From a virus, in IMG/VR virus record IMGVR_UViG_3300018414_000013, positions 1-39,249 of that record: a stretch of DNA of 39,249 nucleotides; one strand, 5' to 3'. A program made the position numbers and the translations under genes. Below the pieces are notes generated by a model. It had not been told where the DNA came from. It was given only the letters and a program-made list of their open reading frames with translations, and made no database searches. Of the stretch, positions 1-39,249 are shown in pieces. Position 1 is the first letter of the stretch. Every line of letters begins with the position of its first letter.

Positions 1-14
1 GGAAAGGGAATGAA

Positions 15-191
15 ATGACAAAGAACGACTTGATTAAAACTTTTGGCAGCATCCAGCTATGCGCCCACACGCTAGGCATATCGCGCCAAGCTGTTCACAA
101 GTGGCCTGCACAACTTACGCAACACCAGGAAGATTGGGTGGTAGGTGCTTGCAAGCGTTTGGGGATTCCGGTTCAACGGGAGGTGAAATGA
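15..191 (+). CDS. Cro/YdaS-type small HTH DNA-binding protein
   Basis: A 58-residue protein, too short for many gene finders. It starts at ATG 15 behind a good ribosome-binding site (GGAAAGGG) and stops at 189-191. It reads LIKTFGS near residues 6-12, then a helix-turn-helix core LCAHTLGISRQAVHKW at residues 15-30, which matches the Cro/YdaS pattern of short phage regulators. Its expected role is binding an operator to control early genes. The stop codon overlaps the ribosome-binding region of the methyltransferase start at 193, so the two are probably cotranslated. The gene begins near the window edge, so its own promoter is not visible. Family assignment is from the HTH pattern only. Confidence 0.72.
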   Translation: MTKNDLIKTFGSIQLCAHTLGISRQAVHKWPAQLTQHQEDWVVGACKRLGIPVQREVK

Positions 192-192
192 A

Positions 193-899
193 ATGCGAAC
201 CATGCACCTCTTTGCAGGACACGGCGGGGACTACTTGCTGACCTCATCCTCGGACACACGCCAATTGTCGCTGTTGAGTGGGACAGATACGCCTGCCAAG
301 TCCTCAGAGAACGAGCCGCAGACGGATGGTTCCCAGGATTGCAAGTGTGGGAAGGGGACGTTAGACTGTTTGATCCATCCGAGTACACCGGAGTCGTGGA
401 CTGCATTCATGCAGGATTCCCTTGCCAGGATATTAGCGTCGCCGGTAGTCAAGCAGGAGTTGGCCCAGAAACGCGCAGTGGCCTCTACCGTGAAGTCCTC
501 CGCATCGCTGGCGTGGTTCGACCCAAGCAGTTGTTCCTTGAAAACGTCGCAGCAATCGTTACTAACGGACTCGAAACCGTCCTCGCTGATCTTGCCGCGC
601 TCGGGTATGTATCTGAATGGCTATGTATACGCGCTTCCGACTGTGGGGCTAATCACGAAAGAGATAGATGGTTTCTACTTGCCCACTCCAACGGCTCACA
701 ACGCAAAGGAAGGAGCGTATCCAGCGGAGGGGACGAGAAACACTCCGACTTTGGCATGGGTGATTGGTGGAAAAATAAACCCACAATTTGTGGAGTGGAT
801 GATGGGGTTCCCGGTCGGGTTCACCGTCTCAAAGGATTGGGTAACGCCCAAGTCCCGCTCCAAGCAGCCGCAGCATACCGACTTCTCGGAGGGCAATGA
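193..899 (+). CDS. C5 cytosine DNA methyltransferase, start and body in different frames
   Basis: This is a Dcm-type enzyme that would methylate cytosine C5 using S-adenosylmethionine. Translation from ATG 193 (GGGAGG ribosome-binding site at 179-184) gives MHLFAGHGG, the motif I SAM-binding start. After the G run at 226-229 the homologous sequence continues only in the -1 frame: LLADLILGHTPIVAVEWDRY, motif IV GFPCQ (PCQ at 420-428), motif VI LENV (540-548), motif VIII-like NHERDRWF, and motif X LKGLGNAQVP near 831-860, ending at TGA 897-899. The body frame has no ATG near its beginning. A single extra G would restore one enzyme of about 236 residues, with the short target-recognition region normal for small phage enzymes. 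It overlaps the helicase start by ATGA. Either a true frameshift mutation, a sequence error in the G run, or recoding explains it. Confidence 0.78.
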
Positions 900-912
900 T
901 GCTAGAGCCTAA
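193..912 (+). CDS. Overprinted frame of the methyltransferase locus: PRSGM/PTPTA/EWMMGFP-type protein
   Basis: A 239-codon frame is open from the same ATG 193 through the whole methyltransferase gene and 13 bases beyond it. After the shared MHLFAG start it encodes a different protein. Its second half has LKTSQQSLLTDS, PRSGMYLNG (from 595), LPTPTAHNAKEGAYP (from 679), GGKINPQFVEWMMGFPVGFT (766-825) and a hydrophilic tail. I recall these motifs, in this order and as a contiguous protein sequence, from phage and bacterial proteins annotated DNA methylase or hypothetical. That recollection, together with the absence of stops over 720 bases, suggests a real, selected second product. I cannot name its activity. 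The alternative is that the frame is open by chance and the resemblance is only a shadow that follows from conservation of the other frame. Confidence 0.5.
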   Translation: MRTMHLFAGHGGDYLLTSSSDTRQLSLLSGTDTPAKSSENEPQTDGSQDCKCGKGTLDCLIHPSTPESWTAFMQDSLARILASPVVKQELAQKRAVASTVKSSASLAWFDPSSCSLKTSQQSLLTDSKPSSLILPRSGMYLNGYVYALPTVGLITKEIDGFYLPTPTAHNAKEGAYPAEGTRNTPTLAWVIGGKINPQFVEWMMGFPVGFTVSKDWVTPKSRSKQPQHTDFSEGNDARA

Positions 913-2395
913 TCTTCGCGCCTATCAAATAGAGGCGATACAGTCTTTGCGTCAAGGTGTAGCGCAAAAGATCAAGCGCCAAGTCCTCATGTCTCCTACC
1001 GGATCAGGCAAGACTGAAATCGCTATGGCAGTGATCTATGGTGCAGTCTTAAAGGGCAAGAGAGTGGTGTTCCTATGCAACCGCATTAACCTCGTTAATC
1101 AGGCTTCCAAGCGGTTTTACAAGGCAGGGATAAGCCACGGCATCATCCAAGGGCAAAACACCCGTAACACCGACAAGCAGGTGATTATTGCCTCCATTCA
1201 AACTGTCGCCAAAAGAGCCATGCCTGAATGCGATTTGCTCGTAATCGACGAAGCGCACGGTTGCGCGGGTTCCAAAGAGTTCCGCCAAGTGATCTTCGAC
1301 AACAAGGACAAGACCATCATTGGCTTGACTGCTACGCCTTGGTCCAAAGGCATGGGAAAGGTCTATCCCGAACTGGACGAGGAACCTTTATTCCAGAAGA
1401 TGACAGTAGCCACCACCATTGGTGAGCTAATCACCCAAGGTTTCTTGGTGGACTGCGATATCTACGCACCGGAAGACCCCGATATGTCCGGGTTCAAGCT
1501 GAAGAAGAACTCCTTTGGTGAACTGGACTATTCTGATGCTGACGTAGGCAAGGCAGTGGACAAGCCAAAGCTCATTGGCGGGATTATTGAACACTGGTTG
1601 AAACTTGCCAAAGACACGCCTACCGTATGTTTTGCGTCAAACATTTCTCACTCCAAGCATATCGTGGAGGAGTTCCGTGCTGCGGGAGTCCAAGCTGAAC
1701 ACATCGACTGCTACACCGACGAGTTTGAACGTGCTGCCATTCTGAAAAGGGTGGAAATAGGCGAAACAATGGTGATCTCTAACGTGGGCATCTTGACTGA
1801 AGGGTGGGACTTCCCGGCTTGCAAGACGATGATTCTTGCTAGGCCTACCCGTTCCCTGATTCGGTACATTCAGATGATTGGACGTGTTCTTAGGCCACAT
1901 AGCTCCAAAGAACACGCGCTTGTGCTGGACCATTCCGGCACGGTAGCCAAGTTGGGCTTTCCCACTGACGAGTTTCCGATGGAGTTGGATGATGGCAAGG
2001 CCAAGGCTAACACCCAACAGGAGAAGAAAGAACTGCTCCCAACGGTTTGTCAGTCGTGCAAGTTCGTGAAGCCTCGCAAGTCACCCGTTTGCCCCAACTG
2101 CGGGCACGTAAATGTTACTCCTACCGTGGAGGTGGAAGCGGGGGAACTGAAGAAGCTGGAGAAGAAAGAAAAGGTCACGATGGAGGATAAGCAACTCTGG
2201 TGGAGTTCTTTTCTTCGCTTGGCTCACGAGAAGAAAAAGACCCGTTCATGGGCTTTGGCGCAATACAGACAGAAGTTTGGCGTATGGCCTAAAGGTCTGG
2301 AAGAAGTCTCCATTGAGCCAATCCAAGGTGTAAGATCATGGGTAACAAGCAGGTCTATTGCTTGGGCTAATTCACAGAAAAAAGGGGCAATATAA
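896..2395 (+). CDS. SF2 DEAH-box helicase
   Basis: A 499-residue superfamily II helicase that would unwind DNA during phage replication or recombination. Visible motifs are Q-like LRAYQIEAI (7-15), Walker A PTGSGKT (34-40), motif II DEAH (118-121), motif III TATP (145-148), NVGILTEGWD in the second RecA domain, and motif VI IQMIGRVLRP. Near residues 382-400 there is a four-cysteine zinc ribbon (CQSC then CPNC), followed by a lysine-rich linker and a tryptophan-rich tail, as in phage versions of this family. The start ATG 896 overlaps the methyltransferase stop (ATGA), indicating translational coupling. It sits immediately upstream of primase, which supports a replication role. Confidence 0.93.
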   Translation: MMLEPNLRAYQIEAIQSLRQGVAQKIKRQVLMSPTGSGKTEIAMAVIYGAVLKGKRVVFLCNRINLVNQASKRFYKAGISHGIIQGQNTRNTDKQVIIASIQTVAKRAMPECDLLVIDEAHGCAGSKEFRQVIFDNKDKTIIGLTATPWSKGMGKVYPELDEEPLFQKMTVATTIGELITQGFLVDCDIYAPEDPDMSGFKLKKNSFGELDYSDADVGKAVDKPKLIGGIIEHWLKLAKDTPTVCFASNISHSKHIVEEFRAAGVQAEHIDCYTDEFERAAILKRVEIGETMVISNVGILTEGWDFPACKTMILARPTRSLIRYIQMIGRVLRPHSSKEHALVLDHSGTVAKLGFPTDEFPMELDDGKAKANTQQEKKELLPTVCQSCKFVKPRKSPVCPNCGHVNVTPTVEVEAGELKKLEKKEKVTMEDKQLWWSSFLRLAHEKKKTRSWALAQYRQKFGVWPKGLEEVSIEPIQGVRSWVTSRSIAWANSQKKGAI

Positions 2396-2607
2396 TGTTA
2401 TTCCAATGGATTGCTGAAGATGATGATGGGATAGTTTTGCACAAACTATATAAAACCCCCGGTCAAAAAATCGTTTGTCTTAAATACCAAGGCAATCGCC
2501 CAACAGAAATTGTTGTATCCAAAGAGGACTTAGAATTTTTTCTTGGAAATCCTTTATATCTAAAGCATATTTATAATGCTTTGAAAAAGGATGCTTCAAA
2601 AAAATGA
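2395..2607 (+). CDS. Small hypothetical protein between helicase and primase
   Basis: A 70-residue protein that I do not recognise. Its ATG overlaps the helicase stop (TAATG at 2393-2397) and its end overlaps the primase start (ATGA), so it lies inside a translationally coupled replication operon. It starts MLFQWIAEDDDGIVLHKLY and ends with a lysine-rich tail. It has no signal peptide, membrane segment or cysteine motif. Its local base composition is more AT-rich than the helicase, hinting at separate acquisition. Confidence 0.75.
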   Translation: MLFQWIAEDDDGIVLHKLYKTPGQKIVCLKYQGNRPTEIVVSKEDLEFFLGNPLYLKHIYNALKKDASKK

Positions 2608-3524
2608 TTGATACAGAGATTGCTACTGGTAGGTGGGTTGAGATACTGACAAGGCTAGGGGTTGACCCTAAGTTTTTGACAAACAAGCATGGCCCCTGTC
2701 CTTTCTGCGGAGGAAAAGACAGGTTTCGTTTTGACAATAAAAATGGTAGAGGAACGTGGATATGCAACAACTGTGTACCAACTTCTGGAGATGGATACCA
2801 CCTTTTACAGAAGCTGAACGGCTGGAAATTCAAGGATACGCTGACGAAAGTAAACGAGCTAGTTGGTCAGGCCTCATTCACATCCAATCCCGTGCAAGTG
2901 AGGAAGACGGACAACTCACAAAAGCAAGTGATAGTCCGAAAGATTTGGACGGAAGCACAGAAAATCAAAAAATACGATCCTGCGTGGTTGTATTTAACAA
3001 GAAGGACGGAGATAGAGAAGATTCCAAGCTGCCTGAAGTTCCACCCGGCTCTGGAGTATCGTGATGGCGATAACGAACCTGAATTCCACCCGGCGCTCGT
3101 TGCGGCCATCGTCCGACCTGACGGCAGGGGTATCGGGGTACACCGCATCTATCTTAATGAAGAAGGAAAGAAAGCGAATGTTTCGAGTCCGAAAAAGTTT
3201 TTCGTATCAGAGGAAATGTCTGGCGCTTATGTTCCCTTGTTCTCGGTCAAAGAAACGGTTGGTGTGGCAGAAGGTATTGAGACTGCTCTTGCAGCGTCAG
3301 TAAGATTTAACGTTCCGGTCTGGTCGGTGTTAATGGCTGCTGGACTCGATAAGTTCAAGCCACCATCCACCGTGAAGAACGTGGTGATCTATGGCGACAA
3401 TGATGCTTCGTTTACCGGACAGTCCGCGGCTTATTCCTGCGCTCGTAGGCTTACAAGGGACGGCTTCCAAGTATCTGTCGTAATTCCTGAAGGGGTAGGA
3501 AATGATTGGTGTAGGATCAAGTAA
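2604..3524 (+). CDS. DNA primase with N-terminal zinc ribbon and TOPRIM domain
   Basis: A 306-residue primase of the T7 gp4/P4 alpha N-terminal type, expected to make RNA primers for lagging-strand synthesis. The zinc ribbon is CPFCGGKDRFRF with a second CNNC pair (Cys32, 35, 54, 57). A linker follows, then a TOPRIM-like C-terminal half with VAEGIETALAAS near residue 217 and the acidic IYGDNDAS motif near residue 262. There is no helicase domain in this protein; the separate SF2 helicase upstream is the likely partner. Start ATG 2604 overlaps the previous gene. It overlaps the next gene by 23 bases. Confidence 0.9.
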   Translation: MIDTEIATGRWVEILTRLGVDPKFLTNKHGPCPFCGGKDRFRFDNKNGRGTWICNNCVPTSGDGYHLLQKLNGWKFKDTLTKVNELVGQASFTSNPVQVRKTDNSQKQVIVRKIWTEAQKIKKYDPAWLYLTRRTEIEKIPSCLKFHPALEYRDGDNEPEFHPALVAAIVRPDGRGIGVHRIYLNEEGKKANVSSPKKFFVSEEMSGAYVPLFSVKETVGVAEGIETALAASVRFNVPVWSVLMAAGLDKFKPPSTVKNVVIYGDNDASFTGQSAAYSCARRLTRDGFQVSVVIPEGVGNDWCRIK

Positions 3525-3840
3525 GCCATGCCCCCTGTGCGGGGCTAAAACACGCAAAAGGACCGTTGAACAAAACTCCGCTATGCACCCTATGATTAGG
3601 GACATTGCGCGGTTCCTGGAGGCTGCTGGAGTGCCTCACAAGTCAGAGGAATGGTGGAGGTACTATCTGATGGCTGACTGCTTTGGACAGGAGATGGTGG
3701 AGGGGCGTGAAGGTAGGACTATCATCATGCCAAAGTACGGCGGTACTTCACAACTACCAAAAGAAGAAGCCACCCAGTTCATTGAGTGGCTCCGGTTTCG
3801 AGGCGATGAGTTAGGGGTGGTCTGGTCTAAGGAACCTTAA
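3502..3840 (+). CDS. ninB: NinB-like recombination protein
   Basis: A 112-residue protein resembling phage lambda NinB, a single-strand DNA-binding partner of phage recombination. After a short N-terminal CPLCGAK piece it reads RTVEQNSAMHPMIRDIARF, matching the NinB RTxxQN opening. It then has a KSEEWWRYYLMADCFGQE segment, a KYGGTSQL segment like the loop preceding the NinB C-terminal helix, and EFIEWL-type helix ending GVVWSKEP. The start at 3502 has a GGGGTAGG ribosome-binding site. A later ATG at 3583 would remove the CPLC element. Its 3' end overlaps the leftward MazG-like gene by 14 bases, so the two transcription units converge without a visible terminator. Confidence 0.8.
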   Translation: MIGVGSSKPCPLCGAKTRKRTVEQNSAMHPMIRDIARFLEAAGVPHKSEEWWRYYLMADCFGQEMVEGREGRTIIMPKYGGTSQLPKEEATQFIEWLRFRGDELGVVWSKEP

Positions 3841-4132
3841 CAAACGTACCATCCGGCATCAGAGTGCCCTTGCGGTCTTTGATCTGCTCGTAGGCTACTT
3901 CCAGGCATTTCACCAAGTCGATATCCTTCAAAGCGCAGTAGTTGATAAGGCATACAGCCACATCTCCTACTGCATCAATTATGGCAGGCGTGTCTTTCTT
4001 ACCTTCCGCATCACACAATTCACCTACTTCGCTGACCAACTTCAACAGTTGTGACGCTGGCGTAGCGTTAGGGATGATCTTGCGCTTTTCGGCCCATTGA
4101 ATGACCCTCATTTCCACTTGTGCGTAACTCAT
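3827..4132 (-). CDS. MazG-like nucleotide pyrophosphohydrolase
   Basis: A 101-residue all-alpha NTP pyrophosphohydrolase-like protein, expected to hydrolyse nucleoside triphosphates (possibly (p)ppGpp or damaged or modified nucleotides) in the cytoplasm. The MazG signature is LLKLVSEVGELCDAE followed by AIIDAVGDVAVCLINYC, which supplies the EExE-and-D type metal-binding acidic residues. It is the last gene of the leftward operon, with ATGA overlap to the gene before it and a GGAAG ribosome-binding site. Phage MazG proteins are often proposed to modulate host starvation signalling; that role here is inference. Confidence 0.87.
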   Translation of the reverse strand: MSYAQVEMRVIQWAEKRKIIPNATPASQLLKLVSEVGELCDAEGKKDTPAIIDAVGDVAVCLINYCALKDIDLVKCLEVAYEQIKDRKGTLMPDGTFVKVP

Positions 4133-4536
4133 TTCAGTGCTTCCTTGAGTGCGGTGATTGCCATGTTACTGACATCAATCCCGTCCGTGATATGTGCTAT
4201 CGGCGGGTCAATATCCCACGCCGCCTTTTCTTCGTAGAGCGCAAAATTGCACAGCTCCAAAGCCTCCAGCGCCTGCCGCAGCACCGCGGTGTGGTCGGGT
4301 GCGGGGTGGGCAGACATAAGAACCTCTTGACCGTGAATCAGCCACAGGTTGTTATTCCCCTCTGGGCGAATAAATCGCACTTCATCCCCCAGCATCTTTT
4401 CCCATTGCGCGTCACGTGCGGCTTCGATGGCGCGGGCGAACACAATTGGGTTGATGCCGGTTTTCCCAAAAACTGGAACCGTGTGGCCTTCCCATGCTGC
4501 TGCAATCTCCGCATCGGTAAGTGGTGTAGGCTTCAT
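4129..4536 (-). CDS. Hypothetical protein with MKPTPLT start and leucine/alanine-rich helix
   Basis: A 135-residue protein without a recognised family. It starts MKPTPLTDAEIAAAW and has a central HPAPDHTAVLRQALEALELC helix and a C-terminal ITALKEALK helix. The first residues (MKPTPLT) echo the next protein upstream in the operon (MKPTPFT), suggesting a copied translation-initiation region. Arrangement is a proline/alanine linker followed by a leucine-rich helix, similar in style to the two proteins encoded at 6643-7499. Ribosome-binding site GGGAGCG precedes the start, and it is coupled to neighbours on both sides by 4-base overlaps. Confidence 0.72.
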   Translation of the reverse strand: MKPTPLTDAEIAAAWEGHTVPVFGKTGINPIVFARAIEAARDAQWEKMLGDEVRFIRPEGNNNLWLIHGQEVLMSAHPAPDHTAVLRQALEALELCNFALYEEKAAWDIDPPIAHITDGIDVSNMAITALKEALK

Positions 4537-4706
4537 ATCCGCTCCCAGTAATGTAATTTCACCATTTCAAGCACACCAATCACGGTAGATACGGTCATGT
4601 GGTTGTACTTCTCAGCGTTGATAACTGCCCGGATTTCATCCATCAGGTCGTTACTCATGGCTTTCTGATCTGAGGACGGGATAACAGTAAATGGTGTGGG
4701 TTTCAT
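4533..4706 (-). CDS. Small hypothetical protein (57 aa), MKPTPFT start
   Basis: A 57-residue frame read on the complement from ATG 4706 to TGA 4533-4535. It has a strong ribosome-binding site (GGGGAGG, 7 bases before the ATG) and four-base overlaps with genes on both sides, which together make it a real gene despite its size. The protein begins MKPTPFTVIPSSDQKAMSND, then a predicted amphipathic helix LMDEIRAVINAEKYNH and ends VKLHYWERI. No family recognised. Its start resembles that of the following gene, so the two may share a duplicated 5' end. Confidence 0.68.
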   Translation of the reverse strand: MKPTPFTVIPSSDQKAMSNDLMDEIRAVINAEKYNHMTVSTVIGVLEMVKLHYWERI

Positions 4707-5032
4707 TTCGTCCTCCCCTCTAGTGCGTCGATGATTGCTTCGAATGCGGCAAACACATCATCCGGTTCAGGCCATCGAAAGTCTTTGAACGCTTCGATAT
4801 GATCGATGCTGAAACAGCCCCGACCTGCTTTAACTGGCGCAGCAAACACCACGCCATTGATGCTTCGGGTTTCGGGGGCGATGCGGAGAATGTTAGCGTC
4901 TCCGCCGTTCACGTAGTCCAGAGCGTAGTATGTGTTTATTGGACCCCACTCGGCAGCCATGTTGATTTGAATCTTCTTCCCATCCGCAATCGCCCGCAGG
5001 ATGTCCTTGGCGTGTTTGGTTAGTTCGGTCAT
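4703..5032 (-). CDS. Hypothetical protein in leftward accessory operon
   Basis: A 109-residue protein. I place the start at ATG 5032 (MTELTKHAKDILRAIADGKK), just past the stop of the pentapeptide-repeat gene and behind GGAG. The frame is open a little further upstream but that part is in the neighbour. The protein has an N-terminal helix, a beta-rich middle (INTYYALDYVNGG, RIAPETRSINGVVF) and an acidic C-terminal helix DDVFAAFEAIIDALEG. Small phage proteins with a similar LRAIADGK opening often have a middle beta sheet that begins with W; I recognise the style but not a named domain. Confidence 0.72.
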   Translation of the reverse strand: MTELTKHAKDILRAIADGKKIQINMAAEWGPINTYYALDYVNGGDANILRIAPETRSINGVVFAAPVKAGRGCFSIDHIEAFKDFRWPEPDDVFAAFEAIIDALEGRTK

Positions 5033-5033
5033 G

Positions 5034-5750
5034 TTAGTTGTTCTCCGCTTCAATACGAGTAATGTAAAAGTGAATGCCTGGAGCGCATTCGGATTTCCAA
5101 TCTTCAGAGAAAGAATCCGGCTTCACAATCTCACCCTTGACGTATTGTGTTTTTCCATCGTGAAGGCTGATACCTACATCAGCGCCAAACACTTGCAGCA
5201 CCTTGACGTATTCTGCGCGGCATTTACGTCCGAATGCGCTAGACCTCTTGGCCTTTGCTGGAATTTGCAATTTGACGATCACATCGTCTTTACATTTTTT
5301 CCATCCGATCAATTGACCTTCGGGCAAGATGCGAGTCTGAGCAATAGCCAGTTCACAATTTTTGGCATCTTTCAGGTTAGCGCCGTACAGGTTAGTGCCG
5401 TACAGTCGAGCGCCGTACAGGTCAGCGCCGTACAGGTTAGTGCCGTACAGTCGAGCGCCGTATAGGTTAGCGCCAGACAGGTTAGCGCCGTACAGGTCAG
5501 CGCCGTACAGGTCAGCGCCAGACAGGTTAGCGCCGTACAGGTTAGCGCCGTACAGGTTAGTGCCGTACAGTCGAGCGCCGTACAGGTCAGCGCCGTATAG
5601 GTTAGCGCCGGACAGGTTAGCGCCGTACAGGTTAGCGCCGGACAAAGTTGCTTTCTCAAGCACTTGCCGCGTGGTCATACCTGATTCACCTTCAAACAGA
5701 ACTGCTCCTGTATATCGGTGTTTGATAGTTGGCTTTTGTTCACTCATCAT
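5034..5750 (-). CDS. Pentapeptide-repeat protein with conserved C-terminal domain
   Basis: About 238 residues from ATG 5750 (ATG 5747 is equally possible), behind AAGGAG. The N-terminus ([20 protein letters not shown]) leads into about 18 tandem A(N/D)L(Y/S)G units, which fold as a right-handed quadrilateral beta helix. The repeats end at NLKDAKNC. The C-terminal part ([50 protein letters not shown]) is a conserved domain that often follows phage pentapeptide repeats, I believe DUF5758. Function is unknown; some other pentapeptide proteins mimic DNA and block gyrase, but nothing here proves that. Frames opposite and offset are long only because of the repeats. Confidence 0.9.
5374..5643 (-). 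repeat. Tandem 15-bp coding repeats of the pentapeptide helix
   Basis: About 18 units of a 15-base repeat (on the plus strand close to GCGCCGTACAGGTTA) with only a few variable positions. They encode the pentapeptide units of the gene on the minus strand. The near identity of units at the nucleotide level, including third positions, points to recent expansion by slippage or unequal recombination. Array length is therefore likely to vary between related phages, and short-read assemblies may miscount it. Confidence 0.93.
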
Positions 5751-5830
5751 TGATACTCCTTGTTTGCTTTGAAATACTTTTCGCACCAGTCGTCGATAAG
5801 TTTCATCATTCTTTTAAAGTGTTTAATCAT
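5747..5830 (-). CDS. Tiny ORF (27 aa) upstream of the pentapeptide gene
   Basis: ATG 5830 to TGA 5747-5749, reading [20 protein letters not shown] and ending in KEYQ. It has a GGGGGAT ribosome-binding site, and its stop overlaps the ATG of the pentapeptide gene, so it may serve as a coupled leader peptide. The product is basic and amphipathic with no membrane span. Evidence is limited to the ribosome-binding site and the overlaps at both ends. Confidence 0.45.
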
Positions 5831-5831
5831 T

Positions 5832-5963
5832 TCATCCCCCTAATACGTGAATAACAAACTCGGACAATATAACTACAAAGAATGTAGCGCCTATCCATGC
5901 AAAGAACTTCATTAGCATGTTCAGCCATTGGATTACATCTTCTTCGGTCATTTCGTTCCCCAT
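5832..5963 (-). CDS. Small single-span membrane protein (43 aa)
   Basis: ATG 5963 (or 5951) to TGA 5832-5834. The start overlaps the stop of the TrfB/KorA-like gene (TAATG) and the stop is next to the following ORF. After an acidic N-terminus (MTEEDVIQWLNMLMK) there is one strong hydrophobic segment, FFAWIGATFFVVILSEFVIHV, broken here for length: FFAWIGATFFVV then ILSEFVIHV. It is predicted to sit in the inner membrane with the N-terminus in the cytoplasm. No family recognised. Confidence 0.6.
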   Translation of the reverse strand: MGNEMTEEDVIQWLNMLMKFFAWIGATFFVVILSEFVIHVLGG

Positions 5964-6208
5964 TAAAGTTTTTTACCTGCCACAACATAAGCCAGCTTCA
6001 AAGCGGTCCTGGCCCTGCGAATAGCGTGTGATGCTGCGTTAGGGCTAATCCCTGACCTTTGTGCAGCTTCCGTAACGCTTACCCTTTCAACCAAGTGCAG
6101 GAATGCTGCCTGCCTTGATTTCTGTTTAGCTCTGGAGCGCATCAATTTAGCCAGTGCATCAAACTGCTCTGCACTGACCAATCCCCGTGGAGCAATCGGT
6201 TCAATCAT
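5963..6208 (-). CDS. TrfB/KorA-like HTH transcriptional regulator
   Basis: An 81-residue DNA-binding protein. VSAEQFDALAKLMRSR near residues 11-26 and the helix-turn-helix VTEAAQRSGISPNAASHAIR near residues 49-68 match the TrfB/KorA pattern (EQF..L..L.R.R, then SV.EAA...G.S..A.S.A..R) known from plasmid repressors and some phages. It probably represses one or more of the leftward promoters; candidate operators in this window are the dyads at 7735-7750 and 10511-10530. Its ATG overlaps the preceding gene by eight bases. The ribosome-binding site is weak, consistent with translation coupled to the upstream gene. Confidence 0.78.
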   Translation of the reverse strand: MIEPIAPRGLVSAEQFDALAKLMRSRAKQKSRQAAFLHLVERVSVTEAAQRSGISPNAASHAIRRARTALKLAYVVAGKKL

Positions 6209-6650
6209 TGCGACCTGCCAAGTATTGATTGATTTTGTAGTCTGCTTCCTCGTCCTCTTGCCACTTGGAATATTCTTCTTTGGCTAGATCGGAAAGCATG
6301 TCCAGCATGTCTTCCGGCAGGTCTTGCGCGATATCCATGCCGTTCACCCATACGTGGTGGATTTCCGCTTCTTCAAATTCCCGGCCACCAAAGTCTTCCT
6401 CGGTGTGGCATTCGTACTCCACAAACCAAGACCCTCCATTCGCCTCATAAACGAAAGACAAGTATTTACTGACCGGGACTTCGAATTCGTACAGTTGTTC
6501 GCACAGGTCACGAATTTGAGCTTCCAAGCAACCCGCCAAAAACGGGAAATAGACACCCGTTTGGATTTCGTACTGCTTGGCACGTACTTCACACTTGTGG
6601 ATGATCTTGTCTGCCATGCCCTTAGCATCCAGCATTTTGAAATTAGACAT
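6201..6650 (-). CDS. Hypothetical acidic protein (149 aa)
   Basis: I choose ATG 6650 (MSNFKMLDAKGMADKIIHKC) because GGAG precedes it; the frame is open further upstream but only within the neighbouring gene. The protein is acidic, with a helical N-terminal half (IRDLCEQLYEFEVPVSKYLS), an aromatic beta-like stretch (GGSWFVEYECHTEEDFGG) and a long acidic C-terminal helix (LPEDMLDMLSDLAKEEYSKW). It has no signal peptide. I do not recognise a family. It sits between the shared-module protein and the KorA-like regulator, with overlaps at both ends. Confidence 0.75.
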   Translation of the reverse strand: MSNFKMLDAKGMADKIIHKCEVRAKQYEIQTGVYFPFLAGCLEAQIRDLCEQLYEFEVPVSKYLSFVYEANGGSWFVEYECHTEEDFGGREFEEAEIHHVWVNGMDIAQDLPEDMLDMLSDLAKEEYSKWQEDEEADYKINQYLAGRND

Positions 6651-7005
6651 TGTTTTCTCCTTGTGCGCTACGCTCTTCAGCCGCTGCGATGGCGGCGCGA
6701 CTTTTGTAGAGCCTTTCAAGAACGGCTTCAGCTTTAATAACTTCGTCAGCGCCGCAATGCCCTGAAAAATTGTTGCAGTAATTAACAAGGCTTTCTAATG
6801 CTGGTTCTAAATCCTCCAGCAGCATCTGATTCACTGGCTGCGGGGCGGGGAGTGCGTTCTCATATCGAGCCAGCTTTGCGTAAGCCAATGACAGGTCGTT
6901 TTGAATTGACGCCGAAACCACGCCTGTTTCGTAGCCACGACCAGCCAATAGCCATGCACTGCGCTCATCGTTAGTTGTTAAATCGCACCACAGTTTGTTG
7001 ATCAT
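6643..7005 (-). CDS. Hypothetical protein with shared PQPVNQML module
   Basis: A 120-residue protein with a unique N-terminus (MINKLWCDLTTNDERSAWLL) followed by a module PAPQPVNQMLLEDLEPALE...RAAIAAAEE. The same module ends the protein encoded next upstream. The DNA is shared too: 6817-6843 and 7116-7142 match at 26 of 27 bases, and the stretch near 6677-6700 matches 7017-7040. This indicates a duplicated gene segment attached to different N-termini. Ribosome-binding site GGAG lies before ATG 7005, which overlaps the neighbour by four bases. Function unknown. Confidence 0.72.
   Translation of the reverse strand: MINKLWCDLTTNDERSAWLLAGRGYETGVVSASIQNDLSLAYAKLARYENALPAPQPVNQMLLEDLEPALESLVNYCNNFSGHCGADEVIKAEAVLERLYKSRAAIAAAEERSAQGENNV
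6817..6843 (-). repeat. 27-bp direct repeat shared with 7116-7142
   Basis: The two copies differ at one base and encode the PQPVNQML segment of two adjacent genes. A second pair of identical blocks (about 6677-6700 and 7017-7040) encodes the shared RAAIAAAE helix. Both pairs lie in the same order, so the shared segment was copied as a unit. Confidence 0.85.
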
Positions 7006-7499
7006 TTCTTCACTCCTTCAGCCGCTGCGATGGCGGCGCGGACTCTTGCAATTGTTTGCTCCATCGCTTGGTAGTTGTATTGTTCCAATCGCCAGAGCGC
7101 ATTTTTCAGCGCAGTCAGCAGCATCTGATTCACCGGCTGCGGAACGGGGGAAGGTCTATCTCCCGGCTCGTCCCACCAGATGCAGCCTGGCGCATCCTCG
7201 GGCTTACAAGTGCATTTGCGCTTAGAACATCCGCGGTCCATCATTCGACGCATAGTGACAGTCCAGTCTGCACCGGGGAGCGGTTTCGCCGGCTCCTGCG
7301 CCCGCAGTGCTGCAAGCTCGTTCAGTTCTGCTTTGCTTCTATCCGGGTGGTGCCACTCTGACAGTTCAGCATTGAGAATCCGAACACACTCGTTCGCTTC
7401 GGCAAGCTCGGATTTCAACTTTTCATGCTGAAATTCCCAGTGCGCTGCATCGGCGCGAGCCTCGGTAAGCTGGCGTTGCAGTTTGTGTTCGTCAATCAC
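7002..7499 (-). CDS. Coiled-coil protein with cysteine cluster and shared PQPVNQML module
   Basis: A 165-residue protein beginning at GTG 7499, which overlaps the previous stop (GTGA). The N-terminus is a coiled coil (QRQLTEARADAAHWEFQHEK through ILNAELSEW). A cysteine-rich middle (CSKRKCTCKPEDAPGCIWWD) could bind zinc. The C-terminus is the PQPVNQMLLTALKNALWRLE module ending RAAIAAAEGVKK, also present in the next gene. The family is not recognised; such proteins are common as variable accessory genes in phages. No membrane segment. Confidence 0.74.
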   Translation of the reverse strand: MIDEHKLQRQLTEARADAAHWEFQHEKLKSELAEANECVRILNAELSEWHHPDRSKAELNELAALRAQEPAKPLPGADWTVTMRRMMDRGCSKRKCTCKPEDAPGCIWWDEPGDRPSPVPQPVNQMLLTALKNALWRLEQYNYQAMEQTIARVRAAIAAAEGVKK

Positions 7500-7675
7500 T
7501 TTGTTTCCTCCAGGTTTTTGATCAAGGAGTCCAGGAGAATTTTCAGAATTTTTGCTTTGCCGATGAACTCGATTTTGGACATTGACGACTCACTTAAAGT
7601 AACCTGCTCTTTCAAGCAAGCCATGTGAACCGACATTTCTCCTACCCAAACAGACCACAAATTTTCTACTTTCAT
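7496..7675 (-). CDS. Small hypothetical protein (59 aa), first gene of leftward operon
   Basis: Read on the complement from ATG 7675 behind AAAGGGG to TGA 7496-7498. The protein reads MKVENLWSVWVGEMSVHMAC and continues with a helix (IEFIGKAKILKILLDSLIKN). It is the first gene after the candidate leftward promoter at 7751-7780 and its stop overlaps the GTG start of the next gene. No known domain. The strong ribosome-binding site and the overlap support it. Confidence 0.68.
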   Translation of the reverse strand: MKVENLWSVWVGEMSVHMACLKEQVTLSESSMSKIEFIGKAKILKILLDSLIKNLEETK

Positions 7676-7734
7676 TTGTTACCCCTTTGTTGAATGATTA
7701 CCCCATTTGTGTAACGGGATGCGTAGATTGTAGT

Positions 7735-7750
7735 GGACTTTTAAACGTCC
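7735..7750. promoter_or_regulatory. Operator-like dyad
   Basis: GGACTTTTAAACGTCC is an inverted repeat with a single mismatched pair. It lies directly downstream of the candidate leftward -10 element, where a bound repressor would block initiation. The KorA-like protein of the same operon is a possible ligand; this is inference. Confidence 0.4.
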
Positions 7751-7780
7751 TGTATAGATTGAATGTGTAATAATTTGTAA
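7751..7780 (-). promoter_or_regulatory. Candidate sigma70 promoter for the leftward operon
   Basis: On the minus strand TTACAA (7780-7775) and TATACA (7756-7751) are separated by 18 bases. The first gene of the operon starts about 76 bases downstream. It is back to back with the rightward promoter at 7800-7828. Confidence 0.5.
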
Positions 7781-7799
7781 CAGACAACGAAAAAAGTGC

Positions 7800-7828
7800 T
7801 TGCGTTGTTTGCAATGCTCCTATAGAAT
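7800..7828 (+). promoter_or_regulatory. Candidate sigma70 promoter for RNA leader and NinG operon
   Basis: TTGCGT (7800-7805), a 17-base spacer and TAGAAT (7823-7828). The same TTGCGT -35 element with a 17-base spacer recurs at the late promoter candidate 10987-11015, suggesting similar recognition. Expected start near 7835, giving a leader of about 450 nt before the first gene at 8285. Confidence 0.5.
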
Positions 7829-7860
7829 TGCCCTCAATTGTTACTGTTGCGAGTAGCAGG

Positions 7861-7940
7861 GAAAGGCCGTTTACACATGCTCTTGCCCTTGAAAAAGGGT
7901 CGCAACCAAGGGCAGTTGTAAATGGCCTTTTTCGTTTTCG
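7861..7940 (+). ncRNA. Long hairpin with U-run: candidate small RNA or attenuator
   Basis: An outer stem pairs 7862-7875 with 7917-7930 (14 pairs including one G-U). An inner stem pairs 7883-7891 with 7907-7915, and an alternative inner hairpin (CCCTT/AAGGG around 7886-7899) competes with it. The right arm runs into TTTTTCGTTTTC, the arrangement of a rho-independent terminator on the plus strand. With the promoter at 7800-7828 this predicts an RNA of roughly 105 nt, with read-through giving the longer leader of the NinG operon. No known RNA family recognised. No convincing protein is encoded across it. Confidence 0.5.
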
Positions 7941-7945
7941 CAGCA

Positions 7946-8284
7946 ATAGGAATCCGGACCAAAGTTCGCCGGATGCAAGTGAGACTCAGAACTCAGCCAT
8001 AGGTAACAATTCGCTGCGCTCGTCGGACACCATTACGACAGGGGCGCGGGGATACTTGGTACTGTGGGATAGATTTGAGATACCAAGCAAGGCGGCGAAG
8101 CCAGCACCTTGAATCGAACGGCTGGCGGGTCTAAGTGGCTCCGGATAGGAAACCCCTATTTGGTGGATTTAGTGAAGGGCTATCTTGGCTTGTGCTAGGA
8201 TGGCTGGGTCACGTTCACCAAATAGGAAAGATGGGAAGACAGGGAATTAAGGGGAATCGGAGATTCTAGTAAATAGGGGAGAAA
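7946..8284 (+). promoter_or_regulatory. Structured gene-free leader with alternative pairing to a ribosome-binding site
   Basis: About 340 nt without a convincing gene. Perfect or near-perfect local stems are ATCCGG/CCGGAT (7952-7957 with 7969-7974), CTTGGTA/TACCAAG (8055-8061 with 8081-8087), GCCAGC/GCTGGC (8100-8105 with 8121-8126) and an 11-bp stem 8155-8165 with 8216-8226. The strand at 8153-8161 (CCCCTATTT) is also perfectly complementary to 8271-8279 (AAATAGGGG), which contains the ribosome-binding site of the gene at 8285. The two pairings exclude each other, as in a translational riboswitch or attenuator. No known class recognised. Confidence 0.5.
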
Positions 8285-8479
8285 ATGGCGGAAATTCCTG
8301 ACTGGCTGATCGCGCACCGCAAATTGATGGTAGAACACATCCTATTTTTGGATGAATCAAATTCAGACTATGCCAACTATGCGGTAGCTAGCTATATCAA
8401 AGAAGAAAACTGCCCATTCCCTGAGTTAAAGAAAGCTGTGATTGATGAACTCGCAAAGCGCCAACAAAAAGCAGACTAA
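8285..8479 (+). CDS. Small hypothetical protein (64 aa) upstream of NinG
   Basis: Starts at ATG 8285 with AGGGGAG four bases upstream, a ribosome-binding site that can be sequestered by pairing with 8153-8161. The protein (MAEIPDWLIAHRKLMVEHIL, then helical and acidic, ending DELAKRQQKAD) is soluble and of unknown family. It overlaps the NinG start by 35 bases, so the two are probably translationally coupled and the leader would control both. Confidence 0.72.
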   Translation: MAEIPDWLIAHRKLMVEHILFLDESNSDYANYAVASYIKEENCPFPELKKAVIDELAKRQQKAD

Positions 8480-9041
8480 GGCTACCAAGTGCAAAATCTG
8501 CCGCAGTGAGTTTGTTAAGCGGTCAATGACCCACAAATGTTGCTCACCTGAATGTGCCCAGGAATTTGCCAAGCTGGAACGTATAAAGTCTCAAAAGAAG
8601 CAAGAGCGCGAAATATCGAAGATGGTGCGTGATAAGAAAGACGCATTGAGGCCGATATCTGAGTTCCTTGAACGGGCGCAAGCTGCGTTTAACCGCTATG
8701 TCAGGGTAAGAGATCACGACTATGGCTGCATCTCTTGTGACAAAACGAAATATTGGCCTGCTCACTTTCACGCCGGGCATTACAAGTCTGTGGGCGCTGA
8801 TTCTTATCTCAGGTTCAACCTTTGGAACGTACACAAGCAATGTGTGCAATGCAACCATTTCTTTTCTGGCAATGTGAACGAATACGCAAAGAGACTGCCA
8901 GATCGTATTGGGAAAGATAGGTTTGAATTTTTGGAATCGAGTCCCAAAACGCGCAAGTACACAAGGGAATACCTTGAACGGCTAACGAAGATTTTTAACA
9001 AAAAAGCACTCAGGGCAGAAAAGCGGTTAAACCTTGGCTGA
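8445..9041 (+). CDS. ninG: NinG/Rap recombination endonuclease-like protein
   Basis: A 198-residue protein matching lambda NinG (Rap), a structure-specific nuclease that acts on branched recombination intermediates. The N-terminal zinc cluster is CKICRSEF with HKCCSPEC. The middle is a long basic helix (KSQKKQEREISKMVRDKKDA), then RVRDHDYGCISCDK, HFHAGHYKSVGADSYLRFN and the CVQCNHF cluster, which together are the NinG HNH-like zinc region. The start is ATG 8445; a TTG one codon earlier is less likely. It lies inside the coding region of the small upstream gene. NinB is encoded about 5 kb away, on the same strand. Confidence 0.9.
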   Translation: MNSQSANKKQTKATKCKICRSEFVKRSMTHKCCSPECAQEFAKLERIKSQKKQEREISKMVRDKKDALRPISEFLERAQAAFNRYVRVRDHDYGCISCDKTKYWPAHFHAGHYKSVGADSYLRFNLWNVHKQCVQCNHFFSGNVNEYAKRLPDRIGKDRFEFLESSPKTRKYTREYLERLTKIFNKKALRAEKRLNLG

Positions 9042-9302
9042 TTTTTCCGTACCAGTCTCAGCCGCTTTCAATTTGCGCCCCATTGGAGTAAAATTCATGC
9101 ATGGTTTAGCATCGACTAGCCATTGTCCAAGCACAGTTTTATCCCTGTGCCGTGGCACGTATCTTTAACAATCTGCACCTCCTCTGCGAGGTTTAAAACC
9201 AATCGCTGCGGGCTTGTTCCCGTAGTCGATAGGCGGTAGGCAATGGGACTTCTAAAGGGACCGTAAAAAGTCCCATTGCTTCACTGCGCTATTTTGGGCA
9301 AC
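9042..9302. other. Convergent intergenic region with hairpins
   Basis: No gene seen in this 260-base gap between NinG (rightward) and a leftward gene. It holds a perfect 11-bp stem (CAATGGGACTT at 9241-9251 with its complement at 9268-9278, 16-base loop), and small hairpins GTGCC/GGCAC near 9149-9160 and CCTC/GAGG near 9178-9191. None is followed by a clear U-run on the plus strand, so these are not obvious terminators for NinG. They may form a structured 3' end or a protein-binding site. Confidence 0.5.
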
Positions 9303-9324
9303 AAAAACCCGCACTAGGCGGGTT
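9303..9324 (-). terminator. Rho-independent terminator of the leftward small-gene operon
   Basis: Stem AACCCGC/GCGGGTT (9306-9312 with 9318-9324, loop ACTAG). On the minus strand the stem is followed by a run of five T residues. It lies five bases after the stop of the last leftward gene at 9329. Confidence 0.75.
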
Positions 9325-9328
9325 CGGT

Positions 9329-9577
9329 TTATCTTAATAGTGCGGCACAAAGTAGATCAGCTTCTTTGCTATCTAGTGCAGTATCAAAGCCTTCAATGTA
9401 ATCTTCAAATTGAGGGTGATTTTTGGGCAACAATTGACCGGTGCCGGTTCTATGCGATTGCACCACAATTCCAGCGCGAGTAAGGCAAGCATTGTATTTT
9501 CCTGAATTGTGCAGTTCACGCGACACTATCGGCATGGATGGGCGCGGCGGTACAAGTAAGTCTAATGCGTCAGTCAT
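9329..9577 (-). CDS. Hypothetical protein, last gene of leftward early cluster
   Basis: An 82-residue protein (MTDALDLLVPPRPSMPIVSR, then a hydrophilic middle with LLPKNHPQFEDYIEGFDTAL). Ribosome-binding site AAGGGG precedes ATG 9577, and a terminator follows its stop. No recognised family, signal peptide or membrane segment. The C-terminal FDTALDSKEADLLCAALLR is a predicted helix. Confidence 0.68.
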   Translation of the reverse strand: MTDALDLLVPPRPSMPIVSRELHNSGKYNACLTRAGIVVQSHRTGTGQLLPKNHPQFEDYIEGFDTALDSKEADLLCAALLR

Positions 9578-9598
9578 ACGTTTCCCCTTAACTTAAGA

Positions 9599-9614
9599 CC
9601 CGGACTATTCCGGG
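9599..9614 (-). other. Intercistronic hairpin
   Basis: CCCGGACTATTCCGGG forms a perfect 6-bp stem with a 4-base loop between two leftward genes. There is no U-run, so it is more likely an RNA-stabilising or attenuating hairpin than a full terminator. Confidence 0.45.
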
Positions 9615-9622
9615 ATTGATGT

Positions 9623-9814
9623 TCAGTAGTAATTGGGTGTTGTATCGTTGTTTCCAGCGTACAGGCTTTCAACGTAAAAGGGCTTGAAAACTCTAGCGTA
9701 GTCGCCGTCCGAAAAGCCCTCGCAATAGTTCTGGTTTTGTGGATATTTTTTCTCACCTGGACGTGGCTTGCCGTCATTGAACCCATGCTCATAGCCTAAT
9801 TCGTAATCTGTCAT
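9623..9814 (-). CDS. Small hypothetical protein (63 aa)
   Basis: Start chosen at ATG 9814 (MTDYELGYEHGFNDGKPRPG) behind GGGGG; the frame is open further upstream but no ribosome-binding site supports a longer form. The sequence has repeated aromatic-glycine pieces (LGYEHGFNDG, YCEGFSDGDYARVF), a style often seen in small phage proteins of unknown function (GYxxGFxDG pattern). No membrane segment. Confidence 0.66.
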   Translation of the reverse strand: MTDYELGYEHGFNDGKPRPGEKKYPQNQNYCEGFSDGDYARVFKPFYVESLYAGNNDTTPNYY

Positions 9815-9897
9815 ACATTCCCCCATAAAGTTAAAACCGAGCAGCAGCACTCGCATATGCGCCCATTGTGACAGGCGCATAAACTAGGGCTATTGGG

Positions 9898-9987
9898 TTA
9901 CATTCTCCAAAAGTAAACAAAGAGTGGTCCAAAGAACAGGGCAGCTAGAATCACTGCCTCGATTAGTTCGCGTAGGTATCGGCGCAT
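9898..9987 (-). CDS. Tiny membrane peptide (29 aa)
   Basis: ATG 9987 to TAA 9898-9900 on the complement, starting four bases after the stop of the preceding gene. The peptide has an N-terminal charged part (MRRYLRELIE) and one hydrophobic span (AVILAALFFGPLFVYFW). The composition is that of a single-pass inner-membrane peptide with the positive end in the cytoplasm. The ribosome-binding site is weak, so this call rests on position and composition only. Confidence 0.4.
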   Translation of the reverse strand: MRRYLRELIEAVILAALFFGPLFVYFWRM

Positions 9988-9991
9988 GGTC

Positions 9992-10321
9992 TTAGAACTG
10001 TTGGTAGATTACAGAATCGTTGCCAACTTCGCCCAACACCATTGTGTTGTCTTCCAAGTATTCAAGCACGGTTTCTTTGATATCGTCGTCGTCTTCGCAA
10101 CCGTTAATATCGATCTGGTAGTCTGCTGCAACTTCGGCAAACGTCGATTCTGCGAAGTCACAGCAAAGCGCGATAACATCGAGTTCATACTCTTCGCCCG
10201 TGTCGTTTTCAAGCTCTTCCAAACCATTGAACAAGACTTCAAGCCCTTCATGGCTAAAGTTAGTCCGGTCCATATCTTCAAAAGCGCGACGGAATGAATA
10301 GATATCTACGGTTTGCTTCAT
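9992..10321 (-). CDS. Highly acidic hypothetical phage protein
   Basis: A 109-residue protein from ATG 10321 (MKQTVDIYSFRRAFEDMDRT), behind GGAG. It is very rich in Asp and Glu (GLEELENDTGEEYELDVIAL, NGCEDDDDIKETVLEYLEDN) and ends VIYQQF. I recall widespread phage proteins with the ELDVIALCCDF core and a QQF end, of unknown role. Such a strong negative charge is compatible with DNA mimicry or inhibition of a host DNA-binding protein, but this is inference. It follows the 38-residue ORF in the operon whose promoter is at 10490-10517. Confidence 0.8.
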   Translation of the reverse strand: MKQTVDIYSFRRAFEDMDRTNFSHEGLEVLFNGLEELENDTGEEYELDVIALCCDFAESTFAEVAADYQIDINGCEDDDDIKETVLEYLEDNTMVLGEVGNDSVIYQQF

Positions 10322-10325
10322 GATG

Positions 10326-10442
10326 TTATGCTCCAATATGAAAGGTAAGTTGTGCGAACTGCTTGAGGGTCAACGGGCGAAACCCGTGAATGTGAGCTTC
10401 CAGGACATGCCTACTGTAATGAGTACGTATGAATTTAGACAT
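10326..10442 (-). CDS. Small ORF (38 aa) directly downstream of the leftward early promoter
   Basis: Read from ATG 10442 (AGGGG upstream) to TAA 10326-10328, ending just before the next gene, whose ribosome-binding site lies inside this ORF. The product MSKFIRTHYSRHVLEAHIHG with FRPLTLKQFAQLTF is basic and His-rich. It may be a coupled leader peptide or a small regulator. No family recognised. Confidence 0.5.
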   Translation of the reverse strand: MSKFIRTHYSRHVLEAHIHGFRPLTLKQFAQLTFHIGA

Positions 10443-10489
10443 TGTGTTTAACCCCTATGTAGTGTGTACTGCGTTGTGCAGTGCTTTGG

Positions 10490-10517
10490 ATTCTACGCAT
10501 TCTGGAGATGTTGTCAA
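10490..10517 (-). promoter_or_regulatory. Near-consensus sigma70 promoter for leftward early genes
   Basis: On the minus strand TTGACA (10517-10512), a 16-base spacer and TAGAAT (10495-10490). The -35 is the exact consensus. The first ORF starts about 48 bases downstream of the -10. The -35 lies within the dyad at 10511-10530. Confidence 0.7.
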
Positions 10518-10530
10518 CCACAATTGACAA
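10511..10530. promoter_or_regulatory. Operator-like dyad overlapping the -35 element
   Basis: TTGTCAACCACAATTGACAA has perfect 7-base arms around a 6-base centre. One arm contains the TTGACA -35 of the leftward promoter, so a bound protein would occlude RNA polymerase. It also places a TTGACA on the plus strand, but no good -10 follows that at normal spacing. Confidence 0.55.
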
Positions 10531-10980
10531 ACTATTTACTAGGGACAAACCCTACTGTGTATCCATCCAGCATCACCAGCCGCCGTCATTGAGATCGATG
10601 CTATCCATGTAGGCTAGCTGAGATGCATGTACGCTGCGATGCCCTTTCCCGGCTAAGGCATCCTCTATGGATGATGGTATCCCTACTAGTAGTTAGTAGC
10701 TCCCATAGCTCCCATAGTGCAGTAGCCCATAGCTTGCAGGTCACCTAGTGCTTGGGTCTACCACCGATAGTACCTATATCTTCCCGTAGTCGGTCCTAGG
10801 CATCACACCCCCACCCGCTACCCCACCATAGCCCCAAGCCTGATCGACGCTCCTAGAGCGATCTGATGCGTTCTAGCGCCATTCCCGCCGGTGGAATCCG
10901 AGGGCAGGGGGGGGAAAGTTGGATGGTGAGGAAAAAGTTTCATGGCACTTCCACAAAATTTCTAAAAAAATTCGTTCTCT
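10531..10980. other. Gene-free, CTAG- and repeat-rich block; candidate cos/pac or origin region
   Basis: About 450 bases with no gene on either strand. It contains seven CTAG tetramers, three CCCATAG direct repeats (10702, 10711, 10726) with further CCATAG/CTATGG copies at 10826 and 10665, hairpins such as CATCC/GGATG (around 10659-10673) and an interrupted inverted repeat around 10842-10863, and a run of eight G at 10907-10914. The right part (10930-10980) is AT-rich with a run of seven A. Its position just before the terminase gene pair is where cos and pac sites commonly lie. I cannot show cleavage from sequence alone. Confidence 0.45.
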
Positions 10981-10986
10981 GATCAC

Positions 10987-11024
10987 TTGCGTTAATAGAA
11001 AATGTATGTTAATATCTTATTAAC
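10987..11024 (+). promoter_or_regulatory. Candidate late-operon promoter with operator dyad over the -10
   Basis: TTGCGT (10987-10992), a 17-base spacer and TAATAT (11010-11015). A perfect dyad GTTAATATCTTATTAAC (11008-11024) covers the -10 and start point. GTTAATA occurs three times (10991, 11008, 11032). A longer CACTTG...GTTAATAG...AAAAT block is repeated on either side, ending just before the ATG at 11048. Confidence 0.6.
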
Positions 11025-11047
11025 TTCACTTGTTAATAGGAAAATAG

Positions 11048-11329
11048 ATGTCTCAACAGCAGTTAGTTTGCGATTGGTGCGGTCAGAAGTTCTGGCCTAA
11101 GCAAAGTTGGATGCACAACAAATGCAGGAAGGAACATGAGACGAGGGATCTCCCTGAACCGGAGGAGCCTCTGCCAAAAATTTCTGCCAAGGTAATATCA
11201 AGCTCGATCAGGAAACGCGGTAGACCAAAAACCCAGACTGAGGAGCAAAGGAAGGACAAGTGGCGTATCTATATGCGTTCGTACATGGCTGACAGACGTG
11301 CTAAGATCAAACTTAGTGAATCGGAGTAA
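11048..11329 (+). CDS. Small zinc-finger protein with AT-hook-like motif
   Basis: A 93-residue protein, first gene of the rightward late unit, behind TAGGAAAA. It has CDWCGQKFWPKQSWMHNKC, a short zinc-knuckle or treble-clef-like motif, then an acidic proline linker (DLPEPEEPLP) and KRGRPKTQ, an AT-hook-type minor-groove motif, followed by a basic RIYMRSYMADRRAK helix. The combination indicates a DNA-binding protein, possibly a regulator of the AT-rich repeats next to its own promoter or a packaging-site binding protein. No named family. Confidence 0.78.
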   Translation: MSQQQLVCDWCGQKFWPKQSWMHNKCRKEHETRDLPEPEEPLPKISAKVISSSIRKRGRPKTQTEEQRKDKWRIYMRSYMADRRAKIKLSESE

Positions 11330-11332
11330 CAG

Positions 11333-11956
11333 ATGGCAACCAAGACTAGCAGCGCCAAGGCAAGTAACCCAAAGGCGAGTAGCCAAAAGGCAAATAGCCC
11401 AAAGGCAAGTAAAACTACAAAAGCGGGACCGGTTAAGACCACCAAGCCGCGCAACGAACTGATGAGGATCAGTTACACCCATGACGCGATGATTGATGCC
11501 TTGATAGCCAAGCCTACAATTACCAATCAGGAATTGCAGGAGATGTTTGGCTACTCCACCGCCTGGATTTCCCGGATTCGTTGGTCGGATGCCTTTCAGG
11601 AGCGTCTTAAGGACCGTAAAGCCGAACTGGTGAACCCCGAACTAATCCTCAGCATCGAGGAAAGAATCAAGGCTATTGTTGGCAAGTCTTTGGAAGTCTT
11701 GGAAGAAAAACTCCAAGGCGATGCTTTGGACGTCCCCGATAACCTCGTTTTGAAGGCTCTGGAACTAGGCTCCAAGGGGCTTGGTCTTGGCGGCTACTCG
11801 AACGCCCCGCAGGTACAGGTGCAGTTGCCACAGGCAGATCATCTCTCACGCTTGGCTGAAAACCTCTTGCTGTTGCAGAAAAAACACAAAGAGGCTGATA
11901 TTCAGATGGTTGTAGACGTAACCCCAGTAAGCGAAACCCCGAAAGGATCAACATGA
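11333..11956 (+). CDS. Terminase small subunit-like HTH protein
   Basis: A 207-residue protein two genes upstream of the large terminase. A low-complexity Lys/Ala/Ser N-terminus with repeated KAS units (residues 1-40, similar to histone-like tails) precedes a helix-turn-helix region (ITNQELQEMFGYSTAWISRI near residues 62-81). A coiled region (EERIKAIVGKSLEVLEEKLQ) and a GLGLGGYSNAPQVQVQLPQ segment follow, like the C-terminal tail of HTH-type small terminases. It would recognise the packaging site, probably in the gene-free block upstream. GGAG precedes the ATG. No direct catalytic motif is expected. Confidence 0.72.
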   Translation: MATKTSSAKASNPKASSQKANSPKASKTTKAGPVKTTKPRNELMRISYTHDAMIDALIAKPTITNQELQEMFGYSTAWISRIRWSDAFQERLKDRKAELVNPELILSIEERIKAIVGKSLEVLEEKLQGDALDVPDNLVLKALELGSKGLGLGGYSNAPQVQVQLPQADHLSRLAENLLLLQKKHKEADIQMVVDVTPVSETPKGST

Positions 11957-12351
11957 GCAATATAGAAGATTGGTTTGATACACAATTTGAAGGTAGAGTG
12001 TTTGAATCTCCTAAAACTTCATACTTTGAACTTTGCACAAACAAAGACAACGATGGGAATCGTTTTGTTGTCCGTGGTTCTCATAAGTCATATGGATTGT
12101 GTTGCAAAGGCGGGCCAGAAACCTATGAAGCTCTTGAGCAGCAAATGATGGATGTGCTGCAACTGTGGGAGAGTTCAATTCCACAAAAAGACTTGGTAAA
12201 TATATTTTGGAGAATAAAGCCATCTTATGAAACTTATACACATGGTGAGGATCAAGTATCAGTTATCCGCATGAGATTTGCTGTTTTGCCTGGAGATATT
12301 GATACATCATTACTTCAAGAAGGTGCGGCTTTTGAGAAGGTGGAGATATGA
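11953..12351 (+). CDS. Hypothetical protein inserted between terminase genes
   Basis: A 132-residue protein with ATGA overlap to the small terminase. It reads MSNIEDWFDTQFEGRVFESP, then a beta-rich core (NRFVVRGSHKSYGLCCKGG, QVSVIRMRFAVLPGDIDTS). The stretch is clearly more AT-rich than the flanking terminase genes, which suggests it was acquired separately. Family not recognised. It overlaps the next small gene by four bases, so the cluster is a translational unit. Confidence 0.72.
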   Translation: MSNIEDWFDTQFEGRVFESPKTSYFELCTNKDNDGNRFVVRGSHKSYGLCCKGGPETYEALEQQMMDVLQLWESSIPQKDLVNIFWRIKPSYETYTHGEDQVSVIRMRFAVLPGDIDTSLLQEGAAFEKVEI

Positions 12352-12560
12352 TGCCAATACGAGTAGAAGTATATTTGAAGACCTTGGAGCGTGAGATTGC
12401 TGACTTGGCTATGAGTCCCTACGACCCGGATGAGTTGAACGCATTTAAGGCTGGAGCCGTAACTTGCATACAATGGATACTTCAGGGGAGCATGAAGCCT
12501 TCTGAATATTCTGATATGTATAAAAAGACGGTGGACGAGAAAAGTGGAAAACTCAATTAA
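12348..12560 (+). CDS. Small hypothetical protein (70 aa) before terminase large subunit
   Basis: ATG 12348 overlaps the preceding stop; an adjacent second ATG at 12351 is equally possible. It reads MMPIRVEVYLKTLEREIADL, then a helix (DPDELNAFKAGAVTCIQWIL). It is soluble and has no recognised domain. Its last 17 bases overlap the GTG start of the large terminase, so it may couple translation of that gene. Confidence 0.68.
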   Translation: MMPIRVEVYLKTLEREIADLAMSPYDPDELNAFKAGAVTCIQWILQGSMKPSEYSDMYKKTVDEKSGKLN

Positions 12561-14031
12561 GGGAAGTTCTTATGTACCGGTGAAATTGACCTCCGAACTG
12601 GTGGAGGCTTTTGCCGGTACGTTCCTCTCCCCGATGTATGACGACATCCAGCCAACCCCCGACTGTCACAGAGAATGGTGGGAGCTTTACTGCTCAGACG
12701 CACTCAAGGTTGCTATCGCGGCTCCACGAGGCCATGCAAAGAGTTCAGCCCTCACACATGACTTTTCTTTGGCGTGTGCGCTTTTTAGGGTTGAGCCGCA
12801 CATACTTGTTGTCTCCGCAACGGAAGAACTCTCGCTAGGTCACTTGGGAGATATCGCCAAGGAACTCCGCGATAACGACTCCCTCAGAGAGCATTTTGGG
12901 GTAGATCAATTCTTGGTTGACTCCAAATCCGAAATTGTCGTCCAGTGTACGGATGGCTACCGCTTTCGGATTATCGCCCGTGGCTCGGGTCAGAAGCTGC
13001 GGGGGCTAAAGTGGGAGGGTCGCCGCCCCGGTCTGATTGTTTGTGATGATATGGAAGAAGATGAGCAGGTCGAGAACAAGGACCGCCGCCGCAAATTTCA
13101 GCAGTGGGTGATGCGGGCATTACTTCCGGTTGGTCGAAGGAACTGTAAGGTTCGCTGGCACGGCACCATCCTGCACGAAGACTCGATGCTTGCCAACATC
13201 ATGAAGGACAGGACTTGGGTATCCCGTCTTTACAAAGCTCACCACTCGTTTGACGACTTTTCTGACATTCTTTGGCCGGAGATGTGGTCCAAGGAACGTT
13301 TGAGCGAAGTCCGGGACTCTTATATAGAGCGTGGCGACCCGTCTGGATATTCCCAAGAGTATCTCAACGACCCGTTTGACAACTCGGACGGCTTCCTTCG
13401 GCGGGAAGATTTCATCCCTATGGACGATAACGACCACACCGCGCCGGGGAAAATCAAGGTGGGAGTGGACTTTGCCGTGAGTAAGGCTGACCGCGCCAAC
13501 CGCACTTCCTTTACCGTGGGGAAGAAAACCCTCTCCAACCATATCTGTATTATTGACGAACACGTAGGACGCTGGGAGCCGCTGGAGTGGATTGACGTGA
13601 TGTTTGATATAAACTCGCGCTGGCATCCAGAAGAATTCATTGTGGAAGGCGGTACCATCTGGAAAGCCTTGAAGCAAACCATAATGAATGAGATGCAGGC
13701 AAGAGATAGATTCTTTAATATCACGGTCATTACCCCGTTCAAAGACAAGGCAGTTCGGGCTAGACCGTTGCAAAAACGCCACGCAGGCGGTGGAATGAAG
13801 TATGATAAGGATGCTACGTGGTATCCTGATTATGAGGCAGAGGTTTTAAGGTTCACGGGACATTCTGACGCTTTGAAAGATGATCAGTTTGATTCAACAG
13901 CTCTTTTGGTTCGCGGATTTGACGAAGCGCCGGAAATTGAAGAAGACGACTTTTTGGAAGAAGACGAGATACAGTTGCGTAAACAAAATCCTCGGTTACA
14001 ATCGGGACGTTCGCCCGTCACTGGGTACTAA
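12544..14031 (+). CDS. Terminase large subunit (ATPase and nuclease)
   Basis: A 495-residue motor that pumps DNA into the procapsid and cuts the concatemer. The start is GTG 12544. The ATPase has a deviant Walker A, APRGHAKSS (residues 60-68), and Walker B PGLIVCDDMEEDE near residues 161-173. The nuclease domain begins at KVGVDFAVSKADRANRTSFT (conserved Asp) and continues with a second acidic strand around VEGGTIWK and the last acidic cluster DALKDDQFDSTALLV. The APRGHAKS form of the P-loop is usual in one group of phage terminases. It acts with the small subunit and portal. Confidence 0.94.
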   Translation: MENSIKGSSYVPVKLTSELVEAFAGTFLSPMYDDIQPTPDCHREWWELYCSDALKVAIAAPRGHAKSSALTHDFSLACALFRVEPHILVVSATEELSLGHLGDIAKELRDNDSLREHFGVDQFLVDSKSEIVVQCTDGYRFRIIARGSGQKLRGLKWEGRRPGLIVCDDMEEDEQVENKDRRRKFQQWVMRALLPVGRRNCKVRWHGTILHEDSMLANIMKDRTWVSRLYKAHHSFDDFSDILWPEMWSKERLSEVRDSYIERGDPSGYSQEYLNDPFDNSDGFLRREDFIPMDDNDHTAPGKIKVGVDFAVSKADRANRTSFTVGKKTLSNHICIIDEHVGRWEPLEWIDVMFDINSRWHPEEFIVEGGTIWKALKQTIMNEMQARDRFFNITVITPFKDKAVRARPLQKRHAGGGMKYDKDATWYPDYEAEVLRFTGHSDALKDDQFDSTALLVRGFDEAPEIEEDDFLEEDEIQLRKQNPRLQSGRSPVTGY

Positions 14032-14041
14032 AGGAACTCAA

Positions 14042-14272
14042 ATGGCAATTATTGATACTCTGCGCGGATTCGCTACTGCTGTGGTTGGCCGCAGCAACGA
14101 ACAGGAAATTGAAGCCGCGATTCAGGCATTTTATGAAGACCTCCATACTTTGGTTGGTGTGGCCGTTCCTACTCAGACGACCACTACGACCACTGTGACC
14201 ACGGTGGTTGCTGCTGCACCGGAAGTTGCCCCTGAGCAACCCGTTCAGCCGACTACTCCTCCGACTGTTTAA
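14042..14272 (+). CDS. Small hypothetical protein with Thr/Pro-rich tail
   Basis: A 76-residue protein from ATG 14042 with AAAGGAACT upstream. The frame is open upstream into the terminase, but that extension is not supported by a ribosome-binding site. A helical N-terminal half (IDTLRGFATAVVGRSNEQEI, AAIQAFYEDLHTLVGVAV) leads to TQTTTTTTVTTVVAAAPEVA and a proline-rich end. The pattern suggests a small structural or accessory virion protein. No named family. Confidence 0.7.
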   Translation: MAIIDTLRGFATAVVGRSNEQEIEAAIQAFYEDLHTLVGVAVPTQTTTTTTVTTVVAAAPEVAPEQPVQPTTPPTV

Positions 14273-14291
14273 TAGCGTTTAGGAGACAGAC

Positions 14292-14441
14292 ATGGCACGT
14301 ACCAAAAAGACAATGGGGATGATGCACAATCCCAAACCGCTTCCCTTGAACGAGAAATCCAAGACGAAGCAGCCAGAATCTCAAATCCTCCCCACTTTTG
14401 AAAAAGCCGTTCGTCAAAAAAAGCAACTTGCAGGTTACTGA
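14292..14441 (+). CDS. Small basic protein (49 aa) abutting an HNH gene
   Basis: ATG 14292 behind AGGAGA to TGA 14439-14441. The product is MARTKKTMGMMHNPKPLPLN, then a basic KSKTKQPESQ region, ending RQKKQLAGY. It is basic and unstructured in appearance, like small virion or DNA-condensing proteins found between terminase and portal genes. Its stop overlaps the ATG of the HNH endonuclease, and the end of that HNH protein repeats QLAGY with recoded codons. Confidence 0.65.
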   Translation: MARTKKTMGMMHNPKPLPLNEKSKTKQPESQILPTFEKAVRQKKQLAGY

Positions 14442-15052
14442 TGTTAAAAACGTGCCGCAAATGCAAGTGTGAAAAAGATTCTGAACTCTTTTGTAAACAC
14501 AAAGGATGCAAGGATGGAATAAACACAATTTGCAAGGCATGCCATTACGAATACATCAAATCGCAACGCGCTGCGGGCAAACGTAACACAACCGAAGAAT
14601 CTAGAAAATATTACGAAAAGTATCCTGAGAAGAAAATTGCTGCATCTGCTTCTTACAAAGAACGTCACCCAGAGCGGGTAAAAGAATCTCAAGCAAAATA
14701 CCGAGCAAAAAATGCCGGCAAAGAGCGCGAGAGGCGTGAAATTTACCGGAAAGCAAACCCAGAACTTTTTAAGCTGTATGGGACTATTGCTAAAGGGAAT
14801 AGGAGAAAAAGGATTGTTGGCTTTGATAAAGAGCTAACTGATTTTGTAATTAAAGAAGCGCATCATTTGAGGCTTCTTCGCAACAATGTCACTGGAATTG
14901 AGTGGCACGTTGACCACATCATCCCTTTGCAAGGTAAACTTGTGTCTGGGTTACATGTGTGGAATAATTTGCAAGTCATACCAGCGAAAGTTAACATTCT
15001 GAAATCTAACCACCCAATGCCTGAATCTGAAAAGCAGCTTGCGGGCTATTAA
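14441..15052 (+). CDS. HNH homing endonuclease, free-standing
   Basis: A 203-residue HNH nuclease of the phage homing type, expected to cut intron-less or endonuclease-less alleles. The N-terminus has two CxxC pairs (CRKC at 5-8, CKAC at 31-34), a typical zinc-finger for this group. A long basic helical region (YYEKYPEKKIAASASYKERH) follows, and the HNH core near residues 155-190 is WHVDHIIPLQGKLVSGLHVW with NNLQVIPAKVNILKSN. The start overlaps the stop of the 49-residue gene. Compared with neighbouring late genes it is AT-richer, consistent with a mobile gene. The final QLAGY repeats the end of the upstream protein. Confidence 0.92.
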   Translation: MLKTCRKCKCEKDSELFCKHKGCKDGINTICKACHYEYIKSQRAAGKRNTTEESRKYYEKYPEKKIAASASYKERHPERVKESQAKYRAKNAGKERERREIYRKANPELFKLYGTIAKGNRRKRIVGFDKELTDFVIKEAHHLRLLRNNVTGIEWHVDHIIPLQGKLVSGLHVWNNLQVIPAKVNILKSNHPMPESEKQLAGY

Positions 15053-15071
15053 TCTCTTTGAAAGGACTACC

Positions 15072-15278
15072 ATGTCGAACGTAAAAACTCCTACCCGCGC
15101 TGGCATCAAAGTTCATGCAGTGCAAGCCCAAGTGGTGCATAGCCATTCTGCCCACGCTGAACATGCAAGCCATGTGTTCCCCGAACACGGCCATGACTCT
15201 GCTGGACACGGTTATCACCCCGGCCCCCGTCAAGGCCACCCCGGCAAGGGCGATGCCAAGGCAAAGGGTCACAAATAA
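15072..15278 (+). CDS. Histidine-rich small protein (68 aa)
   Basis: Starts at ATG 15072 behind GAAAGGAC. There are 12 histidines in 68 residues, mostly in the middle (VVHSHSAHAEHASHVFPEHG) and a glycine/histidine end (HGYHPGPRQGHPGKGDAKAK). No signal peptide or membrane segment is seen. His-rich stretches can bind Ni, Zn or Co, but nothing shows a metal function in the phage. It lies between the HNH gene and a small structural gene, before the portal. Confidence 0.68.
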   Translation: MSNVKTPTRAGIKVHAVQAQVVHSHSAHAEHASHVFPEHGHDSAGHGYHPGPRQGHPGKGDAKAKGHK

Positions 15279-15313
15279 GTGACTGCAATATTGCCTCGTA
15301 AAGAGGTGATACA

Positions 15314-15688
15314 ATGGCAATGAAGCAGGGCATCACCGGCCCTGCTCTCGTTTCCCCCAAGACAATAAGGAATATTATCGTGAGAGTAGTTCAGGTTCCA
15401 AAACTTCAGAGTGAGTCTGTAAACTATTCTTTCGACTTCACTTCCCGTCTTAATGTAGGTGAGACTATCACCGCATCCTCTGTTACCGCAACGGTTTACA
15501 CAGGGGTTGATGCTTCCCCAGCATCCATTATCAGTGGGTCGTCCACTATTTCCGGTTCTATCGTCACCCAACTCATCATTGCCGGTGTTGCTGGTGTGAT
15601 CTACGAGTTGCTTTGCACAGCCGTTACCTCTGCCGGACAGACGCTGAAACTGTCTGCTTACTTGGCTGTCATCCCTGACTTGCAATAA
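15314..15688 (+). CDS. Small beta-rich structural protein upstream of portal
   Basis: A 124-residue protein with AGAGGTGAT upstream. After MAMKQGITGPALVSPKTIRN the core is an Ig-like or fibre-type beta fold (NVGETITASSVTATVYTGVD, SIISGSSTISGSIVTQLIIA, VAGVIYELLCTAVTSAGQTL). I have seen such proteins next to portal genes in environmental phages, as small tail or decoration subunits. That assignment is by resemblance and position; the exact role is open. Confidence 0.7.
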   Translation: MAMKQGITGPALVSPKTIRNIIVRVVQVPKLQSESVNYSFDFTSRLNVGETITASSVTATVYTGVDASPASIISGSSTISGSIVTQLIIAGVAGVIYELLCTAVTSAGQTLKLSAYLAVIPDLQ

Positions 15689-15698
15689 GAAGAACGAC

Positions 15699-17774
15699 AT
15701 GCTCAATCTTGAAACCCAACTGAAACTAGACAAGTCCACGATTGAGGCAACCAATCTGTGTGACCGTTTCACCCGCGACGACCTGGATTCCATTGGGCGA
15801 TTCGTGATCGAGGGATACAAGCGTGATCTGGAGTCCCGCAAGCGTTGGGAAAAGCGGATGCAAGCCGCGATGGATTTGGCTTTGCAGATCCAGAAGGACA
15901 AGAACTTTCCGTGGCCGGGATGCGCCAACATTGCGTTCCCCTTGGTTACGGTGGCTGCTTTGCAGTGGCATGCACGGGCTTACCCTGCATTGGTCAATGG
16001 CACGAACATTGTGAAATGTCGCGTTATTGGCTCTGACCCGGACGGCAAGAAGCGTGATGCTGCTGACCGTGTATCCACCCATATGTCTTACCAAGTGTTG
16101 GAAGAAGATGAGTCTTGGGAAGAACAGCATGACCGAATGCTTATTTCAGTTCCTATCGTTGGTTCTGCTTTCAAGAAGTCTTACTATTCTTCATCCAAGG
16201 GTCATAACGTTTCCGAGTTGGTCTTGGCTCAGGACTTGGTGGTTAATTACTTTGCGAAATCTGTTGAAGAATGTGACCGAAAGACTCACCGTATCCCGTT
16301 GACCCGCAACGACATACATGAGCGAGTCGTACGAGGGGTTTATTATGACGTACTTGAAGAAGAATGGTTTTCTGGTATCCCTGCGCCTAAGACTGATGCT
16401 TATGCTGCTCGGGTGGATGTTCGCACTGGTGAAGCCCCCCCGCAGCCGGACGAAACAACTCCTTATCGTGGTCTTGAGCAGCACGTTAACATTGACCTCG
16501 ATGGTGACGGATACGCTGAACCGTACATTATCACTGTGGAAGAAGACTCAGAGTGCGTACTTCGGATTGTTACTCGCTTTGAAGAGCAGGATATTGAGCG
16601 TATCCGAGGACGAATTGCATCCATTAAGCCTATTGAATATTTTACTAAATACGGCTTTATTCCTTCTCCTGATGGTGGTATTTATGATATCGGTTTTGGG
16701 ATACTGCTTGGCCCGTTGAACGAGTCGGTCAATTCCATCATCAATCAGTTGGTGGATGCGGGCACGATGGCTACCACGGCAGGAGGCTTCCTTGGTCGCG
16801 GGGTCAAGATCCGTGGCGGTAACTACACCTTTGCCCCGCTGGAGTGGAAGCGTGTGGACTCGTCGGGGGACGACTTGCAGAAGAACATTGTGCCGCTGCC
16901 GGTGCGTGAGCCTTCTGCTGTGCTGCTCCAATTGCTGCCGTTGCTGATTAACTACACCAATCGTGTGTCGGGCGCCAACGATGCCATGTCGGGCGAGAAT
17001 CCCGGACAGAACACCCCGGCTGAGACAACTCGGTCTATGGTGGAGCAAGGACAGAAGATTTACAACGCCATTTTCAAACGTATCTGGCGTTCCATGAAAG
17101 GTGAGTTCAAGAAACTGTTTATCTTGAACGCTCGTTATTTGGATAATGAGGCGTACTATGGGACGGGAGCTTTGGACGTGGTGTATCGTGCTGACTATCT
17201 TGGTCCTGAACGATCTATTGTACCTGCTGCCGATCCTAATCTATCTAGTGACACGCAGCGCATACAACAAGCGGTCGCTATTAAGCAAGCCTCTATGGGC
17301 ACTGCTGGATATGACCATGAGCAAGTTGAAATTAACTTCCTAAAAGCATTGAATGTGGATGGTTGGGAGCGTATGTATCCCGGAGCAAAAAAGACAGGCC
17401 CGATGCCTAATCCGAAGATTGAAATCGAGAAGATTAAGGCTCAAGGCAAGGAATTGGCGGTGAAGGCCAAGATGGCTGAGTTGGCTGCAAAACTGCAAGA
17501 AGATCAGCGGGTTAATACCGCCAAGATTGAATTGCTGAAAGCGCAGGCAGTGAAGGCTCTATCTGAAGTCAAATCCGCTGAAGGTGAACAACGGTTGAAA
17601 CAAATCGAAGTTCAAATACAGGCAGAGGAAGCCAAGCACTCAGCGTTGCAAGGTTACCTCGATTTAGCACTTAAAGGAATAGGACAAGACAATGATCACC
17701 AACTCGGAATGGCAGGATTGGAAGCTGCACAAAGTAACAAAGCAGCTAATGGCGGTTCTCAGCCGCAACGTTGA
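15699..17774 (+). CDS. Portal protein (large)
   Basis: A 691-residue portal of the size of P22-like portals, forming the dodecameric DNA gate at one capsid vertex. It begins with a helical segment (ESRKRWEKRMQAAMDLALQI), followed by WPGCANIAFPLVTVAALQWH and FGILLGPLNESVNSIINQLV, typical of the portal core, and PGQNTPAETTRSMVEQGQKI. The C-terminal third is a long charged coiled coil (IKAQGKELAVKAKMAELAAK onwards), as in the P22-type barrel. It stands immediately before the GroES, scaffold and capsid genes. The C-terminal coding end overlaps the next small gene by 83 bases. Confidence 0.86.
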   Translation: MLNLETQLKLDKSTIEATNLCDRFTRDDLDSIGRFVIEGYKRDLESRKRWEKRMQAAMDLALQIQKDKNFPWPGCANIAFPLVTVAALQWHARAYPALVNGTNIVKCRVIGSDPDGKKRDAADRVSTHMSYQVLEEDESWEEQHDRMLISVPIVGSAFKKSYYSSSKGHNVSELVLAQDLVVNYFAKSVEECDRKTHRIPLTRNDIHERVVRGVYYDVLEEEWFSGIPAPKTDAYAARVDVRTGEAPPQPDETTPYRGLEQHVNIDLDGDGYAEPYIITVEEDSECVLRIVTRFEEQDIERIRGRIASIKPIEYFTKYGFIPSPDGGIYDIGFGILLGPLNESVNSIINQLVDAGTMATTAGGFLGRGVKIRGGNYTFAPLEWKRVDSSGDDLQKNIVPLPVREPSAVLLQLLPLLINYTNRVSGANDAMSGENPGQNTPAETTRSMVEQGQKIYNAIFKRIWRSMKGEFKKLFILNARYLDNEAYYGTGALDVVYRADYLGPERSIVPAADPNLSSDTQRIQQAVAIKQASMGTAGYDHEQVEINFLKALNVDGWERMYPGAKKTGPMPNPKIEIEKIKAQGKELAVKAKMAELAAKLQEDQRVNTAKIELLKAQAVKALSEVKSAEGEQRLKQIEVQIQAEEAKHSALQGYLDLALKGIGQDNDHQLGMAGLEAAQSNKAANGGSQPQR

Positions 17775-17943
17775 ACTCGGCAAGGAGCATTGGGCTAAGG
17801 GTGGTTTTACTGCGACAAGCGTAGAACAAACCGCGATGCTGAATGCGATGGCTGTAGGTCAAACCAAGGCACTGCTTGGCGTGATAGAAATGGACTACGA
17901 AACTTTGGTTTCAGAAATTGAGGATGAACAGCATGGAGAATAA
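17692..17943 (+). CDS. Hypothetical protein overlapping the portal 3' end
   Basis: An 83-residue protein starting at ATG 17692 inside the portal gene, behind AGGACAAG. It reads MITNSEWQDWKLHKVTKQLM and continues KGGFTATSVEQTAMLNAMAV, GVIEMDYETLVSEIEDEQ. The 83-base overlap is unusually long, but similar small proteins lie in this position in related phages, to my knowledge. It is helical, soluble, and may be a portal-associated or scaffold-like factor. No named domain. Confidence 0.68.
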   Translation: MITNSEWQDWKLHKVTKQLMAVLSRNVELGKEHWAKGGFTATSVEQTAMLNAMAVGQTKALLGVIEMDYETLVSEIEDEQHGE

Positions 17944-18250
17944 TTCTGGACTCAAGCCCCTTGGTCGGGCTGTATTGGTCAAGCCTTACGAGGTTGAAGA
18001 AACGACTGTTGGCGGGATCATTTTGCCCGACATGGTTCGTAACAAAGACCAGTTGGCAGAACAACGCGCAATTGTCATCGAAGTTGGCGATGCTGCATGG
18101 GAAGATGAGAAGAAGCCACGCGCTGTTGCGGGCGACAAAATCATCTACTCCAAGTACGCAGGATATGTCGCAATTGGTACTGCCGACGACGAGAAATATC
18201 GCGTGATCAATGATCGTGACGTTTTCCTTAAGATAACTGCGGAGAAATAA
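17933..18250 (+). CDS. groES: Phage GroES-like co-chaperonin
   Basis: A 105-residue GroES family member that would cap host GroEL, as T4 gp31 does, to fold the capsid protein. It starts at ATG 17933 (an earlier frame start is less likely). It has LKPLGRAVLVKPYEVEETTV, the hydrophobic mobile-loop tripeptide GGIILP that contacts GroEL, GRAVLVKP-type strand, VAGDKIIYSKYAGY and a C-terminal strand YRVINDRDVFLKI. The usual KxGDxVLFxKYxG signature is clear. It lies between portal and scaffold genes, in the head-assembly block, with a 11-base overlap to its neighbour. A GroEL gene is not seen. Confidence 0.93.
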   Translation: MENNSGLKPLGRAVLVKPYEVEETTVGGIILPDMVRNKDQLAEQRAIVIEVGDAAWEDEKKPRAVAGDKIIYSKYAGYVAIGTADDEKYRVINDRDVFLKITAEK

Positions 18251-18251
18251 A

Positions 18252-19094
18252 ATGAGTGATGAAGTTGAAGTAAGTGGTGGCGAATCAGACATTACTACCA
18301 AAGCATCCAAGATGGGATGGGTTCCTCTTGACAAGTTCAAGGGAGCGCCTGAAAAGTGGACGGATGCGGAGACTTTCGTTCGTCGTGGCGAGGAAATCAT
18401 GCCGATTCTTCGCAAGAACAACGAAAAGCTCAAAGGTGAACTCGATGAGGTTCGCGGCAAGGTTTCGCGTACTGAGCGTCTTCTTGAAGAAGCAACCCAG
18501 GCTCTGAGTGAGTTTCAGAAATACCACGAGGAAGATTCCAAGCGGCAATATGAACGTGCCTTGGAGAAGCTAAAGACTGACAAGAAGGAAGCCCTTTCTG
18601 TTCAGGACTTTGATGCCGTGGTTGAAATTGACGAAGCCATGAAGGTTTTGGACGACCAGCGCAAGTCGCGCACGGTCAAGAAGATCGAGCCTGTACAGCA
18701 GCAGACCAATCCGGCAGACGACCCCGGCTTTAAGGCTTGGGTGGCTGAAAATGCCGATTGGTATGGCAAGGATCGTGCCAAGACTGCCTATGCTGAGAGC
18801 ATGGGGGCATTTATTGCCAACATGGAACCCAATCTGAAGGGTACTGAGTTCCTGCAACGGGTTGCTGACGAGGTGGAAGCCAAGTTTGGCGCTGCGCCTA
18901 AGCGTGAGGACCGTGTTGAGGGTGCCCGTCAAGGAGCATCGAGCAAGGGTGATGGACGTACTTATGCCGATTTGCCACCGGAAGCGAAAGTTTCTTGTGA
19001 CAAATTTGGAGCCAAATTGATTGGCGAAGGCAAGGCTTTCAAGACTCAGGCTGAATGGCGCAAACAATACGTAAAAGACTTCTTTGGCGAATAA
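18252..19094 (+). CDS. Scaffold-like capsid assembly protein
   Basis: A 280-residue, mostly helical and charged protein just before the capsid genes. It has MGWVPLDKFKGAPEKWTDAE at the start, a long coiled coil (LRKNNEKLKGELDEVRGKVS, ALSEFQKYHEEDSKRQYERA), a KKIEPVQQQTNPADD linker, then a globular piece FKAWVAENADWYGKDRAK with EAKFGAA, and a basic C-terminal helix AEWRKQYVKDFFGE. The coiled core and a charged C-terminal helix are typical of scaffolds, and it is next to the GroES-like gene. GGAG precedes ATG 18252. Confidence 0.8.
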   Translation: MSDEVEVSGGESDITTKASKMGWVPLDKFKGAPEKWTDAETFVRRGEEIMPILRKNNEKLKGELDEVRGKVSRTERLLEEATQALSEFQKYHEEDSKRQYERALEKLKTDKKEALSVQDFDAVVEIDEAMKVLDDQRKSRTVKKIEPVQQQTNPADDPGFKAWVAENADWYGKDRAKTAYAESMGAFIANMEPNLKGTEFLQRVADEVEAKFGAAPKREDRVEGARQGASSKGDGRTYADLPPEAKVSCDKFGAKLIGEGKAFKTQAEWRKQYVKDFFGE

Positions 19095-19139
19095 TATATG
19101 CCAAGAGGACAATACGACCGTAAATCAAAGGAACAGACA

Positions 19140-19715
19140 ATGCAAACCTCTCGGATTAATACTCGCATTGGCGAGGACGTAAAATTTGAAGCTGGACACA
19201 AGGACACTGAGGGCGCGGTTAATCCGGCCAACAGCCAAACGCAAGAGAAATCCAATCAAATTGGTCTTCGCAAGCGTATTCCTATGAGTGTTCCTAAAGC
19301 CAAGTTGGCAGTACCTGACATTTCAGGTTATCATTGCCACTGGATTAATGATTATGCGGGACGTATAATGCAAGCCCACCAAGGTGGGTATGAATTTGTG
19401 TCCGAGGACGAGGCTATGATTAATAACTTCTCCTTGGGTACAGCAAGTGATCTTTCTGGCAATACTGACATGGGGAGCCGTGTTTCGGTGGTTGTTGGGA
19501 AGAACGAGGACGGCACAGCACTGCGGGCGTATCTGATGAAGATTCGCAATGAGTGGTTTGCCGAAGATCAGGCAGTGGCGCAAGAGCGAGTTGATGCAGT
19601 TGACCAGCAGATTAAGCGTGGTCGTGTTGGCTCTGAAGCAGACAAGAACAAGTCAGATACGGCAAATCGTTATGTCCGAACTGCGGATATTTCTCAATCT
19701 TCTAGGAGAACCTAA
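19140..19715 (+). CDS. Structural protein upstream of capsid genes
   Basis: I choose ATG 19140 (MQTSRINTRIGEDVKFEAGH) because of the strong AAAGGAAC ribosome-binding site; the frame is open to ATG 19098, which has a weak site. The 191-residue protein has a hydrophilic N-terminus and a core with WINDYAGRIMQAHQGGYEFV and SRVSVVVGKNEDGTALRAYL. It ends in a basic tail. Proteins with this W-x-N-D...G-RI core are found beside capsid genes in several environmental phages; the function in the virion is not known to me. Confidence 0.75.
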   Translation: MQTSRINTRIGEDVKFEAGHKDTEGAVNPANSQTQEKSNQIGLRKRIPMSVPKAKLAVPDISGYHCHWINDYAGRIMQAHQGGYEFVSEDEAMINNFSLGTASDLSGNTDMGSRVSVVVGKNEDGTALRAYLMKIRNEWFAEDQAVAQERVDAVDQQIKRGRVGSEADKNKSDTANRYVRTADISQSSRRT

Positions 19716-20338
19716 TGGCTAACTTGAACGCGCCCTCCGGTCTGTCCCCCGTGATGTATCGGAACGGCAATTTCTGGAACGGTCAAGTGCGTATTTACGC
19801 AATTGCACCTTCCGACACCAACGCTTATGCAATTGGTGATGTGGTGAAAATGGTCGCTGGAGCAGATTCCAACGGCATTTCCACTGTGACGCTGGCAACC
19901 GCTGGCGCTACTGTTCGTGGTGTAATCGTCGGCATTTCGGCTGCTATCCCGATGGGTGGTGTGCTGCAAGGCGGTCCGGTTATTAACCCGAATAACTTGG
20001 CAACTGTGACCCGTCCGGCTGCTGCACAGGCTACCTATTGGTATGTGTCTGTTGTGGATGATCCGGATGTTATCTTTGAAATCCAGGAAGTGTATTCCGG
20101 TACTGCTGGAACTGCCACCTCGGTTACGAAGAACGCAAACTTTGTGTACGCTTCTCCGGGTACATCGAACCTTTCTGGTACTACGCTGGATAACACCACG
20201 TATGCCACGACTGCTACGCTGAACTTGAAGGTTATTTCTGCTGCACAACGCACAGATAACGTGCCCTATACCCTCGGCCAACGGTGGTGGGTATGCCTGA
20301 ACAACCACGACTTCAGCGGCGGCACCGTTGGATATTAA
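19715..20338 (+). CDS. Head decoration or capsid-associated protein
   Basis: A 207-residue beta-rich protein with TAGGAGAAC upstream, overlapping the previous stop by one base. It begins MANLNAPSGLSPVMYRNGNF, a usual opening for small proteins encoded directly before Mu-like or similar capsid proteins, and has repeated Thr/Ser/Gly strands (GIVGISAAIPMGGVLQGG type). It probably decorates the capsid or stabilises it. Role is inferred from position and style. Confidence 0.72.
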   Translation: MANLNAPSGLSPVMYRNGNFWNGQVRIYAIAPSDTNAYAIGDVVKMVAGADSNGISTVTLATAGATVRGVIVGISAAIPMGGVLQGGPVINPNNLATVTRPAAAQATYWYVSVVDDPDVIFEIQEVYSGTAGTATSVTKNANFVYASPGTSNLSGTTLDNTTYATTATLNLKVISAAQRTDNVPYTLGQRWWVCLNNHDFSGGTVGY

Positions 20339-20357
20339 TCTTTAAGGAGAATAGATC

Positions 20358-21278
20358 ATGGCAGTTGGCGGCACCATTACCACGGGTTCGCACCCGAAAG
20401 CGCTCTGGCCCGGAATCCACGCATTCTGGGGTCAGATTTTCAACGAGCATCCCCCGGAGTATCCGGACCTCTTCGACATCGAAGAATCCGAAATGGCTTA
20501 CGAGGAAGATGTGCAGGTTACCGGCTTCGGTTTGGCTCCGGTCAAGCCCGAAGGTTCGGCAATCAGCTACGACTCTGAAATTCAGGGCTTTGTGTCTCGT
20601 TACATCCACGTTGCATACGCTCTGGGTTACATCGTGACCTATGAAGAACTGCGCGACAATCTGTATGAAACCGTGTCTATGCGCCGTGCCAAGGCTAACG
20701 CATTCTCGATGGTTCAGACGATTGAGAATATCGCAGCAACCTTCTACAACCGCGCATTCAACAGCTCGTACACCATTGCAGACGGTCAATCCCTTGTTTC
20801 GACGGCTCACCCCTTCGCAACGGGCGGTACCTTCTCCAATGCTCTGTCCCCGGCTGCTGACTTGTCGGAAGCATCCTTGGAAGACATCTGCATCCAGATC
20901 ATGGGTATCACCACTGACCGTGGCCTGCTCGTGAACTTCATGCCCATGTCGCTCCACGTGCCCCGTCAAGAGTGGTACAACGCAAACCGTATTCTGAAGT
21001 CTGTTCTCCAGAACGACACCGGAAACAATGCGGTCAATGCTCTGAAGGCTACCAATGCCTTCCCCAAGGGCATTAAGCTCAACCACTACTTCACTGCACC
21101 CCACGCATGGTTTGTGCGTACCAATGCAATGAACGGTATGCAACTGTTCTGGCGCGATAAGCCCACGTTCGATCAGGACAACGACTTTGACACCAAGAAC
21201 GCCAAAGCCGCTACCTACATGCGCTTCTCGCTCGGATGTACAGATCCGCGCGCTATTTTTGGCAGCAATGGCCCATAG
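20358..21278 (+). CDS. Major capsid protein
   Basis: A 306-residue capsid subunit, HK97 fold expected. Hallmarks are HPKALWPGIHAFWGQIFNEH near the start, EEDVQVTGFGLAPVKPEGSA (the SFG/Egg-like strand), SRYIHVAYALGYIVTYEELR and DNLYETVSMRRAKANAFSMV (long spine-helix region), then RGLLVNFMPMSLHVP and NDFDTKNAKAATYMRFSLGC at the end, as in Mu-like and other environmental capsid proteins. GGAG precedes ATG 20358. A strong terminator follows it, as expected for the most highly expressed virion gene. Confidence 0.92.
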   Translation: MAVGGTITTGSHPKALWPGIHAFWGQIFNEHPPEYPDLFDIEESEMAYEEDVQVTGFGLAPVKPEGSAISYDSEIQGFVSRYIHVAYALGYIVTYEELRDNLYETVSMRRAKANAFSMVQTIENIAATFYNRAFNSSYTIADGQSLVSTAHPFATGGTFSNALSPAADLSEASLEDICIQIMGITTDRGLLVNFMPMSLHVPRQEWYNANRILKSVLQNDTGNNAVNALKATNAFPKGIKLNHYFTAPHAWFVRTNAMNGMQLFWRDKPTFDQDNDFDTKNAKAATYMRFSLGCTDPRAIFGSNGP

Positions 21279-21292
21279 TACTAGTACATAAA

Positions 21293-21333
21293 CAATGCAA
21301 GGGAGCGGAAAAACAGCCCCGCCCCTTGCATTG
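21293..21333 (+). other. Long GC-rich hairpin after the capsid gene
   Basis: CAATGCAAGGG (21293-21303) pairs perfectly with 21323-21333, extended inside by GCGG/CCGC. There is no U-run directly after it. It precedes the terminator and may stabilise the 3' end of the capsid mRNA. Confidence 0.6.
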
Positions 21334-21340
21334 GTACATA

Positions 21341-21384
21341 AACTCCGCTACAATTGGTACCTCACCAACTAGCGGAGTTTTTTT
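21341..21384 (+). terminator. Rho-independent terminator after the capsid gene
   Basis: A 10-bp stem AACTCCGCTA/TAGCGGAGTT (21341-21350 with 21370-21379), inner stem TTGGT/ACCAA, then seven T (21378-21384). The next gene's ATG (21385) follows the T run directly. The GGAG in the right arm of the stem is that gene's only ribosome-binding site. Confidence 0.88.
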
Positions 21385-22053
21385 ATGTCTCGAAAGATTT
21401 GCTCATGTGAAGGTTGCGGCAAGATTGCTGTCTCCCACGGTCTTTGCAACACGCACCGCCAGCGTGTTCGTCGGCATGGTTCCGTAGATGCGGGTCGGCC
21501 TGCTGATTGGGGAATGAGGGAGAATCATCCAATGTGGCATTCACACCAAGCCGCCAAGCGTTCCGGTAATCTGTGTGAAGAATGGATTGAATTCACAAAT
21601 TTCATATCCGCCATTGGAGAAAAGAGAGAAGGATTTGTATTAAAAAGATTAGACACAGCAAAACCCTTTGGGCCTGATAACTTTAAATGGGCAACTATTT
21701 CTGAAGGGAGTTCTGCAAAAGATGATAGGGCGGCTTGGATGCGGCAGCACCGGAAAGACAATCCAGAGATGTATAAAAACTATGAACTAAAAAAACGGTT
21801 TGGTATAAATCTCCAGCAATTTCTAGAAATGGAAGAAAAACAAAAAGGCGTGTGCGCTATTTGCGGGAATCCAGAAGAAGATATAGATTCAAGGACTAAC
21901 CGTGTCCGTGATCTTGCCGTTGACCACAATCACAAGACGGGGCAGATACGCGCACTGCTTTGCCGTGGCTGCAACCAAGGTTTAGGCAATTTTCAAGAAG
22001 ATTTATCTCGTTTGGAAGCGGCTGTTTCTTATCTCAAGAGGTTTGCCGTATAA
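21385..22053 (+). CDS. HNH/endonuclease VII-type free-standing nuclease
   Basis: A 222-residue phage nuclease with an endonuclease VII-like zinc/HNH core: GVCAICGNPEEDIDSRTNRV, LAVDHNHKTGQIRALLCRGC and NQGLGNFQED (about residues 155-210). The N-terminus has a further cysteine cluster (CSCEGCGKIAVSHGLCNTHR). Such proteins occur as mobile homing-type endonucleases inserted between late genes. It starts immediately after the terminator, with SD and stem sharing bases, so it is likely expressed weakly. Inserted between the capsid gene and a structural gene; its AT-richer body fits mobile origin. Confidence 0.87.
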   Translation: MSRKICSCEGCGKIAVSHGLCNTHRQRVRRHGSVDAGRPADWGMRENHPMWHSHQAAKRSGNLCEEWIEFTNFISAIGEKREGFVLKRLDTAKPFGPDNFKWATISEGSSAKDDRAAWMRQHRKDNPEMYKNYELKKRFGINLQQFLEMEEKQKGVCAICGNPEEDIDSRTNRVRDLAVDHNHKTGQIRALLCRGCNQGLGNFQEDLSRLEAAVSYLKRFAV

Positions 22054-22114
22054 TCTGAGCACCCTTTGGCGCAGTTCACGCTGCGTTATTTATTAACGCC
22101 AATAGGAGAAATTC

Positions 22115-23275
22115 ATGGCAAATCCGGTACGTTTCCCTGCGGGTCTTTCGACCTTCCCCCCTCGTTCTACGCTTGGTACTTATCCAGTCGGCACGTCCCC
22201 GCGCCAGATTGCCATTACCGACGACTTCATTCCTTACCGCGCAGGTGACTACACTGTCACTACCGCTGTTTCTGGAACCGTGACCACCTTCCCTTGGCTG
22301 TCGGGCGCTGTGAAGTTGGCTACCTCTGCTTCCGCTACCGATACTATTTACTTGGCTCGTTCGGGCGCTGCCTTCCAGCCCGTGCTTGGCAATCAGATGT
22401 GGATCGACACCAAGTTGGCTTATCCCCGTTCCGTGCTGAACGCCAACGACACCACTTTGCTTGCAGGTGTGTTCGATACCGCCACTCCTGCTACCGCGCA
22501 GAACGGCATTTACTTCACCAAGCCTAGCGGCGGTACTGCTGTCCACTTCGTTATCAAGAAGGCTGGCGTAACCACCACCTTCCAGAATATTGCAGACTTG
22601 TCGCTGCCTTCTGGTCTGTATGGCGATGCCAACTCGGTCAACGGCGTGTTGTCCTCGACCATCTCGGGAACCTCGTTCTCCGGCGTGACCATTTCTAATC
22701 CGGGTTCCGGCTATCAGACCATGCCTTTGGTGCTGTCTACGGCTACGGCTGGCGGTACTACGGGTTCTGTGCCTGTGCTGGTGCAGCTTGGCTCTACCGC
22801 TTTCGGCACTGCCAACAACGCTGCTCCGGTGCAATCTACTGTACTGCCTTATGGCTCTTTGGCTATGCCGTATGTTGCCAACCCCGGCACCGGCTTTACC
22901 AACGCTGGCCCGCTGACCACCCTGCTCGAAGCAGAAGCCCTTATTGACCTGCAAGTGTGGATTGACCCCAAGGGTGTGTTGTTCGTTGGTGTGAACGGAC
23001 GTACCGTGATGAAGATCGACGGCACCGTCCAAGGCATTGGCGTGATTGGTTTCGCTCCGGGCGCTACCGTCAACGTTGCAACTCAGTCTGCACCTTCGTT
23101 CTACTGCTCCACTCAGTTGACCACCGCAGTTGCTCCGTTCCAGCCCCCGATTGGCAACGCATTCAATGCTCTGCCGATGATTCCGATGCAGTATGGTTTC
23201 GGTTTTGCCAACACCACGGCCAACATCCGTACCATGTATCTGATGGAATACAACGTAGCTGTTGAATTGAACTAA
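22115..23275 (+). CDS. Virion structural protein (386 aa)
   Basis: Starts with TAGGAGAAATTC then ATG. It opens MANPVRFPAGLSTFPPRSTL, a usual start for environmental phage structural proteins of this kind, and is rich in Thr, Ala, Gly and Val throughout, with the stretch PSGGTAVHFVIKKAGVTTTF and a concanavalin-like style. It has no signal peptide. Its order after capsid genes suggests a head decoration, neck or fibre subunit. The exact role is unknown. Confidence 0.75.
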   Translation: MANPVRFPAGLSTFPPRSTLGTYPVGTSPRQIAITDDFIPYRAGDYTVTTAVSGTVTTFPWLSGAVKLATSASATDTIYLARSGAAFQPVLGNQMWIDTKLAYPRSVLNANDTTLLAGVFDTATPATAQNGIYFTKPSGGTAVHFVIKKAGVTTTFQNIADLSLPSGLYGDANSVNGVLSSTISGTSFSGVTISNPGSGYQTMPLVLSTATAGGTTGSVPVLVQLGSTAFGTANNAAPVQSTVLPYGSLAMPYVANPGTGFTNAGPLTTLLEAEALIDLQVWIDPKGVLFVGVNGRTVMKIDGTVQGIGVIGFAPGATVNVATQSAPSFYCSTQLTTAVAPFQPPIGNAFNALPMIPMQYGFGFANTTANIRTMYLMEYNVAVELN

Positions 23276-23298
23276 CGTTCATTAACTAAGGAAGGCTA

Positions 23299-23646
23299 AT
23301 GTCGCGTCTAACCATAGAACTTTCCCGCGATGGGCACAAGAATGTCGTTTACATTGTTTCTGGACGGAAAATCCCCAACGGGAAGCCGATCCAGATCACT
23401 GATAAATCAGCCATGTTGCCCAAAGAGCCGGAAGGTTTGCGGTTGGACTCGATTGAATTTGCCATTGAATCAGGTACGAAAATCATCCTTGGTTGGCATG
23501 ATGATGAGTATCTTCTTCCGCTGGAAGGTCGGGGCAAGCTCGATTTCCAGTGGTTTGACGGAATCCAGGGCGACGATATCCACATGACAGTCACCGGAGA
23601 AGGTGTTGTGTTTATTGTCCTAGACCTATCCAAGATTGGAGTTTGA
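23299..23646 (+). CDS. Small virion-type protein (115 aa)
   Basis: Starts at ATG 23299 with AAGGAAGG upstream. The protein is beta-rich (MSRLTIELSRDGHKNVVYIV, GLRLDSIEFAIESGTKIILG, DFQWFDGIQGDDIHMTVTGE, VVFIVLDLSKIGV) with aromatic residues, typical of a small structural subunit or chaperone. I do not recognise a family. It lies between two structural genes and is cotranscribed with them. Confidence 0.74.
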   Translation: MSRLTIELSRDGHKNVVYIVSGRKIPNGKPIQITDKSAMLPKEPEGLRLDSIEFAIESGTKIILGWHDDEYLLPLEGRGKLDFQWFDGIQGDDIHMTVTGEGVVFIVLDLSKIGV

Positions 23647-23647
23647 A

Positions 23648-24301
23648 ATGCCTAGCGCAACAACTGTAAAAATTGCTTCCGGTGACGTTCCTAAGTATTT
23701 CAACTTCGGCACCTCGCAGGCTCCCGTAACGTCTATCACAGCCAACACCAATAGTCTTGCGCTGTATAAAGAAACCCCGTACTCGTCGTTCCAGATGACG
23801 TGCTATTCGTCCACCTTTGGCGCGTTGACTGCCACGGTGAACATTCAGGTAAGCAACGACCTGATGACCGGACAGGGTTACACGGTGCAGTGCAACACTA
23901 CCGCATCCACCACGTTCATTACCGCATCGTCTGGAAACTTCTCCGGTGGTCTTGCTCAAAACCAGATCCTGAACCAAGCCCCGCAAGCAGTTCAGGTTGG
24001 CATGTTGGTGGTTGGCCCCGGCATTCCTCCCGGCACGTATGTTGCTGCTGTCACTAGCCCCACTTCGATTACGTTGTCTGCCAACTGCACACTGACCCAA
24101 TCCAACGTGGGATTGCAGTTCTTGAACGTGGCATGGAACACGACTGCTTTGGGAACGATTACTCTGTCCGGCACGACTTCTGCTACTGCGCCGATTCTTT
24201 CGGACGGATTTACAACGACTGCTCCGTGGCGGTATTGCCGCGCAGTGGTTACCAACATTACCGGCACAGGTGCTACGGTTCAAGTATTGATGGGTGTTTA
24301 A
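23648..24301 (+). CDS. Virion structural protein with PGIPPGTYV-type repeat
   Basis: Start at ATG 23648 with GGAG; an earlier TTG is less likely. The 217-residue protein is Thr/Ser/Ala-rich and beta-structured. It contains VGPGIPPGTYVAAVTSPTSI, a surface-loop module that also appears, in diverged form, in the gp10-like protein at 33087. The C-terminus RYCRAVVTNITGTGATVQVL is a further beta motif. A head-tail or fibre-associated role is likely. Confidence 0.72.
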   Translation: MPSATTVKIASGDVPKYFNFGTSQAPVTSITANTNSLALYKETPYSSFQMTCYSSTFGALTATVNIQVSNDLMTGQGYTVQCNTTASTTFITASSGNFSGGLAQNQILNQAPQAVQVGMLVVGPGIPPGTYVAAVTSPTSITLSANCTLTQSNVGLQFLNVAWNTTALGTITLSGTTSATAPILSDGFTTTAPWRYCRAVVTNITGTGATVQVLMGV

Positions 24302-24321
24302 CCTCTCGGTAGGTAACACTC

Positions 24322-26706
24322 ATGGCAGCACAAACCAATTCGTGGGCAAGCGGTAACGCAGGTGCGGGGTCACAAGAGACTGCCAACAACCTGCTTACTG
24401 CCGTTGCGAATTATGTTTGGAACACTTCCAGCCTTACTTGGGTAACTGAGACACAGCCTGGAGGCGGTGGCGGCGGTGGTGGTACACAGTACGTTCAGGG
24501 GACGGTTAACGCCTCTCCTACGGGCACTGTGGCAATGGGGCTTAACGCAGCCTCTGGAACCCTTACTTCGCTTGCTACGGACGCTTCCGGCAACCTGCTC
24601 GTCAACGTTGCTGTTGGTGGCGGGGGTGGCGGTGGAGGTTCTAACGCAGCAGCAGGACAGACAGGTCTTGCCGTACCTCTGTATGCGGGATATACGGGCT
24701 ATAACGTAGCTGGTAACCTAGTAGGCGTATCCGCAACCAATGCTCTGCCTGTTCAGCCGGGAACGGGGGCGGTGTTCCCTTCGTCCCAATCGGGCGCTTG
24801 GGCAACCCGGATGCAGGACGGGGCAGGCAATGCGATTAGCTCTCTGTCTGATGGTGGCGGCGGTCTTTTGGGCATTGCTGTATCGCTTAACGCTACAAAC
24901 TTCGTCGCATCCACGAACAACAGTACCACGACTCAGCTAGGGTCTGGAGCCACGTTTACGGGCGTTATTGAGACTATTTACGCCCAACAGTCTATTTCGA
25001 TAGACATGACGAGCGATCAGCCCGGAACGCTGACTCTCAATCAGTATATCGACTTGGCTGGAACTAGGAAAATAGCGGCTTGGACGTTCGCTATTTCGGC
25101 TGGAGTACCGTTTTCCATGTCCCGTCCGGGCAACGGAAATTACTTCAACCTGACGTTCCAAAACACTGGTGGCGCGGCAACAACCACGCTAAACATCAGC
25201 ACGGCGTATGGCACTATCCCCTCTGCTACGGCATTGGGAAATCAGCCTTCTTCCATCAATGAGATTAACGGCACTGCTTTTAGCTTGGGCCAAGCAACGA
25301 TGGCGGGCAGTCTGCCGGTTGTTTTGGCAAGCAACCAAAGCGCTGTTTCTGTCTCCGGCTCTGTCTCGGTATCCAATTTTCCTGCTACTCAGCCAATCAG
25401 CGGAACGGTAGCGGTAAGCAATTTCCCTGCCACGCAGCCTGTTAGCGGTACTGTGAACGTAGGAACCCGTGGTTGGACCTTGGCAAGCGGTACGGATTCG
25501 GTTGCTGCCGTACAGTCTGGAACGTGGAATATCGGCTCAATCACGACCCTCCCGTCTATTACGGGGTCGGTGAGTGTATCGAACTTCCCGGCTACTCAAA
25601 CCGTGGCTGGCACGGTAAACGTAGGTACTCGCGGCTGGACGCTCAATAGTGCAACCGACTCGGTAACGGTTGTGGGTGGTGGTGCTGGAACTCAATACGC
25701 TCAAGGCACCACGGTTGCTACGCCTACGGGCACGGTAGCGTTGGGGCAGAATCCGTCCAACGTGGTCAATGCGCTCAAGACGGACGCATCAGGCAACTTG
25801 AACGTCAATTTGGCGGCTGGATCAATCTCTGGAGGAAATGCGGCTGCAAGTCCCACAGGGGCTGCTGTACCCGCTTCTGCTGACTACCAAGGGTGGAATA
25901 ACGGCGGCACCTTGACGGGCACGTCTTTGACCGCCCCGCTGCCTATCGCTCCTTCTGCGACCAACTTCTTCCAATCCACTGCAAATAGTTCTACTGCTCA
26001 GTTGGCAGCAGGTGGTAACTTTACCGGCTCTGTGTGGGACTCTACGCTGTCTCAGCAGGCTCTTTCCCTATTGATTACCTCAGATCAGCCGGTTTCGATC
26101 AGTATCATGCAGGCGATTGATTCGGCAGGAACTTACCAGCTTCCCGCGATCAATTTCACTGCTACGGCGGGTGTAGGCGTATTGCGCTCGTTTATCCTGA
26201 ACGGCAACTATTTGAAGCTGTCGGTTACGAATACGGGTACTGCCACGACAACTCTGCTTAATATTAATACATATTACGGCACGATTGCCCCGTCCAATAA
26301 CTCTGGTAATGAAGCGGTAAGTCTGTATGACGCAAGTGGTAATGCTCTTACTTCGCAGTCTTACCCCGGAATTGGTCCCAATGGAGCCACAGGATATGCG
26401 CTAGAAGTTGACCCGACATATGCCGCAGCAGATGGTATTGCGTACAATACGCTTAACGTCCCCCAAGTAGACGTAATCGCTGGCAGGGGAACGGACGCTA
26501 ACGTACACTCGATACTGACAGATATGATGGGCAGGGTACAGACGCAAGAGTCTAACCCTCAAATAGTTGAAGTATTGAGAGCGATTTTGATCGAGATGCG
26601 CGTTACCAACTCGCTTTTGATGGACGGTCTTTTGCCTGGAAAGTTGAGCGAAAGCGTAGACAATCGCAGGATTGACGAAGATATTTACTTGAATCTTAAC
26701 GGCTAA
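24322..26706 (+). CDS. Large repetitive fibre-like virion protein
   Basis: A 794-residue protein of low-complexity Gly/Thr/Ser/Ala sequence with poly-glycine runs. SVSNFPATQPVSGTV-type units occur several times in the middle. Two long homologous halves are visible: roughly residues 55-320 and 450-680 share TQY(V/A)QGT, DASGNL, then a TSDQP segment, TNTG..TTTL and YGTI. The C-terminal region has VDVIAGRGTDANVHSILTDM and a helical ending with coiled character. The design fits a trimeric tail fibre or a large adhesion protein. It is not a recognised named family. Confidence 0.78.
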   Translation: MAAQTNSWASGNAGAGSQETANNLLTAVANYVWNTSSLTWVTETQPGGGGGGGGTQYVQGTVNASPTGTVAMGLNAASGTLTSLATDASGNLLVNVAVGGGGGGGGSNAAAGQTGLAVPLYAGYTGYNVAGNLVGVSATNALPVQPGTGAVFPSSQSGAWATRMQDGAGNAISSLSDGGGGLLGIAVSLNATNFVASTNNSTTTQLGSGATFTGVIETIYAQQSISIDMTSDQPGTLTLNQYIDLAGTRKIAAWTFAISAGVPFSMSRPGNGNYFNLTFQNTGGAATTTLNISTAYGTIPSATALGNQPSSINEINGTAFSLGQATMAGSLPVVLASNQSAVSVSGSVSVSNFPATQPISGTVAVSNFPATQPVSGTVNVGTRGWTLASGTDSVAAVQSGTWNIGSITTLPSITGSVSVSNFPATQTVAGTVNVGTRGWTLNSATDSVTVVGGGAGTQYAQGTTVATPTGTVALGQNPSNVVNALKTDASGNLNVNLAAGSISGGNAAASPTGAAVPASADYQGWNNGGTLTGTSLTAPLPIAPSATNFFQSTANSSTAQLAAGGNFTGSVWDSTLSQQALSLLITSDQPVSISIMQAIDSAGTYQLPAINFTATAGVGVLRSFILNGNYLKLSVTNTGTATTTLLNINTYYGTIAPSNNSGNEAVSLYDASGNALTSQSYPGIGPNGATGYALEVDPTYAAADGIAYNTLNVPQVDVIAGRGTDANVHSILTDMMGRVQTQESNPQIVEVLRAILIEMRVTNSLLMDGLLPGKLSESVDNRRIDEDIYLNLNG

Positions 26707-26719
26707 AGGAGGCCGAAAA

Positions 26720-27403
26720 ATGGCACTTAATCAACTTCAAACAGGCGCACAGAACAACCCTGATGGCGTAATCATTCAGGCCCGTTCCGGTAAGCAGGGC
26801 GACACGGTTGTCTCTGAACTGCATGGACGGTTCTACGAGCAGAACTATCGCGGTAACTTGCTCTCTGTCGGTACTCTCGGCGTGGTGGCTTTGTCTGCCA
26901 ACACGATTACCCTGACAGCGACCACTACCCCGATCTTGGGTGTTTACAACCCGTATGGCTCGGGCGTGAACATTGTGATGCTTCAGGCTCAGTTGCAGGC
27001 GTTTATCAATACGTTTACCACTCCGGTTGGAGCAGGCTCTTTCGTGTGGGCATCGTCTACGGGTAACTCGGTTGTCTCCACTGGTGTTGCACCGATTCAG
27101 CGCAATACCTTGGCTTCCAGCGTTCTTCCAATCAAAGGCTTTGCAGGCGCTACCGCACTGACCGGCTTGACCAATAACTTGGTGATCTTTGAAGGTGCAG
27201 ACTTTACCAACCCCACTGGACAGACGTACGGTACTATCGTGGCTCCGACTACCGGCACCACGCTTACCTCGTTTGGCGGTGTGCAGAACTTTGACGGATC
27301 TTTGATTGTTCCTCCGGGCGGAGTTTTGGCTTTGCTGAACACCACCTCCACGACCACCATGTCTGTGACGGGACGTTTGTTGTTTGAAGCTGTGCCGGTC
27401 TAA
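26720..27403 (+). CDS. Virion structural protein (227 aa)
   Basis: Starts after AAAGGAGG. It opens MALNQLQTGAQNNPDGVIIQ and RSGKQGDTVVSELHGRFYEQ, a style seen in capsid-decorating and fibre-associated proteins of environmental phages. The core is Thr/Val/Leu-rich and ends MSVTGRLLFEAVPV. Located between the large fibre-like protein and small accessory proteins. Role inferred by position. Confidence 0.73.
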   Translation: MALNQLQTGAQNNPDGVIIQARSGKQGDTVVSELHGRFYEQNYRGNLLSVGTLGVVALSANTITLTATTTPILGVYNPYGSGVNIVMLQAQLQAFINTFTTPVGAGSFVWASSTGNSVVSTGVAPIQRNTLASSVLPIKGFAGATALTGLTNNLVIFEGADFTNPTGQTYGTIVAPTTGTTLTSFGGVQNFDGSLIVPPGGVLALLNTTSTTTMSVTGRLLFEAVPV

Positions 27404-27405
27404 TT

Positions 27406-27657
27406 ATGTCTAACTACATGGTTGTAATCAGCAAGAAGTTCAACGACCATCAAATCCACTATACGTTGGAGCATGATGGTCTTGAACTCAAGATTGAACT
27501 GACGGACTATATCAAAGCCCTGTTGGGTGAGATTGGTAGCCCTGCCCTGCTGTTCAAGAAATCGTCGTTGGAGGCTAAGATTAGCGCTGCTTCCACGGCT
27601 ATTTTGGAGAACATGAAGAACGCTACCATTCACCGCCCGCCCCCGATGGTGAAATAA
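27406..27657 (+). CDS. Small hypothetical protein (83 aa)
   Basis: ATG 27406 lies two bases after the stop of the preceding gene without a clear ribosome-binding site, so it is probably translated by reinitiation. MSNYMVVISKKFNDHQIHYT, LELKIELTDYIKALLGEIGS and LEAKISAASTAILENMKNAT. It is a mixed helical protein of unknown function and seems to be a virion-assembly helper. Its stop abuts the next gene. Confidence 0.65.
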   Translation: MSNYMVVISKKFNDHQIHYTLEHDGLELKIELTDYIKALLGEIGSPALLFKKSSLEAKISAASTAILENMKNATIHRPPPMVK

Positions 27658-27978
27658 ATGGGACGTGCAGACTACCTAGAACTAGGAACATGGAACGCTA
27701 CGTGTAGCCTCTGTGGGTCTAAGTACAAAGCCAATGAGCTAAAGAAGCATTGGACGGGTTGGTATCGCTGCACGGACTGTTGGGAACCTCGCCAGCCACA
27801 AGACTTTGTACGTGGCGTTCAGGACGTTCAGACGGTTCCTTGGAGTCAGCCTGAGTCAAATAAGTTTGTTGACGTGTCTCAGCCAATTACAATAGAAGCA
27901 TGGGATGACACTTATCCCGTTGACTTTTTCTCGGTCGCCATTGCTACGGAAACCGGACTGCCAATTTTCACGGAGTAA
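27658..27978 (+). CDS. Small zinc-ribbon virion protein
   Basis: A 106-residue protein whose ATG follows the previous stop directly. It contains CSLCGSKYKANELKKHWTGW then CTDC, a four-cysteine zinc ribbon, and a WEPRQPQDFVRG segment. I have seen the same small protein type beside late structural genes in other phages, where its role is unknown. The remainder is acidic and beta-rich (PITIEAWDDTYPVDFFSV). Confidence 0.77.
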   Translation: MGRADYLELGTWNATCSLCGSKYKANELKKHWTGWYRCTDCWEPRQPQDFVRGVQDVQTVPWSQPESNKFVDVSQPITIEAWDDTYPVDFFSVAIATETGLPIFTE

Positions 27979-27981
27979 ATC

Positions 27982-29556
27982 ATGGGCGTTAAAATATCTC
28001 AGTTGCCAGCAGTTTCGTCATTGACTGGAACTGAAATTTTCCCCGTGGTTCAATCGGGGGTTACTAGCGAAGCATCTATCAATCAGATCGCTTCGTCTAT
28101 TGTCCCTTATACCCAAGGGGGCACAGGCTCTGTTGCTCGTACTGTGCAATCCAAACTGCAAGAGAGTGTAAGCGTCTTAGATTTTGGTGCAGACCCTACC
28201 GGAGTTGCTAGTAGCACCGCAGCCATTGTTGCTGCCATTACTGCTTTGTCCACTTCGGGCGGCGTGGTGTTTTTCCCAGCCGGAGTGTATTTGCACACGG
28301 GATTTACTTTGGTTGACGGGGTTTCCATTGAAGGTGTTGGAGCAGGAACCGCCCCCAACTCTACTTCCTACAAAGGCACCGTACTTAAGAACACAAGCAA
28401 TACCAACTCCATCACAATTAGTGGTGGAAATGTCAGAAACTGCCGTATTCGCAACATGCGTATTACCTCAACCGGCTCTGCCCTAAGCGGCATTAACGCC
28501 AATGGATGGGGGAATCTGGACGCATTGACCGGGGTTATGATAGACACCCACGTCACAGGCGGGGTGACCTTAGTCAATTGTTGGGACTTGTCTATTTCTG
28601 ATTGCTGGTTCGCAAACAACACGGGATATGGTTTGCAGGTCGGCAGTGCATCAAATAACTGCCGTGTTGAAAAAACCATGCTGTTCCAAAATGGTACAGA
28701 TGGCATCCAAGTGTCTGCTGCGTTTACCGTCACGATTGACAAGTGCGATTTTGAGTCAAACTATAACCATCAAATCCATTTGATTACCGGGTCGAATCGC
28801 GGCATCAATATTTTGAACAACTATTTTGAATACCTGCAAAATGGCACGACTTATTCCGGCATACGAGTCGATGCAAGCGTTGCTGATACTGTAAAAATTG
28901 ACGGCAATTTTGTTGATATGTCCAACGCTACCGCTATCTTGCCGGTAACCTTCTTGGATGTAGAAACCGGCAATAGTCGTGTTGTGATGGATAACTTGTC
29001 GTTTATCAATGGGGCTACCCCTCAGTATGCGACATTTGTGAACTTCAAATCCGGCTGCAACTTTTGCCGTGCCAAGGTAGCGCTTACTACCAACCCGATT
29101 GTTAACGCATCCACATCTTCCCGTGTATGGTTTGAAGATGACAATGAAATTGGCGTTGCCGCTAACGATGGGACAACCCAAACATTTACTGCTGCTGCTT
29201 GGAATGCCTTTGCTTTTCCAACCATTCAGATGGACCCCAAAGGAGAGTGGAACACTAGCACCAACACTTTCACGCCAAAAGACTTTGGCATGTATGAAAT
29301 TACGTTTGGTGTAGCTGTTGCCATGACAGCCGGAGATACGTTTGACGTGCGTGTTTATGACACTACTGGTGCTTACGAATATTCCCGGATTCTGGAGAGA
29401 AACACGACAACTACAACTTCGTCTTTGTTCGGTTCTTTCCGTGAAAAACTAGGCCCATCAAATACAATTCAATTGCAAGTTTATCCTTCTGCCGCAAGGT
29501 CTACCAACCCCGGCGGTCAGGATTATTCTTGGATTCGTATACGGCGCGTAATGTAA
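27982..29556 (+). CDS. Tailspike with pectate-lyase-type beta helix
   Basis: A 524-residue receptor-binding protein. After an N-terminal attachment part (GVKISQLPAVSSLTGTEIFP) comes SVLDFGADPTGVASSTAAIV and GGVVFFPAGVYLHTGFTLVD, the signature start of a pectate-lyase-3 beta helix. Regular helix turns (CRIRNMRITSTGSALSGINA, NCWDLSISDCWFANNTGYGL) follow, and a C-terminal beta domain. Such spikes bind and often cleave host O-antigen or capsule polysaccharide. The catalytic residues cannot be read directly from the sequence. The endolysin cassette follows, as is usual. Confidence 0.87.
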   Translation: MGVKISQLPAVSSLTGTEIFPVVQSGVTSEASINQIASSIVPYTQGGTGSVARTVQSKLQESVSVLDFGADPTGVASSTAAIVAAITALSTSGGVVFFPAGVYLHTGFTLVDGVSIEGVGAGTAPNSTSYKGTVLKNTSNTNSITISGGNVRNCRIRNMRITSTGSALSGINANGWGNLDALTGVMIDTHVTGGVTLVNCWDLSISDCWFANNTGYGLQVGSASNNCRVEKTMLFQNGTDGIQVSAAFTVTIDKCDFESNYNHQIHLITGSNRGINILNNYFEYLQNGTTYSGIRVDASVADTVKIDGNFVDMSNATAILPVTFLDVETGNSRVVMDNLSFINGATPQYATFVNFKSGCNFCRAKVALTTNPIVNASTSSRVWFEDDNEIGVAANDGTTQTFTAAAWNAFAFPTIQMDPKGEWNTSTNTFTPKDFGMYEITFGVAVAMTAGDTFDVRVYDTTGAYEYSRILERNTTTTTSSLFGSFREKLGPSNTIQLQVYPSAARSTNPGGQDYSWIRIRRVM

Positions 29557-29566
29557 GGACTGAACC

Positions 29567-29773
29567 ATGACCGACCCAATCGACCCCCGCGACTTCGGAA
29601 AGCTGGAAGCTGAAGTAGAAGCCCTTTCCAAACAAGTCACTGCTTTGAGCAATGATGTCAAATCTCTGTTAGAGTTGGCAAACAAGTCCAAGGGCGGCTT
29701 TTGGATGGGCATGGCTATTGCCTCTGCTGCCGGTGGAGCAATGACACTTTTAGTTGAATACTTTAGGAAGTAA
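29567..29773 (+). CDS. Coiled-coil plus TM small protein, holin- or spanin-like
   Basis: A 68-residue protein after AAGGACTG. An N-terminal coiled coil (FGKLEAEVEALSKQVTALSN, VKSLLELANKS) is followed by one membrane segment (GFWMGMAIASAAGGAMTLLV) and a short charged tail EYFRK. This is the XhlA-like architecture of small accessory lysis proteins. It directly precedes the endolysin, separated by a tandem duplication that supplies its ribosome-binding site. Exact role (holin, antiholin or spanin part) is unresolved. Confidence 0.7.
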   Translation: MTDPIDPRDFGKLEAEVEALSKQVTALSNDVKSLLELANKSKGGFWMGMAIASAAGGAMTLLVEYFRK

Positions 29774-29791
29774 TCCTTTTAGGAAGTAATC
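29762..29791 (+). repeat. Tandem duplication covering stop codon and endolysin ribosome-binding site
   Basis: TTTAGGAAGTAATC occurs at 29762-29775 and 29778-29791 with a 16-base period. The first copy contains the stop codon of the small lysis gene (29771-29773) and the second copy the ribosome-binding site of the endolysin (ATG 29792). Confidence 0.85.
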
Positions 29792-30217
29792 ATGGAACCA
29801 TCTCAGGCATGTATTGACCTCGTTAAAGAGTTTGAAGGTTGCAAGTTGGACGCCTACCAAGACGTGGTGGGTGTCTGGACTATCGGCTACGGCCACATCG
29901 AAGGCGTGAATCAAGGTGACACGATATCGCAACAAGAGGCTGATATCATGCTCATGTCTGACCTCCACGACAAAGCAGAAGCAGTGAGCAAATTGATTCA
30001 CTATGACGTGACTCAGAATCAGTTTGACGCACTTGTTTCATTTGCTTACAACCTTGGCGTGGGAAATCTGGCATCGTCCACACTGTTGAAGATGATCAAT
30101 GCAGGTAGCGCAGACGCAGCGGCAGATCAGTTTCTTCGGTGGGACAAAGCGGGCGGTGTTGAAGTTGCAGGACTTGAGCGCCGCCGTAAAGCAGAGATGG
30201 ATCTCTATCAAAGTTAA
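29792..30217 (+). CDS. Endolysin, GH24 muramidase (T4/P22-like lysozyme)
   Basis: A 141-residue lysozyme that cleaves the N-acetylmuramic acid to N-acetylglucosamine bond of peptidoglycan. Catalytic residues match the E-8-D-5-T spacing: Glu15, Asp24, Thr30 (KEFEGCKLDAYQDVVGVWT), then IGYGHIEGV. The C-terminal part has NQFDALVSFAYNLGVGNLAS and GLERRRKAEMDLY, typical of this family. There is no N-terminal signal peptide, so it needs a holin to cross the inner membrane. It starts at ATG 29792 after AGGAAG. Confidence 0.95.
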   Translation: MEPSQACIDLVKEFEGCKLDAYQDVVGVWTIGYGHIEGVNQGDTISQQEADIMLMSDLHDKAEAVSKLIHYDVTQNQFDALVSFAYNLGVGNLASSTLLKMINAGSADAAADQFLRWDKAGGVEVAGLERRRKAEMDLYQS

Positions 30218-30241
30218 ACCCTATGGGGTTAGGAGTCAGTC

Positions 30242-30619
30242 ATGGACTTAACAGGAATTGGGACTGCTGCGGAAGCGGCCAAAAGCATCATAGGCATGTT
30301 CTTCCCCGATAAGACCGCCGAGGACCAAGCCAAGTTGTCGGCTTCCCTCGCACTGCTCAACGCTCAGACCAATATCGACCAAGCGGAAGCCCAATCGACT
30401 GACCCGCTGCAACATTGGCGTGGTGGCTTGGGTTGGGTGTGTGCCTTTGCTTACTTCTGGAACTTTGTTGGTCAGCCTCTGATTGTGGCGTTTGCCATTC
30501 TGTTCGGTCATCCGATAACGCTGCCACAACTCGATATAGGACCGTTGGCGACTCTTACTATGGGTATGCTAGGTCTTGGTGGATTGCACGTTGCTGAGAG
30601 GGTTAAAGGGGTTTCCTGA
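30242..30619 (+). CDS. Holin, three-TM type
   Basis: A 125-residue protein of the Holin_3TMs-like type. A N-terminal amphipathic/hydrophobic piece (GIGTAAEAAKSIIGMFF) precedes DPLQHWRGGLGWVCAFAYFW, then NFVGQPLIVAFAILFG and a last hydrophobic segment LATLTMGMLGLGGLHVAERV. The conserved WR-x-G-x-GW region is a family hallmark. It opens the inner membrane at the programmed time to release the endolysin. Ribosome-binding site TTAGGAGT. Confidence 0.88.
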   Translation: MDLTGIGTAAEAAKSIIGMFFPDKTAEDQAKLSASLALLNAQTNIDQAEAQSTDPLQHWRGGLGWVCAFAYFWNFVGQPLIVAFAILFGHPITLPQLDIGPLATLTMGMLGLGGLHVAERVKGVS

Positions 30620-30644
30620 TGTTCTGACTTTTTAAGGGGGTCAT

Positions 30645-30827
30645 ATGAAAGCGTTGCTTTTGGGTCTGTTTATTTCTACTGCGGCAGTAGCTGCTGAAAC
30701 GCCCGGAGTTGAGGTTAAATACGTCTGCAAAGATGGTATGCTCAACATCTTCGTAAAGGCCAACAAAAAAGGCATTTACCAGTTGGAGCCAATCCCTGGT
30801 GACATTTGCACAAAGAACATGACATGA
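30645..30827 (+). CDS. Small secreted protein with signal peptide
   Basis: A 60-residue protein after AAGGGGG. It has a clear signal peptide (MKALLLGLFISTAAVAAE) with an AxA-type cleavage site near residue 17, so the mature part is periplasmic. Two cysteines (CKDG and ICTK) could form a disulphide. There is no lipobox, so it is not a typical o-spanin lipoprotein. In the lysis cassette it might assist outer-membrane disruption, but this is a guess. Confidence 0.72.
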   Translation: MKALLLGLFISTAAVAAETPGVEVKYVCKDGMLNIFVKANKKGIYQLEPIPGDICTKNMT

Positions 30828-31201
30828 CAAAGAAATCGAAGAATACGCCAACCAAAGAGCAGATTGACTATTTCTTCGATAAAGTTTCTTACCATCAGGT
30901 AAGGCTTAATTTGCAAGATTGGCGTATAGAAAATTCGGGTAAATTCGCGTCCCGTGGGAACATGGCTGACGTCTTGGTAAGTTCAGAAGATAAGTTGGCT
31001 GTGGTTTCAATCGGAGGCGATTGGGGGTCCATGCCGATAAATGACAAGACTCTGAACGAGACTGCCCTACACGAAGTTCTTCATGTGTTTCTGAGAACTT
31101 TGGTCGATGCCTGCGCTTCTCGTGATGAGAAGATGATGGCTGGGGCAGAACATTCCATCGTTGTAGTCTTGGAGAAATTACTATCATGTACGACCACTTA
31201 A
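30824..31201 (+). CDS. HExxH zinc-metallopeptidase-like protein
   Basis: A 125-residue protein from ATG 30824, overlapping the previous stop (ATGA). Its C-terminal half has NETALHEVLHVFLRTL with the HEVLH zinc motif (residues 83-87) and a second candidate ligand pair EH at 109-110 (MAGAEHSIVVVLEKLL). The N-terminal part is a short beta region (EDKLAVVSIGGDWGSM). This resembles small phage HExxH proteins that have the motif in a helix and an acidic or His ligand about 20 residues later. Substrate and activity are unknown. Start has a weak ribosome-binding site, consistent with coupling. Confidence 0.77.
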   Translation: MTKKSKNTPTKEQIDYFFDKVSYHQVRLNLQDWRIENSGKFASRGNMADVLVSSEDKLAVVSIGGDWGSMPINDKTLNETALHEVLHVFLRTLVDACASRDEKMMAGAEHSIVVVLEKLLSCTTT

Positions 31202-32346
31202 TACAGTTTGCCACTCAGCGTGAGCTAGATTACATTGAAGCAATCCGCTTGCATGGCAGTCAAATCAAAGCAGCCAAAGCCTTAGGCACTCACCGCCGAA
31301 CGGTAGACAGAGCAATCACCCGTCTGAAAATACGCGCTGCCAAACAATCCCCACAAGAACACGATTACACACGGACGGTCCCCGAGGGCTACAAAATCCG
31401 TGGCGTGTCGCAGTTCATCAATTCCGAGGGCAAGATTGCCGGACAGTGGGTCAAGACTTCTGTCGATAAAGAACACCAGTTGGAAATTATGCGCGAGGCG
31501 GCATTGACGCTTTGTGAAGATATAAAACCGGCAGAACCTGTACAAGTCCTTGGTGACGTGTATAAAAATCTCTGTAATGTGTACACGTTGACCGACTGCC
31601 ACGTAGGAATGCGGGCATGGGGCAAGGAAACACAGTCAGGCGATTGGGACTTAGGGATTGCGGAAAAAACGCTTGTAGGCTGTTTTGACCACATGGTGAA
31701 GTCCTCTCCAATGGCTGAGACGTGCGTTATCGCGCAGCTTGGCGACTTCCTTCATTATGATTCGTCCATCGCTCCGGTTACCCCGCTGCACGGGCATGTG
31801 GTAGATGCTGACGGACGTATGCCCAAGATGGTTCAGGTGGCTATCCGCATCTTGCGTACCGTGATTAACTCTGCGTTGCAACGGCATCACAACGTCATCT
31901 TGTTGTTGGCCGAGGGTAACCACGACATGACATCCTCTGTTTGGCTGCGGGAGATGTTCAAGACTCTCTACGAGAACGAACCCCGTATCAAAGTGATTGA
32001 CAGTGAATTGCCGTATTACGTCTATCAGCATGGCGAGACTATGCTTGCTTGGCATCACGGTCACTTGTCCAAGAAAGATCAATTGCCGCTTATCTTTGCC
32101 GCACAGTTCCCTAAAGTATGGGGGAATACGGTCAAGCGCTACGTCCACTGCGGGCACATGCACCATACGCACATCCAAGAACATGCAGGGGTTACGGTGG
32201 AACAACACCCAACCTTGGCGGCTAGGGATGCTTATGCGGCACGGGGCGGGTGGATATCTGAGCGTCAGGTAACTTCCATCACCTATTCTGACAAATACGG
32301 GCAGGTTGCGCGTAACACCGTCACTCCCGAAATGCTGGCAGTTTAG
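31186..32346 (+). CDS. HTH-fused calcineurin-like metallophosphoesterase
   Basis: A 386-residue protein. The N-terminus is a helix-turn-helix (GSQIKAAKALGTHRRTVDRA, residues 24-43). A linker precedes the phosphoesterase: DCHVGM (metal ligands at 137-139), GDFLHYD (186-192), GNHD (244-247), HHGH (290-293) and CGHMHH (322-327), the complete calcineurin-type metal set. It may hydrolyse phosphodiesters or phosphomonoesters, with the HTH placing it at DNA. It overlaps the metallopeptidase-like gene by 16 bases. Similar HTH-phosphoesterase proteins occur in several phages; substrate unknown. Confidence 0.88.
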   Translation: MYDHLIQFATQRELDYIEAIRLHGSQIKAAKALGTHRRTVDRAITRLKIRAAKQSPQEHDYTRTVPEGYKIRGVSQFINSEGKIAGQWVKTSVDKEHQLEIMREAALTLCEDIKPAEPVQVLGDVYKNLCNVYTLTDCHVGMRAWGKETQSGDWDLGIAEKTLVGCFDHMVKSSPMAETCVIAQLGDFLHYDSSIAPVTPLHGHVVDADGRMPKMVQVAIRILRTVINSALQRHHNVILLLAEGNHDMTSSVWLREMFKTLYENEPRIKVIDSELPYYVYQHGETMLAWHHGHLSKKDQLPLIFAAQFPKVWGNTVKRYVHCGHMHHTHIQEHAGVTVEQHPTLAARDAYAARGGWISERQVTSITYSDKYGQVARNTVTPEMLAV

Positions 32347-32370
32347 ACCCTATCAGAGTAAAATACTGCC

Positions 32371-33081
32371 ATGACTACTCCTGCAAACTTCAATTCGGCC
32401 TATCGTTGCATTGTTATGGCGCGGCAAAACGCCGGAAAATTGCAGGAGGGTCAAGAGCCTAGTTCCGAAACCCTTGCCACGGACATGAACCGCTTGTCGG
32501 ACATGATATCGCTTTGGCAGACTCAGGGGCTAAAGCTGTGGCAGACTCTGGACTTGCCCGTTCCTTTTCAGGCTAACGTTGCGACTTACAGCGGTGTAGC
32601 GTTGGGCACTACACGTAACCTGCGGGTGATATCAGCCTATCAGGTGGACTCTACGGGCAACCGTACACCCTTGCAAACCTTGTCGTGGGACGAGTACACC
32701 CGTTTGTCCAACACCACGACAGCAGGTACGCCGAACTCGTATTTCGTGGACAAGCAGCCGACTCAGTTGAATGTTTCCTTTTGGCTGACGCCGGATGCTA
32801 CTGCCGCTGCACAATATATTGCGCACTTGATCGTTCAGCAGCAAATTACTACCGCAGCAGGAATGCTCGATACCATCGACTTCCCCCAAGAGTGGTTCAT
32901 AGCCCTCCAATGGGGGCTGGCTGCTGAAATCTGTACGGGTCAGCCTGACAGCATCGTCCAACGCTGCGAGTCCAAGGCGCACGAGTACCGCATGATGCTG
33001 GAGAACTGGGATGTGGAAGACGCCCCGACGATGTTCACCCCGGATCAGCGTTCAGCTTACGGCTATAACAACTTCCGGTAA
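32371..33081 (+). CDS. P22 gp4-like head-to-tail adaptor
   Basis: A 236-residue protein of the P22 gp4/T7 gp11-like tail accessory type, binding below the portal. Hallmarks are DMNRLSDMISLWQTQGLKLW, then LPVPFQANVATYSGVALGTT, the beta part and DFPQEWFIALQWGLAAEICT with the C-terminal RCESKAHEYRMMLENWD. It is followed by a gp10-like protein, as in P22. The ribosome-binding site is weak and its start is near a TGGCAG/CTGCCA dyad (32336-32341 with 32366-32371). Assigned by motifs and synteny. Confidence 0.86.
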   Translation: MTTPANFNSAYRCIVMARQNAGKLQEGQEPSSETLATDMNRLSDMISLWQTQGLKLWQTLDLPVPFQANVATYSGVALGTTRNLRVISAYQVDSTGNRTPLQTLSWDEYTRLSNTTTAGTPNSYFVDKQPTQLNVSFWLTPDATAAAQYIAHLIVQQQITTAAGMLDTIDFPQEWFIALQWGLAAEICTGQPDSIVQRCESKAHEYRMMLENWDVEDAPTMFTPDQRSAYGYNNFR

Positions 33082-33086
33082 GCACT

Positions 33087-34688
33087 ATGGCCGGAGAAAC
33101 CAACCGACTACCGCTTGTTCTCAAGCCTGAGAATCGTGACCAGACTTCGGCAAAGGACGCCAAGATCATTAACGCTTTTGTAGAGAAGAAAAGCGACGAG
33201 GAATACGAAATCTACAAGCGCCCCGGACTGTCTGTGTATCAGAGTCTAGGGGCTTCTACGGGCTTGGGCGTATACAACTGGAACAATGATATCTATTCGG
33301 TATTTGGTACTACCTTGTACAAGAATGGCGTAAGCATTGGGACGGTGGACGGTACGCATGGCAAATATAGCTTTTCTTCCAACCAGAACGTAATCCCGCA
33401 GTTGTTCCTGCATAATGGCGCTTATGCCTACGTATGGAATGGAACAACTCTATCGACTGTGACTAACAATGTTAGTACAGTTGTAAGCCTAACATGCTCG
33501 ACGACTTCAGCATCTACCACGGTTACTACTACGGGATCGACTTCATCTATCGCGGTGGGGGATTCGGTGACGGGTCCAGGGATACCGAACTCGACCTATG
33601 TGGTGAGTATTACGGATGCTACCCACTTTGTAATCAGTTTTGCAGCGACTGCGACTCAGACTAACATACAACTGAACTTCACCGGAGCGGGTTATCCCGG
33701 CTCTGCTACCACGCCTATCTGTCACGGTGTTGCGTGGCTGGATGGTACGACTTACGTTATCGACACTTCCGCCAAGATATGGGGTTCCAACCTGAACGAC
33801 TCCACAGCTTGGATGGCTCTGAATTACATCACCGCCCAATCAGAGCAGGACGGTGGTGTGGCTATTGCCCGTCAATTGGCCAACATCATTGCTCTGAAAC
33901 AATGGACTACGGAGGTTTTCTATGATGCTGCTAACTCTATTGGTAGCCCTCTACTTCCTGTTTCAAATTCTAAGCAACCCTTTGGATGTGTAAACGCTGA
34001 CTCCATAGTCTCCATTTCTGACAGGCTTATTTGGTTGGGGACGAACAAGTCCGGTGCCAAGCAAGTCGTCCTGATGGAAAACTTGGTATGCAAGGCGATC
34101 TCTACGCAGCCTATCGAGAGGTTGTTGGACACAGCCAATTGCTCCCAAGCCTATGGATGGTCCCACAAGGAGATGGGGCATATCTTCTATGGCTTGACGC
34201 TGCCGTTGGCTAACTACACGTTTGTCTATGACCTGACCTCTGGGGTTTGGTATCAGTGGACAGACCCTAACGGCAATTATTTCCCTGTGGTGGACTCTAC
34301 GTTTACTTCCGCACAGGGTCACCTCATGCAGCACATTTCTAGCGGGAATCTGCTCACCCCTTCCGCCACGACTTACTCCGATCAGGGTGTACTATTCCCC
34401 GTTGATCTTTATACACCGAAGTTCGATGGCGGAACCCGATTCAGCAAGATGCTGACTTCTTTGGAAGTAATTGGCGACACTGTATCGGGTTCGATCTTGA
34501 ATATACGTTTCTCTGACGACGATTACAAGTCGTGGACGAACTTCAGGAGCGTGAACTTGTTTGAGAATAGGCCCATTCTTTGGGACTGCGGCACTTTCCG
34601 TTCTCGGGCTTTCCACCTGCGGCATTTGTCCAATACGCCCATGAGAATTTCGTCGGTTGACCTCCAACTGCGTCTTGGGACTTTGTAG
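33087..34688 (+). CDS. P22 gp10-like packaged DNA stabilisation protein
   Basis: A 533-residue protein of the P22 gp10 family. The start has RLPLVLKPENRDQTSAKDAK, INAFVEKKSDEEYEIYKRPG and a beta propeller-like or repetitive body (LGVYNWNNDIYSVFG, LAWLD-like GVAWLDGTTYVIDT). In the middle VGDSVTGPGIPNSTYVVSIT resembles the module in the 23648 gene, a fibre-type insertion. It plugs the tail and binds the needle. It directly follows the gp4-like gene. Confidence 0.86.
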   Translation: MAGETNRLPLVLKPENRDQTSAKDAKIINAFVEKKSDEEYEIYKRPGLSVYQSLGASTGLGVYNWNNDIYSVFGTTLYKNGVSIGTVDGTHGKYSFSSNQNVIPQLFLHNGAYAYVWNGTTLSTVTNNVSTVVSLTCSTTSASTTVTTTGSTSSIAVGDSVTGPGIPNSTYVVSITDATHFVISFAATATQTNIQLNFTGAGYPGSATTPICHGVAWLDGTTYVIDTSAKIWGSNLNDSTAWMALNYITAQSEQDGGVAIARQLANIIALKQWTTEVFYDAANSIGSPLLPVSNSKQPFGCVNADSIVSISDRLIWLGTNKSGAKQVVLMENLVCKAISTQPIERLLDTANCSQAYGWSHKEMGHIFYGLTLPLANYTFVYDLTSGVWYQWTDPNGNYFPVVDSTFTSAQGHLMQHISSGNLLTPSATTYSDQGVLFPVDLYTPKFDGGTRFSKMLTSLEVIGDTVSGSILNIRFSDDDYKSWTNFRSVNLFENRPILWDCGTFRSRAFHLRHLSNTPMRISSVDLQLRLGTL

Positions 34689-34690
34689 CC

Positions 34691-35140
34691 ATGTCTGCAA
34701 ACATCCAGCCCCCGCCAACTTGGGCACCCGTAGTAGATAAGTCTGGAGCTTTCAACCCTGTGTGGCTGTCTTGGTTCTTGTCTGTGGTAAATGTGTTGAA
34801 CCAGACCGGAACAGGATCAGGCGGGATTAACCACAATCAATTGGCTGGACTGCAAGGCGGTGTTCCAAATCAGTTCTACCACTTGGATAACATGACGTTC
34901 AACTATGTTACAAATGCTAACAGTATGGGAAGACAAGTGTCCACCGCTGTTGCCATCACTGGTGGAACGGTTGACGGTACGACAATAGGTGCTACGACTC
35001 CAGCACCGGCAACGGTGACCAACTTTGCGGCAACGGGTGCGATGAAGTTCGGCACTTATACCGCTAGTGTGTTGGCTCCTACGGGGTATATCACAATTAC
35101 GGATGCGGGCGGCACTTCGCGCAGGCTTTTGGTGGGCTAA
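34691..35140 (+). CDS. Tail needle or fibre-like protein with HNxLxGLQGG motif
   Basis: A 149-residue protein in the position of P22 gp26. It opens PPPTWAPVVDKSGAFNPVWL and has INHNQLAGLQGGVPNQFYHL, a known short trimerising-type motif of phage fibres, then Thr/Ala/Gly-rich strands and ends GYITITDAGGTSRRLLVG. I assign it as a needle or small tail fibre by position and motif. No clear ribosome-binding site; the start is two bases after the gp10-like stop. Confidence 0.72.
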   Translation: MSANIQPPPTWAPVVDKSGAFNPVWLSWFLSVVNVLNQTGTGSGGINHNQLAGLQGGVPNQFYHLDNMTFNYVTNANSMGRQVSTAVAITGGTVDGTTIGATTPAPATVTNFAATGAMKFGTYTASVLAPTGYITITDAGGTSRRLLVG

Positions 35141-35141
35141 G

Positions 35142-35561
35142 ATGAAGGCTTCCGACATCATTCGTGCTGATTGGGAGAAGCATTACAGCGACAGAGGAAT
35201 ACCGGTAGAAGAATTGTTGGAAGGATTCCAAAAATATTGTCAAGAAGGAAAGGCATATTTCACTACCGATAAAGTGCTTACCCTGCTAAAATATGTAGGT
35301 CACGACACCGTAGAGTTCCATTGCATGAATGGCGGCGATGGGCGCGACCTTACACAAGCAGTCAACTTGCTCTGTAACAAGTTGTCAGACAGATACGAAA
35401 GGGCTGTGACGTACTTCGACAATCCCCGTATATCGGAGTTTGTCAAGTATTCAGATTTCCGCGCAAAAGTAGAGGAAATCAATCACGGCCCAGACATGAA
35501 GTATGAACTGACAATTTTTATCGGAGAAAATCATGGGCGCAATAAGCCAGATCACGGATAG
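35142..35561 (+). CDS. Hypothetical protein (139 aa) between needle and ejection genes
   Basis: Start chosen at ATG 35142 (MKASDIIRADWEKHYSDRGI), the first ATG after the preceding stop, with GGTGGG upstream. The protein is mixed alpha/beta: VEELLEGFQKYCQEGKAYFT, VLTLLKYVGHDTVEFHCMNG and VEEINHGPDMKYELTIF. The fold reminds me of small acetyltransferase-like or hydrophilic proteins that lie here in podophages, without a catalytic motif that I can name. It overlaps the next gene by 29 bases. Confidence 0.7.
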   Translation: MKASDIIRADWEKHYSDRGIPVEELLEGFQKYCQEGKAYFTTDKVLTLLKYVGHDTVEFHCMNGGDGRDLTQAVNLLCNKLSDRYERAVTYFDNPRISEFVKYSDFRAKVEEINHGPDMKYELTIFIGENHGRNKPDHG

Positions 35562-36477
35562 CATTTCCTCTGCACTTGGTACTGATGGTTCCGGTGGTGG
35601 TTTGCTTGGTGGAATAAAGAGCCTTCAGTCCAATCCTTTGGTCCAAACCGCAGAAGAAGCAGCCGCCATATATTACGGCGGTGATGCGTTGGGCTTTTGG
35701 GGAGATGGCAGTGGCAGCACATTTTCTAGCCTATTCTCTAGCGCACCCACAGATTCAACCCTTCAAAGCACCAATGGCTTGATGGCTGCTGACAGCAATG
35801 CCGCTTCTAACGCTGCGGCAAGCCAATCATTGGCAGCAAATGCTCCTATATCGAGCGCTACAAATTCCGTGTTGGCTGATTCTTCCGCAGGAACAGCAGG
35901 GTATGGCGCTAGTTCTGCTGCTCCGGTAGCACCTGCTAGTCCTTTGTATGTTAATGGTCCTCCTGACCTTTCTGGAGGGCTTCCGCAAGCCGCTGCTGCT
36001 CAAGCTCCGGGATTGGGCGCTAAGTTGTTGAGCATGGCTCAGACCCCGAAAGGGGCATTGTCTCTTGGCACTGACCTTTACTCCGTGTATCAAGGGCAAC
36101 AGTTGAATGCTGCCGCGCAAAAGTATGCCTCTGCCCAAGACCCGATGGCTCCGTATCGCGCTCAGTATGCCCAACAGTTGGCTGCTCTGAACGCAGACCC
36201 TTCCAAGCTGACTTCTTTGCCCGGATACCAAGCAGGACTTGAGGCTACTCAGCGTTCTTTGGCTGCTACCGGACAAACCACTTCAGGCGCAGGACTTGCT
36301 CAATTGGCAGGTTACGGTCAGAACTTCTATCAGAATCAGGTCAATTCTTTGGCTGGATTGGCTACACTAGGCTCTGCTGGAGGACAAGCCGGAGCAAGTG
36401 TTCTCGGAGCACAATCTCTTGCCAACAAGGCAGACGTATCTGCTGGATTGAACATCGCAAGCCTGTTTGCCCAATAA
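35533..36477 (+). CDS. Internal virion/ejection protein (314 aa)
   Basis: A 314-residue protein of low-complexity Ala/Ser/Gly/Gln composition with a P22 gp7-like role by position. It begins MGAISQITDSISSALGTDGS, has a repetitive Ala-rich centre and a helical C-terminal part (PYRAQYAQQLAALNADPSKL, GYQAGLEATQRSLAATGQTT, YQNQVNSLAGLATLGSAGGQ). The AxxG and Gln-rich C-terminal helices are typical for ejection proteins stored in the head. GGAG precedes ATG 35533. Confidence 0.76.
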   Translation: MGAISQITDSISSALGTDGSGGGLLGGIKSLQSNPLVQTAEEAAAIYYGGDALGFWGDGSGSTFSSLFSSAPTDSTLQSTNGLMAADSNAASNAAASQSLAANAPISSATNSVLADSSAGTAGYGASSAAPVAPASPLYVNGPPDLSGGLPQAAAAQAPGLGAKLLSMAQTPKGALSLGTDLYSVYQGQQLNAAAQKYASAQDPMAPYRAQYAQQLAALNADPSKLTSLPGYQAGLEATQRSLAATGQTTSGAGLAQLAGYGQNFYQNQVNSLAGLATLGSAGGQAGASVLGAQSLANKADVSAGLNIASLFAQ

Positions 36478-36486
36478 GGAATACTC

Positions 36487-38379
36487 ATGGCCGAACTATT
36501 TGATTGGACTGCCGGGATAGACCAGCAGACTGCACAAAACAACCTGAAAGCCAGTCCTGAAGGTCAGATGGCACGTCAGCGTGGTTTGGCTGAATTGGCT
36601 CTTGTCCAAGGTCAGGCTCAAGAGCAGCAGATGCGTATTCAGGCGGATCAATCCCGCATGCAAATGCAAAAGCAAGTACCTCAAATACTTGCTCAGATGG
36701 CTGCTGGAAGGAAAGCACAAGCAGAAGCCCCTGCCCGTGCACCTGGAATTGTTGCTGATATCCAACAAAGCGTAGAAGAAGATCGAGCCTTGGCTAATGC
36801 TTTCATTAAAGCAGGTTTGGTCGATGAAGGGCGCAAGTACCAAGAGCGCGCCTTAAAGAACGAAGAACAAGCACTCAAGCTGCAAAACATGCCGATGGAG
36901 CGTCTTGAGAAGCAAAACGCTTTCTTGTCTTCTCAGGTGAAGCGTGTAGAGCAGGCTGCTGGCGCTGCATTGACCACTAAAAATGGCGTGGCTAACTACG
37001 TCAAAGAAATGCAGTCCGTCAAGAAAGAAATGCAGGATGCGGGCGTCCCTATGGATGCTGAGTTGGAGCAATTGTTGAGTATGCCTCCAACACCGGAAAA
37101 CCTGCGCTATATCCAGATGCACGGTGCGACGATTAAAGACCAACTCAAGCACAACGAGTCGGCTATTGGAACGGCTAAGAATGCATCCTTTGACGACTTC
37201 AATCAAAAGCGTGAGGCTTCTCAGGCAACTGCTACCAAGGCAGAGCAACGCGCACAAGCAGCGGTAGAGGCGGCTCGACGTTCTGAAGGCGGAGCAATTG
37301 AAAAACCAGCATCCAACTACTCCAAAAATTGGGGTGAAGGTTGGGACCAACTAAGCGACGACCAAAAGGTTATTCAGACTGGTTTGATTCAAAAAACAGC
37401 GGCCAAGATCCGTGCAGGGTCTAACGCAGCATCTACGCCACGCAACATTGATGCCGTGGCAACTGCTATTGTGAAGCGTGAGTTCCAGCAACAGATGGCT
37501 ACCATCAAAGGAGCTCAGGATGCCAACCTGCCTCCAGGCGAAGGACAGAAGTATTCTGACTCACAACTCCAGAACGAAGCCGATAAATTCGCTGCAATGG
37601 CTAGATCAAAAGATAAAAAATCCAGCCTTGGCGGAGTTCCCTTGCTGCAACAAGCAAAAGAATTTATGGCCGGTCAGCCAAATCCTTATGCCAAGGGTTC
37701 TCCTAATGCAATTGCTCTGGAGTCTATGGTTTCCCGATTGAAAGAAAACGGGATGAAAGTTGAAACTCCGCAAGAGGAAAAACTTGGCCCTTACGTAAGG
37801 TCGGTAGCCAACGAATTTAACATGGACCAACATAAATTAGTTGGTATGGATGCTTTAGAAAAGCATAGCTTTACTGCCGCTGCCAAGTCTATGAAGAACA
37901 TTGAAGATATTGGCAATTTTATGAGTACTCACCAAGATGCTGTTGGAACCTTGGCTGCTGTTATCAAAAAAGCGAATAGTCTTTCATACAATTTGTTTAA
38001 TAACAATCAGAGCGTATCACCCGAAGAAGCAGCAGATAAGTTCAATAGAGAGAACAACATCACTGGCGACGTTGCAGTCTTGAATAAAATGCTTATCACT
38101 CAATCATTGGCTGACGTTCAGGCTACCGCTGGTGGCCGCATGAATCAGTTCCTTGAAAAGACTATGGTGAGTTTGTATGACCAAAGCCTATCAGAAGGAA
38201 CTCTTGAGCGAGTTATCTATAAACGTCAAGAAGAAGCGTTTAGAACAATTCAAGGCGCTGATGATTCATTGACCAAGAAAAATGTTCCAAAGTCAAAGTA
38301 TCCATTTTTCCATAAAGACTTAGAAGGCGAGAATACACCTTCAAAAACATCTTCTGGCGCATCTGTAAGCAACTGGTAA
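36487..38379 (+). CDS. Internal virion/ejection protein (630 aa)
   Basis: A 630-residue, mostly helical Gln/Lys/Ala-rich protein (EQQMRIQADQSRMQMQKQVP, RKYQERALKNEEQALKLQNM). It has repeated coiled coils and a C-terminal segment LADVQATAGGRMNQFLEKTM, followed by PFFHKDLEGENTPS, as in DNA-ejection or tail-lumen proteins. It follows the first ejection protein and precedes a third. The AAGGAATACTC ribosome-binding site is near ATG 36487. Function is inferred from position and composition. Confidence 0.78.
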   Translation: MAELFDWTAGIDQQTAQNNLKASPEGQMARQRGLAELALVQGQAQEQQMRIQADQSRMQMQKQVPQILAQMAAGRKAQAEAPARAPGIVADIQQSVEEDRALANAFIKAGLVDEGRKYQERALKNEEQALKLQNMPMERLEKQNAFLSSQVKRVEQAAGAALTTKNGVANYVKEMQSVKKEMQDAGVPMDAELEQLLSMPPTPENLRYIQMHGATIKDQLKHNESAIGTAKNASFDDFNQKREASQATATKAEQRAQAAVEAARRSEGGAIEKPASNYSKNWGEGWDQLSDDQKVIQTGLIQKTAAKIRAGSNAASTPRNIDAVATAIVKREFQQQMATIKGAQDANLPPGEGQKYSDSQLQNEADKFAAMARSKDKKSSLGGVPLLQQAKEFMAGQPNPYAKGSPNAIALESMVSRLKENGMKVETPQEEKLGPYVRSVANEFNMDQHKLVGMDALEKHSFTAAAKSMKNIEDIGNFMSTHQDAVGTLAAVIKKANSLSYNLFNNNQSVSPEEAADKFNRENNITGDVAVLNKMLITQSLADVQATAGGRMNQFLEKTMVSLYDQSLSEGTLERVIYKRQEEAFRTIQGADDSLTKKNVPKSKYPFFHKDLEGENTPSKTSSGASVSNW

Positions 38380-38385
38380 CAAAAT

Positions 38386-39249
38386 ATGCCACGCAATGTA
38401 ACCGTAAACTTTGACGATGGTAGCCAGCACGTTTACCAGAACGCGCCGGATGATGTTACGCCTGATATGATTGAGCAGAGGGCATCCAAGGATTTTTCCG
38501 GGAAAAAGGTAAAGTCTTTGGATGGCGGTCGTGCTGGAGCAGCGCCAGAACAACAAAAACAAGATTCCACTTTGGAAAAAATTGGCAAGGGCACTGCTGC
38601 TTTTGCTCGCGGCCTTAGTTCTGAAGTTCTAGGGCTTCCGGGTTCAATGGAGTCTATGATTACTCCTGAAGTGGAAGGCCCGCTAAAAGGTCACGAAACC
38701 ATCTTTCCAACCCCGCAAGAAATCCGTCAAGGGTACTCTAAGATTGGATGGGGGGAGCCTGAAAAGGGATACAAAGGATACCAAACAGCAGGAGAAGTTG
38801 CTCCTTTGGTTGCTGGTGGCGCTATGGCTGTTAAGTCGCTTGTCCCAAAAGGGATGAGCTTTGCAAAAAAAGTTCTTGGTATTGACGTAAAAGCTACTGA
38901 AGCAGAAGCATCATCCACAATTAAAAAAGCATTAGAGGAAACTTCCGCCAAGTACGAAGCCAAAGCCGCTTCTGAACAAGGCATGGCGCATGAGTTGGAA
39001 AATGTACGTGCAAGGGCGCAAAAAGAACTTGATGCAGCCGCACAACAAGGCGGGCGTCCTGATCTGCATGTTCAAGGAACAACGCTTAGAAACTCAGTAG
39101 ACGGAGCGTTTACTTCTGCTGAAAAAGCCAGAACTTTGGGAACGTCAAAGCTGTATGACAAAGCAGCAAACGAAGCGCTTGCCAAGGAAAACGAAGGTCT
39201 GCGGGTAAACGTTGACAAAGTAACAGAAGACCTTGAAAAAACTATTGAA
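38386..39249 (+). CDS. Third internal virion/ejection protein, 5' part
   Basis: An open frame from ATG 38386 to the window edge (288 codons, no stop). MPRNVTVNFDDGSQHVYQNA and VTPDMIEQRASKDFSGKKVK form a small N-terminal domain common in large phage internal proteins. After a hinge come a hydrophobic/glycine-rich stretch (GYQTAGEVAPLVAGGAMAVK) and a long coiled coil (EAEASSTIKKALEETSAKYE, HELENVRARAQKELDAAAQQ). The 3' end is outside the window, so total length and any enzyme domain are unknown. Confidence 0.8.
   Translation, partial: MPRNVTVNFDDGSQHVYQNAPDDVTPDMIEQRASKDFSGKKVKSLDGGRAGAAPEQQKQDSTLEKIGKGTAAFARGLSSEVLGLPGSMESMITPEVEGPLKGHETIFPTPQEIRQGYSKIGWGEPEKGYKGYQTAGEVAPLVAGGAMAVKSLVPKGMSFAKKVLGIDVKATEAEASSTIKKALEETSAKYEAKAASEQGMAHELENVRARAQKELDAAAQQGGRPDLHVQGTTLRNSVDGAFTSAEKARTLGTSKLYDKAANEALAKENEGLRVNVDKVTEDLEKTIE

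Follow-up and report, generated by a model that had tools for sequence, protein, structure and literature searches.

The large subunit of M.EcoHK31I contains motifs I-VIII and X together with a predicted TRD, and its small subunit contains motif IX only (PMC3404938); in M.AquI, motifs I-VIII are split from IX-X, and the beta subunit comprises a distal variable region and motif IX (PMC3404938). The multispecific C5 methylases of Bacillus phages, for example M.H2I, carry several tandem TRDs per enzyme (PMC8936443).

The locus considered here belongs to a virus record of 39,249 nucleotides, analysed at its full length and referred to as the window. On comparison of its sequence with those of its relatives, its product is very probably a heterodimeric C5-cytosine DNA methyltransferase whose subunits are read from overlapping plus-strand frames, alpha from frame M and beta from frame S, the latter being most likely the specificity subunit. 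Judged by the published description, window alpha resembles the large subunit of M.EcoHK31I of E. coli (YGGCCR) in having motifs I-VIII and X without motif IX, which resides on the smaller polypeptide, with the reservation that motif I is out of frame by one base in the window and in frame in the relatives. In contrast, the TRD of M.EcoHK31I is predicted in the large subunit, whereas the constrained TRD-type modules of the window are found in beta (omega of 1.02 for alpha and 0.30 for beta); moreover, the genes here are those of phages, no restriction gene was recognised close to them, the modules occur in tandem, and the two frames have adjacent starts in one clade. The small gene of EcoHK31I is presumably nested inside the large gene, in another frame. 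M.AquI is similar in that alpha carries motifs I-VIII and beta the variable region and motif IX, which also matches gp35/36 of phage Heather and 067a/b of phage ArV1, but M.AquI beta has motif X as well, whereas in the window motif X belongs to alpha and beta is nested. The tandem TRDs of the multispecific Bacillus phage methylases resemble the two to four modules of many relatives of the window, which itself has one, although there they form part of a single chain and frame and here they are encoded across the alpha gene in a second frame. Likewise, gp68 of Hamulus displays motifs I-VIII, five LLPTP modules, an EWMMGWPAGWV motif IX and motif X, but everything is in one frame. A search of open-access literature brought up no description of the nested frame in phages; new here are the widespread nested arrangement in phages, the one to four exchangeable tandem modules in beta and the adjacent starts for both frames in one clade.

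Organization of the locus

Frame M (195-899) encodes a C5-cytosine methyltransferase with motifs I-VIII and X, and its match to Pfam PF00145 (6e-30) ends past motif VIII. The alpha gene occupies 193-899: it starts at ATG 193, is in frame M from roughly position 230 onwards and ends with the stop at 897-899, a 1-nt deletion breaking its frame once. Motif IV (GFPCQDIS) is located at 414-437, motif VI (LENV) at 537-548 and motif VIII (GANHERDRWF) at 645-674, while motif X, as judged from motif reading and AF2, spans 825-887 (RLKGLGNAQVPLQAAAAYRLL) with RLKGLGNAQVP at 825-857. Frame S, displaced by +1 base, is open over 193-912 (239 aa) and matches phrog_1008 (5e-19); it displays SLKTSQQSLLTDS at 535-573, PRSGM from 595, LPTPTAHNAKEG from 679 and EWMMGFPVGFT within 775-825. 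The motifs that a sequence-only reading had assigned to the two frames (GFPCQ, LENV, VIII and LGNAQVP in M; PRSGM and EWMMGFPVGFT in S) were thus all recovered. As motif IX lies in the other frame, the window gene is not a monomeric C5 methylase with motifs I-X in one chain and frame.

In an AF2 model of the alpha protein of a relative (L010), pLDDT was about 90-98 over motifs I-VIII and reached 96 at motif X, and a Foldseek search retrieved M.HhaI (E 2e-13); residues 168-206, the stretch lying over the beta modules, displayed a pLDDT of about 35. Neither motifs nor omega nor AF2 revealed a constrained TRD or a motif IX in alpha itself, and between VIII and X this subunit is probably a disordered, non-conserved tether. 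In two distant loci, L078 (near 2848) and Mycobacterium phage Llama (gp74/gp75; L004:1824-2583), the alpha frame is broken at almost the same place, near motif VI.

A gene for a Cro-like regulator precedes the methylase gene and a helicase gene follows it directly (ATG 896); primase, NinB, terminase, portal and head genes are found elsewhere in the window. Since a scan of 20 further window proteins recognised no restriction endonuclease, the methylase is likely to be an orphan with a protective role, and the phage would use it to shield its own DNA from host restriction. An Endonuclease VII family protein (phrog_1035) is encoded at 14441-15052, between the terminase and portal genes. In P1-like E. 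coli plasmids (matches H208-H217), the stretch that matches a C5 methylase is covered by a gene whose annotation is that of an adenine methyltransferase of the Dam family.

Selection on the two frames

Codons were permuted within M over motifs IV-X in 22 non-redundant relatives picked by their M protein only, and the S frame of these relatives was found to contain 0 stops against 86.8 expected, whereas the third frame, used as control, contained 234 against 222 expected. The S frame stays open in about 60 non-redundant loci, and the idea that it is a frameshift product peculiar to this contig was rejected on that ground. With S fixed, M has 0 stops in the variable region against 160 expected, a count subject to ascertainment because the loci were picked as single M ORFs.

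The position at which codons diverge also changes along the gene. In clade A, which takes in the window, the ratio of third- to first-position divergence in frame M falls from 3.2 (motifs I-IV) through 2.3 and 1.3 to 0.44 in the variable region and 0.48 at motif IX, and in clade B it starts at 3.9 and reaches 0.32 and 0.37 for the last two regions, while in single-chain relatives it remains 2.19 in the variable region. Overlap-aware omega, computed on 27 disjoint pairs over successive regions from I-IV to IX, was 0.11, 0.17, 0.28 (VI-VIII), 1.02 [0.88-1.18] (variable) and 0.46 for alpha, and 0.67, 0.71, 0.50 (VI-VIII), 0.30 [0.19-0.38] (variable) and 0.29 for beta. Where S is no ORF (clade B, I-IV) its omega is 0.65, so that upstream S values close to this figure represent the baseline; accordingly, no amino-acid constraint on S can be demonstrated upstream of motif IV, though clade A keeps the frame open there. 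Both frames are below 1 in VI-VIII. Selection is therefore handed over from one frame to the other: M is constrained upstream of VIII (0.11-0.28) and neutral between VIII and IX, where S is constrained. In the single-chain control the variable region gave the reverse, 0.36 for M and 0.95 for S.

Individual modules behave in the same manner, the type 1 module common to L106 and L107 being 100% identical in S and 72% in M, and the type 9 module common to L091 and L108 being 94% identical in S and 44% in M, where 19 of the 21 differences fall at third positions of S codons. Identity z-scores from synonymous shuffling were dropped as main evidence because shared ancestry inflates the third frame too (z 22, against 30 for S), and weight was consequently placed on stops, codon positions and omega.

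The second frame thus encodes a genuine protein under selection and is no mis-called frame. The sequence-only reading had proposed overprinting with two selected products, and the missing stops, the codon-position switch and the hand-over of omega bear this out. Variation does not keep to the third positions of one frame but moves from frame to frame along the gene, relatives keep the S frame open, homologues of S that are not shadows of a methylase frame exist in Hamulus, ArV1, Heather and Jumbo, and the per-frame comparison of selection separates the two products in the variable region.

Modules and motif IX in frame S

The beta protein is homologous to the TRD-to-IX part of single-chain and split methylases. 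A profile of the nested S frame matched ArV1 067b (3.7e-24), Jumbo (9.9e-20) and Hamulus gp68 (3.6e-14), with 0 matches among shuffled decoys, and aligned INPQFVEWMMGFPVGFT (EWMMGFP; 775-825, read as GVDDGVPGRVHR in the alpha frame of the same bases) with motif IX of Hamulus (RLTAAFPEWMMGWPAGWV), ArV1 (RLSPRFVEWMMG) and Heather (KLSPEFAEWLMG). These matches and the motif IX alignment indicate that S is the TRD-plus-motif-IX part of a C5 methylase placed in a separate frame. In fact, gp68 of Mycobacterium phage Hamulus encodes in one frame motifs I-VIII, the five LLPTP modules, motif IX and then motif X (IGNGVCPQQA), and the methylase is split after motif VIII in Streptomyces phage Heather (gp35/gp36), Arthrobacter phages ArV1 (ORF067a/b) and Chubster (81/82) and Gordonia phage Jumbo (35/36), the second protein of each pair carrying modules, motif IX and motif X.

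The conserved N-terminal segment of beta (SLKTSQ...PRSGM...YALPT, 535-642) lies over alpha motifs VI-VIII, where the alignment and omega (M 0.28, S 0.50) point to constraint on both frames, and the same segment opens ArV1 ORF067b. It is followed by a single PTP module of TRD type at 679-771 (LPTPTAHNAKEGAYPAEGTRNTPTLAWVIGG), recognised by its recurrence, by an S identity well above the M identity and by omega, and over which alpha is a neutral shadow. In relatives, the variable part of S consists of one to four units, each starting with [WLFY]PTP, and module types recur in differing orders and numbers across loci (2-1-0 in L117, 7-1-0 in L106, 9-3-0 in L108, 10-3-0 in L099 and 2-0 in L057). 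These modules would set the sequence that is methylated. The S family had no match in PDB, Pfam or NCBIfam, and AF2 modelled beta alone poorly (pLDDT 58.7), with no PDB match for that model in Foldseek, a result that would not be surprising for a small domain modelled apart from its partner. A scan of bacterial genomes with an alignment of the HNAKE module returned one locus. The nested alpha/beta arrangement is present on a megaplasmid of Methylorubrum extorquens AM1 (L137), where no feature is listed, and in L022 an HNH-endonuclease-like ORF is found in the S frame near motif IX, within beta, with frame M open throughout.

We hypothesize that alpha and beta form one enzyme, in which alpha would be responsible for cofactor binding and catalysis (motifs I-VIII) and would contribute motif X, and beta would act as the small domain, made of an alpha-contacting segment, one or more TRD-type PTP modules and motif IX. 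Two other readings of the second frame were considered. If the catalytic frame alone were translated, the S pattern would be an echo mis-annotated as a protein, the alternative already raised by the sequence-only reading; M is indeed the conserved frame as far as motif VIII, many S motifs of that part, such as KTSQ over ENV and PRSGM over LGY, arise from the bases of M motifs in the shifted reading, and S lacks a family in Pfam, NCBIfam or PDB. Nevertheless, the absence of S stops (0 against 87 expected), the higher conservation of S than of M between VIII and IX, the presence of its modules and motif IX in single-frame and split methylases and the opposite behaviour of the single-chain control make this reading highly improbable, and for 679-825 it is refuted by the codon-position and omega tests: there the situation is inverted, the catalytic frame being the neutral shadow. 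An independent protein regulating or inhibiting the methylase, which had also been suggested as the second product, is equally improbable: nothing speaks for it except co-location and the general possibility that a partner encoded in an overlap acts on alpha, whereas beta is homologous to a part of C5 methylases that alpha itself lacks in constrained form.

The heterodimer, with beta as its specificity subunit, would have several consequences. The locus is a well-supported long overlap of genes on the same strand, beyond the classic examples, in which the passage of selection from frame to frame can be measured. Annotation overlooks beta, for which no Pfam or NCBIfam model exists and whose gene is usually uncalled, and a methylase cloned as its catalytic frame, with its codons replaced by synonymous ones, would lose beta and seem inactive. 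The pair would also be a natural heterodimeric scaffold, the part predicted to choose the target being a separate small protein with exchangeable modules.

Start codons and poly-G tracts

Motif I (LFAGxGGG) is in frame M in every relative covering the region, and the window lacks one base at 222-229 (GGCGG-GGAC against GGCGGTGGAC in L117; in context, GGCGG-GGACTACTT against GGCGGTGGACTCCTT), a deletion that sets it apart from all relatives and shifts both N-termini. As a result, alpha's ATG 193 is thrown into the S frame, and the 239-codon open frame at 193-912 exists, joining alpha codons 1-12 to S. The sequence-only reading was right that S is open from ATG 193 for 239 codons, but this is not its natural start, which is likely to be ATG 188 and/or the internal ATG 409. 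The deletion may be a real mutation or a contig error, both being compatible with a single sequence, and the window copy of alpha is perhaps inactive or mis-assembled; the S frame 3' of 409 is unaffected.

A Shine-Dalgarno-like GGGAGG (178-183) is common to both adjacent starts, a layout repeated in many relatives, and the S-frame ATG beside that of alpha (188-190), from which the frame ends at 241 in the window owing to the deletion, has a matching start in clade A and would be the ancestral beta start. In 37 of the 46 clade-A loci, the alpha start has an ATG or GTG of the S frame only a few bases away, from which S is open as far as motif IV, and S-frame stops in I-IV number 6 in clade A against 50.7 expected and 33 in clade B against 43.5; clade B displays internal start candidates for S, some with GGAGG. 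In HAGFPC, His is encoded by CAT in 33/33 loci, compared with 65/162 for His codons elsewhere; this keeps an ATG in the S frame (at 409 in the window), either as a conserved Met or as an internal start. From this ATG, beta would be a putative specificity subunit of 167 aa (409-912, stop at 910-912), as suggested by the CAT bias and by selection on the S frame. In L013, alpha has an in-frame stop at the codon following VEW, upstream of motif IV, and beta is intact.

Both subunits would thus be started independently at adjacent start codons. Alternatively, ribosomes starting on alpha could slip into S after motif VIII by programmed frameshifting, giving a chain of alpha (I-VIII) and beta (TRD-IX), with motif X supplied by unshifted alpha. 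The motif order would then be canonical, and some relatives do contain poly-G tracts of 9-10, with G9 alleles joining alpha to the S frame, but the adjacent starts kept in most clade-A loci, the open S frame that extends from them, the separate beta ORF of split relatives and the lack of a long slippery tract in the window render this mechanism unlikely.

The tracts are candidates for phase variation. Runs of 9 or more G/C number 10 per 110 kb inside the overlapping genes, where they represent 3 independent lineages, and 2 per 521 kb elsewhere. We tentatively envisage that nested heterodimeric methylases form a large family in phages, in which target-recognition cassettes are exchanged and multiplied in one frame while the other serves as neutral tether, and in which poly-G would switch between nested and fused forms and make specificity phase-variable, a scheme we regard as possible more than probable. 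Within a beta module the tract is G10 in L093-L096 and L115 and G9 in L110, L112 and L114, and other overlapping genes contain G10 (L040) or G9 (L079). In the G9 alleles, which come from three metagenomes, both frames are shifted and alpha is fused to the beta module and motif IX.
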